DNA from: Blakeslea trispora
Lineage: Eukaryota; Mucoromycota; Mucoromycetes; Mucorales; Choanephoraceae
Direction: 5' to 3'
DNA length: 64,000 nucleotides
Assembly (NCBI GenBank): GCA_025331445.1
Contig: JAIWNE010000005.1
Location: 434,001 to 498,000, forward strand
A program made the position numbers and the translations under genes. Of this stretch, positions 1 through 64,000 are shown one piece after another; positions within the stretch are counted from its first letter, which is position 1; every line of letters begins with the position of its first letter. Below the pieces are notes generated by a model, which was not told the DNA's origin, did no database searches, and saw only the letters and a program-made list of their open reading frames with translations.

Positions 1-629
1 TACCTTTTTCTGCGAGCGTGTGTGCTCATCGAGCTCCATTTTGGCTGAATGAGAGCTGTGATGGGCCAAAGGTCGACACAGCCCTCCAAGAAACCCAACT
101 GGGGATAACTTGCCACAGCATAGGTAAGAACCTGCTGCTTCATGCTGTTTTTGTCTTCAGCCAAGACCTCTCTCCAAGTTCTTTTGCTGTTGTTGTCAAC
201 ATTGGCAAAAGATTGACAAACAAGCAAAGCTTCTCTGTCGAGACAGTTTAGCATCTCCAAAACAGACGCCTCATCCTCATCTTCCAAGCTTGTTTGAAGC
301 AACTTAAGTACTTCGGCTTTTCCAACGTTTCCTCTTGGAAGAGGAATGAGGTTGTTTTTGGGTGCTGGGGTGGAGGAGGTTACCTGGGCGGCAGCGGCAG
401 CGGCAGCGACAGTGGCAGCGACAGTGGCAGTGGCAGCGACAGTGGCAGTGGCAGCGACAGTGGCAGTGGCAGCGACAGTGGCTTCAAGTTCATCCAGTCT
501 TCTATCGAATCCTTCGCATTTGCTCTCGATACTACTCACCTTTGTCAAGATGACTTCCAGCATATGCTTGATACCTTCAATGCTGTTTTCAACAGAAGAA
601 TGTGTTGTCTTAGATCTTTTGAGAGACAT
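1..629 (-). CDS. Coiled-coil protein with an Ala/Thr/Val repeat (partial, runs off window)
   Basis: The minus-strand frame is open from an ATG at 629 to the window edge, about 209 codons, so the C-terminus is missing. The N-terminus is basic (MSLKRSKTTHSS) and is followed by a likely coiled coil (LTKVSSIESKCEGFDRRLDE, roughly residues 33-52). Next comes a low-complexity stretch of Ala, Thr and Val encoded by a short tandem DNA repeat. The remaining region looks globular, with segments such as GKAEVLKLLQTSLED and SFANVDNNSKRTWREV. I do not recognise the family. Its start lies about 180 bp from the divergent transposase-like gene at 811, so the two may share a promoter or belong to one mobile element; that is inference. 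Apparent plus-strand frames here, including a Gly/Ser/Asp-repeat frame, are antisense shadows of the repeat. Confidence 0.6.
   Translation of the reverse strand, partial: MSLKRSKTTHSSVENSIEGIKHMLEVILTKVSSIESKCEGFDRRLDELEATVAATATVAATATVAATATVAATVAAAAAAAQVTSSTPAPKNNLIPLPRGNVGKAEVLKLLQTSLEDEDEASVLEMLNCLDREALLVCQSFANVDNNSKRTWREVLAEDKNSMKQQVLTYAVASYPQLGFLEGCVDLWPITALIQPKWSSMSTHARRKR
391..482. repeat. Coding minisatellite, 18-bp unit
   Basis: About five partial to full copies of an 18-bp unit (plus strand gcagcgacagtggcagtg) and shorter gcggca variants. On the minus strand they encode repeated Ala-Thr-Val-Ala residues in the partial gene at 1-629. The unit length is a multiple of three, so copy-number change would keep the reading frame. 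Confidence 0.85.
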
Positions 630-810
630 ATCAAATAAAATAAAGTTAAAAAAAAGAAGCAGTAATTTTTTTTAAAAAAAATTATGCCTTATCTTTTAGT
701 GCATGGGTATCTACGTGTGCTGCGGACAAGTATTTGAACACCATTCTCGATGATTCTTTCTTTTCTTTCTTTTCTTTCCTTTACTCATACTATCAACCTA
801 CTCTACAAGA

Positions 811-3800
811 ATGCGCGTTTGTATTAAATGCAATCAAACAATACCTGAAAAGAAATTCAGAAAGCATGTTAGGGATCATGAACTACTTGAGCGACAGCGA
901 GGACTCAGTGAGATCAAAGCTAGAATTTCAAAAAGCAGACTAAGCGCAAGTGCTGGAAGGGCTGCTATCAGAACCAGCACTCCTTCTGTTGTGCAAGAAA
1001 CAGAATCGGTGGACATGAGTTCGAGAGGAGAGCAGCAGTGCGATGATCTGGATGAAATTGAGAGCATTGCCAGCTTCAATTTCGATAGTAGTCCTATGGA
1101 CATTGATGAAATAGAAAACGAAGAAAATTTAGTTGAAGAAGAAAACGATGAGTTTGTTGTAAACGAAAATTTTTTTGAAGACTTGTTAAATTTTCGCAAG
1201 ACAATTCAAACTCCTGTAAAAATCCTGCAAGCAAATGATAAAAGTCGCTTCGAAAAGCTCCCAATTCACTCTCAAAAGAGCATTGAATTCAATCGTTTAC
1301 TCAAGTCTTTCAACACAACCAAAGCAGCAAAAGAGGAGATAATTAAATGGGTTAATAGCTTCATTGCTGATCATACAGAAAGTACTGTCAATCTTAAATG
1401 ATTTATATTTTATATTTATGAATTTGTTGACTTAACCTTTACTCTAGGTGATATACAGCTTCTAAGCCCCTATCGCTGTGACAAGCTTGAGAAAGAGCAG
1501 CTAACACCCGTTAGCCTAAAAGAATATAAAATGTGCAAGAATGGGTGCAAGATGTATTTTGATACTGATGATTCCACCATATGTACCAATCCCAAATGTT
1601 TGCTTCCTCGTACTGTTGATAACTTAGCACCAGTCAAACAGCTCCCTTTAGCTGTCCAATTAGGGCATTTCTTGGAATCTAAGCAAAACAGGGATAAAAT
1701 TTCGTACGCTCAAAACAACAACTGCAGCATTTACAGACGTCAGCAAAACCCTACTATAAATAAGATACAAGACTTCTTTGATGGTGAATTCTTTAAACAG
1801 AGAAAAGATTTTACGAAAGATGTACATCAGCTATATATGTCTCTTTATATCGATGGTTTTAATCCATTTAAGCGCGGTGGCTCTCAAATGACAATGGTTA
1901 TGCTCACTCTTACAAACCTTCCACCAGAGATGAGGTAAATTACATTAAATATAGTACTTAAAATTTGTTATTCTAAACAATATGACTGACTATTGGGTAG
2001 ATTCAAAGAAGAAAATACATTTGTTGTTACAGTTTTACCGGGTCCTAAGAAACCTTATGATTTGTTCAGCTTTCTTTTTCCATTGATCAAAGACTTGATG
2101 GTGTTGGAGTCTAAAGGGCTTGTGGTTGAGACTTCTTCTGGTGAACAATTTAAATATCAGGTTGTTATGTCGACAGTAATAGGCGACTTACCAGCTATTG
2201 CCGAGATTGCAGGTCACCACAGTCATAGCAGCTATACTGGTTGTCGAATTTGTCATATCACTGGCACCTATAAGCGTGGAATGTATTTTCCACACATTGA
2301 CGAGTTTGGAGAGATATGCCAGCATGCCATAAAACAGATTGATGAATATAAAGCTCTTAATACTAGCAATACAAATGAGGTAAATTTGATCTAAGCATTG
2401 CAACAACATGTATTATGGTATGTATATGTACAACATTGCTTACCAGCATATTTTAGACATCCACTGGCATCAAACGTGTATCGCCCTTCACACTGCTGGA
2501 TAGCTTTCATGGTGCTGCATTCTGGGGTTTAGATGAAATGCATCTATGGGGGCAAAATATTGGCAAGCAAATCTGGTCATTTGCAACTGACGATGGACAA
2601 AAGTATGGCAAGAATAACCCATTCTTTCTTCGAAACAAGTATCGTCAGCAAATGAGCGCATCTCTCTTGAACGCCAAAGATATCAATCCTTGAAGCAGTT
2701 TGGATGGTGAGCTCGTAGGTAAGCTATTTCTTTTTTCTCTCGTCCCTGAATCGTGGAAAACTAATGTCTTTTTAACAGATATGCCACAAAAGTCAGGCTT
2801 TGCTCGTGCTGTAGATATCATTGACTTTCTGTTACATGTTGTTCCAACAGTCTATGTTGAAGCCTTGGAAAACCAACAAGCGGATACAGACCAAATGATT
2901 CTCAGAAAACGGCAACTGGGCAAGGTCGTCAGCCCTGGTGATTATGTTGAAGAAGAAGCAACCCAAGAAGTATGCCTTGCACTGAAATCCGTATCAAAAG
3001 CCTGTCGTATAACCCAGAAGTACTCTATAACAAACGAAGATTTGGAGGAATACAAAAGGTAGGTTTTTACTATAAGAGTGTAATTACAATTATATTTGAA
3101 TTAACTATTGAAAACCGTCAAACTTTAGCTTAATTGATCACTGGAATAGAGTGTTGATGATTCATATTGGAGTGAAGGCGTTCACCATCAACGAACATCT
3201 ACTTTTGCATCTCCCCATGATTATCAAAGCTCTGGGACCGGCCAGATATTTTAGTGCAAGACCATTAGAAAGAATGATTGGCAAGTTTAAGCAACAAATT
3301 AACTCGAAATCACACCCGAGTGAAAATGCTGCCAACATCGTTCTTTCGCATTATAGCGATGTGTACAACAGAGCAATGCATTGCTATGACCAACAAATCA
3401 ACAAAACCTTTAAGCAGCTATCTGTTTCTGAGCTTGCAACCTAGATCTGTCAAGGCAGTGATGAGCAAGATGTTATGCAGATTTTATCAGATGAAAATGA
3501 TCAATTTCATGCAGTTCATTCATGTTTTCTGTCAGTGACTGGACAGCAGCTGATGCTTAATCGAAGAAAAGATACCAGAGTGTTGTACAAGTCAACTGAA
3601 GGCACAAAAATTGCCAAAGTAACTGCTTTGTTCGCTAGCAATACAAAAGATATATGCTACGCTGGTGTTGTTGACTCTTGCTTGCTCCCAACTGACGCTG
3701 ATGTCAGTAGTGGCACTACAATTTCCGCACTTTCTAGTGAAGGCTTGAGTGCTATTATACGCACTAAGGATGCCATCGGGTATGCCATCCTCATCCCATC

Positions 3801-3846
3801 TATTAAGAAAAACAATTCGTTTCATGTGTCTTGCAAGCCTCATTGA
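811..3846 (+). pseudogene. Tnp2/CACTA-like transposase gene, six exons, two nonsense codons
   Basis: Splicing at 1382-1447, 1935-2000, 2380-2456, 2719-2778 and 3059-3128 joins one long frame. It starts with a C2H2-like finger (CIKCNQ to HVRDH, spacing C-x2-C-x11-H-x3-H) and an acidic linker. A Cys-rich segment (CKNGCKMYF, then CTNPKC) and Tnp2-type blocks follow: DGFNPFKRGG, LTNLPPEMR, VLPGPKKPYDLFSF, IAGHHSHSSYTGCRIC, FWGLDEMHLWGQNIGKQIW. The last part (RYFSARPLERMIGKFKQQIN) resembles the DUF4218-type region of this class. The frame is broken by TGA at 2691-2693 and TAG at 3442-3444, with family-like sequence continuing after both. Known Tnp2-class proteins mobilise CACTA/Plavaka DNA transposons. 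This copy is either dead or would need readthrough. Exons, introns and sequence remain well preserved, so decay looks recent. Confidence 0.8.
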
Positions 3847-4251
3847 AAAATAACAATATCTATAAATTCTATCACATTCTATCATTGCTCTATTTAATTC
3901 CATAAGGTTGCAATTTTACATCAAAATCACACGAAATTACATGTAATTCAAAATCTAATGAAAATTTGTTGTATTTCGCTTTTCATGTAAAAATATGTAT
4001 ATTTCAATTTCAAGCAGTTTTCGTGTTCACATCAAATTCACATTAAATCCCAAATTTACATCGGAATCACATCAGTATTACATATTTTTCAATTTTTTTA
4101 CATTTCACTTCCCGTGGTGAGCCTACTAGTTTAAACCTCCGACCGTTTTTTTTATTTCTGGCAAAATGGCCAATAAATAATAAGGTGCCGCTTTTTGTAC
4201 TCTTTTTCTTTCTTTTATTTGTTTTTTTTGCTTATATTATCCTGTTTCAAT
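3847..4251. repeat. Spacer with a cluster of short ACAT motifs downstream of the transposase
   Basis: No gene is seen. Between about 3905 and 4115 the motif (t/c)ACAT recurs. Six copies at 4029, 4040, 4058, 4069, 4080 and 4100 are spaced 11, 18, 11, 11 and 20 bp apart, and a looser pair lies near 3919 and 3939. Arrays of short subterminal repeats next to the terminus are known for CACTA-class elements, so this could be the 3' subterminal region of the Tnp2-like element. No terminal inverted repeat could be matched because the other end is outside the window. Confidence 0.4.
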
Positions 4252-5517
4252 ATGATTAGCCAGGTACTTGATATGGATTTAACGGCAAACGACACAAGAT
4301 TCCTAATTGCTCCTACAGTGGTTTATACCAAAAGAAGAGAGCAGGAATTTTCCATCTGTCTTAAAAGGAATGAGATACGAAGAAGAGCTTATGTCTCGTT
4401 TGCGTGCAATATGTCTTATTCAGTGTGTAGGATATCGTCTTGAACTGTAAATGTTAGAATCAAACTAGTTCTTTTCAGTTTGTAGCAAAGCCTTATTTCT
4501 TTTTTTTTTTTGAAAAATAGACCTGTGCATACAGTTGCTACTGCTTCTGCCCTGTTTCATCGTTTTTACGCACGTAGATCATTTTACGATTATAAACCCA
4601 ACGTACGTATACATATACATACAATGAGCAATTATTATTCAACGCAAGTTGGCGGTTCTAATACTGACAATGTTGTGATTAGAAAATAGCACAAGCATGC
4701 TTATTTATAGCTTGCAAGAGTGATGAATCATCACGTAGAGCAAACGACATAGCCAAATCATGGCTTTATAAACCAAACACAACACTCAGTGAAAAGCGAA
4801 TTGTAAATATTGTTTTGACAAAGAAAAGAGTGCACATACACAAAAGATGCCTTGCTGACACCATGACTAGAGCAAATTCGTCACAGATATGCTGTATTAC
4901 GAGCTGATTGTTCTAGAGATTACCTGTTTCGACATGCAAATAGACCACCCATATTTCGATCTGTTTGAATTTACAAAGGAAATCAACAGTAGGTTTTTTT
5001 TTTATATTTAAGGGGGATTGAAAGCACATATTACTTATACATAAACACAAGCACCGAATGACGTTATTCATGCGGCACTGGCGTTCATCAATGACAGGCA
5101 AGTAAAGCAAAACGATATGTAAAGCAATTAAGAAAAAAAAAAATAACTTATCTTGGCTCTTTAATAGCTTGAGGTTGCCGCTGAGTTTGTGGTATGATGC
5201 AAAATCTATAGCTGCAACAGCATTGCTTATGGCATACCATGGCCATGAAATCAAATTTCCTTCAGATGCCAGTACAAGTTGGGGTCATTATATCGAGAAG
5301 AACACAAATTTAATTATAGGTAGTGTTGTCTTTATTTCTTGTTTGTGTAAGAATTCAGTTCGTTGACATTCGTAAATCATCAGAAATTGCAGGATCTATT
5401 ATGGAAGTATACAAGTTACCCAAAAAGTATTCAATGATCACCAACAACAACAGCAGCAATAATCATTACCATCACAGTCACAACAGCAGTAGTAGTAACA
5501 ATCAAAGTAGAGGATAA
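4252..5517 (+). CDS. Cyclin-like protein (cyclin K/T/L type), seven exons, possible frameshift
   Basis: Proposed exons: 4252-4446, 4521-4602, 4683-4802, 4871-4988, 5052-5097, 5168 to about 5319/5324, and 5359-5517. Joined, they give a cyclin box typical of CTD-kinase cyclins: HTVATASALFHRFYARRSF, KIAQACLFIACKSDESSRRA, MLYYELIVLEITCFDMQIDH, then second-fold sequence ALAFINDSLRLPLSLWYDA. The C-terminus is an Asn/Ser/His-rich tail. The FIND-S-LRLPL join requires a GC-AG intron (donor gcaagt at 5098). Two problems are seen. The frame shifts by one base at the A-run 4363-4366 between FSICLK and GMRYEEELMSRL. The last intron keeps frame only with a weak donor at 5325. The gene is therefore either sequenced with an error or recently inactivated. 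The kinase partner cannot be told from sequence. Confidence 0.75.
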
Positions 5518-6302
5518 GCTTATTGCATAATGACCCAGCATATCACTGATTTTTGGCAGAACTGAAATAAATCTCAGGATTGGTCAAGTGCTTTCTGTCG
5601 TCGTCTTTTTTCCTTTCAGTTTTAGAGATTTTTTTGGTACTTATTACCATTTCTTGGGATAAACTTTTTATTTTTTGATTGAACAATAACATTTGTATTT
5701 GTATCGGAAAGCATATCAACAATCAATATTTCATTATGATGGCCAAATTGCCTTAGTCAGATCGAAAAACTCAAATAGTATCAGATGGATGGACAGCCAT
5801 TGTAGGAAGCATAAAGCCTGAATTCGCAAAGGGCATTAGAACTTCAGATGGGCAAGTCTATTCATTTTGTGCAAAATATGGCATACTGATGACCATTAGA
5901 TTAACTAAGGAGTGGACTGGAGTCAAGAACAAGGCCGTTTAGCAGGAATTATGTTCAAGAAGAAGGAAAAGGGATCTTGTATTGGTTATGGTACATGTAT
6001 TCAATTGTGTAGTTGTATACAATAAAAGATATGGCTTATGGTAAACGCTTCGACAGAATTTACGGGACGTAAAGAGTTACAACCGCGAGAAAGCCATCCA
6101 GGTACCATCAGATGAGACAGTTGCGTTCTTAGTTGGTCAATTTGGTTGACTTATTGTCCAATGTATGGCCTAATTTATTTTTGATTTTCATAAAATTTTA
6201 TTTTCAATTTATTACAAATAGCTTCCAAATAAAGTGTACAATTAACTGTAAATACCATTTCGAGGAAGAGTTTGCCTTCTAATTTTTCCCTGTTAAGACT
6301 AA
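5518..6302. other. Spacer between cyclin and carrier genes
   Basis: AT-rich, with long T-runs. The only coding-like item is a 59-codon open stretch at 5763-5942, listed separately. Nothing else is recognised. The last 100 bp before 6303 should contain the carrier promoter, but no clear element stands out. Confidence 0.5.
5763..5942 (+). pseudogene. Coding-like fragment of unknown origin
   Basis: Reads for 59 codons without stop and with protein-like composition (VSDGWTAIVGSIKPEFAKGI, then SFCAKYGILMTIRL) up to a TAG at 5940-5942. It has no ATG and no clear flanking exon. It may be an exon remnant of an old gene or element. I recognise no family. Confidence 0.25.
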
Positions 6303-7275
6303 ATGAGCAATACAATTGACGGCTATTATGTGTTTGCTTCAAGCGCAGCTGGACTGATCGCTCGGACAATAACACACCCAAGTAAGCTGAAAGCAACTCG
6401 ACGAAGCGATGAAGGCCTTATTGATTCATGTCCTAGTTGACACTATCAACATTCGACTACAGACAAGTACATTGCAATCGACTCAAGCACGATCACTATC
6501 TCATGTAATCAAGACAGTCATTTTTCCCGACTTGGTAGACAGAAACGCTTCCTACAAGGAAAAAATGCAGTCTATAAAAGGCCTGTATAGAGGACTGCCT
6601 GTTGCCTTATTTTTTGCAGTGCCTGCTTTATCTGTTTACTTGTCTTGCTATGAGACAACCAAACAGAAACTAAGCAAAACATACCATATTCCTCGAGACT
6701 CTTCCTTCAATCATTTGATTTCAGGTTGTGCTGCTGAAGTGGCTGGAGGCTTACTATTTACACCTATGGAAGTGATGAAAAACAGATTACAAACACAAAG
6801 AGGCCAGCATATTCAGCTGAAGCAGTTTGTATCTAACATTTACAGGCAGGAAGGCCTACGTGGATTTTTTCGAGGTTATTGGATGGGATTGGTAGTTTTC
6901 GTTCCTCACTCAATGGCTTATTTTGCTACTTATGAGAAACTAAAACAATGGATATTGTCTAAAGTTGATAGAAAACATTTCAGCATCTATATGGCCTGTT
7001 CAAGTGCTGCAGGTGTAGCAAGTATCTTGATTTCTACTCCTTTGGATATTATTAAAACACGGTGGCAGATTTCCGCCGCAGAACAAGGCAAGGCTTATAG
7101 AGACGGTCCTATTGCGATAGCAAAGAATATGTTATTAAAAGAAGGTCGAGGAGCATTTACGAGAGGAATCTATGCTAGAATAGCATGGGGTATTCCTACA
7201 ACAGCAATCAGCATGACTGTGTTTGAAGTTCTCAAGGATAACAAGTCGAAAATACTTCACATCGTAAAAGATTGA
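6303..7275 (+). CDS. Mitochondrial carrier family protein
   Basis: Two exons, 6303-6381 and 6437-7275, give 305 residues, the usual size for this family. The 55-nt intron splits the first signature motif. After splicing all three carrier signatures are present: PIDTINIRLQT, TPMEVMKNRLQTQ and TPLDIIKTRWQ (pattern P-x-[DE]-x-x-[KR]). An internal ATG at 6409 lies in the intron and would lose the first signature, so 6303 is preferred. Such proteins have six membrane helices in three repeats and exchange solutes across the inner mitochondrial membrane. Conserved features such as GLYRGLPVALFF, GFFRGYWMGL and GIYARIAWGIPTTAIS are seen. The transported substrate cannot be assigned from sequence alone. 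Confidence 0.92.
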
Positions 7276-7569
7276 ATTACCATATACTCTGGAAAAAGAA
7301 AGCAGAAAAATAGAGAAATGCATTTATTTAGATCAACTTTGATACATCCAGCAAATTGGGATAAATATATATCTTTCTCTTTTTTTTTGTTTGATTCACA
7401 AGCGCAAGCACCAAAAAGTGTAAGAGGGAGAGGATGGAATACACCTATATGTTGGATGTGCATAAATACAGCTGTAAGAGATAAGAGCAGGAAGGAAAAG
7501 AATAATGGAGGAATAGGGAAGAAAGAAAAAAAAGAAAGAAAAGAAAAAAGGGAATAAAAAAAGCATTGT

Positions 7570-8379
7570 TTAAAGAAGAGCAGCAGCAGCAGCAAAGACA
7601 ACTGCACCTGCGGTGGCTCCCATACTAGCACGCATCACATAACCATTTGACTTGGCATTAGAATTGGCATGCTTTGCGGGAGAAGAAGGCTTGGCAAGAG
7701 AGCTTGCAAGCGAACTGTGACCTGCAGTAGCACTCAAGCTGATTAAAAGATGAGGAGAATCTGCACTTGCAGAGGCAGCGGCAGATGAAATATCGCTAGC
7801 CATGCTATTACTATCAAGGGCAGCAGCATTGAGGTTTTTCTCTTCTACGTTCTCTGCCTCTGTCTCGGCTTCTGTAGCTTCTTCGGAAACTTCCTTTTTG
7901 TTTTCATCAGCAGCTTCCTCTGCATTTTCTTCATTGCTTTCTTCTGACGCTGCCTCTTCTTCCTCTTCTTCATCGGCTGCTTCGGATGTTGAGTTTTTGT
8001 CGTTGCTTTCTTCCTCGTCTTCTTCAGTGATCTTGACAGCAAGAGGCTTGAAGGCAGATCGAGAGGCTTTGAATGAAACAGGGTTAAAGGCGATTTCCAT
8101 TTGTTCGTCAATTTGTTCTTGTATAGTTTCTTCATGATTCAGGTGAGACAAATCAGCATCTTTCATCATTTCAATGGTTTCAGACATGATTGAAGAAGTA
8201 GCATCGACAATGGAAGCACTAGCTTCTTCAACAGAACTCTGGGCTTGAGCTACATGGATTATATGGATTAGAACGACACAATGTTCTTTGTTTCAATTTT
8301 TCTTTTATTAGTATTTCGTCTTATTACCTTGAACTAAGAGAGCTGCAAAAGCAATTGAAAGAAGGGATTTCGAGTACAT
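7570..8379 (-). CDS. Acidic Ala/Ser/Glu-rich secreted protein, probable GPI anchor
   Basis: Two exons, 8379-8328 and 8249-7570, give 243 residues. The short first exon supplies a signal peptide (MYSKSLLSIAFAALLVQAQA), which a start at 8187 would miss. The middle is very acidic, with Glu runs mixed with Ala, Ser and Thr (about residues 90-150). It is followed by Ser/Ala-rich sequence. The C-terminus ends in a small spacer and a hydrophobic tail (ATAGAVVFAAAAALL) typical of a GPI-attachment signal. It is most likely a plasma-membrane or wall mannoprotein-like protein of unknown function. The long Ser-rich plus-strand frame at 7802-8137 is an antisense shadow. Confidence 0.8.
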
Positions 8380-10942
8380 TGTGTTTTTCTGAGGATAGCT
8401 TATCTCAAAGGGGGAGAAAAAAAAGAGGAGAGAGAGAAAGAGACAACAATGGCTTACTAGGTGGTTAAAATATAGAGATTTAAATGCCTTTATTTATCGT
8501 ATTAGATAGCATACCATGGAATATTTGTCATTTTCTTTCAAACCATTCATCCGCTGATCGCAATTCAAGTATGTAGTTTATTGAGCAAACGTAGGTTGAA
8601 ATCTCAACTCGATCATTCTTTAGACGACATACTCTATTCCTTTTACCTATCTTTCAGATGGAACTGGTAACTAGACTAATGTAGATCAATGTGATACTAA
8701 ATTTGGAAAGACACAGAACAAGTGTGAATCTTCTGTATGATTGTTTTTTTTACTTTTGGAATTCACATATTTACATTAAAATTTAAATAATTATCAAGAC
8801 GAGCAACAATTAACCAAAACGACGTAGACTCAATTCGATCTTTTTAGTTTTTTTCGGATAACAATGAATTTTCGCTAGCCTTTTCTTCTATTAGATTTTT
8901 TTCAAATGTAAAAACGCAGTCTGTTTCGCTTTTTGGTATAGTAGAATGAGATAAATATGATAGAGGGAGCTTTGTTTGATGTCAAATTCAAAACGTAATT
9001 CTCGCTTTTCAATTCAAATGTCAAAATGAAATACACTTTTAGTAAGAAACGTTAAAATACTAGAATGAAGACAAGGTAGTTAGTATTGTGGATTTGTTTG
9101 GTCTTTTCTTGCTAACTACACGACTTGTACCAAAAAAAAACCGATGAAACCTTTTTACTACAGTAAGGATCTTGAAGTTTATGATATTTACAAAAGTAAA
9201 CAGAGCCAATTTTTTCTTTTCATAGTCAATAGAAGTCATCATCATTACTTTTGATAAGCATTTTGATTTTAGAATATGAATGCTGTAAGGTTTTTATTGC
9301 TTCTATTACAGCTACTTTTTTTTTCTTAGAGTCAACCCAAGTCAAAAGTAAACGATAACAATAATTCACTGTGGCTTTCTATTTCCGAGATTGTGCTACG
9401 ATTACTCTCACTATCAGGATATAGCAGACACTACAGACTCCAAAATAATATCACAATGCATCTCAATTCAAATTGCTTTATGATACGTTCTTTTGTATCT
9501 ATTCATGAGAGAGAAAACATTATCCATGCACTTTGTTTTCTTTGACTTTGTGTCAAAGTGTCATTTCCTTTACGAAAAAAAACAAGGTTTTACACCAGTC
9601 GGGAGCTTTGCACCCGTCTACATCATGTCGCAGGGCCTTACAAGACATAATATTTAGTATTTAGTGTATACATCTTTGTAGGTTTGCTAACTACTCTCAG
9701 CTAAGACGTAACTAAATGAAAAATAAACAGGCTCTACTTGCTTGTTTATTCAAACAAGGTGTTTAACGAGATGTTTTGCCCTCAAGTCGTTTTATCCAAG
9801 CTTAGAATATATATGCTATACCGAAGCTCAAGCATAAATATCATATTCTAGGCTATTACTGTTATCATTTGCACGAATTCCATGAACTGGATGTCAACTG
9901 AACAACATTCAAGTCTCAACTGATCAGGGGCTATCAAAGTCTCTCCCTCCCGAGACAAAACACAACAGTCAAACTGGTTCATATGAATGGAAATACAACA
10001 ATTACTGATTTGTTTTATATGAACAATAGCATCACGATAATGAATATATCATATTGAGCCAAGATATACTTTATTCGGAAATTATTGAAACGTTAATGTA
10101 CAAATACTTCCCGAACACATTGTATTGGATTCAAGGGCGAGGCCCACTTGGGTACAATAGTATAGGTTGATTCTCGATGTTTAGCAACCCAAAAAAACAA
10201 AGACTGTTTAGACACTTGAAATAGATGAATGTTAGAAGGCTTTAACAGTGGCGATACAAGTTGACTACGGTGTATCCCCTCGTTAAAGTCATAGGGTATT
10301 CTCTTTGTTTTGTATAGCTTTTACTTTTCTGAGATGTACATCAATCTTTAAAGAATCCAACGAGATCAAAGAGAAAGCAGTATTCAGTATAAAGATTGAA
10401 TGACAATGCAAATTAGAGATGATGCTCACAAAAATTAAATGTATCTAATTTGACTATACAATGCATCAATGCTATTACAATCAGATCACTAAAGAGCTCT
10501 ATCTATTCTGGTTTTTACACTAGCAACGATCATTTCAAAAGAGATAAATCGGCCCTGTTTATCATGATAGCTTTTTCTTTGCTTGAATAGCAAGGCTCAA
10601 ATTCTCTGTCTGGTGTGATTGTACTTGTCTATTGAATATCTAATCAGAAAGACGCAGAAACATATAAATCCTTTCAATACCAACAAAGTGTGCTGTAGGC
10701 TGCCTGTAGCATTGAGCTCACTCTATTTAAGTTTGTTGAATAAAGTACTTTGACTGTTCTCTGGTGATACAGGAAATTGCTCTTTGACAAATCAAATGAG
10801 GGGTTTGAAATGATTCAAAGATGTGATTGGACAGCTCTTTGATTAGTAACCACAAATGATCACTTTGCAAAGTTTTAAATTGGAAAAAGTATTTAAGCAT
10901 CATGTACTATTCGCAACTTCCTTTTGTTTTTTTTTCTTTCGA
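8380..10942. other. 2.6-kb AT-rich intergenic region
   Basis: No gene, tRNA or clear repeat is recognised. Small frames, such as a 61-codon minus frame at 9060-9245, lack protein-like composition. A short GC-richer patch lies at about 9595-9645. The right end should hold the sulfiredoxin promoter. Confidence 0.5.
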
Positions 10943-11393
10943 ATGTTAAGACAAATACTAAGAAGAAATATGTCTACAAAAACTGAACAAATTGACAACT
11001 TTTCCATTCATGGCAACTCAATCAAAGAGGTAAGATAACTGCTGTATTTCATGAAACAATTGCTTGTAGTTTATTTTTTTTTTGAAAAAAAAAAAGGTCT
11101 ATGATATACCCATGTCTGTCGTCAACCGTCCCATTCCATCACAGCTTGATAGACAGAAAGTCGAAAACATGAAAGAAGTGTTACAGGTTCCTGGAAGAGA
11201 ACAAGAATTGACACCTGTTGATGTACACCATGTGAAACACAATGACCAAGACTACTATTTCGCATTTGGTGGCTGTCATCGATGGGCAGCCAGCAAAGAA
11301 TTGGGACGGGAGACAATTAGAGCTAAATTGATTGAAACACCAGCTAGTGTCATATCCACCTATCTTGGCTCATCTTCACCTTTCAAGAAATAA
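10943..11393 (+). CDS. SRX1: Sulfiredoxin
   Basis: Two exons, 10943-11029 and 11097-11393, encode 127 residues. The second exon carries the sulfiredoxin core (VYDIPMSVVNRPIPSQLD) and the catalytic motif FAFGGCHRW, with the active cysteine at about residue 89. The enzyme reduces hyperoxidised (sulfinic) cysteine of 2-Cys peroxiredoxins using ATP. Starting at 10943 adds MLRQILRRN before the ATG at 10970 (MSTKTEQ). That basic leader could act as a mitochondrial presequence, with the second ATG giving a cytosolic form of 118 residues; this dual use is inference. The intron ends in an A-tract directly before its AG rather than a pyrimidine tract. Confidence 0.93.
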
Positions 11394-11511
11394 ATGCCTC
11401 GCTTTCTTTACCTTTTTGCTCATATGTACCATTCTTTATCATCTGTCTACATTAAAAAAATATATTGCATAATTTATTATTATTATTACAGTCGCTGCTT
11501 TAAAAAAAAGC

Positions 11512-13039
11512 TTAGGGCACGTATAAGAAGCTGTCTTGAGTAGGACAAAATAATGGCAGAGTAGCATTAAACACATTCATATGACTGCTATTCTCTCCAA
11601 ACATTTGATTCCAAAGTCTTCTTGATAGATATTTTCCTGCATACACATTTGGATGGAAACCATCTACATTACTACATTAAAAGAAGAAGGTTCAATTTTT
11701 TTTCATATGTGCCGGAAACTCTTATTATTTCTTTTTTGCTTACCTCATAGCATAATAGGGGATGGAAGATACAATCACATCCATTGGTTGAAAGACAACA
11801 GCTATTTTCTTTGGTGCAGTACCAAGAATGGCACCTGTCAATTGCACTAAAGCTGGCTTGTTTAACTCATCTGCTAATTCTGACAATGCCTTGTTGTATT
11901 CTCTTATAAGTTCGCTTCTATCTGGATTTCCAGCTTTTGGTCTTGAACAACAAAAGCATTCATAGTTAGATATGTTGACTGAGTTGTCTTTGAATTTCTT
12001 TTTATAGTCAGGGTGCTTGTCTGCTAGATGTAAGATCTCATTATAATCCATAAGTCCAACTGTCCCGTTTGTTTAAAGACGAATGAGTCAAAAATAAAAA
12101 AAGCAATACAAGATTCTTTTACCTAAATTGATCAATGCATAATCAGTTTTGTCTATGAGTCGACCAAGGCTTTTCTTGACATTGCTTTTAAAATCAGCCG
12201 CTGTTTGATGAGTCAAGCAAGCAACAGATGCATCATTGTATCCAATCATAAGGTGAATCAGTTTCCAGGTTTTGACATAGGGAGTACCATAGCCAAAATA
12301 CTTGAGCAAATAATCTACTTGCTCTATTAAATTTCCACTTGTGGATCCTGATTGTGCTGCATTGAGTTGATCGATTTCTGGACTATAGATTTGAGAATGA
12401 GTTTGATTGCAGACTTAGCAACCATGCTTCATTACTTACTCGTGATGACTATCAAGGCAAAACAGGGTTTCTTTAGCCAAAAGAAAAAAAGAGAGAGAAA
12501 TTTCAGTCAGATATTCATCCAATGGAAACATCAACTACCTTTACATATCCGTGCTGGTCTTTGTCCCATGGAAGCCCCATAGAGATGTGGTTGAAAATGC
12601 CTCATATAGTTGGCAATAGAAGAAGCACCTGAGTTCTACTGGTTGATTAGATACTCTCAATTGATTGCAGGTTGAATAAAAAACAATATAAGTATTCATA
12701 TACTTTACACCTCCCATAATAAAGCTTTCACCACGATACTCAATAATGCTAGAGTAATCGATTACATCTTGATTGGTGTTTTTGGCCAGCATGCCTGCAG
12801 TAATACTAAGGTTGATTTTGTATGAAGCCATTCAGTATCACGTATGTTTCGAATTCATAATGAAATTACCTATCGCCCATAGCTGCTACAATCTTGATAT
12901 CATTTATTCTCAAATCTTTTATATCAGTAGCTATAGCATGAGATCCTATTTTCGGGCAATCTTTCATGTCTGACACATAGAATCCATTCACAGACACTAG
13001 GATATAGCTCAGAACAACAAGTGGCAAGATGGATTTCAT
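11512..13039 (-). CDS. GDSL-type phospholipase B / lipase, secreted
   Basis: Seven exons join in frame: 13039-12870, 12805-12711, 12628-12539, 12470-12440, 12382-12123, 12059-11744 and 11671-11512. They encode 373 residues. The protein starts with a signal peptide (MKSILPLVVLSYILVSVNG). It carries the SGNH blocks: GDSITAG (nucleophile Ser about residue 57, codon split by intron 1), a Gly block near QSGSTSGN, GYND (Asn about 178), and DGFHP (Asp 324, His 327). The layout and motifs such as TWKLIHLMIGYNDAS match the phospholipase B1 branch of the GDSL family, which hydrolyses acyl esters of phospholipids. One exon is only 31 nt. The substrate is not shown by sequence. Confidence 0.9.
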
Positions 13040-13794
13040 AAAAAAAAAAGAGCTTGTCTAGAAATAGGGGTGTAAGAAAGAAAGTAAAAAGATAGAAAAA
13101 CCTGATTCAAGTTGTTTAAAGAGTGCAACTTATTTGTATGTCTTTTTTTGATTTGATCCATTTCTTTTTCGCTTTCTCCTTGGTAGAAAAGTTACTAAAT
13201 TAGTCTGCTTCCCCTGCTCAGGAGCAAAAGGAAAAAAGGGATGTAATATCTTGAGAACATTTATATTTCCAATGAATTGAATATACAAATAATCAACTTA
13301 GGAGAGACCTTAAACCAGGCACAATTCTACTTTACAACAGTTGTAGATGATTCTTGCCACCATCATTGGATAATACGGAAATTTTAGTTTAAAAGCTTAA
13401 AGAAAGATGAATTTGTATAGAATTAAGAACTATTTAGCTCTAGACTATTGTTTACACAGCAAGTAATATCTCTAAAAAAAAAGGATAAGCATGTTTGATT
13501 TCCCTCTTTGTAAAGGCCCCAGTGTTTAAACCAGTTTTCCAATTAGTCTAAAGTATATCTATGAAATGGATCTACAACCAGTGGTAACGTTCTCAATGAA
13601 AGCATTTTTTCAAAGAGAATACAATGCTTGAAGCCAATGCAATCTCAAAAGATAAGAGTCTAACAGGAGTTTAGAACTGTACAAGGCTGAATGAATCATC
13701 TATAAAAAGCATTTGGTGATGCTTAAATAACAATATATAGCCCTATTCTCTTTCTTGGTGTTCTGTTATAATAATAAAAGAAAAAAGGAAACAT
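13040..13794. other. Intergenic region between two minus-strand genes
   Basis: AT-rich spacer holding the presumed promoter of the GDSL lipase and the 3' flank of the gamma-tubulin complex gene. No ORF, repeat or RNA gene is recognised. Confidence 0.5.
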
Positions 13795-16700
13795 TTATTT
13801 TGCCCTTGAATGGATGGTAGCTGCTCTTTCTCTTGTCTTGACTGAATTGTCATAAAATTGATTGTAATCCAAACGGACAACCAGACAGAGAAACTGAACA
13901 GTCTCCTGTGTTGAATAGAAGTTTAGGGCGTCAATCAGTAGTTTCATATGATACAAGAAAGAATTTTCAATCTTTGACAGTGCTCCATTTGTTGTCTCAT
14001 ATAATGTGCTCGAGCTATCACTCTGGAGACTTGATTCAGGCACACCAAACTGATCAGGCTTTTTTTCCTTTTCCAGCAGGGTCAACACATGTGTGAATTT
14101 CTCTGCTTGTGTAGTAAATGCTATACAGGAGCTCATCAATTTACTGAATATCTACCATAGATGAATCAATCGCACAGTTCAAACTAGGACTAAAACATAC
14201 TTACCCGAAGTAACTTGGAATTCGTCAACATGCATTCCTTTAAGCAGGTATCCAGGAAATCAGAATGATGCTGAAGCACTTGATCCACCGTCGTAATCCG
14301 TGACAAATTCTCTTCCAGTCGTCCCCAGTTTGGCTCAAGTACTTCATTCGTAACATAATAAGCAAACTGCTGAACAAACATCAACATACGATGACGCAAT
14401 GAATAAATGCGAAATTTCCATTGCTCAATCTCGCCATGTTCCGATCTCTGTCTCCAGAGTCGATCCTTTTGATTCATCCAGGCACCACAAAGCAAATCCT
14501 CTACATGCTTTAGGTTTAGAATATGTCGAAACAGGAGTTGGTATTTAGTAAGTGCCTTTCGTGATATCACAAGTGAAAGAGGAAAAGTGACAGTATAATC
14601 AAGGATGAGTGCTTCATAGCCAGAGAGTGGCTGTGAATAGCTTTGACTCGAGGTCATGGCATTAGGCAGACTTTGACTACGCTCTAGTAGGTTGGTGGAG
14701 GCAGACAGATAGGGCAAGGTAGTGCTAGAAGGATTGGCTGTGTCCATGCCAGAGACATTGATGATACGAAGCAGTTGATCGATAAGGCGAAGATGGCTCA
14801 TGGATACCTTGATGTCCTCTTTAAATGGATCGTACGCTGCTACTGAAGAAGGATTACGCAAGACGAGATCCATCAGGGATTGAAGACGTGACTGAGGTAT
14901 CTCTGAAGCAGGTTGATTGAGTTCATCTTTAGCCAGATCCAAAAAGGAAGTCAAGAAATCAGATTGGTCCAGAAAGAAATAATGCTTTAATGAACTATAT
15001 ACATCAGTTAGTCCTTGTTTTTTCTTTTTGGTGTCTTGTTCCATTAGACTACATTACCGTAATCGACCAATCAACTGTTGATCTTCCAGTAACAGATTTA
15101 ACAATGTCTGGTTAGCATACTTGTAGGCAATCTCCAGGTTCTTGACAACACGAGCACCATCAACAGCTGCCCAGACTTCACTTCTCGTAGGCAAGTAGCC
15201 ATGTTGATCATGAGAGGGCACAGGTGAATCAATGCGCAAACCTTGAACAAGTACCTCATCCTGCATCTTCTCAGGGCTGGCAATCCCGACTCCACATTCA
15301 CGTACGACATTCAGAAACTTGCCTGCCAACAGAATCTGATGTTTCATGGACTCCAGAAAGACAGGCACCACACCTTCTCGTAATGTATAGCGTGTCTCCC
15401 AATAGGTATCATTGTAATCTTCTTTTAGGTTATCTTTGTGTACACTTTGCTTCTCGAGCACCATAAACTCATGATGGGGGTCTCTGATTTCACCATGATA
15501 GATCCATCGATGAAGGATATCAAAGTAAGGCACACTTGCCTTGGACAGTAAAAAAGAGTACATCTTCTTTGCTTTTGGATTACCACTCAATCGAATCAGA
15601 CGCTCAGATAAGATGTTGAGGATACCACCTCCCTTTTGCTTTTCAGGTATCACAATCTCATCACTATTCTCTGCCTGAAGATCCTCAATCACAGCCTGAA
15701 TATCATCCTCATCTATCTGTGTCTGTTGTTTGGCTAGTCGAATACACATGCATAAATCATGCATGATCTTCATACTTGAAAGTAAATCCTGAGCATAAAA
15801 CCAGAGACGTTGAAGGGTGAATTGACTGGATGTCTGGAATAGATGTTCGAGTTGGGCAACAAACGTCAGATATTCTTTCACAAACACACGCATACCAGCA
15901 CAGAGAGCATGATTTACTGTTCCATATTCGAATCGAGAATATTGATCGATAAAGGATTCAATCGAGACATAATAGGTAGCTAAAGGTAATATCTTTTCCA
16001 CCAAATGCCTTAAGCTTGGATCTAAATCAAACAAAGTTAAGAGATGATAATTAGATTAAGAAAGAAAAAAGACGCATCTACCTAAAGTAGGGTCCATTGT
16101 GTATTCAATAGAATCCCATGCTTGATGCTTCAATAGACTCTCATAGTCAGACTGAATATCTTGCATTGGATCTTCTGGATGGTCTTGATTTATCGTGTCA
16201 TTCTTGTTGTCGATTGATTTCGGATAGATACATTTGATGTAATTGCCAGTGATTCCCTAGATTATGGATTGGATTAAGATATAAAAACAAGAGAAAATGA
16301 AGCTATACCATAAACACATAAAGTAAATCTTCAATAATAGCATATTCTTGAATCTGAACTGAAAAATCACCTATTGTATGTTGTGTTGTATGAAAATTAG
16401 GTTGAGCTATGATAATGTTAAGAAACAAGAGGATCAGTCAAGTGATGGACATCAAACTGCTTGCTCAAACCTTGTGGAGAAGCTTGCATAGAGACTGGAC
16501 TGGTAGCTTGAAATGACCAATCAGGCTCATGAAGTGTCCCATGTCGAATATGAGCCAGTCTCTTACTGATCTAATAATAAAGAAGCCAAGTTGAAAACCA
16601 AAAGAAAAAAAGAATGTGCGTACAACTTTTTTTTTTTACTTTATTTAGTTCAGTGTCTGATAGTAATAAGTTCTTTCTAGCTGTATTTGAAGTATCGATC

Positions 16701-16798
16701 CCAGGTGAAGGGGATACACCTATTGTGGATGAGCGAAATGGTCTTTCTGTTCTATTGAGAGAAGGGGATTGAGTCAAGGAACGGTTGATGCGTGACAT
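13795..16798 (-). CDS. Gamma-tubulin complex component 2 (Spc97/Alp4 family)
   Basis: Seven exons join in frame: 16798-16640, 16570-16471, 16406-16309, 16256-16082, 16021-15058, 14994-14205 and 14151-13795. They give 880 residues, normal for GCP2. Grip1-type sequence includes IQEYAIIEDLLYVFMGITGN, then ILPLATYYVSIESFI and FEYGTVNHAL. The later part has the GCP2 hallmark RLRSLKHYFFLDQSDFL, then ALTKYQLLFRHILNLKHVE and a C-terminal VVRLDYNQFY. The protein pairs with GCP3 in the gamma-tubulin small complex that nucleates microtubules at spindle pole bodies. The N-terminal 50 residues are Ser/Arg-rich and less certain. All introns are 52-69 nt. Confidence 0.93.
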
Positions 16799-17169
16799 GA
16801 GAATCTATTGCAAAAAAAAAAATACACAATGAATCAAACGCGATTCTTTTGTAAGTCGCGATTTCATTCAAACCCAGTCAAGTCGGCATTTCCTAATTTT
16901 AAGGTCCATGGCTTTTTTTCTTTTTCTTTAAGGGAATAAACACTTTAGTTATCCTTCTCCAAATTAAACTACACTCTTCTCCCTCTCTCTCTCTTTTAAA
17001 TATATATAAAATCCTTCATTGTAAGAATAAAAAGAAAGTAGTAGTAGGGGGGGGATGAAGCAATTTGTATATTTATATATATAAAAGGAATAAGTAAAAA
17101 GAAAAAAAAAAAAGAGAGAAAATGTATATGTGTATATGAATGTTTAAACTAGTGCAAAATGACAAGTGA
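16799..17169. other. Spacer between GCP2 and Rab5 genes
   Basis: Contains pyrimidine and AT-rich runs (for example TA-rich tracts around 17000 and 17090) that fit the GCP2 5' flank and Rab5 3' UTR. No gene is seen. Confidence 0.5.
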
Positions 17170-18441
17170 TTAACCTAAACAGAAAAAGAAAAGAAAGGTA
17201 AGCAAGCTATTGGTCATGATAACAAGCTACTTACAGGCACATCCACCAGCAGCGGAATTTCCTGAACTTTCCAAATCAACACCACCGCCACGAGCATTCA
17301 TTCTATTGCGTCCGCGAGAATTATCTGCAAGTTGATCAAGAGGCATGCGTTTTGCTATCGCATGGAACAATGTATGAACATTGTCGGCTGTCTTGGCTGA
17401 GGTTTCAAAAAACAGTAAACCTGCTTCATCGGCATATTCTTGTGCTGTCTATAGCAAAGAAATGAGACATTCAATCCCTGAATCGATTGGTATCATCTTA
17501 CCTTGGTCTCAATGGCTCTTCTTGCTTCAAGATCACTCTTATTACCTGCTAATGCAATCACAATGTTGGGATCAGCTTGACGTTGTAATTCAGTCACCCA
17601 AGCCTTAGCTTTATCCAATGAAGACTATCCAGAAAAAGAAATGAATAAACACTATACTGTCTCTCTCTTTTTAACTTACAGCCTGTGTAATATCATAGAC
17701 AACAACAGCACAATTGGCATTACGATAATACATTGGAGCCAAACTCTAGACAATTATTTATAGAAAAAACAATATTTAAGATGACATGTGCTTTATATCT
17801 TTTTAAATTTCAGAATATGGTAATTACCTTGTATCTTTCTTGACCTGCTGTATCCCTAAATAAACAACAGTCAATTCTTCTTTTCATTTTTATGGCAACA
17901 AATGAAACTTACCAAATTTCGAATTTCACTATGGTGTTATCATCCAAGGGAATTGTCTGTGCCAAAAAAGCAGCTAAAATAATAAACAGCAGAATAAGCC
18001 ATCTCTCTCTCCTTATTTGAAAATACTGTTCATTAAGGAGACAACTGTGTTTCTCTCAAAACAACAGTACACTCATGAGATTCAATTTAGAAATACTTGC
18101 CACCAATTGTGCTTTCTCTGTATTCATCGAAATGATCCTTTACAAAACGCATAACCAAACTAAATTAAATAGTTTAGTAAACAACATGATTTTCAAAGAA
18201 GAGGAGGAGAGAAGCAGGAGAGGAGGGGAGAAAAGGGAGAAAAAGAAAAAAGAGTGGAAATTTATACGTCATGTAAATCCTTATTATCGCTTTATTTTAC
18301 CTTGACTTGCCTACAGCTGATTCACCTATGTTTGTCATCGTTAATCCAACATAAAGAGTCATCTGCTACTGAAGCACAAAGAAGAAGCTTACCTAAAAGA
18401 ACAAGCTTAAATTGATAGGTTTTTCCTTGTTGTGTTGACAT
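17170..18441 (-). CDS. Rab5-type small GTPase (Vps21/Ypt5 family)
   Basis: Nine exons join in frame: 18441-18393, 18325-18301, 18159-18101, 17973-17913, 17855-17828, 17745-17680, 17624-17502, 17448-17235 and 17174-17170. They encode 209 residues. All G boxes are present: GESAVGKS (17-24), the effector region YRESTIGAAFLAQT, WDTAGQE (65-71), NKSD (124-127) and ETSAK. The C-terminus ends GGCAC, a dual-geranylgeranylation signal. The switch I and interswitch sequence is Rab5-like, so a role in early endosome fusion is expected. Two gene-structure oddities stand out. The third intron uses a GC-AG pair (donor gcaagt), needed to keep STIGAAF. The last exon adds only five nucleotides, which complete the final Cys and the stop. 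Confidence 0.95.
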
Positions 18442-19410
18442 TGATAAATAATAATGAAATTGATATAAAACAAGAAAGAAAAAAAAAAGAAAACACAAGA
18501 AAAAAAAAAAAGAGCGAGAAAATGTTACACTTTTCCCCGAAAGCATCAGCATCACAAGATGAATCAAAATAGGAAAATGATTGGCTGAATTAAAAAAGCG
18601 CTGGTTCTATTTGGTGTCTGGAAGACAATGAGACATTTCTAAGCAAATGTATGATGAGCTTAATAGCAGTAGACTATCAACTAAAAGGTATCATCTTGTC
18701 TGGTTTATTCCATTGGACGAATACATAAAGAAGTCTGATATTGTTAAAATACCTAACTGCTGTTTATTGCTTCCCTTGTTAGACTATCTTGTGTGTATTC
18801 TAATGTCAAAAAAGAAGAAAAGGATATGCCATTGTGTATTGTGTTGTTTCCCTCCCTCTGTCAACAGAATCCAAGTCTCTTTGTTATCAAAGTCTTTTTT
18901 AGCTTGTCCAGAATGATTAAAGGGATTTAGAGGCAGATTTAGTCAGACTGTTTATGTGCACCTTGTTCAAGTCAGGTGTCGATTCAGTCAGGTTTTCTAC
19001 CCAATGCCCAATAAAATAATGTAGGGCATATTGAACATGATCACAAGCTGATTTCTTCCAAAGACCTATACCATATACAATAGTGCAAAGTGATAACCAA
19101 ACCTACCTAGTGTGTATGTGTGTGTTCAAAGTGATTTGTTGTCTCACAATGATAGCTTCATTACTGTGATGTTTCTAGATTAACTGCTATTCAAACCAAA
19201 AACAGCACAACATCACTGCTTGCCTATTATTTCTTTATTTGTCTTGTAGAGAACATCAAGACTTGGTATGTTGATCGTCCATGTCGATCTTTTTATTTTA
19301 ATTACATGCAAAATACGACACAAACAAAAGAAAGGAGGGGGTATAAATGTTTGGTTTAAAAAAGAAATAAGAGGGAATACTCTAAATAAGCAAAAAAACC
19401 CGCATCTGTG
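18442..19410. other. Intergenic region
   Basis: Presumed Rab5 promoter side and 3' flank of the arrestin gene. AT-rich with A-runs near 18480 and 18500. Small frames here have no recognisable content. Confidence 0.5.
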
Positions 19411-20786
19411 TCATGACAAAAGGAAGGGTGGTGGGGATATTTCTGCATCATAAGCCGGTAATTGTTCATCCAGTTTAGGTGCTTTCAAAAAACGAGGTTT
19501 CGTATACAATGTCTCATCACCTACGACTGTAGTATCTCGATAACTAACCAGACTACTGGGCACTTGCTCACCTCGAGCCATAGTGCCAAAATGAAGTGGT
19601 ACACAAAACAATTGCTTCTTTGTCCATCTTAATCCTTGCTTTACCTTGGCTGTAACATGTAATGAATAACTCATCTTGACATGTTTTGAAAAGTTGACAG
19701 TGGTAGTCATGCCCATCAAATCAAAGTTCTTTTGAATGACAGATGGAAGAGATGGGTGAATCCGAGAAGGCACAGGTAAGGATACACTATAGACTGTACC
19801 TTGACCCTTCTTATGCACCTGGAATGCAGATTGCTCTACATGGCACATGACCATAGTATCCGAGCGGAAATAAGAGCCATGTGTGACATCCACTTGGCGC
19901 TTTATAAACACTTCAATATGACTCAATATATCACCATGGTCACTTCCACGCGACTCGTATAGAAACGATTTCTTCTTGATCCAATGATGAGCAACAGAAG
20001 ATGGACAAGAGAGAAGAGTAAGTTGCATCAAATGGGTATCCAAGAGATTGTAATGACAGCCCTGATGCAGTGAGAGAATGACTCTGTCTTTATCTGACAG
20101 TCGAGCCTTTTCTTGATAGATCTGAGGTTGTTTGAAAGAACTGGATACTAGGAATGGTTCAAAGGGGACATAGCAAGGTAAGGTCTGAAAGGGACGAATG
20201 CCTGGTCTCTCTAGATAGGCTATCAATTCAAACTGACAAGAAACAAGGTGATGTCGAAAGGTGGGTGGGTAATTGACCATAGGCAATTCACATGTAAATG
20301 GAAATTGATGGTCACCAGCTTCAATGATAGGCCATTGTGAAGTGACATCTTGTTCAGGCAAACCCCATAAGATTGTCCGGATGGCAAACAATCGCTCTCC
20401 TTTCTTTTTGTTTTCTTTTCCAATTGAGTCGTGATGAATTCTCTCTAGGGTTGTAACCATCCATTTAAATGATTATTTGTTCTCTTTATTTTTTTTGGGA
20501 CTTTCTTACCTGCACCCTTAAAGACGAGTTTAAGATATTGTGCTGCTAATGGAGCATCCAACTTGATGTTGACTGTGCCCTCAATGATAGAACCCGGATG
20601 ACACATTGATTTATGATGATCTCCATCAATATGTTCAAGTCTGACAGAGAAATGAACTGGTGGTTTCCGATACTTTCGGTCTGAAGTCTGAACAAACCGA
20701 TAGTCGGAAGGTAAAGTAGGTTCAGTCTCATCCTGCCATGAAAACCTTTGTTCGGCTTGTAAATAATCAAACAAGTCCTCATCCAT
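19411..20786 (-). CDS. Arrestin-domain (alpha-arrestin) protein
   Basis: Two exons, 20786-20510 and 20444-19411, give 436 residues. The splice joins LKLVFKGA directly to ERIHHDSIGKE, the fungal arrestin pattern, followed by RLFAIRTILWGLP. An ATG at 20460 lies inside the intron. The N-terminal arrestin fold (FSVRLEHIDG, PGSIIEGTVNI) and C-terminal half (YSVSLPVPSRIHPSLP, MGMTTTVNFSKHVKMSYSLH) are both visible. A proline-rich end (LPAYDAE) resembles a degenerate PY motif of the type that recruits Nedd4/Rsp5 ubiquitin ligases. A role as ubiquitin-ligase adaptor in endocytosis of membrane proteins is inferred from the family. Confidence 0.85.
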
Positions 20787-21899
20787 GGTTACCCAAGAAA
20801 GAAAAAAACAAGGGAAAAAGAAACAGAATCTAAAATGAAAGAGTGGGGAAAGTTTTTTATTTTATTTATTTTAGGTTCATTTTTCTTAAATCTTTTTTCC
20901 GGCCAAAACAGATAAGGCTTACTTGATGTTTATGCAAATCGATGATGACATAAAATATCTCAGTGTGTCCTTTGATTGGCTGATCTCAATGACAATATTT
21001 GATGCATTTTAATGAAGCAATTGAAGGAATTTAAAAGCAAGAAAAGAGAAGCAATATCATAAGGCACCTTGGATGAGATAAAAGCCTGGAAAAAAGAAAA
21101 GATATTCCATTGTTTTCTTGAGTCAAGAAATGTGTCTTCTTTACAGTCCATGCATTTAGGCCATTGTTGAGAAAAGCAATACATGCTAGTCAACAAAGGA
21201 CTTTAGCTGTGCTATGTCTAAATAAAGCAAGATTGTTTGACAAAAGAGTATTCTTTTGGGACAAGATATATAAAATAAAAAAAGGGGGAGAGGAGGAGAG
21301 AAGCGACATGGACTTGTTTGTTATTTTTAACATGCATACTCTCTAGTTATTTTTGATACCTAAATTATTCTGTAGATAAATTGAAAGGATTTGACATTGT
21401 TTAGCTCTATATTAATGGGCTTTCATGCCTTGTGTTCTTTGTTTGAATCAACCGATTTTATAATGAATTTTTACTTGATTTAACAACAGCTCATGATCAG
21501 ATCTAAAGCAAAGAAAGCAGCAAATTTCCTGCCAAAAATAAGCAAACAAACAAAAAGAGATCAATGCTTTTCTCTATGTTTAGACCACTAAGCCTTGAAA
21601 GACCCAAGAAATATGTTGATTCAAATTAGCAAAGAGGACAGATCTGAACAAACAATGATAGACAGATAAGCCAACGCTCATGTTTGTATTCCAAAACCGA
21701 GATGCTCTTCTATCGGTGTTGTTTGCTATCATTGTTATATTGAATTGTCATGGATATAGTTTGTTTCTCTCCCTCTCTCCCTTTGAAAGAAATGCATCCC
21801 CTTATTTTTCTACAGCTAGTATCTCCTAAAATTATTAAAAAAAAAAGAGAGAGATTTTCTATCTTTTTCTTTATCCTATCTTCTTCCATTGATAATTGC
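20787..21899. other. Divergent intergenic region, arrestin and CorA genes
   Basis: Separates a minus-strand and a plus-strand gene, so both promoters should lie here. AT-rich. A pyrimidine-rich stretch precedes the CorA start. The upstream in-frame extension of the CorA frame to 21750 is hydrophobic low-complexity sequence and was not included in the gene. Confidence 0.5.
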
Positions 21900-23744
21900 A
21901 TGAGCTACAGTTCGTTTTTCGCATCAACTTGTAGCCTCTCACAGGCAAATGCCATAGACCATAACTCTCGAACAACAAGAACACAACAAGCTAGATTATT
22001 ACAAGTAGAGCCTAAAGATCTGAATAAACTGTTTCACCGAACTTCATTTCAACAAAAAGCTGAAGAAGACATTTGCTTTCCTTCAGACAAGAGACCCTCT
22101 GTATCTAGCAACACAAGCACTCTGAACGTTCAGCAGAGACCCAGTTGTCAGCCAACAAATGTCATGCCAAGTATCCTACAGGACACAAGAGAGGTCAATT
22201 TAAATGCACTTCAAGATTTATTTGATGAAAACAGATCAGCTTGCGATTGTAGTCAAGCTGCTACATCTTATCAAGACAGCAAATTCCCATATAAAAAGGA
22301 TCTAGATGATTACAGTCTGACTCAAAGGATTGAAAGTAAACTTCTCAGTCTTTATGGAGATAACAACTTGACATACAGTCAAGAACAGCAACGACAAGAG
22401 AAGCACTATCGATATTTAGGTCAATCGTATTCACAGACAACAGAGAGTAAAAATCGATTTACATATTATCATCCAGACACTGGCAGTCTAGTTGGAGAAA
22501 CTCTACAAGAAATCAATCTACCTCCGAATACAACATTAGAACAATTGTTATTAAAAGAGAATTATTGGCTAGATATTACCTTACCTAACGAAAATGAGAT
22601 GGCTGTCATTAGCAAGGTAGACTAGTTTGGCTTTGTTTCTTAAGAAAAGCTAACCTGTATTCCCCTTTATTTTTTCTCTTATTTCTCCTCACAGATGTTT
22701 CATATTCATCCATTAACTACAGAAGACATCATGTCCTATGAAATACGAGAAAAATGTGATGTATTCCGACATTATAAGTTTGTTTGCTATCGAGCCTTTA
22801 TTCATGATCATCAACACCTAAGACCTGTCACTTTCTACAACATCATCACCAAGAAGCACATTCTAACTGTAGAGTAAAACTCTTTTTTTTTTCTTTATAG
22901 TATCACTATCTCATACTAAACACAAAACAATCGTTTTCTTTCTCATAAGAATAGTTTCATTTTGATCAAGTCCCTCATGTACACCATGTTCAACAGAGGA
23001 TAAGACAGCTACAGGATTACATTGAAATTGTGCCTGATTGGATCAATTATGCTATTATGGATGAAATTACCGATAGTTTTGCACCTATTATACAACAGAT
23101 TGAATCTGAGGTAGATAACATTGATGATTCAGTCATGCTCTATAAGGCAAACCAAACAGATGTCGTGTTGCGCATCGGCACTTGTCGTAAAAAAGTCATT
23201 CAGATGGTGCGACTATTAGGAACGAAAATAGAAGTGATTCGAGGCTTAACAAAATACATCTTGGAAGAACATCAGGCGAACCAAGGCGTTTTAGATAGTC
23301 TTGTCTTGGAAGGGAAAATCTATCCAGATGTAGGTCTCTATTTGGGTGACGTTCAGGATCATATCTTGACCATGCTTCAAAACCTGAATCATTACGAGAC
23401 TGTCTTGGCTAGATCAGAGTCCAATTATCTGGCTCGTATCTCTATTGAGCTGACCCAGACGTCCAATTCGACAAACCATGTGATAGGCAGATTGACTATA
23501 TTTGCTACTATTATGCTTCCAATGAATCTAATTACTGGTCTATGGGGTAAATCACAATAGAACTTATATAGATAGAAATAGCCATTCTCTAACAATTCTC
23601 TCTCTTTCTCACTTGCTAGGTATGAATGTCAAGGTGCCAGGTAAAGACTATGACAATCTGACTTACTTTTTTTGGATTATCTCGAGCCTAGTTGTGTTTG
23701 CCATTCTCTCACTGACGCTAGCAAAAAGAGTCAAATTGATTTAG
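21900..23744 (+). CDS. CorA-family Mg2+ transporter (Mnr2/Alr type)
   Basis: Four exons, 21900-22616, 22695-22868, 22955-23546 and 23620-23744, give 535 residues. The long N-terminal cytosolic part leads into CorA sequence: FHIHPLTTEDIMSYEIREKC, then FHFDQVPHVHHVQQRIRQLQ and a long helix region (DWINYAIMDEITDSF). The two C-terminal membrane helices follow (TIFATIMLPMNLITGLWG and FFWIISSLVVFAIL). The signature GMN (about residues 495-497) is at the end of the first helix, and its Gly codon is split by the last intron. The soluble half resembles fungal Mnr2/Alr proteins that move Mg2+ across the vacuolar or plasma membrane. Which membrane is not shown. The donor at 22869 is weak but is the only one that keeps frame. 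Confidence 0.92.
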
Positions 23745-24147
23745 AAACCACAAGTAAAATAAATAAAAAAAATTGCGCTTCTTGCTATTATCAATTTACT
23801 TGAAATCATTTGAGAGTGCAGTTTTCAAAAGGCATTGGGCTGTATAAACTTTCTCATCTTTTTTTTTTCTTATTCAATTCATTTGCTTTTGGTTTAAAGG
23901 AATACAAATTGACAGCAAGAGCTAAGAGAGATATGTATATGAATCATCACAATCACTGTCAGGCTCCATTACCAAGCAACTGTAGGCTATGAATGAACTT
24001 CATTAAACCATCTGTCTTCGAACCGGACCTATTCATTTAGACGTCACATACCCGCACTTTTCTCTATTTTTTTTTAAAAACCATCTAGTGGTTGATGCGG
24101 CTTTCCCCAGTCAAAACTGACCCTTTTTTTTTTATAATATACAGAAT
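23745..24147. other. Spacer between CorA and mS35 genes
   Basis: Short AT-rich region with a pyrimidine stretch before the mS35 start. Nothing else is recognised. Confidence 0.5.
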
Positions 24148-24989
24148 ATGTTAAGACAAGCTTTAGTTAAGCCAAGCACAGCCCAAGTAGCTATCAGACA
24201 ACTATCCACCAGTTCACCAGCACTTGCAGGACGTCAATCGCCTCGTAGAAAAGCCGAAAAGAAATTCGATGTCGACTTCATGCCCAAGTTTGACTTTGAT
24301 GATCAAACTACTATTGGTCACACTCTCTTTGACAACATCAGAGAGGTCCGTAAATACTTGAGAAAGACAGAATTTGAATTACCTAAATTAAGTGGTAAAC
24401 TGCACTAGAACAGGCAGAACAAATAATTTTCTTTGTTAACACTTTGTATTAGCCTATGCCAAACCTTTTGAGGCCCCCAAGGCTGATCAAATTTTGAAGT
24501 TCAAGTCACATACTTATTTGGGTGAAGGTCACCCTGTCGAACGCAAGGCTGTATTGAGCGTCAATGTGGATAGCCTCAAGCTGAATGAAACCGAGAAGCA
24601 CAAATTCTTGTTGTTGAGTGGATCTAGATACAACGTCAACACAAACGAACTTGTCATGTCTAGTGAGAGATTTCCTCACCGCAAGCAAAACAAAAAGTTC
24701 TTGATGGATACCTTGAATAAGTTGATTAAGGAATCCAAGGTAAACAATAAAGAAGTGTTTATCACCAATGCAACCTACTTAAAATCAAAAATAGGACACC
24801 AAGGACACATTCGCCGATATTCCTTTAAACTTACCAAAGCCAAAGCAAAGATTAGAATTTCCCAAGGAATGGATTAGATCACCCGAAGCTCCTACCATGA
24901 CTATTGAAAAGTCAGCTAAAGTGTTGGAACAAGTTGTTGAAGCTGCCAAAACTGCAGACCCAGTCAAGGTGGATGAAAAGACACTTTAG
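24148..24989 (+). CDS. Mitochondrial small-subunit ribosomal protein mS35 (Rsm24-like)
   Basis: Three exons, 24148-24394, 24453-24739 and 24795-24989, give 242 residues. The N-terminus (MLRQALVKPSTAQVAIRQLS) is a basic, hydroxylated mitochondrial targeting leader. The core matches the mS35/MRP-S28 family: HPVERKAVLSVNVDSL, LLLSGSRYNVNTNELVMSS, ERFPHRKQNKKFLMDTL. The third exon gives LPKPKQRLEFPKEWIRSPEA, as expected for the family C-terminus. The second intron has no in-frame stop, so unspliced RNA would read on in another frame to 24877. The spliced form is preferred because it restores family sequence. Confidence 0.88.
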
Positions 24990-25168
24990 ATACATTAGAA
25001 TAAAAAAAAAAAAAAACTAGGGATAGGTACTCTGTGATTTCTTTTAATTCTTTCTTTACATGCTTTTTTTTTGTACAATATGAAAATAAACAACAACAAT
25101 GACAACAAAAGAAAGAGAAATGTGTTTACAGTTAAATATACAAATTTATTGGTAACAAAAGAGAAATC

Positions 25169-26115
25169 TTAACAGGGGTTAGAGAGTAAAGAAGTAGTAA
25201 TATTAGGCTTGAGGTTTTGTTGAGAAGTCATCAATCCCCAGTAAGCTTCAACACCAGCCTTGTAAGGCTCATCAAAGGCAGAGAACCAGATCATGTCAAT
25301 GTTGTTCTTTCTTGTCTCACATAGAACATTGGAAAGGTAAAGACGTTGATTTTCGGGAGATGCAATAGAAGCATCAAAGTTTCCACCAGCAGAGGGCCAA
25401 CCAGTTTCACCAATACGCACAGGCTTACCATCAGCTTTAGAAACAACAGTTTGATAGTGTTCTAGGAGCTTGGTTGCGCCTTGATCTGCAGTGACACCTT
25501 CCCAGTATGGAAAAGCATTCCTGTAAAGAAGAAGAAGAAAAGAAAGAGTCAATTTGCTTGATCTGACACTCCTTAAAAAAAAAAGATAGCAACTTACATG
25601 GTCAAGAAGTCAAGTTCTTTAACGACAACAGGAGGGAACATGTAATATACATCAGCAGTGGTAATTTTGATGCCTTTAGGTCTAGCGACATCACCAACTT
25701 GCTTGAGATAGCTGGCCAAAGTGTTTTCATCAGTATCTTTACGATAAAGAACTTCGGAACCAACCACAAGGCCATCCACCTTATCAAATGATAATTGGTT
25801 GTTGTTTAAAATGCTATTCAAAGCGCTCATTTCGCTATTGAATGTATCGGGACGATCGATCCACATGCCCAAGTAGATATTCATATCAAGCTCATTGGCA
25901 GCTTGAAGAGCAAGAGCACCTTGATTACAGACGGAAAGTGAAAAGGTCTTTACACGATTGGTATATTGCTTGATCTTGGTAAAATCTGCCTTGATCTTGT
26001 CATAAGATGGACAGTTGTTTTGATCGATACCATAGTTCAAACCGTAAAAGTAGTTTTCGGCCATAGCAGTGCCAACAGCAGCGGACAGTAAGACTGTGAG
26101 TAAAGACTTTAACAT
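25169..26115 (-). CDS. Glycoside hydrolase family 17 beta-1,3-glucanase / glucanosyltransferase
   Basis: Two exons, 26115-25598 and 25520-25169, give 289 residues. A signal peptide (MLKSLLTVLLSAAVGTAMA) argues for the ATG at 26115 rather than 26145, which may sit near a 5'-UTR intron acceptor. Family motifs are clear: FYGLNYGID at the mature N-terminus, VVGSEVLYR with the acid/base Glu (about 121), and RIGETGWPS with the nucleophile Glu (about 211). WFSAFDEPYKAG and YWGLM complete the barrel. Fungal members of this Bgl2/Scw type remodel wall glucan. No GPI tail is seen (the protein ends SNPC), so it is likely secreted or wall-bound non-covalently. Confidence 0.93.
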
Positions 26116-28092
26116 GTTGACAAAGTAACTTTCTGCAAAGAACAATAAAGTATGAAAGATAAAAAAGAATAAAAAAAAAAGAGCTATTCAACGTTGAATT
26201 TATAGTTCAGTTTCTTGTATACTCCAACCCCCCCCCCCAGATATCAATAGCTTGTGCTGAACCAAACTAGCCGAAACAAAATATGCATAATTTGACAGGT
26301 TTGAGATGTTTGGTTTTTAATGACTTGCAGGATAGCCTAATCTTTTTTTTTTCTTTTGTAATGTTTCTATTTATATATATATATTTTGTTTTAATAGGCG
26401 ACTAATGATGTTGTCAGTTTAAGAGAAGTAAAGACAGAGAGAAAGGCATGCCTCAGGTAGATTATTTAAAGTGTCTTTTTTTTTTCCCGTAATTGAGTCA
26501 AACAATCCTAGGCTTTAGTTGACTAGTGCCTGAATTTGCTTTTTTTTTTTTTTCTTTTTTGGAACTGAATATTGTTTTTTTTTCTGTATTGGTTGTTCCT
26601 TTCCCACAGTACCAAAGGGTCTATTATTGTTTACGCAATTGTACGAAAATCTGTTTTAAACATAACGACTCGGATTGGCTCAATGCCAGGTTTGACTCTC
26701 AGACCCGTAAAGTGCTGCCATAAAGCATACCATTTGATAGGTATTTGGCTATTATTAGTTGTGCATTATTAATATAAAATATAGACTGTGAGGGAATGGT
26801 TGGCATCCATTACATCTAAACACTCTCATCGATCTCAAAACAAAGTGAATCGAGAGGATAAATACCTCTTTGAAAACTCTTTCAAGATCCCTTATGCTTG
26901 GATGCCTGATTTATGTTGGAGTCTTTCTGTATACCATTAGAGAACTTTAAGAAGTGTTAGGCGCTGGTGTAGTAAAGTTCATGCCAAGAGTGGTGCTTTA
27001 AACTGAACGTTTGAACAACATCAACTTGATGAATTGACTTAGCTCAAGATGTTCGTTCAAGAGCTAATTAGAGAATGCACAATGCTGAAGCGTATGCTTT
27101 CTTGGTATGAAATGCTATCAGTAGCTAATCAAGGATAGAAAACGAGGTAAATATACACAGAAAAGGTATAGTAAAAGAATCATAGAGCATTGCTAGAATC
27201 AAATTATAAATAGTTTTATTGTTCTTTCGATGCGGTCTCATGCCAAGACGTTGAACTTGCTGACTTTCTTCAAACTTTTTGTTTGCTTCTCTGCAATCTG
27301 TATTTTGTTCTCTGGCTTTCTCTTTTTCTGCTAAAGAAGCAGGATTTCTTTATGCTTTTTAACCAGGCAGTACCGTCTTGTTGTTTTAGTTGTTTTTAAG
27401 AAAAAAGCTACCAAAGAGGCCAACAGTGCGTTCTCATAGAATACATCTCGATTAGGCTGTATGCAACACAAGAATTTTTTCTTTTAGTCCTTTGCAACTT
27501 GCAAATATGAATTATAATGATATTAGTGGTGTAAATCAATTTCAATTTGATAGGGTCTGACAAGAGCAGATACAACAATGTGCCTTGATACATTTATGAA
27601 ACTTTTCAACTTGGTTGTGCGTTACTCTTTGAGGAAAATTGTCAAACAATTTTGATAGTCCGACATGATTTTCACCAAGTGATGTCTTTCGGCCAATGTT
27701 TATCCGATTTGAGGAAACAAGGAGTCTAGAGTCAGATGAAATCAGAGGGGGAGTCAGGGTCGAGCCTCAAGGTTCAGATAATGAAGATCCTCTTCCCTTC
27801 CTTTTCTTGAAATACAAGTAATTGATTGTACCTTATAATTTGAATTTTCGTTTCTCGCCCTCTTATAAAAAGATGAACAGCAGACGATGAACAAAACTTA
27901 TAGTCTTGAACCTGAATCAGATAATCTGAAATTGACATAGCTTTAATGCACAGCCTCAAATATGTGTTTTCCAGCAAAAGCATAGACATTTACAACAACA
28001 GCTTCGTGTAACACCGAAAGAAAATACAATACCAGCATCTTATTTTTACATATTCATACATTTCTTTTTTTTCTCTCTCTCTCTTTCTCAGT
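26116..28092. other. 2-kb intergenic region with gene remnants
   Basis: Holds the GH17 promoter side, a C-run near 26229, the remnant at 26791-27138 and another coding-like patch on the minus strand at about 27190-27340 (for example AEKEKAREQNTDCREANKKF). The rest is AT-rich with no gene seen. Confidence 0.45.
26791..27138 (+). pseudogene. Decayed coding sequence of unknown family
   Basis: One frame reads protein-like sequence with four stops in about 115 codons: REWLASITSKHSHRSQNKVN, FENSFKIPYAWMPDLCWSL, then RTLRSVRRWCSKVHAKSG and MFVQELIRECTMLKRMLSWY. The amino-acid make-up (Trp, Cys, Arg rich) differs from random translation of the AT-rich flanks. It resembles a remnant of a mobile element or gene, but no family is recognised. 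Confidence 0.3.
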
Positions 28093-28650
28093 ATGCAACC
28101 CACTTTTACAAAGCTGAAACCAGAACTTGATATGATTCATGTTCGTCCAGCGACGTTGACTGATAGTGAGTACAACAAGATTGCTTATCAAATGATCAAT
28201 GCTGCTTTTCGATCCTCTGATAGCTGGACAACAGACAGCCACCTTGTCAGTATTGACCGAATCAGTCTAAAAGACGTTGAAGAACTTGTCGAGAAAAACG
28301 GAAGCCCAAATGTACTGCTATATGCATTTGAACAAGACAAAATTATCGGGTGCATCCTCATTCGTCCTCAGGACAATGGTACTGTGCTTTTGTCTTTACT
28401 TGCTGTCAGTCCAACACATCAATCCAAGGGAATCGGTAGAATGTTGATAAATGAAGCTATCAAGTACACCAAGACATCTGTATCAGGCACCAAAGAAGTA
28501 CATATTCATGTGTTTCAATGTAGAAAGGAATTGGTTGATTGGTACACCCGTATGGGCTTTTTAGATGAAGGCATTCTCTTGCCGTTTCCTCACAAGGAGA
28601 TTCTATGTGTAGATGAAGCACCTTTATCTGTTCTCAAGCTTTATGTATAA
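28093..28650 (+). CDS. GNAT-family N-acetyltransferase
   Basis: Single-exon gene of 185 residues. It has the GNAT fold order: an N-terminal IHVRPATLTDSEYNKI strand and helix, a central CILIRPQDNGTVLLSLLAVS pair, the acetyl-CoA binding motif A (QSKGIGRML, about residues 110-118), and a C-terminal WYTRMGFLDEG. Such enzymes move an acetyl group from acetyl-CoA to an amine. The substrate is unknown. A second GNAT gene of similar architecture follows 500 bp downstream on the same strand, which suggests an old tandem duplication. Confidence 0.88.
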   Translation: MQPTFTKLKPELDMIHVRPATLTDSEYNKIAYQMINAAFRSSDSWTTDSHLVSIDRISLKDVEELVEKNGSPNVLLYAFEQDKIIGCILIRPQDNGTVLLSLLAVSPTHQSKGIGRMLINEAIKYTKTSVSGTKEVHIHVFQCRKELVDWYTRMGFLDEGILLPFPHKEILCVDEAPLSVLKLYV

Positions 28651-29150
28651 ACTGATTTGTATCAAACACAAGAGAATTTGCAAATTTGAATAGAACAAAT
28701 AAATATGCCGATCGCTTTTTTACTCTATTATAGCCTTGACAACTCGTATAGCCTTCGTCATTGGCTCGACAAATGCCAAAAAAAAAAGGCAGAATGCTCG
28801 AGATCAAGGCTACGATCGCCAGCGACATGTTTGCCATGAGGTTGAGAAAACAAAAACAAACATTTTGGGATTTGCGCAGTAAAACTTGTATCCTGAGTAC
28901 TAACAGTGTACACATGTCTGGTATTTTACAAGCCAATAACCAAACGCGCAGTCTCGTCTATCTATAGAATCAATCTGATATCTCTATTTGTAAGCTCAAT
29001 CTCTATTTGTTTTTTGTGCAAAATTAGCCCTGAGAAATAATGAGTCTATTTCCGAAAATGGTGTATATTTCTAAAACAAATAAAAAAAAAAAAGAAACGA
29101 AAAATATATACACAACTTCTTTCTTTCTTTTATTTCACTTTTATTACCAA
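28651..29150. other. Spacer between the two GNAT genes
   Basis: AT-rich. Overlapping frames on both strands around 28634-28967 show no recognisable family. The CT-rich run before 29151 is probably the 5' flank of the second gene. Confidence 0.45.
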
Positions 29151-29746
29151 ATGGTCCTACCATCTACTATATTTGTTCGCAGGGCTCTTATCTCTGATCT
29201 CAAATACTGTCAAGAGGCTACAAAGACAGTAAACACTGCTTATCGTTCAGAAGGTAAAACAATGCACTTTTGCTGTTGACATATCACTCACTAGCTTTCC
29301 TTTTATATCCAGGTGGCTGGACCACTGAGAAAGATATTGTTGCTGGACTTCGCTGTACTGAAGAAGATATGTATCGTTTTGTGGAAGAGAATGGCCAGCC
29401 CAATACCTTGCTTTTTGCTTTTGATGAAGAAAAAGTAGTAGGCACACTTCTGATACAACCCAACCAGAATGGAGAAAAAGAAGCTGAAATTGGACTGCTT
29501 TCTGTTTCCCCTCTTTACCAATCCCGAGGTATCGGCGGAAAGCTTATTCGCCAGGCCTTTGTAGAGATGCAACAGTTGGGATTCACACACGCTATTATGC
29601 ATGTATTGGAGAATCGACCAGACGTCCTTTCTTGGTACAAGAAGCTAGGATTTGTAGAAACAGGCGAACGAATTCCTTTTATTTGGCCTGAAATGTTAAA
29701 AGTAGACAAAGACCTTCATGTCTTGACACTTAAGAAGCCTATTTAA
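29151..29746 (+). CDS. GNAT-family N-acetyltransferase, paralogue of the upstream gene
   Basis: Two exons, 29151-29253 and 29313-29746, give 178 residues. The 59-nt intron interrupts YRSE-GGWTTEKD. Motif A is QSRGIGGKL, and the C-terminal WYKKLGFVETGERIPFIWPE parallels the first gene's WYTRMGFLDEGILLPFPHKE. Shared blocks (VEENGQPNTLLFAFDEEKVV against VEKNGSPNVLLYAFEQDKII) show that the pair are paralogues. The first copy lacks the intron. The substrate is unknown. Confidence 0.9.
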
Positions 29747-30523
29747 GCTTTTTTTTTTATCTGGTTTTTGAATGATTTTTTTTTGGTTCGATCTTGGACA
29801 TCTAATAAAGAAGAATTGATAGAGTCTTTTACTTCTTTTGCAGAAATCAAGCTGCACAACCAGTCTCAAAGTGTTTGCACTTGCCTTTTCTCTGTGTTAT
29901 CTCTCAAACTATGTCAAAACATCACAAGGATGATGAAGTTTCTGCTCAATGACGGCCATTGGGAGGAGATAAAGAACAGCCGGAACACAATCATTGCAAC
30001 ACACATATGTGATTTCTTTATTTTGATCAACAAATACATGACAAATCTATTAAAGTCAGTCCATATTCAACCACCGCCTTGTTTGACAACTCCTAAGTTT
30101 CGCAGTTAAACCAAAATGGGCAATATACAGCCAGCACTATCAACTGAGCTTTACAGCTATAGTGGTTTGCTTGTGATTCTTTATTGCTTGAACAATACAA
30201 GATGTATCTATGCTGACAGTGCTTGAAGAGAGACAAAGCTGTTTTGATGTTTTCTTTTTATTTAAGCAAGTGTTGTCTTGATGACCTTAGTACCATGTTG
30301 TAGAGTCAAATGGAGAGTAATTGATAGCAACTAATGTCCAATAAGCTTTTTCTTTTTTTTTAGATCAATTTCAAAAAGATAAAAGATGAAAAGCTTGATT
30401 ACGTATTAATATTGTTATTAGGAATAATAAATGTCAATTAGAAGGAAAAATGCAGCTTTGCTGAGAGAAAGGAAAAGAGAGGAAAGGGGGGTATGAATAA
30501 ACAGTCTATGTAAATTTTGCATT
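29747..30523. other. Convergent intergenic region
   Basis: Lies between the 3' ends of a plus-strand and a minus-strand gene. AT-rich. A 113-codon plus frame at 29768-30109 has no recognisable content and begins in T-rich 3' flank, so it is not called. Confidence 0.45.
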
Positions 30524-33100
30524 CTAATCAGCTTCTTCCCTCCGTTTTCTTCGTTCGTCCAGACTACCTCTAGGACTGCCTCTTGGAGTACCCAACCGAC
30601 TACTGTTTTGCAGCCAAAGTGCAGCTGGGTTATCCGAAGACAAAAGCGGACCATCACTGATAGCATATTCTTCTTCGTCAGATTGTTCATGTATCACAAA
30701 TCCCATTCTAGATCGAGGTCGCAACATATCACCACCGCCTTCCAATGTGGTGGTTGCCAGGTTCGGGCTACTACTGCCTGCTCTTGCTGTCAAACTAGAT
30801 GAAGAATTCGTGCGGTTGGCCAGACCAAGTGCAGATGATGTTCTATAAGGTAATACACTAGAACCTTCAACTACATCAGCAATTTGGAACAGATTGCTAT
30901 GACTATCTCCACTATATCTCTTTTTGTTCCAGTATTGTTTTGAGATAGTACTAGCTGTCTTGTTGGATGTTCCCAGTACTCGATCGTTGGTGATACTGAT
31001 CGTGACCGAATTAGATTCATTACCGGCTACAATACTGTCATCTAGTATATCCATATCCACCGGACTGGTGATATGTATTGTGTCTAGGTTATTGCTGCTA
31101 GCATTTGGATTTGTATTGACATGCATATATCGAAAGTTGTTTCTGCCTCGTATCATACGAGATGCCCAATGCCGAGCTGCAACTGTAGATTTGGCGACTG
31201 TATGACCTAGTGTACCTAGGTACATTAAAGGATTCCATGACGAAGAAGAAGAATTCAAGGAAGGATCATTAACACCAAGAATACCACCATTAGCACCAGT
31301 ATTCATACGCTTCATGTAATGTCGTTTCTGAATACGCTTTGATATGTACCAGATCATGAAGGCACAGACCAACAAGAACAATATGATTGTAAGTGCTGTA
31401 TGAGTAGGTTTTGTACTGATATCATCTAAAAGACTGTTGTTATTGTCACTGTTCTGTTGGCGATGGGGGTCAGATGCATGAGGACTTTGAGACACGCCAT
31501 CTGCAATTTCATGAGCACCTTCATCGTCTGTACTATGACCCAGGTAACCATCCTGATGATCGACCAAGGGAATACGGCTAGTGACATGCAGTAACATAGC
31601 ACCCAATGTCCAAGAGACTTGAATATCATTAATAGTATCGATACTCTGAAAGGGTGGGTTCCAGTTCTTTTGTTCTACACTTTCAATCGTCTGCTCTAAA
31701 ACGATCTGATCTTCTTCTGTCAAGTTACTGTGACCACTTGGGTTCTTGATTCGAGGAATCTCGATGCCTTCATGTAGCACGTTGACAATCCAAGCAGATT
31801 TAAAGCATTGCATCTGATATCGATTGATTTCATGCTGAGCCAGACCTCTATGCTCACTCATGGTGTTTGTCCAATCCCTTGAGCAATAATCAGTGGCTTT
31901 CTTTTCGTATTCCATAAAATCATACATGCCCCCTAAACCGAGGATATCATGTGAGGAATACCAATATTCGGATATGCCAACGAATTTGTTAACGGACCAA
32001 TCAATGTCTGGGGTATGCACACCATTAAACAAACAGGGCTTGGTAGGACAATCTGCATTCTTGTTCAACAAGGGCACAGTATACTGAATACACTGATCAA
32101 AGTCGCCTGTACCGTGTAAGGAAAGCGCTACACTTGTAGAAGATGTGTCTGTGACATCGAGATTTCGAGGTAGACAGGGATCATCCATATGCAGTAAATG
32201 ATGTTCATCCAACACATTCTTTTGGCCCGAAGCATGTAAACGCCTGACTCTGTCCTCAAGGTATCGTCTTCGTGCTTCATTACTGCCGTATCCCAAGAAT
32301 GTTGTGACAAAGACATCATAATCGACTGTTCTCCCATCCAATGTATGTAGCTTGATTCGTGTCAAGTCATCCATATGCTCCTGTCTCTGATGATGCTCGG
32401 GTTCAAATGCAATCTGAGCAGAGGCACCACCCATATCTAAAAAGCCAAATGTATGATGACGCTCTACTTTATTGATGTCTGACTCTTTTCCTTGATTTGC
32501 CTTGATGCTATTATCAAATCCACCCATAAGATAGTTGACAGCTACCCAACCGTAAACACCCTCCAGTTCACCAGGAATAATGCGTACATGTGTATGACAA
32601 TCGCTGATAAAGAAGGAGGTATGTTCTCGCATGTAATTGCATGTATTACTTAGTAATGCATTCTGTTGCTCCTTGGGCAACAAACGCATACCTGCAGTTG
32701 CCATAAGAAAGATAGGTGTGGATGAATGGTGTTCTTGAGGTACAACTTCCTGAGCGAAATTCAGCAACATATCCAAGTGTTCTCCTACCTTGGTGGGTGT
32801 GGAACCAAAAGTCGAGATGCCTAAGAGTGTCTGATTAGCATCATCACTGGCTTATTCAACGCTGTCTTATTTACCTGGTTCCTCTCTGCTTGTCCATTTG
32901 AGGCCATCTTGATCACCTCTTTCTACGATGGGTATTTTGCCTTTTAGCTCGTCTGCTGTATAGAGAGTCTTTGCAAACTCATGGTCTTTCCAAGAATAGA
33001 CATACACCCTTGAGCCGGAAGAGCCAGCATCAATGATGACGCCATAGCGTCTGTTCTTGACCCATTCTTCAGGTGATACTCGACTTGAAGACATCACCAA
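30524..33100 (-). CDS. GDA1/CD39 family apyrase, Golgi type (Ynd1-like)
   Basis: Two exons, 33100-32875 and 32820-30524, give 840 residues. Apyrase conserved regions appear in order: DAGSSGSR (24-31), FLMATAGMRLL (about 113-123), GELEGVYGWVAVNYL (about 159-173) and FLDMGGASAQIAFE. One C-terminal membrane span (LTIILFLLVCAFMIWYIS, roughly residue 550) is followed by a Ser/Asn-rich cytosolic tail of about 280 residues. Unlike Gda1, there is no N-terminal anchor, which fits the Ynd1 type. These enzymes hydrolyse nucleoside di- and triphosphates in the Golgi lumen and support glycosylation by removing GDP/UDP. The long tail is poorly conserved and may carry regulation. Confidence 0.92.
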
Positions 33101-35669
33101 TTTCTCTCTTCTTTATTTTTTTGGTTTCGTTTTCTTAAAAAGAGAAGAAGAAAAAAAAAAGTACAGCCAAATTGAAAGCCCAAATTTGGTTATTTCATAT
33201 TCATTTAGAAAATCAAAATCACAAAGCATAATTTTACTTTTTTTGTACTGCACTGACTGCATGAGTGCTTTCTCTCTCTCCTATTTCATTGTCTTCTTCT
33301 CGGTATACAACAGAGAACACACCAAGCAATCATTGTGTTCCTGACATCTAAGCCTCATTTGTGTTTGTTTGTTTTATCAGTTTGGAAATAAAGATTGTAA
33401 GCCTATAATGCCACATTCGCTCTGGAGTAAACGTAGCATTACCCATTCAATTAAGCCTTCTTTGAAAAAAAGAAGAAAGAAGGCTGATATAAAGCCAGAG
33501 ATGTCTGCTAGTATTGTTTTCAGCCAACAAAGAAATATGCCAAAGGTATTTCAATGAATGAATGTAGCTCTGGTAACATTAAATGTCCATCATTTCATTG
33601 TGTGTTGTACAACTGTAGAATATTTAGTCAAGCAAAGTCTAATAAGCATGAGAGGGTGTCTATTATTATATAACAAAATCAACTTTTGAGCTTATCATAA
33701 AGGCTGATTATTGAGTTGGGTAATCAACATATTCTTTCATGAAATGTTTGTTACTAAACTACAAGTATCCCTTTCTCAGGTACTTTATCCAAATTTTAAG
33801 GTGATAGTATACGACCAACACAAATAACAATTTCCAAACAAATGCAAATTCTCACTATAAATCGCCTTCAGAGGCATTTGCTTATGCTGTCATTGAAGAA
33901 TGTTGAATAAAGTGTTTCACTTTTAAAAAAGGGAAATCAACTTACACCCTTGATAACTCTATGCATTATTTGACTCTCTCTCTCTCTTTCTGAGCATTAA
34001 AAGAAAAAGAAAAGTATCATAAATTAGGAGTGAAATCTTGAGTGACCAAGAGATTTGAATACCCCAATTTAGTTAACTTATGCAAAAGAGAACAATTCCA
34101 TATTAAGCAAAATCGCTTTTTTTATCTATACAAATTCCCTTTAAAGTATCTCTTTTTCTTACAGAAAAAGGCTAGTTATATAAAAAAAGGACACTAAAAT
34201 GAATACATGTTCTATACAACGCTTAACCCCCCTTATCTTTTAACAAATTATGTTTCTTTCTTTGTAAACGAATGATATGCATGAGGAATTGTAAAGTTTG
34301 TTTATGTACCACTTTAACTCTCTTTTAATTACAGAAAATTGCCCAACCAGGCACACAATCCATTTCATATGTTTTCTTGGTACAAGTTTCTTCTTTTACG
34401 ATCATTCATATAATGGCTTTGGTCTGCATATCTCTGTGAGTGCAATCTCCATACAAAGTGGTCTGTTAAGAATGATCGTATCTACTCTTGGGCCAACAAC
34501 AGATCATTCTAATTGGAAGTTCTGGTTCGTGACATGCAAGCAAGAAATTTCAGGACCTGAAACTCAAATCATAATATTTGGTGGGGGGGGTCATACACCA
34601 TTTTTAGTATGGCTATACAAAGCAGTATGCCCATAATAGAGCCTGTAGAGTTCAAAAATCTTTGGTTTTGTTCAATTGAACCCAAAAGAGAGAGAGAAAA
34701 AAGGTTTATATCTAAAGCAGACTATCATTTCTCTTTTGTGTAAAGCTTCTTATTTGCCAATCATAACTTGCTTTCTATCGCTCTTATAATGACTACGAAT
34801 GGTATTATTAATACAATATTTTAGTCCATTTAAAGCTTTTTGTTTGTGTTTTATAGCTGCTTTATGCTACTAAATCCGGGCGTTTGACAGGCAACATAAA
34901 GTACCAGCTCTAACCAAAAAAAAAAAAATCCAAAAGGTAACTGTTATTGGCCATTCAATGAAAAAAGAGAACCATGAATAAAATGGATTGTTTTTCTGAG
35001 TTGAAAGATGATTATATTGTAATAGATCATGCAAGAGAGTACAAGAGTATCTGACTTTCCTGAACCCAATTGAGCATTTTTGGGTAATTGCCAAAAACAA
35101 TGTTAAACAAAGTTCATTTGAAATTACCAAAGATTTGGAGTACTTGGGATCCTGAAGCCTGTAACCCTGTTCTTCTAAAGCACTTGTGAGCACTTGTGAG
35201 CATTCTATTCATTGTCTTGAAAAGTGCTTATGTAGCAAGTAAAGCGAAAGAAAGCGACTCTTGAAAAAACAAGAGCGCACTCTCTGGGAAACAGAAATCC
35301 ACACTCTTTGACATGAATGATATTCTTTCTCTCTTTTATCGTAACTTGTCAAACTGAGTTTGTTTTCTATATATTTGATCGAATTGACTGAAACCGCGCC
35401 ATCCAGGGTTCTCGCCTTCATTAAGAACGCACCAATTTAAATGAGCTTTAACATTGCTGGTGTAAAGGAAAGGTGCAATTTGTATCAAATAAATTTTCAA
35501 ATAACGACAAACTAAAAATAGTCAAATATGCTACAACTCAATGCCAAAACAGCCAATCATAGTTCAACACACTTTGTTGTGATTTATAAGTATAAGTTTG
35601 CATATAAATAATGAAATTAGTTTGACTTTTGCTTTTTTTTTTCTTCAACTTTTTTTTTTTACAATCAAT
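33101..35669. other. 2.6-kb intergenic region with a transposase remnant
   Basis: Divergent promoters of the apyrase and PDI genes should lie at its ends. The middle is AT-rich with short CT runs (for example near 33975). The only coding-like segment is a Tc1/mariner-type remnant at 35005-35200. A plus frame at 34298-34636 is not recognised. Confidence 0.5.
35005..35200 (+). pseudogene. Remnant of a Tc1/mariner-type transposase
   Basis: Fragment with DDE-class hallmarks in shifted frames: DDYIVIDHARE, which resembles the second-Asp strand, then LNPIEHFWVIAKNNVKQSSF, which matches the LNPIE-FW block of the superfamily, then EACNPVLLKHL. At least two frame changes and several stops separate them, so it is long dead. 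Confidence 0.6.
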
Positions 35670-37430
35670 ATGGTTAAGACAACCTTCTTGTTCGCTGCTA
35701 TCGCTGCCACATTCTCTGCCCTCACTCAAACTGTCTTGGCTGACAGTGATGTTCTTTCTTTGACTGACAAGAACTTTGACCAAGAGGTTCTTAACCAAGA
35801 CTTGATGTTGGTTGAGTTCTTTGCCCCTTGGTGTGGTCACTGTAAAGCTCTCGGTAAGTAACACCTGTCAAAAAATCATTAAAAATTTTTTTTATGCACT
35901 GTTACTTAAATTATGTACAACACTTTAGCTCCTGAATATGAAGTTGCCGCCACTACACTTAAGGACAAGATTAAGCTTGCCAAGGTCGACTGTACAGAAA
36001 ACCAAGATCTCTGTCAAAAGTATGGCATTCAAGGCTACCCTACTCTCAAGGTCTTTAGAAATGGTGACAACACTGACTATAAGGGTGCCCGTAAGTCTGA
36101 TGGTATTGTCAGCTACATGCAAAAGTAAGTATCGTTTTTTAAAAGAAGAGGAAAGGCGTAGTCTTAAAAAAAAAAGAAATGGGAGGAGAGGGGAGGGGAA
36201 GACCAAAACGAATGACGAGTGCCATGGGGAAATATCATTGTGACAAGTGTTTCCAAGGAACAGAAAGCGAAAGAAAACAAGCTGCGGAATCGATACTAAT
36301 AAAATATAACCTTTGTTTCACATAGGCAAGCTGCTCCTGCTGTTGCTGAATTGGATGCCACCAACTTTACCGAATTCAAGAACTCTGACCGTGTTGTCGT
36401 TGTTGGTTATGCCAAGGATGAAGAATCCAAGGCTGCCTTGAAGTCTGTGGCTGACAAGCTCCGTGATGACTACCTCTTTGGTATCGTTGTTGACGAAGCC
36501 CTTGCCAAGGAACATGAAGCCACCTTCCCCTCTGTTGTTGTCTACAAGCAATTCGATGAAGGTCGTAACGATCTTGCTGGTGCTCTCGATGCTGAAGCTA
36601 TCAAGGAGTTTGTCAAGAAGAGCTCTGTTCCTCTCATGGATGAAATTGACGCTAGCAACTTCCAATTCTATGCCGAATCCGGTCTTCCTTTGGCCTACAT
36701 CTTCCACGACAACGCTGATGACCAAAAGCGTCTTGTTGAGATGATCACTCCTCTTGCCAAGAAGTACCAAGGCAAGATCAACTTTGTTCACATCGATGCC
36801 AACAAGTACGGTGCTCATGCTGACAACTTGGCCTTGAAGCAAACATGGCCTGCCTTTGCCATCCAACATTTGGATACTGGTGCTAAATATCCTTTGGATC
36901 AATCCAAGACTATTTCTCTTGAAAACTTGGAACCTTTCTTGCAAGATTACTCTGAGGGTAAGATCAAGTCCACAGTCAAGTCTGCTGAAGCTCCCGCTGA
37001 TAACAATGGTCCTGTTAAGGTTGTTGTTGCTAACGAATTCAATGACATTGTCTTGGACAAGACCAAGGATGTCTTCTTGGAAGTCTATGCCCCCTGGTGT
37101 GGTCACTGTAAGCGTTTGGCTCCTACTTGGGAACAATTGGGTAAGGCTGCTGCTGAGCAAGATGCCTCCATTGTCATTGCCAAGTTGGATGGTACTGAAA
37201 ACGATATCCCTGAAGAAGCTGGCTTCGATATTACTGGTTTCCCTACCTTGAAGTTCTTCAAGGCCGAAACAAATGAAATGATTGACTATGAAGGTGACCG
37301 CTCTGCCGAAGACTTGACTGAATTCATCTCTAAGCACAGCTCTAAAAAGACCAAGATTGTCATTCCTAAGGAAGAAAAGACTGAAGAAAAGAAGGCCGAA
37401 GAGCCTGTCAACACTCACGATGAACTCTAA
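35670..37430 (+). CDS. PDI1: Protein disulfide isomerase, ER lumen
   Basis: Three exons, 35670-35853, 35929-36124 and 36326-37430, encode 494 residues. It has a signal peptide ([20 protein letters not shown]) and two thioredoxin active sites, [13 protein letters not shown] (Cys 55/58) and [13 protein letters not shown] (Cys 385/388). Between them are two inactive thioredoxin-like domains. It ends in the ER-retention signal HDEL, giving the a-b-b'-a' order of classical PDI. It forms and rearranges disulfides in secretory proteins, which fits the several secreted proteins encoded nearby. Codon use is clearly C-richer at third positions than in neighbours, as in highly expressed genes. The second intron is 201 nt with a purine-rich tract. 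The 366-codon minus-strand frame across exon 3 is an antisense shadow. Confidence 0.97.
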
Positions 37431-38960
37431 TCTCTTCTAAATAACATACATTCCCCCCCTCATCTCATCTTAAATAATTAATCTTGCAACCTTGACATAC
37501 CATAAAAAAAAACTTTCTTTTATTTGCACATAACTAAACATTAACGTAGTCTATTTTTTGCTTAAAAGAAATAAACCTATTCATTTCATTATTGCCATTT
37601 CTATACAAGATCACTGACCGAGAAGTTAATAATTATTATATGATAAAATAGCTAATATGTTTGGATCCATCTACTTGGATCACATTCATTTCACTGTAGC
37701 TTGTCTAATGTGTACAATAAAAAAAAATACATGATTCAAATTACTTATAAATTCAATAAAAAAAAAGGGGGTCGTATTTTAGTTTAAAGGCGCAAACTGC
37801 AAGCCCTTTTCTATGATTAAACACTAGGCTGCTCTTGTGATCCATGATATTTGTGCATTTGCTATTGTATAGCCTCGTTTTCCTTCTTGGTTTCTCTCTT
37901 AACCCTCTATGCTTTCTGCAATATCATTCCTCAAATCAATGGGTAACAACTTGCTTCAAAGAGTAACTTATGAAGGCTGATCATGTTTTTCTTCAACTAG
38001 ATTGATATGCCTTTGTTTGAAGCCTAATACTAGCTGTATATGGTTTGACAGTCTTTTAGTGTGTTGTGTTTAAGCACCTTGCTAAGTATAAGGCATTTTC
38101 TACCATTTAGAAACTTAACTTCTTTGAATTTCAATCTATGTCAAACATTCAATACTTCCTTTATTTGACTGATCCTTCTGATCTCGGTTGGATACAAACC
38201 TTCCACTGAATCTTTGGCGCATACATTAACAATCCATATATAATAAGCCAATACTTCCTTTTAAGACAATGTATAATCTTGTTTAATTTAGGCCATTCTA
38301 TATGCACACATTGTCTCAATTTCCCTTAATACTCTCATAGGATAATGTTCACTTGTATTCCGCTTCTCTCAATCCAAATCTGTACTTCTTGCTTAAGTAT
38401 TTACTTCATTTGACAGATCATTTTGGTCTCCTTTTACACTTCAATTAAATCTTTCTTCGAATTTCTGTTTCATGTTACCAAAACATACAGTGATAATCTA
38501 TAGATATGATGAATCGCTACATTGACAGATAAATCAATAATTGCAAGTCCAACATGATTTTCTTGTAGAATAGTGTATAAACTCTTTAATCTTCTCTTAT
38601 TAATGAATTCGACTTATATCTCTCTTGTTTACTTTACGCTTGGTTGTAGTTTGACATATTCACTACCTAAATCCACATATTGTTATTAGTTCCCTTGATA
38701 CTTATTACAGATCATTGTATTCATTTATTACATCTCTTCTTTCTATATCACTTTATTCTCTTTACTTTACTTATATTTCTAGTCGGACGACTTAAAACCT
38801 GGTGCTCATTGCTTATAACCTTGCTGCCTGATTGCTCTGTTATATCTATTTGTTCTCTTTCTCAAGTTACTGCAAAAACTGTCCTTTGTCCTTAGCCGTT
38901 AGAAGATCCAAGAGCATCCTTTCAAACTCCGACTTGTCCAAATAAAAATTAAAAATTAAT
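37431..38960. other. 1.5-kb intergenic region
   Basis: AT-rich sequence between PDI and the tRNA gene. No gene is recognised. Many short CT-rich runs occur. T-runs on the minus strand at about 38946-38958 are a likely Pol III terminator for the tRNA. Confidence 0.5.
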
Positions 38961-39043
38961 TCCGGCCTACCTGATTCGAACAAGTGACCTAAAGATGACA
39001 GATTAACTACAGTCTTCCGCTCTACCAACTGAGCTAAGGCCGG
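38961..39043 (-). tRNA. tRNA-Tyr (anticodon GTA) with a 10-nt intron
   Basis: The minus strand folds as a tRNA. The acceptor CCGGCCT pairs with AGGCCGG with discriminator A. The D arm is GCTC/GAGC around AGTTGGTA. The anticodon stem GAAGA pairs with TCTTT, and the T arm is ACTTG-TTCGAAT-CAGGT. The anticodon loop reads CTGTAG...A with GTA at positions 34-36. A 10-nt intron (TTAATCTGTC) sits one base 3' of the anticodon, the normal place for eukaryotic tRNA-Tyr. The B box (GTTCGAATC) is intact and an oligo-T terminator follows. Its 5' end is exactly the insertion point of the LINE at 39044, and its first 15 nt are duplicated at 43795-43809. Confidence 0.92.
39029..39043. repeat. Target-site duplication of the LINE, copy 1 (inside tRNA-Tyr)
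   Basis: 15-bp direct repeat ctgagctaaggccgg, identical to 43795-43809. Flanking bases differ on both sides, so the repeat is exactly 15 bp. On the minus strand it is tRNA nucleotides 1-15. Confidence 0.9.
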
Positions 39044-39254
39044 GCGCTTTTCCATCACTTTTAGTTGTTTGAATTAAGTTACGTAATCTACCCCTCCAAA
39101 TTTTAGCCAATCAGAAGCCAGTATACTAAAGAAGTATATTAGCTTACCACCCAAGTCAACAGTAACAACATACATAACTTTCAGCGAAAGCGTAGACCTC
39201 TAGCAACAGTTATACCTATTTTTTGTCGAGTTGTTTTGAAAGTTACTTTTCGAG

Positions 39255-40190
39255 ATGACTTCACCATTGCAATCACATGCACCTACCTCCTTTGTTCGCA
39301 ACTCACAAGTTGACTTGCAACAACTTCAAGATCTCGTGTTGCAGTTGCAACAACAAGTTCAACAACATGATGGGCTCTTCAAACATATTGAATCTCTTCA
39401 AGAAAAAATTTTTTCCCTGGAGGAAAAAAATAAAAAATTAGCTACTGAGAATGAAAGACTTCTCAAATTAGTTGACAATCAGGTGACCGTACCTGACTCC
39501 CAAGTCTCTGTTGCCTCCAATGGTATCTCTGCTTCTTCCTGGGCCGCTGCTGCTGCCAAGCCCGCTGTCTCTCCTCCTCCTGCACCTGCCAAGAAGGTAC
39601 GTGCACCTTCAACCAAGAAGCGTGCAGCTATTGCTCGTTTCTTTGTGAGCCCTGGGGCCAAAGGTCCTCAAGGCTTTAAATACGTCTACCTTGGGCGTTC
39701 CAGAAAGATCAATCGATCTGAAGTTCGCTCTCGTCTTCGCCGTATTGGCGTTGACACTGGTCGAGTTCTCGACATTTCCTTTCCTGCCTCTGGTGTTCTT
39801 GGTGTGCTTATGCATGTCCAGTATGTGGAGCAATTCACTGCTGTCATGCAGAAAGCCGGCGCCGAACTCATTACGGATTTCGATCCTTTAAGCCCTGCCC
39901 ACCTCGCCGATCCCAAGTTCTCCTCTCTCTCTGACGATGAAAGAGAACAACAAATGCTCGAGTTGGTACGTGATCGTGCCATCTCTACTCTCTCTTTCCT
40001 CCGTCCTCTCGTTGTTTCTCCTGTTGCTCGCTCTTTCTTGGAGTGGGGCTGGATTGATGACGATGATGTCAAGATGTGCGTCGCTGCTGCTGAAGCTAGG
40101 CTTCCAAAGACCTCTTCCTCCTCCTCTCAGTTTGCTTTCCGCACTGAACCTCAGGTTGACTCTGACGTTGGCTCTGATATGGAACTTTAA
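39255..40190 (+). CDS. LINE ORF1 protein (coiled coil plus RNA-binding-like domain)
   Basis: Intact, 311 residues. The N-terminal part is a long Gln/Leu-rich coiled coil (LQQLQDLVLQLQQQVQQHDG onward, about residues 20-75). An Ala/Pro linker and a basic segment (KKVRAPSTKKRAAIARFF) follow. The middle region (FKYVYLGRSRKINRSEVRSR) has an RRM-like look, and the C-terminal half is helical. No zinc knuckle is seen. LINE ORF1 proteins bind and package element RNA, often as coiled-coil trimers. The stop codon overlaps the ORF2 start. The name rests on position and layout more than on family motifs. Confidence 0.8.
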   Translation: MTSPLQSHAPTSFVRNSQVDLQQLQDLVLQLQQQVQQHDGLFKHIESLQEKIFSLEEKNKKLATENERLLKLVDNQVTVPDSQVSVASNGISASSWAAAAAKPAVSPPPAPAKKVRAPSTKKRAAIARFFVSPGAKGPQGFKYVYLGRSRKINRSEVRSRLRRIGVDTGRVLDISFPASGVLGVLMHVQYVEQFTAVMQKAGAELITDFDPLSPAHLADPKFSSLSDDEREQQMLELVRDRAISTLSFLRPLVVSPVARSFLEWGWIDDDDVKMCVAAAEARLPKTSSSSSQFAFRTEPQVDSDVGSDMEL

Positions 40191-43100
40191 TGAGTTCATC
40201 ATCATCCCCCTCACATTCCTTTTATTTAAGTCTCTTTAATGCAAATGGCCTTAGTCAATCTACTGTCCATGATGTACTCTCCCATTCCGCTCATTCTGAT
40301 ATTCTCTTTGTAACTGAAACCTGGCTCACAGCCGGCTATCTTCCTGTCAATTGGTCTCAGTACCATTTGTATGGATCAAAGGTAGTTGGTGCTAACAACC
40401 GTGGCCAAGGTGGAATTACTGCTCTCATTTCCCCCCACTGTCCTCATACCATCTCTCAACTTCCCTCCCTCAATGCATATACTTTATCCTTGAAAATAGG
40501 TGCAGTCAATGTGCATTGTGTATATTTTCCACCCAGTATCTCTGACGATCTGGTGATATCCTCTCTCAAGCAAATCCCCCTTCATTCAGACACTATCATT
40601 TGTGGTGATTTCAATGCAAGAATGGGCTCTCTCACTGGCGATTCAAGAACTACTCCTCGTGGTGTTCGTTTGCAAACTCTTTGTGAACAACGCTCACTTG
40701 AAGTATTGAATGCTTCTCTGGCATATGGTGTTGCTACGTTTAGTACTTTTCGACAGGAAGCTGAACATAGCAGTATCATTGATCTTTTTCTGACGAATAT
40801 CTCCTCATGGAATATGACTCATCTCAGTCTAACTGTAGAAACTGATCTGTCACTAGGTTCGGACCATAGGCTAATGACTCTGTCGTTTGACTATGTTCCA
40901 CCTTTGGGATCTGGGGGTAACTCTGACGGCACTCTTGCTCCTAGAAGACTATGGAATCTCTCACGTCTAAGTGAGTTAGAACCTTTAGCTCTCTTTAGAA
41001 GTAAGTTTGCTTCCTTGGTCTCTGGTCTGTCTCTGACTCTGGATTCCCTGGTTTCTGACCCACCACTGACTCGGCCTGATATTGATGCGCTGAATGCCAC
41101 TCTTAATGAGTGCTTCTACGTAGCTTTGGATGGTTCGATAGGTGTGAAGGTCAATGGTCCTGGTCGTTGGTGGAAAAAGTACTGGACAGAAGAAATAGAA
41201 ACTGCTGCAAAAAAGCGTGATCAGTGTTTTGGTCGTTGGCGTCATGCTGTTGGTGTTGACAAAGCCTTCTGGTGGAATCAACATAAAGATGCTCATCGTC
41301 ACTTTCGCCGCCTCATCTCCGCTGCTAAACGTCTCTCTTGGAAGAACTTTTGTGATTCTTTAGAAAAAGACTTTAAAAAAGCTATTTCTACTCTTGCGCG
41401 TATTAAACGTCGCCGTGACTGCTCCTCGTCCTTTAGTCATGCTGATGGTCCTCAAGCAGCCGTATCTGTTATGGCCGATCATCTAGCCTCTGTCTATAGT
41501 GGCTCTCTCCTCCCCTCCGCTTCTCGTCCCCCACCTACTCCCTCTTTCAGTAGTTCAGCTCCGTTTACGTTGTCTGACTCTGATAAGGAGAATTTCGCTG
41601 TTGATGCAATCATGGATCATATCCGCCGTCTACCTACAAGGAAGGCTCCTGGTAACGATCACCTGAAAGCAGAAATGCTGAAGGCCGTTGCCAGTGTAGT
41701 CTCTCCAGTGCTCTCTTCTCTCTTTCAGCTTTGTTGCCAATGGGGTTATACTCCTTTGCTCTGGCGCACTGCTAGTGTATTTCCAATACACAAGAAGAAT
41801 GATCCTGCTGACCCAGCAAATTATTGACCTATCTCGCTGACTTCTGTTATGCGTAAACTCTTTGAGTTTTCCATTTCTGGTTGTCTCGAGGACCACTCGC
41901 CTCAACTTGACGTGGCCCAAGGTGGCTTTCGTGCTCAACGTAGTCCTCTGGATCAAGCCCTCTGCTTGCATGACTTGATGCATGACTACTTTCTCTCTCA
42001 CAAGCACCGTCCTGTTGTTGCGTTTCTTGACATCAAGGCTGCATACGATACCGTCGACAGACGTGTTATCTGGGATGCTCTTTCTACCTCTACGTTGCCT
42101 CGCCCGATTCTTGCTACTCTCATCAATTTATTTGATGAAGTACAGGTCTCGGTGCTGATTGCTAACCATACCTCTGCTCCCTTTGCGCCTGCTACTGGTG
42201 TCCTTCAAGGATCCGTGCTCTCACCTCTTCTGTACTCTGTGTACATCAACTCGCTGCCTTCTCTCCTTCGCTCTGTCGCTTCGGTCGATACTACTTCGGT
42301 ATGTCTTCCTGGCACAAATGAGCCTCTGGCTATTAATTGTCTGCTTTTTGCAGATGATGTAGCTATCTTCGGTTCGCGATCGCAAGTACAGCGTATGCTG
42401 GATCTTGCTGATGATCATTCCTTCTCTCTCGGGTATCGGTGGAGTCCTTCCAAGTGTGCTGTTATCAACGCCACGGACGATGGCCCACGTCTGACCCTCT
42501 ACAACCAACCTCTTCCACTTGTGGATGAGTTCATCTACCTTGGTGTTCCTTTCCGGTCCTCTGGTATACATAGTGCGAGCATTTTGTCTCATCGATCTGC
42601 CTCCGCTATTAAAACCATGGCTCTCCTTACCTCTGTCGGCGTCCATCGCAATGGCTTTTCTCTCCTTCTCTGCTCTCGCCTCTACACCTGTTTTGTGCGT
42701 CCAAAAATTGAGTATGGCCTAGCCATATCTCGTTTTTCTGCCCAAGAAATGGATCAGCTTGACAAACTTCAAAACAGACTTGTGAGCATGTTCGTCGGTG
42801 GATCATGGTTCCAGGTTGCTATGCACCTCACATGTATCCCCAGCATGAATCATCGCCACAATGTTCTTGTTACAAAATACGCTCTCCGATCTCAGTATCT
42901 TCCTGATGATTGTCTCCTTCTCCTTTTGCGCGATTCGCTCCGCTATCCTCGTTTGGTCAAAGGCCTACAACACAACCCTCTTTTTCTCTCTCTTCCTTCG
43001 CCCCCACCCGTCTCTGACGTTGAACTTCGTGTTCATTTCCAGGACTACTGGCAGGAAATCTTCAACAAGAAAATGGAACGCAGTGCCCGTCTTAACCGAC

Positions 43101-43513
43101 ATGTCCTTCTCCGTGCCTGCCGACCTTGTACCTTCAAGCCTGACCCCATCCTCTACCTGCCCATGTCTCGCGTTCAACGTAGCCTTTTGGTTCGTTGGCG
43201 TTTAGGTCGATTCATCAACCTCCGAGAAGAGTGTCCTTGTGCCTCTGGCCAGTACCTCTCTTGTGATCACCTTCTGACATGTCGTGCACTCGATCCCTCC
43301 CTCCTTGATGCTTTGCCCCGTCCTCCTCCTGGTGTGCACATCATTGATTTCGCTCTCAACTGTCTCCCTACAAACGCTGCCTCTAATCCTCCACCTTATT
43401 GGTATGCTCTTCTCCAACTGCTCCATAGCATAGATTGCTTGCGCCACCCGTTGGCCACAATCCCCTTCATCCCCGATCCTGGTGATCGTTGGTTCTGCTC
43501 TCCCTCTCCATAA
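40190..43513 (+). pseudogene. LINE ORF2: APE endonuclease and reverse transcriptase, one nonsense codon
   Basis: About 1107 codons in one frame. The N-terminal APE-type endonuclease shows FNANGL, FVTETWL, ICGDFNARMG, IIDLFL and GSDHRL. The reverse transcriptase follows with RKAPGNDHLKAEML, VVAFLDIKAAYDTVDRR, GVLQGSVLSPLLYSVYINSL and LLFADDVAIFG (catalytic FADD). A Cys/His cluster (CPCASGQYLSCDHLLTC) lies near the C-terminus, as in many LINEs. No RNase H domain is seen. The only defect is TGA at 41825-41827, where the family has Arg (NY-stop-PISLTS); one C-to-T change from CGA explains it. The ATG at 40190 overlaps the ORF1 stop. The copy looks recently inactivated, or the stop may be suppressed. 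Confidence 0.88.
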
Positions 43514-43794
43514 ATGAAAGAATACTGCTCTGTCTTTTCACTGCGCTGCCACGGTGGTAAGTAATTATCAAAGTTCCCAGCCGTTGGTCATGCCTTTGAT
43601 TGCAAGCTTTATTCGAGTAATTTTTTTCTTTTCTACATCTTTTTCCTCTTGTCTTTTTTCCCTTTTTGTTCGTTTTCTGTGGGGGTTTTCTTTCTGTTTC
43701 GCCTCTATTTTTTTAGATTAGTTCATGCAATTTGGCATTATGCTCCATTGAGTAGCCCATATAATTGTTTTGTAAATAAAAAAGAAATCTTTAC

Positions 43795-43809
43795 CTGAGC
43801 TAAGGCCGG
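43795..43809. repeat. Target-site duplication of the LINE, copy 2
   Basis: The second copy of the 15-bp repeat ctgagctaaggccgg directly follows the LINE 3' end. The sequence after it should be the original 5' flank of the tRNA-Tyr gene. Confidence 0.9.
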
Positions 43810-43851
43810 CTGACGATGTGTTAAACCAGTTGGTGCAATATGTAGTATTTT

Positions 43852-43906
43852 TGTCCGGTAAATTTCCGGTAAATGTCCGGCACTTGTGCGGTAAAGTTGC
43901 GGGCCA
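43852..43906. repeat. Degenerate 11-bp tandem repeat
   Basis: Five 11-bp units: tgtccggtaaa, tttccggtaaa, tgtccggcact, tgtgcggtaaa and gttgcgggcca. They lie just beyond the LINE target-site duplication, in what was the upstream flank of the tRNA gene. Confidence 0.75.
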
Positions 43907-45401
43907 TCAAGTTTGTACATGATCTGCAGATTGTAGACAACAATGATAGAGAACTTCAAGATCAATAGCCAGTTCTCAATTGAATTTGATGATTTAATGT
44001 ATTACCAACAATCTAAACATTTAAAAATAATGTCGATGAAGGTCTTTATGTGTAATCTGACCTAGATAAGGCTCTTCTCTCTTTACCTCTTGTCATCAAG
44101 TTTTTCTATCTGACATGATCGTTCATTTTAATGATACATAGAGTCCAGTCAAAATACAATTGGTAGTAAGTAGAAACATATTTCTATATGCTATAGTTAA
44201 ATAGATACGTAAGCACCATCATAAATGCAACTATACAAAACTAAAGTAAGAGCACAGAATCATCAGTCAGCATAAGTCTCTTCCAGTTGTTACAGTAGCA
44301 AGTCAATACATAGGACAATCATGACTATCGTTTCACTTGAAATTTATATACTATCTGCTAATACAATTTGCACTTGCGAAAGTCAGAGTCAATGAAGCTC
44401 TTCTCCTTTTTTCTTTCTCTCTGAACATCGTGGACTTTGCAATCAAGTTAAATGTGGCTTCATATCCTTTGTATTTATAAAAATACATGATCAATTTGCT
44501 TTATAGAAAGGAAGCTTTAGAGCTGAGAAGATAATAGTAATCATACTGATTGTACTATTGGGAATTTATTGCGGACGTGCCGTTGGGGTGTGCTGTTCTT
44601 CACAGCTATACTAACAATCGCAAAATGTATCCTTAAATTTGAAGCGTCTAAAGTGTAAGGGTTGTTCTAATTTTCTGCAGATCGCTTTGGCAGTAAAAAG
44701 AATACCGATGTGTTGGCTCAAGCAGAAATTAACAAATAGTTTGTAGTTTATTAAACAAGCATGTTATTGTTGTCGATAATTAGAGAAAGAGAGAAGAATC
44801 TCTTCCCTCTTTGCCTTTATCTTTTCAAAGCACATTAGCCAAATTAACCATCGATATCGTCATTGGCTGATCTATTGGTTTATACTTGATCTAGGTCAAT
44901 GTACGTTTTGGTTCTTTGCTTAATGGTACATAGATTTATAACAATTACTATCGTTCGATTCACTGTGCGAAGAGAGCCCTATGGTGTATTGATAATATTC
45001 TGTCAGTAACAAAAAAATTCGTAGCCAAATTGTATAGCCTATATTGTTGGTCGTGCTATAACAAACTATTCTAATTCAAATGTGATAACTTGAAGCAGTT
45101 TTTATCTAGACAAAAAGAATATCCTTCGCTCATCTGGATAACAGTAGAATGCAGAAGAATTCATTGCAAAAAGATAATGTTGCAAACCTGATGCTCTATC
45201 TCCATAGGATCATATCCTGTCCATAACGTTAAAACAGTACATGTCTGGAATATCAATTGTAGTCATTTTTAAGGGGTGAAAGAAAGTACGCAAAATAAAA
45301 AGACAAGTCCGCAAAACGAAAGCAAAATCCAATAGACATAATTTTTTTTTCTTAGCAAAGAGTAGTCTTCATTCTCTCTTTCTTTTGTTCAAAATACCAC
45401 T
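43907..45401. other. 1.5-kb intergenic region with a diverged repeat
   Basis: No gene is seen. The part from about 44550 to 44960 aligns by eye with 55300-55850 in the same orientation (shared patches such as cattggctgat, and tcacagctatactaacaa against tcacaattatattagaaa), so both are decayed copies of one repeat or gene. A CT-rich stretch precedes the hydrolase start. Confidence 0.4.
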
Positions 45402-46799
45402 ATGCCCGATACTTTTTTCAAATTGAATATGCCGCATTGGCTTAATTATGCTTTGACTTTCACAGGAATTACTGGACTTACAGGCGTTGTTTTGTTATAC
45501 ATATATCAGTGCAAGCTTATTTACCCAGCCTCATTTCCTGAAGGTTCACGTCAAGAAGTAAGCTGTCTTCTCTCTTTATGTTTTCAATGTCTAACAACAA
45601 AAGCATAACTAGGTTGCCTTACCTTCAGACTTTGGCATGCAGTATACTGAAGAGAACCTGTTGACTCGAGATGGTGTCAAGTTAAAGAGTTATATCATCA
45701 TTCAAGCTGATGAAGAACAAGCAAGACGATCACCAACTATTTTATATTTTCATGTAAGTTGTTTCTCTAGAGATCTGTTTTTTTTTTTATTTTATTAACC
45801 CTTTTCTTTTGTGTAGGCAAATGCAGGCAATATGGTATGGATCCTTTGTTTCTTTCACCAGACTAGTCCAATAACAGCAATTTGTAATAGGGTCATCGTT
45901 TGCCTATCGCCAAAATATTCTATGATAGATCTAAATGCAATGTTGTCATGTTGTCCTATAGAGGCTATGGAAAAAGTGAAGGCAGCCCTAATGAAAAGGG
46001 ATTGCGAATTGATGCTCAGGTATGCCTTTTTTCTCTATAGCCCTATCAACAGAACTCTCTCTTTGACCTTTCTCGAAAAAAAAGACCATGTTAGATTTTG
46101 TAAGAGAGCATCCTATTCTTAAAGATACCCCACTTGTAGCCTATGGCCAATCAATTGGCGGTGCTGTGGCTATTGACCTTGTGTCTCGTAACGAAGATTC
46201 TTTCTCTGGACTTATGATTGAAAATACTTTCTTGAGTTTGGTAAGAACCTCATGTATACTGTTTCTCACTCTAATTCTTTTCTTTTTTTCTTTTACCAAA
46301 AAAAAAAAAGCCCAAGTTGATTCCAAGTGTCATGCCATTCCTCAAGCATTTTACCTTTCTCTGTCACCAACAATGGCCTAGTGAAAAGAGTATTCAGCGC
46401 ATTGTCAAAACACCCATTCTGTTTCTAGCTGGCGAGAGAGACGAATTAATTCCACCATCTCATATGGTCAAGTTGAACGAACTTAGCGAATCAAGAGCCG
46501 AAAAGGTATGGTCCTCATTCCCTCATGGTATGCACAACGATACATGTATGCAGCCCGGTTACTTTACTGCCATTCATGAGTTTTTGGAAAAGCATGTGTT
46601 GAGACAGACAGAGGAAGTAAGACAGCAAGAAAAGGACACAAGCAGCCAAAGTAGCCATACATTAGACGCAAGCTATATCGATGGAAGACTTGTAGATGAA
46701 AGCAACGACACTTCTTATCAGCTTGTCAGTGGAGTGACTGATGAAGAGGGTATGACACATAGCTTCCAAGTAGAGTCCATTGAACTGGATGAAGAATAA
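45402..46799 (+). CDS. Alpha/beta hydrolase, ABHD13/Bem46 type, membrane anchored
   Basis: Six exons, 45402-45557, 45613-45753, 45817-45834, 45891-46019, 46085-46240 and 46311-46799, give 362 residues. An N-terminal membrane segment (YALTFTGITGLTGVVLLYIY) is followed by LIYPASFPEGSR. The hydrolase core reads ILYFHANAGNMGHRLP, then YRGYGKSEGSPNEKG, the nucleophile elbow GQSIGG (Ser about 171), GERDELIPP (Asp about 244) and FPHGMHND (His about 275). This is the Bem46/ABHD13 layout, serine hydrolases of ER or plasma membrane. The true substrate is unknown. Exon 3 is only 18 nt and encodes ANAGNM. Two introns end in A-tracts. The C-terminal 60 residues are acidic and polar. Confidence 0.92.
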
Positions 46800-47948
46800 A
46801 TTAAAGTTCCGAATGGCGATAGTTGGAATAATGCAGCTCTTTTCTCTCTTTTCTCCATCCCCACTGTAGTTCATAGTCGCTCATAAAGCCACACCAATTT
46901 AGGTTTATAGGAGAATCATTCAGTTACAAAAAGATACGTGGGCTTGATGTAAAGTGTTTATCATCCTTATTGTTATGAAATGCCATCCAAGTCTAGGTAC
47001 CAAGAGATGGGTGCTATATTGGTTGTGCAATTCTCGAGAAGGTTCGAGGGGGGAGGGTATGAACGAGCCATTATTCTTGTGGCCAGTAGATATATATTAC
47101 ATAATTCCCTTTCTTGAAAGTTTGATAAAACTAGTGAAATTCGTGTTTTTGGAAACAAGAAAAGTAATGCATTCCTTTAAGCGTTAAACACTAACATCCT
47201 TGCTTCATGCTTTCTCTAAATTGTTGAAATAATAATAATAATAAAAAGGAACCGCTTCTAGGCATGATGATGGGCTAAAAGGTGTTTATATATATGATGT
47301 TGCAGATTACGGGTTGATGAGTTCCAAGGATAAAGGTGAAATTGTCAAAATTAATGAGATTGCGGACAAATCCGATTATGCGAATAAGCTCAGCAATTGT
47401 ATTCTGACTCCTCATTGCCACTGACATTTCCTACTGTAACAACTTCAGTTTGTATACAAACAAGAGCAATGCGTGTTTTATCGACACTATTTCTTCACTC
47501 TGTTCTTTTCTCTCTCAGTTGCATCAGACTGTAACAAACACACTATCTTGTTTCACAGCAGATGCACTCTAAAAAAAAAAAAAAAGAAAGCTCGGCAAAA
47601 AAAAAAGGGCCGATTAACAGCCCCACAAGTCGAATAGACTCATTATACAGAGTTGTCTAATGCAACAACTGTATAGGATTCAAAATGCAAAATTGAAAGC
47701 AAAAATCCAAAAGTAAATGTGTGGTACCAAAATGGTGAATGTAACACCCCCAACTACTTTCCTCTTTACCACTGATTCTGTTCCGTATGTTCTTAAAAAT
47801 ATATAAAAAACAACAACAATATAGCATGAAAACATATTTTCCTGTCACTTTCTTTTTTTCAAAATCCAGGTAACCATCATTTTTCTAATTTGAGCAAATA
47901 TTTTAATCTTTCTTAGTACAACGATATTTTAAGACAATAAATTCAAGT
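46800..47948. other. Convergent intergenic region
   Basis: Between the 3' ends of the hydrolase and the Kre9-like gene. AT-rich, with A-runs at about 47571-47610. No gene or RNA is recognised. Confidence 0.5.
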
Positions 47949-48852
47949 TTAATTGTGTTTGACAGACTTCTTTGTAGACTTCTTGGCAGACTTCTTTACA
48001 GCCTTCTTAGTGGTCTTGTGTTTCTTGCCAGACTTTTCCTTCTTGCTTGTCTTTTCAACTTTCTTGGTGTCAGACTTGGGAAGGGAATGGCAACGAACAT
48101 GTTGAGGAGTTTTGTCAGCAGCAGGATAGCCAACACAGACAGCAGATGGTTTTTGTTGAGAAGCCTCCTTAGGGATCTTTTCAGTAGAGGTCTTTTTGGT
48201 GGACTTCTTTGTGGACTTCTTTGCGGGCTTCTTTGTAGATTTCTTGCTAGGCTTCTTTGTGGTCTTCTTGCTAGGCTTGGTGGTGGACTTCTTATCAGCC
48301 TCAACAGTAACATAACCTAGTAAAAGTCAGCAGGTTAGTTTTTTTTTTGATATTCTTAAGGTTTCAATAATTGATTTTACTTACCAGCAAAAGAAATATC
48401 ATTGTCATTAGGACCAGCTTCGATGACACTATAATGTACTTTTTCTTTTAGTTATGACTGAAATCATCCAAGTGGTATTTATCAATCTTACTATTGCTTG
48501 GGCTTCAAATTGCTAGGAACCTTCCAAACATAATGACCAAGGGAAGCAGATACATTTTCAGCAATAACGCCATCAATAGACAATTCCTTAGAAGGACCAG
48601 AAGCATATTGAATGCGAATTGTTTGAGTGCTAGATTCGTTGACAGACCTATGATTTTTGACATTTTTTTTTTTTTAGTCATTGTTTCTTATTATTATTCT
48701 TAAAATTCATTGTCAGCTTACCATTCAATCTTAACTTCAGATCCAGGCTTTAAGACATCGTTGGCTTTAGGGCTAGTGATAGTAACTGAACTGGCACCAA
48801 TCAGTTGAAGGATTGCTGAGAAAGATAAGAGTGCAAGGGTTGATTTGAGCAT
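47949..48852 (-). CDS. Secreted Kre9/KNH-domain-like protein with a lysine-rich tail
   Basis: Four exons, 48852-48722, 48647-48492, 48428-48385 and 48316-47949, give 232 residues. A signal peptide (MLKSTLALLSFSAILQLIGA) leads into a beta-sandwich domain resembling the Kre9/KNH Ser-Thr-rich family: VTITSPKANDVLKPGSEVKI, WSVNESSTQTIRIQYASG, LGHYVWKVPSNLKPKQYYV. The last 110 residues are a Lys/Ser/Thr repeat (KKSTKK, KKPSKK) interrupted by a Cys-containing spacer (AVCVGYPAADKTPQHVRCHS). No GPI tail is seen. The family acts at the cell surface in wall glucan assembly. The strongly basic tail could bind anionic wall polymers; that is inference. The plus-strand Leu/Arg-rich frame here is a shadow. 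Confidence 0.82.
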
Positions 48853-49365
48853 GTTTTTAAAGGAATGGGTGTAGCTATTTTAGGGAGTGGGATGGGGGGT
48901 AAGTTTCTTGCTGATAGAAGAAAAAAAATAAAGAAATCTGTTGATAAAAGTTAAAAGAAAAGAAAAAAGAAGTAATAAATTCAAGGTTTAAAACCGAAAT
49001 TTAAGCACAATAGTCAATTGAACAAAAAATATATTTCGTGATACATAAACACGATGAGAACAGTAAGATTTTAACCAAAAAAAGAGTAAACACATAGTAG
49101 ATCTTTAGTTGTTGTGTAACACTCTTTCTTGGTCCCAACTCATTTTAGCCCTTTAATTTGAATAGGACGATAAAGAAATCTATTTAACAAGTTGGGGCCA
49201 ATACAACGTATGATTTAAGCTGATTTCTTTGCTTCTTATGCAAGGATGATATTGAAACAATTTAAAAAAAAAACAAGTTAAATAAATAGACCATGCTGCT
49301 ATTGGCCATTTCCCCCCCCCTTCCTTTTCTTTGTCTTTTCTCTTTTCTTTGTTAAAGAGAGAGAA
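48853..49365. other. Divergent intergenic region
   Basis: Separates two genes for secreted proteins transcribed away from each other, so it may be a shared promoter region. AT-rich with a C-run at about 49312-49320. Nothing else is recognised. Confidence 0.5.
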
Positions 49366-50047
49366 ATGACTTATTTTCGAAAAGCTTTACCGTTAATTAT
49401 TATTTATTTTGTGGCGGTTGCCCAGGTTGGGTGTCGTTGCATCTGCGATTCTGTTGATACATTGTGCTTGTACAATTGTGGTAATACAAAGCGTATAAAT
49501 ATATAAAAGCTAAAACATGTGGTAAATGGACTAATTTTGATTTTCAAAAAAGTGAAAACAACTCATGACTGCATAATTGATTGCCAAGATGCTGTTTGCT
49601 ACTCTCAATGTATTCAGGTTCATTGGCCTGGTATCATGGATACAAACAGCAGTACCAATCATTTGACATCATCCCCAACTATATCAAAAGATGTACACAA
49701 ATCAATGGTAGATCAATCCATCACAATGGCTTCAGAAACTCGAAATTCTGCAACCACGCCAATGGCGCAATCTGAAATATCTGACTTGGTTTTTACAGGT
49801 ATATGTCTCTTATAAAAAAAAAAAGGACTTGGCCTATAGCACCCTAAATAATCGTGCTAACTATGTGTTTTTAGTTCATACTACAGTTATTAGACTAACT
49901 ACTGTCACTCCGATGGCAAACACGATGTCTACTATCAGTCCAGCTTTGCAGCCTTCTGTAATTTCTTTGAGTTCAAAAGCCACTAAAAACCCTGTTTTCT
50001 GTTTAATTTTTGCCGCTTGTACCTTTGCATTCCATATCCTTTTTTAG
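49366..50047 (+). CDS. Small Cys-rich, Ser/Thr-rich secreted protein, probable GPI anchor
   Basis: Three exons, 49366-49480, 49553-49798 and 49875-50047, give 177 residues. A signal peptide (RKALPLIIIYFVAVAQ) precedes a Cys-dense head with pairs of cysteines (CRCICD, LCLYNC, DCIIDC, CYSQC). A Ser/Thr-rich stalk follows (STNHLTSSPTISK, TRNSATTPMAQ), and the protein ends in a hydrophobic tail (KNPVFCLIFAACTFAFHILF) like a GPI signal. The layout resembles fungal surface proteins with an N-terminal cysteine module, but the Cys pattern does not let me name a family. Splicing of the first intron merges the two Cys clusters in frame, which supports the model. Confidence 0.7.
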
Positions 50048-50933
50048 ACATTTTAATTTATTGTAAAGTAGATTACATTAATTTCAATTCTTGTAGTCGA
50101 TATATACACCATCATCTGTTTCAATAAACTGTATTTTTCTCTTTTTTTTTTCTTTGTTAGAGAGTTACAGATGGACTTGAGTATTGAATGAATTCCTATT
50201 ATAGCTGTTGCTCTTGATTCTATTTCTTATGGTTGGAATAACAAATGAAGTGATATTTAGTCTAAACTTTGTCTTTCTCTCTCTCTTTTCTACCCTGCAA
50301 GAATAGAATTAATTATAATCTATGTGCTAATATCATTCTCAAACGTTTTAGCATAGAGGGTATATTGTTTAGACAATGTGCTATATCGCTATCATTCAAG
50401 ACCTTGAAGAAAGCACCAAAGCGACATTCATGTTGTATTCTTTTAGTTGGTATCTGTCTAGCTTAGTATTGGAGTAAAGCCGTCTATGAAACTACCAGCA
50501 TGCCAATAAATATCTCTTTTTCTTTTTGTGTTTGTAAGCATTCTAATCAATGGGTCCTTTGCTCGTTAGTCTATGAACGCTATCACTGGTGTGTTATGCT
50601 TGTAGTTTTATTCAAAATTGATAATGTCCTTTTCAATTTAAATTTGTTGATAAATCTCTTTTTCTTTTCTCTTACAGATTGATCTCTTTTTATTGAGTTT
50701 GGTAAACTTCTGTTTGGCTCGACAAGATGTTTTTGTAAAAATATAGCAAGAAGTGATCTGTTATGTGCTTAACGTATTGTAGTTGAGGAAAAAAAAACGC
50801 CTTTTCTTTATTGATAATAGTTATCAGCTTGTCTATTCATAAAGAAGCTCCAACTTTGAGAAAGAAAAAAAAGTTGATTAAACCAAATGATTCAAATGAA
50901 GAGAAATCAGACCGAAAGACAAAGAGCAATAAA
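50048..50933. other. Intergenic region
   Basis: AT-rich. Short plus-strand frames at 50269-50466 and 50500-50682 are hydrophobic and not recognised. No RNA gene is seen. Confidence 0.45.
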
Positions 50934-51494
50934 TTAGGTTTGCTTCATAACAAGACCTTTGAGAAGTTCAGTGACTTCACTGAGCTTACTTATGAGATCT
51001 CTTTGAAGATTCGTATCATTTGGGCTTTCTTGTTTACTGTCGGTTGGTATATCTTGTTTTTGCTCATGGATCAAGCCTTCTTTCTTGCTTTCTGGTTCTT
51101 GTTGCTTGTTCTTTGAGATGTCCTTTTGATAGATCTTTGATGGCTTTGAAGGAGTAACAGCTTGTGGATTGTGCTCCATAATAACATGATCGGCTAACTC
51201 TGCAATACCAGTCTCGGGACAGTGAAACCAACAAGAGGAGCATGCATAGTGTGAAATCTGTGCTTCTTCCAAATCATTTTTACCTACAAAGTGATAGTTT
51301 GGATCCAAAGGACGTTTATGACCCACATGTCGGCGAGGAAGTCGATAGCCATGAACACTTTCAACATGCTGAATAACCTGAGCTGGCTTACTTAATATAG
51401 ACTTGCAAATATAGCAGGCATAGTCAAGAGTAACAGCCTCTTTGAATTCTTTGGTGTATACCATATCAGTTTTTTTGGTGGAAAAAAAGTTCAT
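50934..51494 (-). CDS. Two-zinc-finger protein of unknown function
   Basis: Single exon of 186 residues. Two C2H2-like fingers are visible: YACYICKSILSKPAQVIQHV followed by ESVHGY (Cys pair about residues 27-30, His about 42 and 47), and YACSSCWFHCPETGIAELAD followed by HVIMEH. Between them is a basic linker (RLPRRHVGHKRPLDPNYHF). The C-terminal half is polar and low-complexity, ending in a short helical segment (LISKLSEVTELLKGLVM). It is likely nucleic-acid binding. No more specific family is recognised. Confidence 0.7.
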   Translation of the reverse strand: MNFFSTKKTDMVYTKEFKEAVTLDYACYICKSILSKPAQVIQHVESVHGYRLPRRHVGHKRPLDPNYHFVGKNDLEEAQISHYACSSCWFHCPETGIAELADHVIMEHNPQAVTPSKPSKIYQKDISKNKQQEPESKKEGLIHEQKQDIPTDSKQESPNDTNLQRDLISKLSEVTELLKGLVMKQT

Positions 51495-53817
51495 CGAACA
51501 GAAAAGAAGAGAGAAATAAAATAAATGTAATGATTAATCCTTTTTTTTTTCTTGCACTTTTCCTGCTAAATAAATGTCAATTTATCTTGTTTTTTTTGTT
51601 TTCACAATTACATAAAGGGATGTTGTTTCTTTTGTCTTTGTATGTTGATACTTATTTCATTGTATCTAATCTATTTCAGGAACAGGTGTTATTGCTCAGT
51701 TCAAATGTGACTTTATTTAATGATATTATTGCAACAATCAAGACAACTTATGCATGTAATAACAATCAAAATATGCATTGAACATAACGTTGTATTTACG
51801 TCCATCAGAAAAAGAAAAGGAACATAATCTCATCTCTCTTTTCTTTTTGCTGCTTTTTGATATCTATAAACAAGTTTCTTTGTTCGAGGTTGCTTTGATT
51901 CGCCACCATTTTAAACATAATAATATAAACTGATTATCGGTTGTTATATTACTACTTTAGTAGATAGCATGAGCTGATACTTTACTTTTTTATTACCATG
52001 TACTTTTGAGTTTTCAAACTTTAGCTCAAGTTTTGAAGCGTAGACTAGATTTGAGTACTTGAGAGAAGAAGCTGTAGATATGTTTGCTTATAATTAAAGA
52101 AACAATGTAAGATTAATCTACGTTTTCCTTAAAGCTCTGAAACTCATTTGAAGATGACGGCTTATTTGACTCACTATTCAGATTATGCAGCAGTGGTGAA
52201 ATTGCTAAAAATCAAGTTCAACTTTGGCACAATCCGGCTGGTGGCTATTGTCGGTTACAAAAAGAGTAATTCAAGGTCGAATGAAATTCTCGCAAGAATT
52301 ACATGAGAATATCGATACACTCATACACATACTTGCAGTTGTTATTCCAGAGCAGGAGCATCCTAAAGTTGATCAGAAGCATTATGGAATTCATCAGAGT
52401 TCAAAGGAGAAGCCAGATCATCAATATTGGAAACTTCAACGGGGATGTGAATTGAGGTGAGTTGATCCATAGATTCCGAAAGCCGTGTCAAAGGGTAGCT
52501 GAATGCATCATGCGTAAGCACGTCCAGATCCGGTTTTAAAGACATGTAATTTGTAAGCAAAGTGGTCCTACAGTCCGTAAAGAGATTGGCATCGTGTGAT
52601 CCCAGTTGGTGCTAAAGCTTATTGAACACCACCGGCTTGATTTGCCATTGGTATTTGTAAAAGGGGCGCCGAGATTCCTAATCGGCTGCGATGTTGTCAA
52701 TGCTCCCCTGATGTGAGTGGAAATCAGATGGATCCGATGTGTCAAGCAATGCTTCCAGAGATTGATTGTTATAGAATGAGACTATAGCATCCTATACCTA
52801 ATTAAATCTGATTTGTAACTCTGTAGTTATAAGTATACATAAAGTAACTCGGACATCCATGTATAGATAATTGTTGAATATCTAAGAGAACTATCTAAGA
52901 AAGGATGGATATACCAGAGAAAATTGTATTGACTAAAATATCAATCACAAAATGTAACAAAAAAAAAAAATAAGCCATATACGTAACAAAGTATACATTT
53001 CGAGTGAAATCAAAGCCAATTTAAATGTCTCAGAAGAAGTGGGAGAGATAATTTATGGAAATGTCACTCAACCAACATAGTAAATAGGAAATTATAGTAG
53101 ATCGATGTCGAAAAAAAGGGGAGGGGGTTCTTCACTCATATTGCTTCTCATGCACTTTTGTCTCCTACCGACTTGAGCGGTTCGCTTTCAACTGTGTAGC
53201 GTATATCATCATCCCACTCAAGGACAACATACTTGTCCTATATTTGATTTGGCTCTGCACTGTTTACATTTTTCTTTTTTGCTAACAAAGTAGAAGCAAC
53301 TGAGTTAGCCTTTAGGTAAAGTTTGACTATTCTCAGAAATTATTAGAAATCTTGTCAGTTTTGTTTAAATGGAGTTAATGCATGATTACAGCAGCACATA
53401 TGGTTTTGTTTGACTTAAAGAGGACAATTTACTAAATATATTTAGCAAGACCCGTTTGAACAGTTACTTTCTTCTTTTGCTTATATTGTTAACAAGTCGA
53501 TAGATGCTCATTCTTCTTTTGGTTTGGAAAATAAACAGATTTGCCAGTAGATTGTTATGTCTGATCAAGCTCCAAAAACGACAAAATATCAAAGCCAAAG
53601 AATCAGCTACAAAAAAAGATATTTCTCATTTACTCCAAGTTGATACCCTCATTTTAGACACGTTGATGATTTCAGGTTCAATACAACAAGCAAATGTTCT
53701 TGTATTTCACTGATTAGACAAACTAGGACTTCGCCATTGATCAATTTGTGTGTACCAGACAGAAATTGCAATAACAAAAGAGATCATATTCATATGTTTA
53801 TTTACAACTATTTACAT
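51495..53817. other. 2.3-kb region with repeat and gene remnants
   Basis: No intact gene. A minus-strand coding-like tract runs at about 52360-52745 in two frames (SYPLTRLSESMDQLTSIHIP, then NGKSSRWCSISFSTNWDHTM). A fragment matching the DIRS left terminus lies at 52269-52291. The remainder is AT-rich. Confidence 0.4.
52269..52291. repeat. Fragment matching the DIRS element terminus
   Basis: These 23 bp, beginning attcaaggtcgaatg, are identical to the first 23 bp of the DIRS element at 57283. The following sequence is similar but diverged. The fragment is probably the decayed end of a related DIRS element. Confidence 0.6.
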
Positions 53818-54842
53818 TTAGGAAGCCCTTTTAGTAGACGGGCCTACTGTTGGCTTGACAGAAACAACTAGGGCCTTGTCTTGCTTGATTCTCTTGTTCA
53901 ACTTTCCCATTTCTTCAACCATTGCAGTTTAAGATGAATAAACGAAATAAGCATTTTGATGGTATGTGGATACCTCTAATGCGCTTACCTTCATCTTCAT
54001 AAAGATGACTACAAGGTCGGGAATTAGCATCATGTCATCAGATGACTGTAGTAGCGGATGCTTCTTAAGTTCGACAAAAAGACAGCATTCGCTTACATCT
54101 GACTGGGAAGCAAAGAATGTGCATCTAAAGCCTAATTCAGTATAATGCTAATTTGGCTAGCCTAGATGAGAGGAGGAGGCCCAAACGATAGCAACGCGAT
54201 GACTACCTTTAGCTAAGACACCGAAAGACTCGAGCTTATATAAGCCTTAAATGGCTTGCTCATCAACCATTCTCTTGAGCTCGAGGCCCAATTTTGAGCG
54301 ATCTCTCAGAATTTGTGATGAGTGGGCGTTTGGAAATTTAACTTTAACAGCCAAAATACCAACACTGCTACCCTTGAAGTTGTGCTTCAAACAAAATTTA
54401 GGCTTCAACTGAGTTCTTTGCCGATAGACTGCTGTTGCTCGGTGAAATTCTTTCTGTCGACCAAATTACAAGTTATGTTGGAGTGCGAAATGCTAGAAGT
54501 AAGACGTTCTACCTTGAATGTGTAAACATTGGATCATTTAGGAAGATTGCTTGCATGATAGGGAGTAGGCGATGATTAACAAAAGAATCTTCTGTCTCGC
54601 TTTCTGTATAGTTTTTGTTGGCTAAGAAAACTTCTTGTAATCTCTACCAATATCGTAGCTTCTTTGCCTTTTCTTTTCTTGATTGTCTTGTGCATTTTGT
54701 TCAAAATGCCATCAGCATCTATGCAAAGCTGAACAAGCGGTAATTTTGCAGCATTTGCTCTAATGTGCTTAGAAGTCTTTCTATTTACTTCCAGCACAAA
54801 TAAGCCTCTTGCGCAGGAAGTATGACAACAACCTAGTATCAA
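53818..54842 (-). pseudogene. Decayed spliced gene, family unknown
   Basis: Reading the minus strand gives several protein-like blocks in changing frames: GLFVLEVNRKTSKHIRANAA, then SVGILAVKVKFPNAHSSQIL, then KLGLELKRMVDEQ with a stop, LYKLESFGVLAKGSHRVAIV, and SSDDMMLIPDLVVIFMKMK before a GT donor. It ends with MVEEMGKLNKRIKQDKALVV and a stop at 53818. At least two in-frame stops and frame changes are present. I recall similar valine/lysine-type blocks in lineage-specific hypothetical proteins of Mucorales, but cannot name the family. Confidence 0.4.
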
Positions 54843-55279
54843 ATAAAAAAAAAGGGAAGCTGTTTAAGTTTCTCTGTTCATTCTGCATACACAAGGCAAA
54901 AGGACTCACAGAAACTCGCTTTATTTGAGGATTTTGTTTTGTTCAACAAGGTTCACCATCTTCATGCACTTGGCTCCAAAGACTCGACCCACTAATTGAT
55001 AGAGAAAGAAAATGTTGAATTATCTGACAAAGAAGGTAGTCAAAAAAGTAAGCTACTTACTTGGTTAAGTTTAAGAGACTTTGGCCCATAATCACTACAA
55101 ATGATCAACTTCTTTTTGAAGCTGAATGTTGAGCTGCTTAATTTGATTTCATGAGCTACAGATTAGCAAAAGATTTAAAGGGTGGATCGTTGATTTATGG
55201 AATAAGTACAAACCATCTCTTCCTATGCTTGCTCAGCTTTTCCTTTCTCCTAATTACTTAGTTAATAAGAGTTTTTAAA
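54843..55279. other. AT-rich spacer between remnants
   Basis: No gene or repeat is recognised in these 437 bases. Confidence 0.4.
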
Positions 55280-56402
55280 TCATGAAGACTATTATGGGCG
55301 TACCGCTTGGTCGTGTCGTTTTTCACAATTATATTAGAAACCATATAGCTTACCTCCAATAATAGAAAGTCCAAAGTATAAACATTGCTTTAGTTTTCTG
55401 CTTCTCAGATATCTTTTTAGCTCTTAAATGGATGACTTACCACATCTGTAAGAAAAGAACATAAAAAAAAAAGCCTATTCACTTTGATCCACACAAATAC
55501 GTGACAACAATCATAATAAACTACATGCCTTTTTTTTCCAAACAGTTTCTTTTCTGCATGACATCTAGATAGCAAAAAAGTGCGATACCATTGATCCAAG
55601 CAAGTATTAGTAAACATCTCATAGTCTGTTGAACAGCTTTGTTACCTTTATATATATGATATTCATTTTTAAATCATAGTTAGAGAATAAGTTTTTTCTT
55701 TGTTTCCATAGATTAAATTGAACACATTACTGATCAATTATCTTCATTGGCTGATATTTTGATTGTTTGTTTGTTCTTTGTGTAAATCGGTCTAGGGCCT
55801 TGTTCTATGTCAATGAACACTCTGGTTCTTTATTTGATGATGCAATAGACCAAATCCTCATTTTATCGCAAAAAGAGAAGCAATCAATATTGATCAGTCA
55901 CAGTGATTACTGTTTATTGTTTTGCAGTAAAAGAGAGAATAGGGGCGATGCTTTATTATTAGCAAAAGTATGCAAGTTAATCATGTCACACAAACAGCAA
56001 GTCAACATGCGTTTGTCTCAATAGTTGGTCTGTTTATACAGCTCATGTTGCTGGCTTTGCTTATGATTCAGATGATTATAGAGAAAGGAATCCACCTTGA
56101 CATTACAGAAGTAGACAGTACTAAGACTTGTTTTGATACCCTTGTTAGTGAATCTCGTTGGCTCAATGTCCCTGAATGTGCTAGACTGATTCATGTACTT
56201 TTTGGTGTACTGAATTGTAGTGTATAGTGCTAATGAAGCCTATACATTTCTTCGATATAATGACACATTGTTTGAGATAGGTAATAAGGTTTTGCCTTTA
56301 TTAATTCAAGGTATGATGCAGAACCTAGGTGTCATCAAAATGAACCTTCATTGTTTCTACTGTTCAAAGGAGCAAATGTATTTTGTAGATTTGATTCATT
56401 AA
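55280..56402 (+). pseudogene. Decayed gene or repeat, second copy near 44560
   Basis: Three short frames follow each other on the plus strand: VNEHSGSLFDDAIDQILILS, then RENRGDALLLAKVCKLIMSH, then GLFIQLMLLALLMIQMIIEK and SANEAYTFLRYNDTLFEIGN, with frameshifts between them. The upstream part (55300-55850) aligns by eye with 44560-44960. It is best explained as a degenerate gene copy of an unknown, repeated family. Confidence 0.4.
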
Positions 56403-57282
56403 GACTTGAAGTAATTGGTGTAAATCGCTGAGGAAACAAAACAAGTTACACAGGTTGAACTTGACAAAGTAAGTTTTCCAAAAAAAAAAAGCTAATTTCG
56501 ATATTTGGTTGAAATCAGCAAGGAAAAATACGAGCGATTTCATAACTGAAGAATGGTGTAAACTAGCTTTGAGTAGGCAAGTAAATCATTGTGATGAGTG
56601 AGAAAAAGTAAAATGAGAGCTTGATAAGGTGAATGGTCAAAGCCTCTTTTTTTTTTAAATTGTAGAAAAAAAGCGCGTTTTCCCTTTTAAACAAAATCCA
56701 AAAATGTAGCGCGATTTACATGTGACAAAAGAAGACGTGTTCTTTTTTTTTTGCTATTTTTTTCATGCAAAAAAAAAAAAAAAATCGAGGGAAGACTCCG
56801 ATTTCACTCAGATGAATAAATATAAAACAGTAAAGCTTTCCCCCTCTTTTTTTTTTCTTTCTCTTTATCCGCCCTTGCAAGTGGGCTTGCCGCCAGGTGG
56901 TCAAGACTCTCAAGGTTCCAACAGCAAGTAGGTTTTCCGCTAGGTGATCAAGACTCTCAAGGTTCCAGCAGCAAGTAGGTTTTCTGTCTCTCGGTTGTCG
57001 CGTATAGTATCTGGCCTGACAGGTATTTGGATGATGGTTTTGCAATGTATACGTGCTTACGCGGGTCCAATTGGCCCCCGTACTTCTCTGGTGTCTCTCT
57101 GGTTCTGGTGTCTAGAGAAGGGTGTGGTTACTTCTCTCTCCTTGTAGGGTTGGCATGCCTTACGGGAGTCTCTTGAGCTAAGGGGCTTTCACCAATAAAG
57201 CATACTTTTTTTTTTGTAGACAAAACTTACTAACCTCTCTTTTTTTTAGATTGACTCCAAAGTGACCATAGTGACCAACAAC
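56403..57282. other. Left flank of the DIRS element
   Basis: Low-complexity A and T runs near 56480, 56650 and 56770, then a GC-richer patch (56870-57190) that contains the tandem duplication listed below. No gene is recognised. Confidence 0.45.
56891..56984. repeat. 47-bp tandem duplication
   Basis: Two 47-bp units, 56891-56937 and 56938-56984, differ at three positions (start cgccaggtgg against cgctaggtga, plus one internal change). Both contain tcaagactctcaaggttcca. Confidence 0.85.
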
Positions 57283-57449
57283 ATTCAAGGTCGAATGAAA
57301 TTCTCTCAGAATTGAGTGAGACCGTCGAAATTGACAAGAACGAATTACATTGCTTTATCATCTTTATTCATTTAAAATAGCGAAAATAAAAAGAAATTTT
57401 TTCTATTATATTTGTACCTTGATCATCTTTTTCGCTCAGGTCAATTACC
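57283..57449. repeat. DIRS left terminal inverted repeat
   Basis: The outer 71 bp are complementary to 61354-61423 in the internal region. The inner 70 bp (57358-57427) are the reverse complement of 61502-61571. Similarity continues weakly to gctcaggtcaatta. Confidence 0.9.
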
Positions 57450-57472
57450 GTCATTAAGATTTTTCAATAAAA

Positions 57473-58378
57473 ATGTCAGAAGTTACACCTGAGACTATCA
57501 GTGATATTCAACAGCAATTGTCGGTTACACAACAACTCTTGGAGAAGCTTGTACTACAAACAAACCAAAACAGACCCGCTGAAGATGCCAATATCAGTGC
57601 TACCCCTCTTTCTGATATGGAAGAGGTTGTCGACCGTACCCCTGTACACTCTATTGCAGTACGACAGCAGTTCGACTGGACGCCCCCTGAGGAATTGAGC
57701 GAGATTCTTGGATATAAGACCCCTGTTTTCACCGCTCCTCCTTTAGGAGACAATCAACGCAAGGAGCTTATCGAAGCGTACCCTCCAATGCGTCACATGG
57801 AGTACAAAGCTCCCAACACTGTTCCTGAGGCTTACAAGCAGATGAACAAAGGTCAACAGCATGAGGATGCCGTATTGAAGGATACTCAATACCTTCTTTC
57901 GGGTGTCCTCCGCCCTTTGGACATCTTAGGCTTTGAGATCTATACAGCTGATATTCCAGACAACGATGCTGAGCGTTTCTTATTGATGATTCGAGACGTC
58001 CGCTCGTTAGTGTTGAATGTTGCCTCTACAATCAACCATCATCGCAATAAGCTTGCACTCCGCGCAGTACACCCTTCCTTTTCATTGCCATCACCTGCTT
58101 CGAATACCACCTACACAATGTCTGCCAACGATTTTGCCGCTTCTATTGCTCAGCAAACTGCTGCAGGTAAGACATTGAGAGAAGCTAGGGGCCTTGGTAG
58201 AAACAAGGGCAAAACAAAGCGTAGATTCCAACAGAATGTCAGTGAATCTTCCTCTTCCTCTTCCTCTGCCTCGCCTGGGACCTCTCAGTCGTATTTTCGG
58301 CGGGATCACACTCCCAAACAGAACAACCCGTTTTCGAACAAGAAACCAGTTTCAAAGACCAACAGCAAGCATCAGTAA
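57473..58378 (+). CDS. DIRS gag-like protein
   Basis: Intact, 301 residues. A helical N-terminus (ISDIQQQLSVTQQLLEKLVL) and an acidic region come first. The central domain has YPPMRHMEYKAPNTVPEAYK and LKDTQYLLSGVLRPLDILGF, the type of gag-like first ORF found in DIRS elements. The C-terminal 70 residues are basic and Ser/Asn-rich (RGLGRNKGKTKRRFQQN), suited to nucleic-acid binding. No zinc knuckle is seen. The stop at 58376-58378 lies where the reverse transcriptase frame begins. Confidence 0.82.
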   Translation: MSEVTPETISDIQQQLSVTQQLLEKLVLQTNQNRPAEDANISATPLSDMEEVVDRTPVHSIAVRQQFDWTPPEELSEILGYKTPVFTAPPLGDNQRKELIEAYPPMRHMEYKAPNTVPEAYKQMNKGQQHEDAVLKDTQYLLSGVLRPLDILGFEIYTADIPDNDAERFLLMIRDVRSLVLNVASTINHHRNKLALRAVHPSFSLPSPASNTTYTMSANDFAASIAQQTAAGKTLREARGLGRNKGKTKRRFQQNVSESSSSSSSASPGTSQSYFRRDHTPKQNNPFSNKKPVSKTNSKHQ

Positions 58379-61343
58379 GCTTGCGTCCCAACCCATCTCT
58401 CTCAACAGAGATAGGTTTAGTAGGAGGTCGCCTTCAACAGTTCGCGACACAATGGATTCAACTCTTCCCAAACCATCACCTCTTGTCATCCGTCCAACAC
58501 GGTTTCAAAATTCCTTTCCATACACCTCCTCCTCTCAAAAACGCCCTCCCTTGTTCCAACATTTCCGCCGCCACTTCCGGAAACCTACCATCCGATTTAG
58601 ACGATGCTCTTATGGAATTACTGCAGAAGAACGCCATCGAGCAAGTCGACCAGTCGGACGCCTACTCCAGCTTCGTAAGTCCTATATTTACCGTTCCCAA
58701 GAAAACAGGCGGGGTAAGGCCAGTTTTCAACTTGAAAGCACTCAATCAATATGTGGAGTGTCCTCACTTCAAAATGGAGACCATACAGGACATAGCACTA
58801 ATGATCAAACCAAAGGACTACATGGTTTCCATAGATCTCTCGGATGCATTCCTTCATCTCCCTCTTCATCCCAGTTCTCGCCGATTTCTTCGCTTCCGCT
58901 GGAAGAACCAACTTTACCAGTTCTGCACCACACCTTTCGGCCTGAACATAGTCCCGTACTGGTTCACCAAAATAACACGCCCCATTGTAGAATGGGCACG
59001 GCAACAGGGTATCCGGCTAGCAGCTTACCTAGACGATTGGATCATTATGGGCGAATCAGTAGAGTTGGTCCGCCAACATACAACCATGATCCTCTCTTGT
59101 CTTCGCAATCTAGGTTGGTTAGTAAACCTCAAGAAATCCAATCTGCAGCCATCGCAGCACATCGAGCATCTGGGGTTTCTTCTGAACACAGAAACCATGC
59201 AGGCCTCATTACCTGGCAAGAAGCTACGAGACCTTCTGAGGGCTCTTCGTCAAGTTTGCCGCCAACCATGCCAAACTCCTCGCAGAGTACAGAGCTTGAT
59301 TATGCGACTTCAGGCAGCAACCTTCGCAGTATTTCCAACGCGCCTGTACACACGACACTTACTATATCAGAAGAACCAATGGATGCGATCCGATCCTCGA
59401 TGGGATGTGCCTCAACCCCTGAGTCCTCTAGCGATGGAAGAGTTGAAATGGTGGATAGACAACTTGGCGAGTTGGAATGGCCGTTCCCTGATTCCCTCAA
59501 CAGCGTCAGCAACCCTTTATGTAGACGCATCCAATACCGGATGGGGATGCTCTTACCAGAACCAGACAGCCTTTGGACATTGGACACACGAGGAAAGTAT
59601 GCAACACATCAATTGGAAGGAACTGATGGCAGCATTCCTTGCCTTGAGAGCATTCCCTCAACTTCACCAACAACATGTCTTGATTCGTACAGACAACACG
59701 ACTTCGCTCGCATACATCAAGAAACAGGGAGGTACCCGATCCTACGACCTGATGTATCTTGCGACCAAGCTCTGGAAATGGTGTTTGAAGAGAGGACTAA
59801 CGCTCTCAGCTCAGCATATACCAGGGATCGACAACAAGACGGCAGACATGCAATCGCGACGACTCTTCTACAAGAATCAATGGCAGGTAAAACCAAGCGT
59901 ATTTCGCTCCATCATCAGGCTGTGGTCAATTCGCCCAGATGTGGACCTATTCGCCGATCGAACAACGAACCTGTGCGCAAAATACGTCTCGTGGAAGCGC
60001 GACCCAGGCGCATGGCAGATAGACGCCTTCTCCCTAAAGTGGTCACAATTCCGATTGCCGTGGATCAATCCACCTTGGAACTTGATAATGAGGTATGTCG
60101 AGAAAATACGTCGAGAGAGAATATCTCAACCTTCTGTCCTCGTAACCCCGTATTGGACGAGCGCACCTTGGTTTCCGTTCCTTCAGCAAATGGCTCTCTG
60201 CCAGCCTCTCCTCCTTTACCAGCCGGACATACAGCCAACATCACCGCTGACAACATGCCCATTGACCGCAACCAAATCCAGTCTCTCCGTTTGGATGCTC
60301 TCCGCGGCTCCTCTTTGAGCGCGGGCTTGTCAGCAGAATCATTGGCTCTCATACACCATCCTCGTTTAGTTGACTCAGCCACCAACCGTTCATACAAAAG
60401 GGGACAAGAACTGTTTGTTGTGTGGGCCTTAGAGCAGGACGTCAGTCCCACCAAGTTCAGCACATCTGATTTGACTAACTTCCTATCTCATCTGTTTCAC
60501 TCACGAGGTTACCAGATTGGCACCTTACGACTTATACGTTCTGCTGCTACCCATCTTCACGAAGCGCCCGATTCTCTGCGAAACCCGGATAACAATCCGA
60601 TCACAGCGCTACTTGATTCTTTGGCTCATCAAGCACCTCCTCGCCCCCAATATAAATCTAAAGTCGACCTTTCCAAAACTCTGAAGTTTTTAGCCAATGT
60701 TCCTTCCACTGTCTCTACCTCATTGGCCTCTCTTCAGCCAAAGGTCGCATTTTTGCTTGGGATGGCTGCTTTTCTCCGTCCGTCAGATCTGCATCGCATT
60801 GACCTCTCTAGCTGCAAAATTGACACTGCGGGTTCGCTTTGCTTTGACGTTGTTGCTCCAAAAGAGCGCCGCAAGGGCCAACGAATCATCAAAACGCTCA
60901 CTGTTCATTCACACGCAAATTCGTCGAACCTCTGTCCTGTTCGTGCTTTTACTGCGCTTCGTGACCATCCTCGTGCCAGATCGTTAAGGTCGCCCAAATC
61001 CTTATTCGTTCACTCGACTAAACCAGGTCAGCCCATCCTTGTCACTACAATTTCCTCCTGGATTCGCCGCCTTGTCCGCTTATCTACCACGGAACCAAGG
61101 GTGTCTCTTCGGTCTGTTGCTGCCACACTGGCCTTAGAAAATGATGTCCCTCTTCAGGACATTATCACTTTGGGGAACTGGTCTTCCTCATCGACCTTTG
61201 AGCAGCACTACCGACGCCATACAATGCTCCGTACGGATTTTACTTCTGTGGTTCTTTCCCCTGGTACTCTGCCCTCTCATGACGAAGATACTGATGATGA
61301 TATTTTTGCGGACGCTCCTTCGGATTTTCCTTCCGATTCTTAA
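58236..61343 (+). CDS. DIRS tyrosine recombinase
   Basis: The open frame starts at about 58194; the first ATG is 58236. The recognisable recombinase lies in the last 350 residues. SAM-like core-binding sequence includes SYKRGQELFVVWALEQDVSP. The catalytic domain has FLRPSDLHRI (first Arg), a VSLRSVAATLALENDVPLQ region (second Arg block), ITLGNWSSSSTF (Trp) and QHYRRHT (nucleophile Tyr). These enzymes join element circles to genomic DNA through a covalent 3'-phosphotyrosine. The preceding about 650 codons overlap the RT frame and are Arg/Ser/Pro-rich, so the true start may be nearer 60100 or depend on splicing. The C-terminus is acidic. Confidence 0.85.
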   Translation: MSVNLPLPLPLPRLGPLSRIFGGITLPNRTTRFRTRNQFQRPTASISKLASQPISLNRDRFSRRSPSTVRDTMDSTLPKPSPLVIRPTRFQNSFPYTSSSQKRPPLFQHFRRHFRKPTIRFRRCSYGITAEERHRASRPVGRLLQLRKSYIYRSQENRRGKASFQLESTQSICGVSSLQNGDHTGHSTNDQTKGLHGFHRSLGCIPSSPSSSQFSPISSLPLEEPTLPVLHHTFRPEHSPVLVHQNNTPHCRMGTATGYPASSLPRRLDHYGRISRVGPPTYNHDPLLSSQSRLVSKPQEIQSAAIAAHRASGVSSEHRNHAGLITWQEATRPSEGSSSSLPPTMPNSSQSTELDYATSGSNLRSISNAPVHTTLTISEEPMDAIRSSMGCASTPESSSDGRVEMVDRQLGELEWPFPDSLNSVSNPLCRRIQYRMGMLLPEPDSLWTLDTRGKYATHQLEGTDGSIPCLESIPSTSPTTCLDSYRQHDFARIHQETGRYPILRPDVSCDQALEMVFEERTNALSSAYTRDRQQDGRHAIATTLLQESMAGKTKRISLHHQAVVNSPRCGPIRRSNNEPVRKIRLVEARPRRMADRRLLPKVVTIPIAVDQSTLELDNEVCRENTSRENISTFCPRNPVLDERTLVSVPSANGSLPASPPLPAGHTANITADNMPIDRNQIQSLRLDALRGSSLSAGLSAESLALIHHPRLVDSATNRSYKRGQELFVVWALEQDVSPTKFSTSDLTNFLSHLFHSRGYQIGTLRLIRSAATHLHEAPDSLRNPDNNPITALLDSLAHQAPPRPQYKSKVDLSKTLKFLANVPSTVSTSLASLQPKVAFLLGMAAFLRPSDLHRIDLSSCKIDTAGSLCFDVVAPKERRKGQRIIKTLTVHSHANSSNLCPVRAFTALRDHPRARSLRSPKSLFVHSTKPGQPILVTTISSWIRRLVRLSTTEPRVSLRSVAATLALENDVPLQDIITLGNWSSSSTFEQHYRRHTMLRTDFTSVVLSPGTLPSHDEDTDDDIFADAPSDFPSDS
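58381..60318 (+). CDS. DIRS reverse transcriptase, RNase H and methyltransferase-like polyprotein
   Basis: Open for 645 codons in a frame -1 relative to gag, with no ATG at its start, so recoding, reinitiation or splicing is needed. The RT has VSPIFTVPKKTGGVRPVFNL, MVSIDLSDAFLHLPLHPSSR and the catalytic YLDD (about residues 216-219). RNase H follows with LYVDASNTGWG, NWKELMAAFLAL, IRTDNTTSLAYIKK and GIDNKTADMQSR. Downstream, VDLFADRTTNLCAKYVSWKR and WINPPWNLI (NPPW about residues 562-565) fit the DIRS methyltransferase-like domain. The whole region overlaps the recombinase frame, so about 1.9 kb is open in two frames at once. Confidence 0.88.
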   Translation: MRPNPSLSTEIGLVGGRLQQFATQWIQLFPNHHLLSSVQHGFKIPFHTPPPLKNALPCSNISAATSGNLPSDLDDALMELLQKNAIEQVDQSDAYSSFVSPIFTVPKKTGGVRPVFNLKALNQYVECPHFKMETIQDIALMIKPKDYMVSIDLSDAFLHLPLHPSSRRFLRFRWKNQLYQFCTTPFGLNIVPYWFTKITRPIVEWARQQGIRLAAYLDDWIIMGESVELVRQHTTMILSCLRNLGWLVNLKKSNLQPSQHIEHLGFLLNTETMQASLPGKKLRDLLRALRQVCRQPCQTPRRVQSLIMRLQAATFAVFPTRLYTRHLLYQKNQWMRSDPRWDVPQPLSPLAMEELKWWIDNLASWNGRSLIPSTASATLYVDASNTGWGCSYQNQTAFGHWTHEESMQHINWKELMAAFLALRAFPQLHQQHVLIRTDNTTSLAYIKKQGGTRSYDLMYLATKLWKWCLKRGLTLSAQHIPGIDNKTADMQSRRLFYKNQWQVKPSVFRSIIRLWSIRPDVDLFADRTTNLCAKYVSWKRDPGAWQIDAFSLKWSQFRLPWINPPWNLIMRYVEKIRRERISQPSVLVTPYWTSAPWFPFLQQMALCQPLLLYQPDIQPTSPLTTCPLTATKSSLSVWMLSAAPL

Positions 61344-61353
61344 TACTCTGGAT

Positions 61354-61466
61354 AAGCAATGTAATTCGTTCTTGTCAATTTCGACGGTCTCACTCAATTC
61401 TGAGAGAATTTCATTCGACCTTGAATTGTTCTCTTAGACCAGAGAAATAGACAAGAACGAATTACA
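61354..61466. repeat. DIRS internal complementary region
   Basis: Its first part is the reverse complement of the left terminus (57283-57353). Its second part (ending attaca) is the reverse complement of the right terminus, which now lies at 62556-62602. The junction cttgaattgtt shows how the two ends meet in the circular intermediate. Confidence 0.9.
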
Positions 61467-61575
61467 GCCCTCCCTCCCTTTTTAATTGACCTGAGCTCAT
61501 TTTATTGATCAAGGTACAAATATAATAGAAAAAATTTCTTTTTATTTTCGCTATTTTAAATGAATAAAGATGATA

Positions 61576-62551
61576 GAGATATATTCAAAAATTATCGCTC
61601 CGAAAATCGACTTTTTTTTTTCATATCGTGACTACCTCATGAGACATGAGTCTACAGAGTTGAGACTACCATGGTTGAATAGCGTTTTTCTTCTACTTTC
61701 ATCTCTACTATTTATTATGGCTCTTAAAAAGTGTTTATACAATCGTGTCTTAGATTCCACTAAATTCTCAGACGAAACTTACATCCTAATAAGTCGAATG
61801 TACCAGGTACTCATCGATGGGACTTTTGACGAACCCCATATTCAAGGCTTGGACCTACGTACTAGACTAAGTTACATTCTTGGCATCACGCCTCATGCAT
61901 CACAAAGAGCGATTGCTATAGCAAATGGCAAAGCGGAAGGTTCCGTAAGTAGACCTGTAGGTCGTCCTTGCAAGAGTCTTAGAACGGAATATAGTTCTGC
62001 CGTAACAAAGATTGTCAAGAATAACAATCAAATAGGCTACCCAAACACAGTCAAAGCGATACCAGTAGCGTTGAAAGACGCCTATTTCTTTGATATATTT
62101 CATCAATCACTTTTGAGACATTTTCATGAGCTGAATATGAGATACAAAAATGGTAAAAGGAGACATATTAGACATGAAGAGAAAGCTTGACGAAGACCTA
62201 AAGAGGGTTCCTGAAAACCATCTTCTCAAAGTCTGGAAAGGTTGTATTGTTCAAGCAAGGGTGTACCATCAGGATTTCCTCAAGTTAAATGAGTCAGAGG
62301 AGCCTCTGGAAGAAATTCATAATGTTGAAATGACTTCTTCCTGAGTTTGAATTTGTACAAAATTAATTATCATTTCAAAAAAAATTGTTTTTGTTGCTCA
62401 TCACATTCAACCTTTTCAATCCTAACAAAAAGTAGATAAAAAAAAATTGGCCATTTTTCTGAGCCTAACGGTACTACTTTCATTAAATTCTGATAACTGC
62501 AACTAGAGAAAATCAAAAACGGGGCGGGGCGATAATTTTTGAATATATCTC
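61576..62551 (+). mobile_element. Nested 976-bp Tc1/mariner-like element, internally deleted
   Basis: Flanked by TA on both sides (61574-61575 and 62552-62553). The 27-bp terminal inverted repeats (gagatatattcaaaaatta onward) match at 26 of 27 positions. It is inserted in the DIRS right terminal repeat. It keeps the N-terminal part of a transposase gene and a short 3' coding remnant, but no DDE catalytic domain. It is therefore non-autonomous and would need a helper enzyme. Confidence 0.88.
61717..62190 (+). CDS. N-terminal DNA-binding part of a mariner-like transposase
   Basis: From ATG 61717, 157 codons. Blocks LSYILGITPHASQRAIAIA and VGRPCKSLRTEYSSAVTKIV, then HQSLLRHFHELNMRYKNG, match the first 130 codons of the larger transposase at 62820-63646 (LLGITSNAVKQATRIS, IGRPPCEIERDYISVVKSVV, KQTLLRDMHTLKLRYKQG). 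These are helix-turn-helix segments with a GRP AT-hook-like link. A downstream frame at 62150-62344 (VPENHLLKVWKGCIVQARVY) looks like the transposase C-terminus, so the catalytic centre has been deleted. If made, the product could bind terminal repeats without cutting; that is inference. Confidence 0.65.
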   Translation: MALKKCLYNRVLDSTKFSDETYILISRMYQVLIDGTFDEPHIQGLDLRTRLSYILGITPHASQRAIAIANGKAEGSVSRPVGRPCKSLRTEYSSAVTKIVKNNNQIGYPNTVKAIPVALKDAYFFDIFHQSLLRHFHELNMRYKNGKRRHIRHEEKA

Positions 62552-62602
62552 TAAAGCAATGTAATTCGTTCTTGTCTATTTCTCTGGTCTAAGAGAACAA
62601 TT

Positions 62603-64000
62603 TAACAAATAAAATAAAGTCTTTCTTAATACCTTATCTAAAAATATATTCAAAAAGTCTCGCCTCAATAATCTTTTCTTGTTGTGACTGTTATGTGTGA
62701 AAAGCACTCTCTTTTCTCTCTTATCACCGTTAAGAAATAAGTTCTCATAAAACACTTTATCCAAAGCCCGTCTTAGATTCTCCTGAATTCACAAATAAAA
62801 CTTTTGTTCCTCAAGTTGAGTGTACGATGTAGTCAAGGAAAACAAATTAAAAAACGACCATTCCAAGAAGCCAGAAACCCAAGAGACTTTTATTAAGCTT
62901 CTTGGCATTACAAGTAATGCCGTTAAGCAAGCAACTCGTATAAGCAATTCCCAGTCGAAAGCTTCCGAAAAGAGGCGTATTGGCCGCCCTCCTTGTGAAA
63001 TCGAGAGAGATTATATTTCAGTCGTGAAGAGTGTTGTCAAAAACTTCAAAAAGGTCTTCCAGCCACTGTAAAGACTGTTAAAAAAGCTTTGAAAGACAAG
63101 TATAATATCGATGTATCAAAACAGACTCTTTTGAGGGATATGCATACCTTAAAGTTGCGATACAAACAAGGTATCCACAGAAACATCAACCGTGATTCTT
63201 ATGCCAATGTTGAATATCGACACAAGTATGTCAGTGAAAGGCTACAAAGCCCGAATGGAAAATGCAGACCAATCAAGCCTGAGGTGTTTCTTGATGAGTC
63301 ATATTGCCATCTTGACCATCATGCTAAGAAGATTTGGGCTCCTGTTAAGAATTTAATCAATGAGTTTGGACGAAAACCAATGATGGTGATTTTTGCTGCA
63401 TTTGTTATTTTTAGGGAGGGTAGAAGGGTTGACGCTGAAATGATCAAAGACAGCGTAACTGTGTGGCCAGTCAATGGTGGAAAGAATGTCAATCCTGACT
63501 CTCATGACCACTTCACTGCCGAAAAGTTTGAACGGTTGTTCGAGAGACTTGGCAAGTCACTCTTGCCTTATGGTAGCTGTATCATCCATATGGATGGTGC
63601 ATCCTATCATAAGCGCAAACTAAGCCCTACCCCCAAACAGAGGTAGTAAGAAGAAGAAGATTGCGGATTGGTTGATGCAGTAAAAATGCATGGAATTGGA
63701 TGAGAAGAGCAATCCAAAGAAGATGAAGAAGGAGGCTCTTCTGGACCCGGTTAAACAGTTAGGAGTCAAGCCTACATTTGGATGCCACGAGTGTATTCAG
63801 TCAATTCGAAACAGAACCCGAAAGCCATTGCGGTTTATGTGATGGGATATTCACAACAAAGCACATGCTTGGACAGCATTTATCTACTGTGCATTGTATG
63901 AGCGAAATGTACATCAACAGCTATCCCAGATCAGTTGAGAAAAGAGAACTTAGTGTTACAGCTAATGAAGAAGAGCAAGACGAAGATAACTTTGAACTGG
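62603..64000 (+). mobile_element. Second mariner-like element, partial, degenerate transposase
   Basis: Begins near 62639 with aaatatattcaaaaagtctc, similar to the nested element's terminal repeat, and runs off the window. The transposase reads from about 62820 to the edge in several frames. The DDE-type blocks are EVFLDESYCHLDHHAKKIW and CIIHMDGASYHKRK. Frameshifts occur at the A-run near 63046 (KNFKK to LPATVKTVKKAL) and after 63610, with stops near 63679 and 63839. The C-terminal sequence is therefore broken. It is a dead relative of the nested element and starts about 35 bp past the DIRS right end. Confidence 0.7.
62820..64000 (+). pseudogene. Tc1/mariner-like transposase, frameshifted
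   Basis: Helix-turn-helix and AT-hook-like (RRIGRPP) N-terminus, then a DDE domain with first Asp in FLDESYCHLD and second Asp in IIHMDGASYH. The third acidic residue was not located. Coding frame changes at about 63046 and 63610. Later blocks IADWLMQ, DPVKQLGVKPTFGCHECIQS and an acidic end continue the family pattern past stop codons. Confidence 0.7.

Follow-up and report, generated by a model that had tools for sequence, protein, structure and literature searches.

Organization of the insertion in the window

The window (the whole stretch of DNA analyzed, 64,000 nucleotides) contains an intact tRNA-Tyr gene and a LINE, the type element of what is called here family 1, inserted at the 5' end of this gene in antisense orientation. 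It was the single family-1 copy within the window. The parts of the locus were the following:

38961..39043, minus strand: tRNA-Tyr(GTA), intact, the insertion target (ARAGORN, sequence)
39030..39043, minus strand: left copy of the 14-bp target-site duplication, equal to tRNA nt 1-14, that is, the 5' strand of the acceptor plus the A box to A14 (sequence)
39044..43795, plus strand: LINE of family 1, antisense to the tRNA, 5' end at tRNA nt 1 (blastn boundaries over copies)
39255..40190, plus strand: ORF1, 311 aa
40190..43513, plus strand: ORF2; the window copy has an in-frame TGA at 41825-41827
40235..40876, plus strand: APE-type endonuclease domain of ORF2 (PF14529, PF03372; profile match)
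41873..42550, plus strand: reverse transcriptase (RT) domain of ORF2 (PF00078; profile match)
43514..43795, plus strand: 3' UTR with the terminus AAATCTTT(T)ACC, without poly(A) (sequence)
43796..43809, minus strand: right copy of the duplication, a relic of tRNA-Tyr nt 1-14 (sequence)
43810..43850, no strand assigned: resumed upstream flank, presumably the leader that the tRNA-Tyr had originally (inferred from the exact duplication)

The earlier note had described an element abutting the 5' end of the tRNA and a duplication that rebuilds an intact gene, and both observations held: the tRNA ends at 39043 and the element sequence begins at 39044, and ARAGORN called a whole tRNA-Tyr(GTA) at 38961-39043, with the relic remaining at 43796-43809. 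The direct repeat ctgagctaaggccgg, present at 39029-39043 and 43795-43809, was identical over 15 bases. As judged from blastn boundaries, the window copy is devoid of a 10-nt 5' terminus, ACTTTTCTTT, present in other copies.

Proteins and relatives of the family-1 element

ORF2 matched profiles of APE-type endonucleases (PF14529, E 5.5e-12; PF03372, 9.3e-7) and of the RT (PF00078, 1.2e-20), and no RNase H family was detected after the RT at E<=1 in a profile search of the 554-aa C-terminal piece. In the near-identical L037 copy, ORF1 was predicted to contain a coiled coil (residues 21-77) and a helical C-terminal part (227-282), and tentatively an RRM-like fold at about 140-208. The 3' end was near-constant over 18 ends, and 14-bp target-site duplications as well as 5'-truncated copies were found (the latter in family 3, described below: one of <0.9 kb with both repeats at C60, and the C213 copy). 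With these features and domains the family-1 element is, at the sequence level, an APE-type non-LTR retrotransposon (LINE). The 11 full or near-full copies were 97-99.8% identical and ORF2 was uninterrupted over 1107 aa in the sister copies L035 and L037, for which reasons family 1 has probably been active recently.

Among the 7991 candidates scored by phmmer, the matches with named hosts came from Mucoromycota, together with two weak plant proteins. Relatives of the LINE were present in Mucor saturninus, M. velutinosus, Rhizopus, Cokeromyces, Gilbertella, Pilaira, and Parasitella, and a more distant one in Umbelopsis; judged by these relatives, a Mucorales fungus is the most likely host.

3' junctions of the family-1 copies

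The host genome (37.2 Mb, 285 contigs) was searched with the element 3' end plus its flank, which returned at least 19 places, corresponding to 18 element 3' ends and one flank-only match. A TGA following a C was found at all 18 ends, and TGAGC at 17 of them. Comparison of these relics with nt 14-1 of twelve tRNAs called by ARAGORN revealed the exact complement of tRNA nt 14-1 directly after the element at 13 ends, and two further relics were one base off (L036 versus tRNA-Lys, and L040 versus tRNA-Phe with the loss of one base), so that the 3' junction was tRNA-internal in 15 of the 18 cases. The earlier note had named unrelated sites with unrelated duplications in other copies as the outcome speaking against its proposal, and the copies checked did not behave in that way. 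The tRNAs used as targets by family 1 were Tyr, Cys, Thr, Phe, Ile, and Lys. At the 10 loci where both sequences could be read, nt 1-14 of the tRNA at the locus itself and the relic were the same in nine.

Three relics were not clean. L034 carries a Lys-like relic with a deletion, yet its left tRNA is a tRNA-Tyr, so this locus looks like a chimera produced by recombination or by assembly; L041 has a degraded relic, and the TGA of L042 is directly followed by another transposon.

Position of the cut

The repeat in the window had been interpreted as a 15-bp duplication of tRNA nt 1-15. Its 15 identical bases were confirmed, but the target comprises 14 bp and base 15 is supplied by the element, a C being present at this position at 18 of 18 ends, the loci with A15 in the tRNA-Lys included. 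At these loci (L032 and L035) the complement of the own tRNA would be T and the junction base was C; the C is therefore the last base of the element, which places the priming nick 3' of A14 and sets the duplication at 14 bp (nt 1-14). In the window, where nt 15 of the tRNA-Tyr is G, the agreement of the 15th repeat base is, on this comparison, a coincidence. The earlier proposal of a cut at mature position 1 stands for the break of the second strand, but the priming nick would lie within the A box.

It is the tRNA-Lys loci of family 1 that place the nick at A14. For families 2 and 4, A14 and N15 are indistinguishable because every tRNA read has G15, and in family 3 because the number of tRNA genes read there is zero; the junctions in all four families fit a break after A14, with an element terminus formed by a purine and then CC. 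To our knowledge, A14 is universal in tRNAs.

5' junctions and the terminal sequence of the element

The pattern TGAGCYA-N(4-10)-ACTTTTCTTT, in which spacings of 4-10 are the ones visible, gave 17 matches genome-wide, as compared to 2 matches for the reversed-pattern control. The spacing was 7 nt, equivalent to an element starting at tRNA nt 1, in 15 matches, 6 in one, and 8 in another; three of the 17 (C266, C280:59368, and C140) consisted of a relic followed by a further 5' end, not of an intact tRNA. The tRNA directly adjoined 9 of 17 family-1 5' ends, and wherever it was readable the distance from the element to tRNA nt 1 was 0 bp. About 25-40 nt of other sequence separated the tRNA from the aligning part in L035 and L040, and the tRNA-Tyr of L026 lay 1.16 kb off, behind a longer 5' region common to L033 and partly to L046. 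Within the stretch examined, no tRNA was found near the 5' end of L031, L033, L045, L046, and L047; a tRNA-Phe matching the relic of L031 (C280) was located 5.2 kb upstream.

ACTTTTCTTT occurred at family-1 5' ends, at the tRNA-Phe of C280, in partly varied form after several relics, and also beside the tRNA-Met of C271, upstream of a family-2 element. The idea that it represents a native tRNA leader was discarded: in 12 native-looking loci (window, L026-L029, L034, L035, L037, L039, L043, L048, and L050) it was missing beyond the relic or the element-free tRNA, and it adjoined the tRNA at element 5' ends. L049 (without ACTTTTCTTT, resembling the 5' region of C280), L041 and L042 (no clean relic), and L030-L033, L036, L038, and L040 (ACTTTT-type sequence after the relic) were left out of these 12. 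We take the ACTTTT-type sequence to be an older element's 5' end, a second element having been demonstrated at C280 only. After insertion ACTTTTCTTT would become the leader of the tRNA, and our guess is that it is kept for expression of this gene.

Other LINE families at tRNA genes

When the RT half was used as a protein query against the host genome, at least 82 matches were obtained (78 of 184 first-look candidates scored); among the candidates scored, the other families displayed ~37-63% RT identity to family 1 in larger pieces. Family 2 (C49, C271, and C280; 53-63% in the best pieces) ends in AAATCTTTAACC at its 3' terminus, and its three 3' ends all run into nt 14-1 of a tRNA, namely tRNA-Thr, -Met, and -Phe.

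For family 3 (about 40-51% RT identity), 20 3' ends were obtained by searching the terminal 15-mer without flank (control 0). The flanks of all 20 start with TA, and exact 14-mers followed at 14 of them, GGTTTCTTGGTGTA at 10 and TCTTCGGTAGTATA at 4 (by coordinates); we take these to be Val-like and Asp-like tRNA starts, respectively, full tRNA-Val and tRNA-Asp genes not having been read here. The flanks differ at the other six (C73, C282, C277, C27, C213, and C278). A direct repeat of the 14-mer lies at the opposite end of the element in C25 (61161/66554), C69 (15889/21281), and C7 (43314/48697), and at both ends also in C19 (4211/9577) and in the short copy of C60 (52239/53107).

Family 4 (37-49% RT identity, depending on the piece) carries GCGCGGTTGGTTAAG on both sides at C21, C29, and C79, and at its 3' side only at C36; the same sequence forms the start of an intact tRNA-Gly(GCC) at C214. 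Among the four 3' ends examined, those of C29, C36, and C21 share ...CACC-TTAACCAACCGCGC and diverge thereafter; C110 departs earlier and has no relic there.

The same junction geometry was present at 36 3' junctions of the four families (15/18, 3/3, 14/20, and 4/5 copies examined). The bases preceding the nick were GCTCA in families 1 and 2 (all relics read except the interrupted L042), mainly GTRTA in family 3, and GGTTAA in family 4; each family appears to be tuned to a subset of tRNAs by the bases just before the nick. These recurring junctions, along with the APE domain of ORF2, bear out the suggestion that a fungal APE-type LINE targets tRNA genes specifically. The finding is larger than first stated, since the sequences delineate a LINE group that comprises several families, is specific for the A box, and rebuilds its target.

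Exceptions and discarded candidates

The family-3 copy of C213 is 5'-truncated and flanked by an 11-bp duplication, TACATTTTTGT, located just upstream of a tRNA-His and outside the A box. On the tRNA strand its site reads ATGTA^G and resembles a Val-like A box, which hints that a short local motif and proximity to a tRNA gene may suffice. The LINE of C2 (44% RT identity, single copy) possesses an oligo(A) terminus and no relic, so insertion at tRNA sites is not carried out by every relative. Another LINE with 44% identity, at C144, runs into a 5S rRNA-like sequence (L065; RF00001, 39.7 bits with a cut-off of 38), which in this single copy may be either a target or a captured tail. Matches to ATATCATTTACCTGAGC (C112:393.8k, C136, C214, and C255) were considered as the 3' end of another family and rejected, with no recognizable tRNA relic after TGAGC (L051-L054). 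AAACTCTTTTGCTTATACAC had five matches, two in C206 and three in C247.

Reuse of the target

Because the duplication spans nt 1-14, the whole tRNA, A box included, is regenerated, which leaves the gene open to further insertions. In C112, GGTTTCTTGGTGTA was located at 70360, 75754, and 81146, the second and third positions being immediately preceded by family-3 3' ends and both intervals containing RT sequence; as read from this arrangement, the locus is a series of two family-3 elements of about 5.4 kb. In C190, GGTTTCTTGGTGTA at 172610, 174407, and 179792 delimits one element of ~5.4 kb and one short element, and in C280 tRNA-Phe relics were found on both family-1 and family-2 elements. As the target is rebuilt at each insertion, the newest element should be the one adjoining the tRNA.

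Proposed mechanism and alternative explanations

At the level of sequence, insertion antisense to the tRNA, a 3' junction at A14/N15, a 5' junction at nt 1, a 14-bp duplication, and stacked elements were established, and the geometry is common to the families; the outcome, likewise established from the sequences, is one complete tRNA gene beside the 5' end of the element, with a 14-nt relic adjoining the 3' end. All these factors taken together indicate that an APE-type LINE inserts target-specifically into the 5' part of tRNA genes, presumably by target-primed reverse transcription, a reading to which we assign a probability of around 0.93. The ORF2 endonuclease would nick the sense strand of the tRNA gene 3' of A14, and the resulting A14-OH end would prime reverse transcription of the LINE RNA at its ...RCC 3' end, a step that we infer and whose junction geometry was seen; the second (antisense) strand would be cut between -1 and +1. 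Insertion should be nearly harmless, the target being regenerated.

A different emphasis is that the Pol III machinery (TFIIIB/TFIIIC) mainly sets the targeting, as proposed for TRE5-A, and that a loosely specific endonuclease cuts at the nearest acceptable step. All four families hit tRNA genes, the family-3 copy of C213 is located at ...ATGTA^G, immediately upstream of tRNA-His, near the A box but outside it, and the end of the 44%-related LINE of C144 (single copy) runs into 5S rRNA-like sequence. For TRE5-A, the accessible parts of the respective papers report a requirement for the B box and binding of the ORF1 protein to TFIIIB subunits (PMC5006619, PMC5391098). Against this, the families sort according to the sequence that precedes the nick (GCTCA, mainly GTRTA, and GGTTAA), which a purely complex-based choice should not produce, and the junctions are base-exact here, in contrast with the window of 47+/-3 bp described for TRE5-A. 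We regard this explanation as somewhat doubtful, with roughly one chance in three. Specificity may reside in the DNA sequence, in Pol III factors, or in both, and the earlier note had likewise left room for DNA or a Pol III complex. The sorting of the families favors sequence, the C213 copy and the relative fused to 5S favor some contribution of Pol III genes themselves, and the Pol III machinery may be contacted.

The constant place of a tRNA beside many copies might also be expected if the mobile element itself included the tRNA, as a tRNA-derived head or promoter, and did not target it. This is very improbable: the adjoining tRNA varies among copies and the relic varies with it in 9/10 loci, in contrast with the 97-99.8% identity of the eleven element copies, and within 9.5 kb of surrounding sequence the tRNA-Phe at L043 lacks any family-1 match. 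The locus-specific matching of tRNA and relic rules out that the element brings the tRNA along. A single chance insertion beside one tRNA gene, which the earlier note had kept in mind and which the lone copy in the window would allow, is practically dismissed by the 36 3' junctions with the same geometry over four families (15/18, 3/3, and 14/20 in families 1-3, and 4/5 family-4 copies examined).

Returning to target-specific insertion into the 5' part of tRNA genes, a broader and rather tentative picture, which we hold to be less probable than not, is that a fungal LINE clade uses the A box of Pol III genes as a reusable docking site, that its families divide the tRNA repertoire by nt 10-14, and that promoter and tRNA are rebuilt, giving rise to time-ordered towers of elements split by 14-nt relics; ACTTTTCTTT, common to elements with otherwise different 5' regions, might be kept as a new leader preserving expression, and the RCC that ends the RNAs of all four families could pair with the conserved GG at tRNA positions 18-19, immediately beyond the nick, and aid in positioning the template.

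Comparison with known elements

NeSL-1_TV is an element of Trichomonas. In the sections available of the paper describing them, the NeSL/LIN elements are, like those reported here, non-LTR retrotransposons specific for tRNA genes (NeSL-1_TV in tRNA-Pro, LIN15_SM in tRNA-Arg, and LIN25_SM in tRNA-Glu), the LIN hosts being planaria; they are treated as relatives of the NeSL lineage, which encodes a restriction-like endonuclease, and each uses one tRNA type, whereas family 1 is APE-type, with this domain, instead of a restriction-like one, at the N terminus of ORF2, uses at least six isotypes, and has its junction at A14 (PMC4640811). Keno (in U2 snRNA genes) and other APE LINEs of the Tx1/R1 clades likewise target multicopy sequences, but different ones, according to the same partial source (PMC4640811). 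For Dewa, the portion available gives a tRNA-Leu spacer as target (PMC3706591).

Among the entries listed in the table of a 2018 review, as far as accessible, four non-LTR elements target tRNA genes, all of them in dictyostelids. The nearest is Dp_NLTR-A of Dictyostelium purpureum, likewise a LINE with the APE-RT arrangement inserting on the upstream side; it contains an RNase H domain, lies 2-6 bp from mature nt 1, and inhabits a social amoeba, as compared with 0 bp and no RNase H found here, and a tRNA-internal duplication is absent from the parts of its description at hand (PMC5006619, PMC5911963). TRE5-A of D. discoideum is also an APE LINE using many tRNA genes, and the accessible text describes a tandem insertion at a single tRNA gene for it; its insertions lie outside the tRNA, about 47+/-3 bp upstream (PMC5391098). 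From that position its duplication would not rebuild the tRNA. In family 1, 15/18 3' junctions were tRNA-internal and 9/17 5' ends lay at nt 1, which does not correspond to the TRE5 position of ~47 bp upstream.

Dada DNA transposons (five fish lineages plus Perkinsus families) hit the A box as well, at nt 8-13 including TAGCTC, and their lineages sort by tRNA sequence, but they possess a DDE transposase, generate a 6-bp duplication, and are described, in the passages available, as disrupting the tRNA (PMC8869645, PMC3706591). The families found here have RT/APE proteins and a 14-bp duplication of nt 1-14. Ty3 and DGLT-A likewise insert immediately upstream of tRNA genes, although these are integrase-based LTR elements located about 15 bp upstream of nt 1, as stated in the accessible parts (PMC5911963, PMC5006619). 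In the literature covered, mostly open-access, no fungal or APE-type LINE within tRNA genes was found; an earlier description elsewhere, in subscription papers or in Repbase, is possible.

Significance

These elements add a new target for APE LINEs, the tRNA A box at A14, in fungi, a group for which the literature found, as far as accessible, gives LTR elements targeting tRNA genes and no LINEs. The host gene is left whole and the target is reusable, in contrast with insertions of R1/R2 and Dada, described in the source parts available as disrupting their targets, and the stacks record the relative order of insertions at single loci. Since related families read different A-box sequences, comparing their endonucleases could reveal how APE LINEs set base-exact specificity, a question of basic interest that also bears on site-specific insertion tools for safe, multicopy sites.

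Structural variation among the family-1 copies

Extended 5' regions were present in three copies of the tRNA-inserted LINE (family 1), with a length of about 1.1 kb in both L026 and L033 and a part of that stretch in L046; this longer region included a tRNA-B-box-like motif, GTTCGAATC. At the L034 locus (G000:C279), the tRNA on the left was tRNA-Tyr whereas the relic at the right end was Lys-like, a mismatch that could have arisen when copies recombined or when separate sequences were joined in assembly.

A sequence starting with CACTAC(A) recurred downstream of the tRNA relics, at distances of about 0-350 bp (L030-L034, L036, L038, L040, and L042); in L042 it started immediately 3' of TGA. 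Such starts near the relics resemble the ends of CACTA-type DNA transposons, and a second kind of element may favour the tRNA-relic sites that carry them.

Other elements in the window and the host genome

Two neighbouring ORFs were located at 57473-61343 of the window, the second with a tyrosine-recombinase domain (Phage_integrase, PF00589) whose match was only slightly over the Pfam cut-off; the pair is possibly a Crypton- or DIRS-like element.

An 11-bp duplication marked the family-3 copy at G000:C213 (L058/L059), which lay just upstream of tRNA-His, an insertion beside a tRNA but off the A box. TACATTT followed the family-3 ends both there and at G000:C27:73006.

The LINE at L065 (G000:C144; 44% reverse transcriptase identity) continued into 5S rRNA-like sequence, and a 5S-targeting sister or else a captured 5S tail is possible. 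Another 44%-related LINE, at L066 (G000:C2), had no tRNA relic and terminated in oligo(A); it represents a non-targeting relative, of use for contrast.
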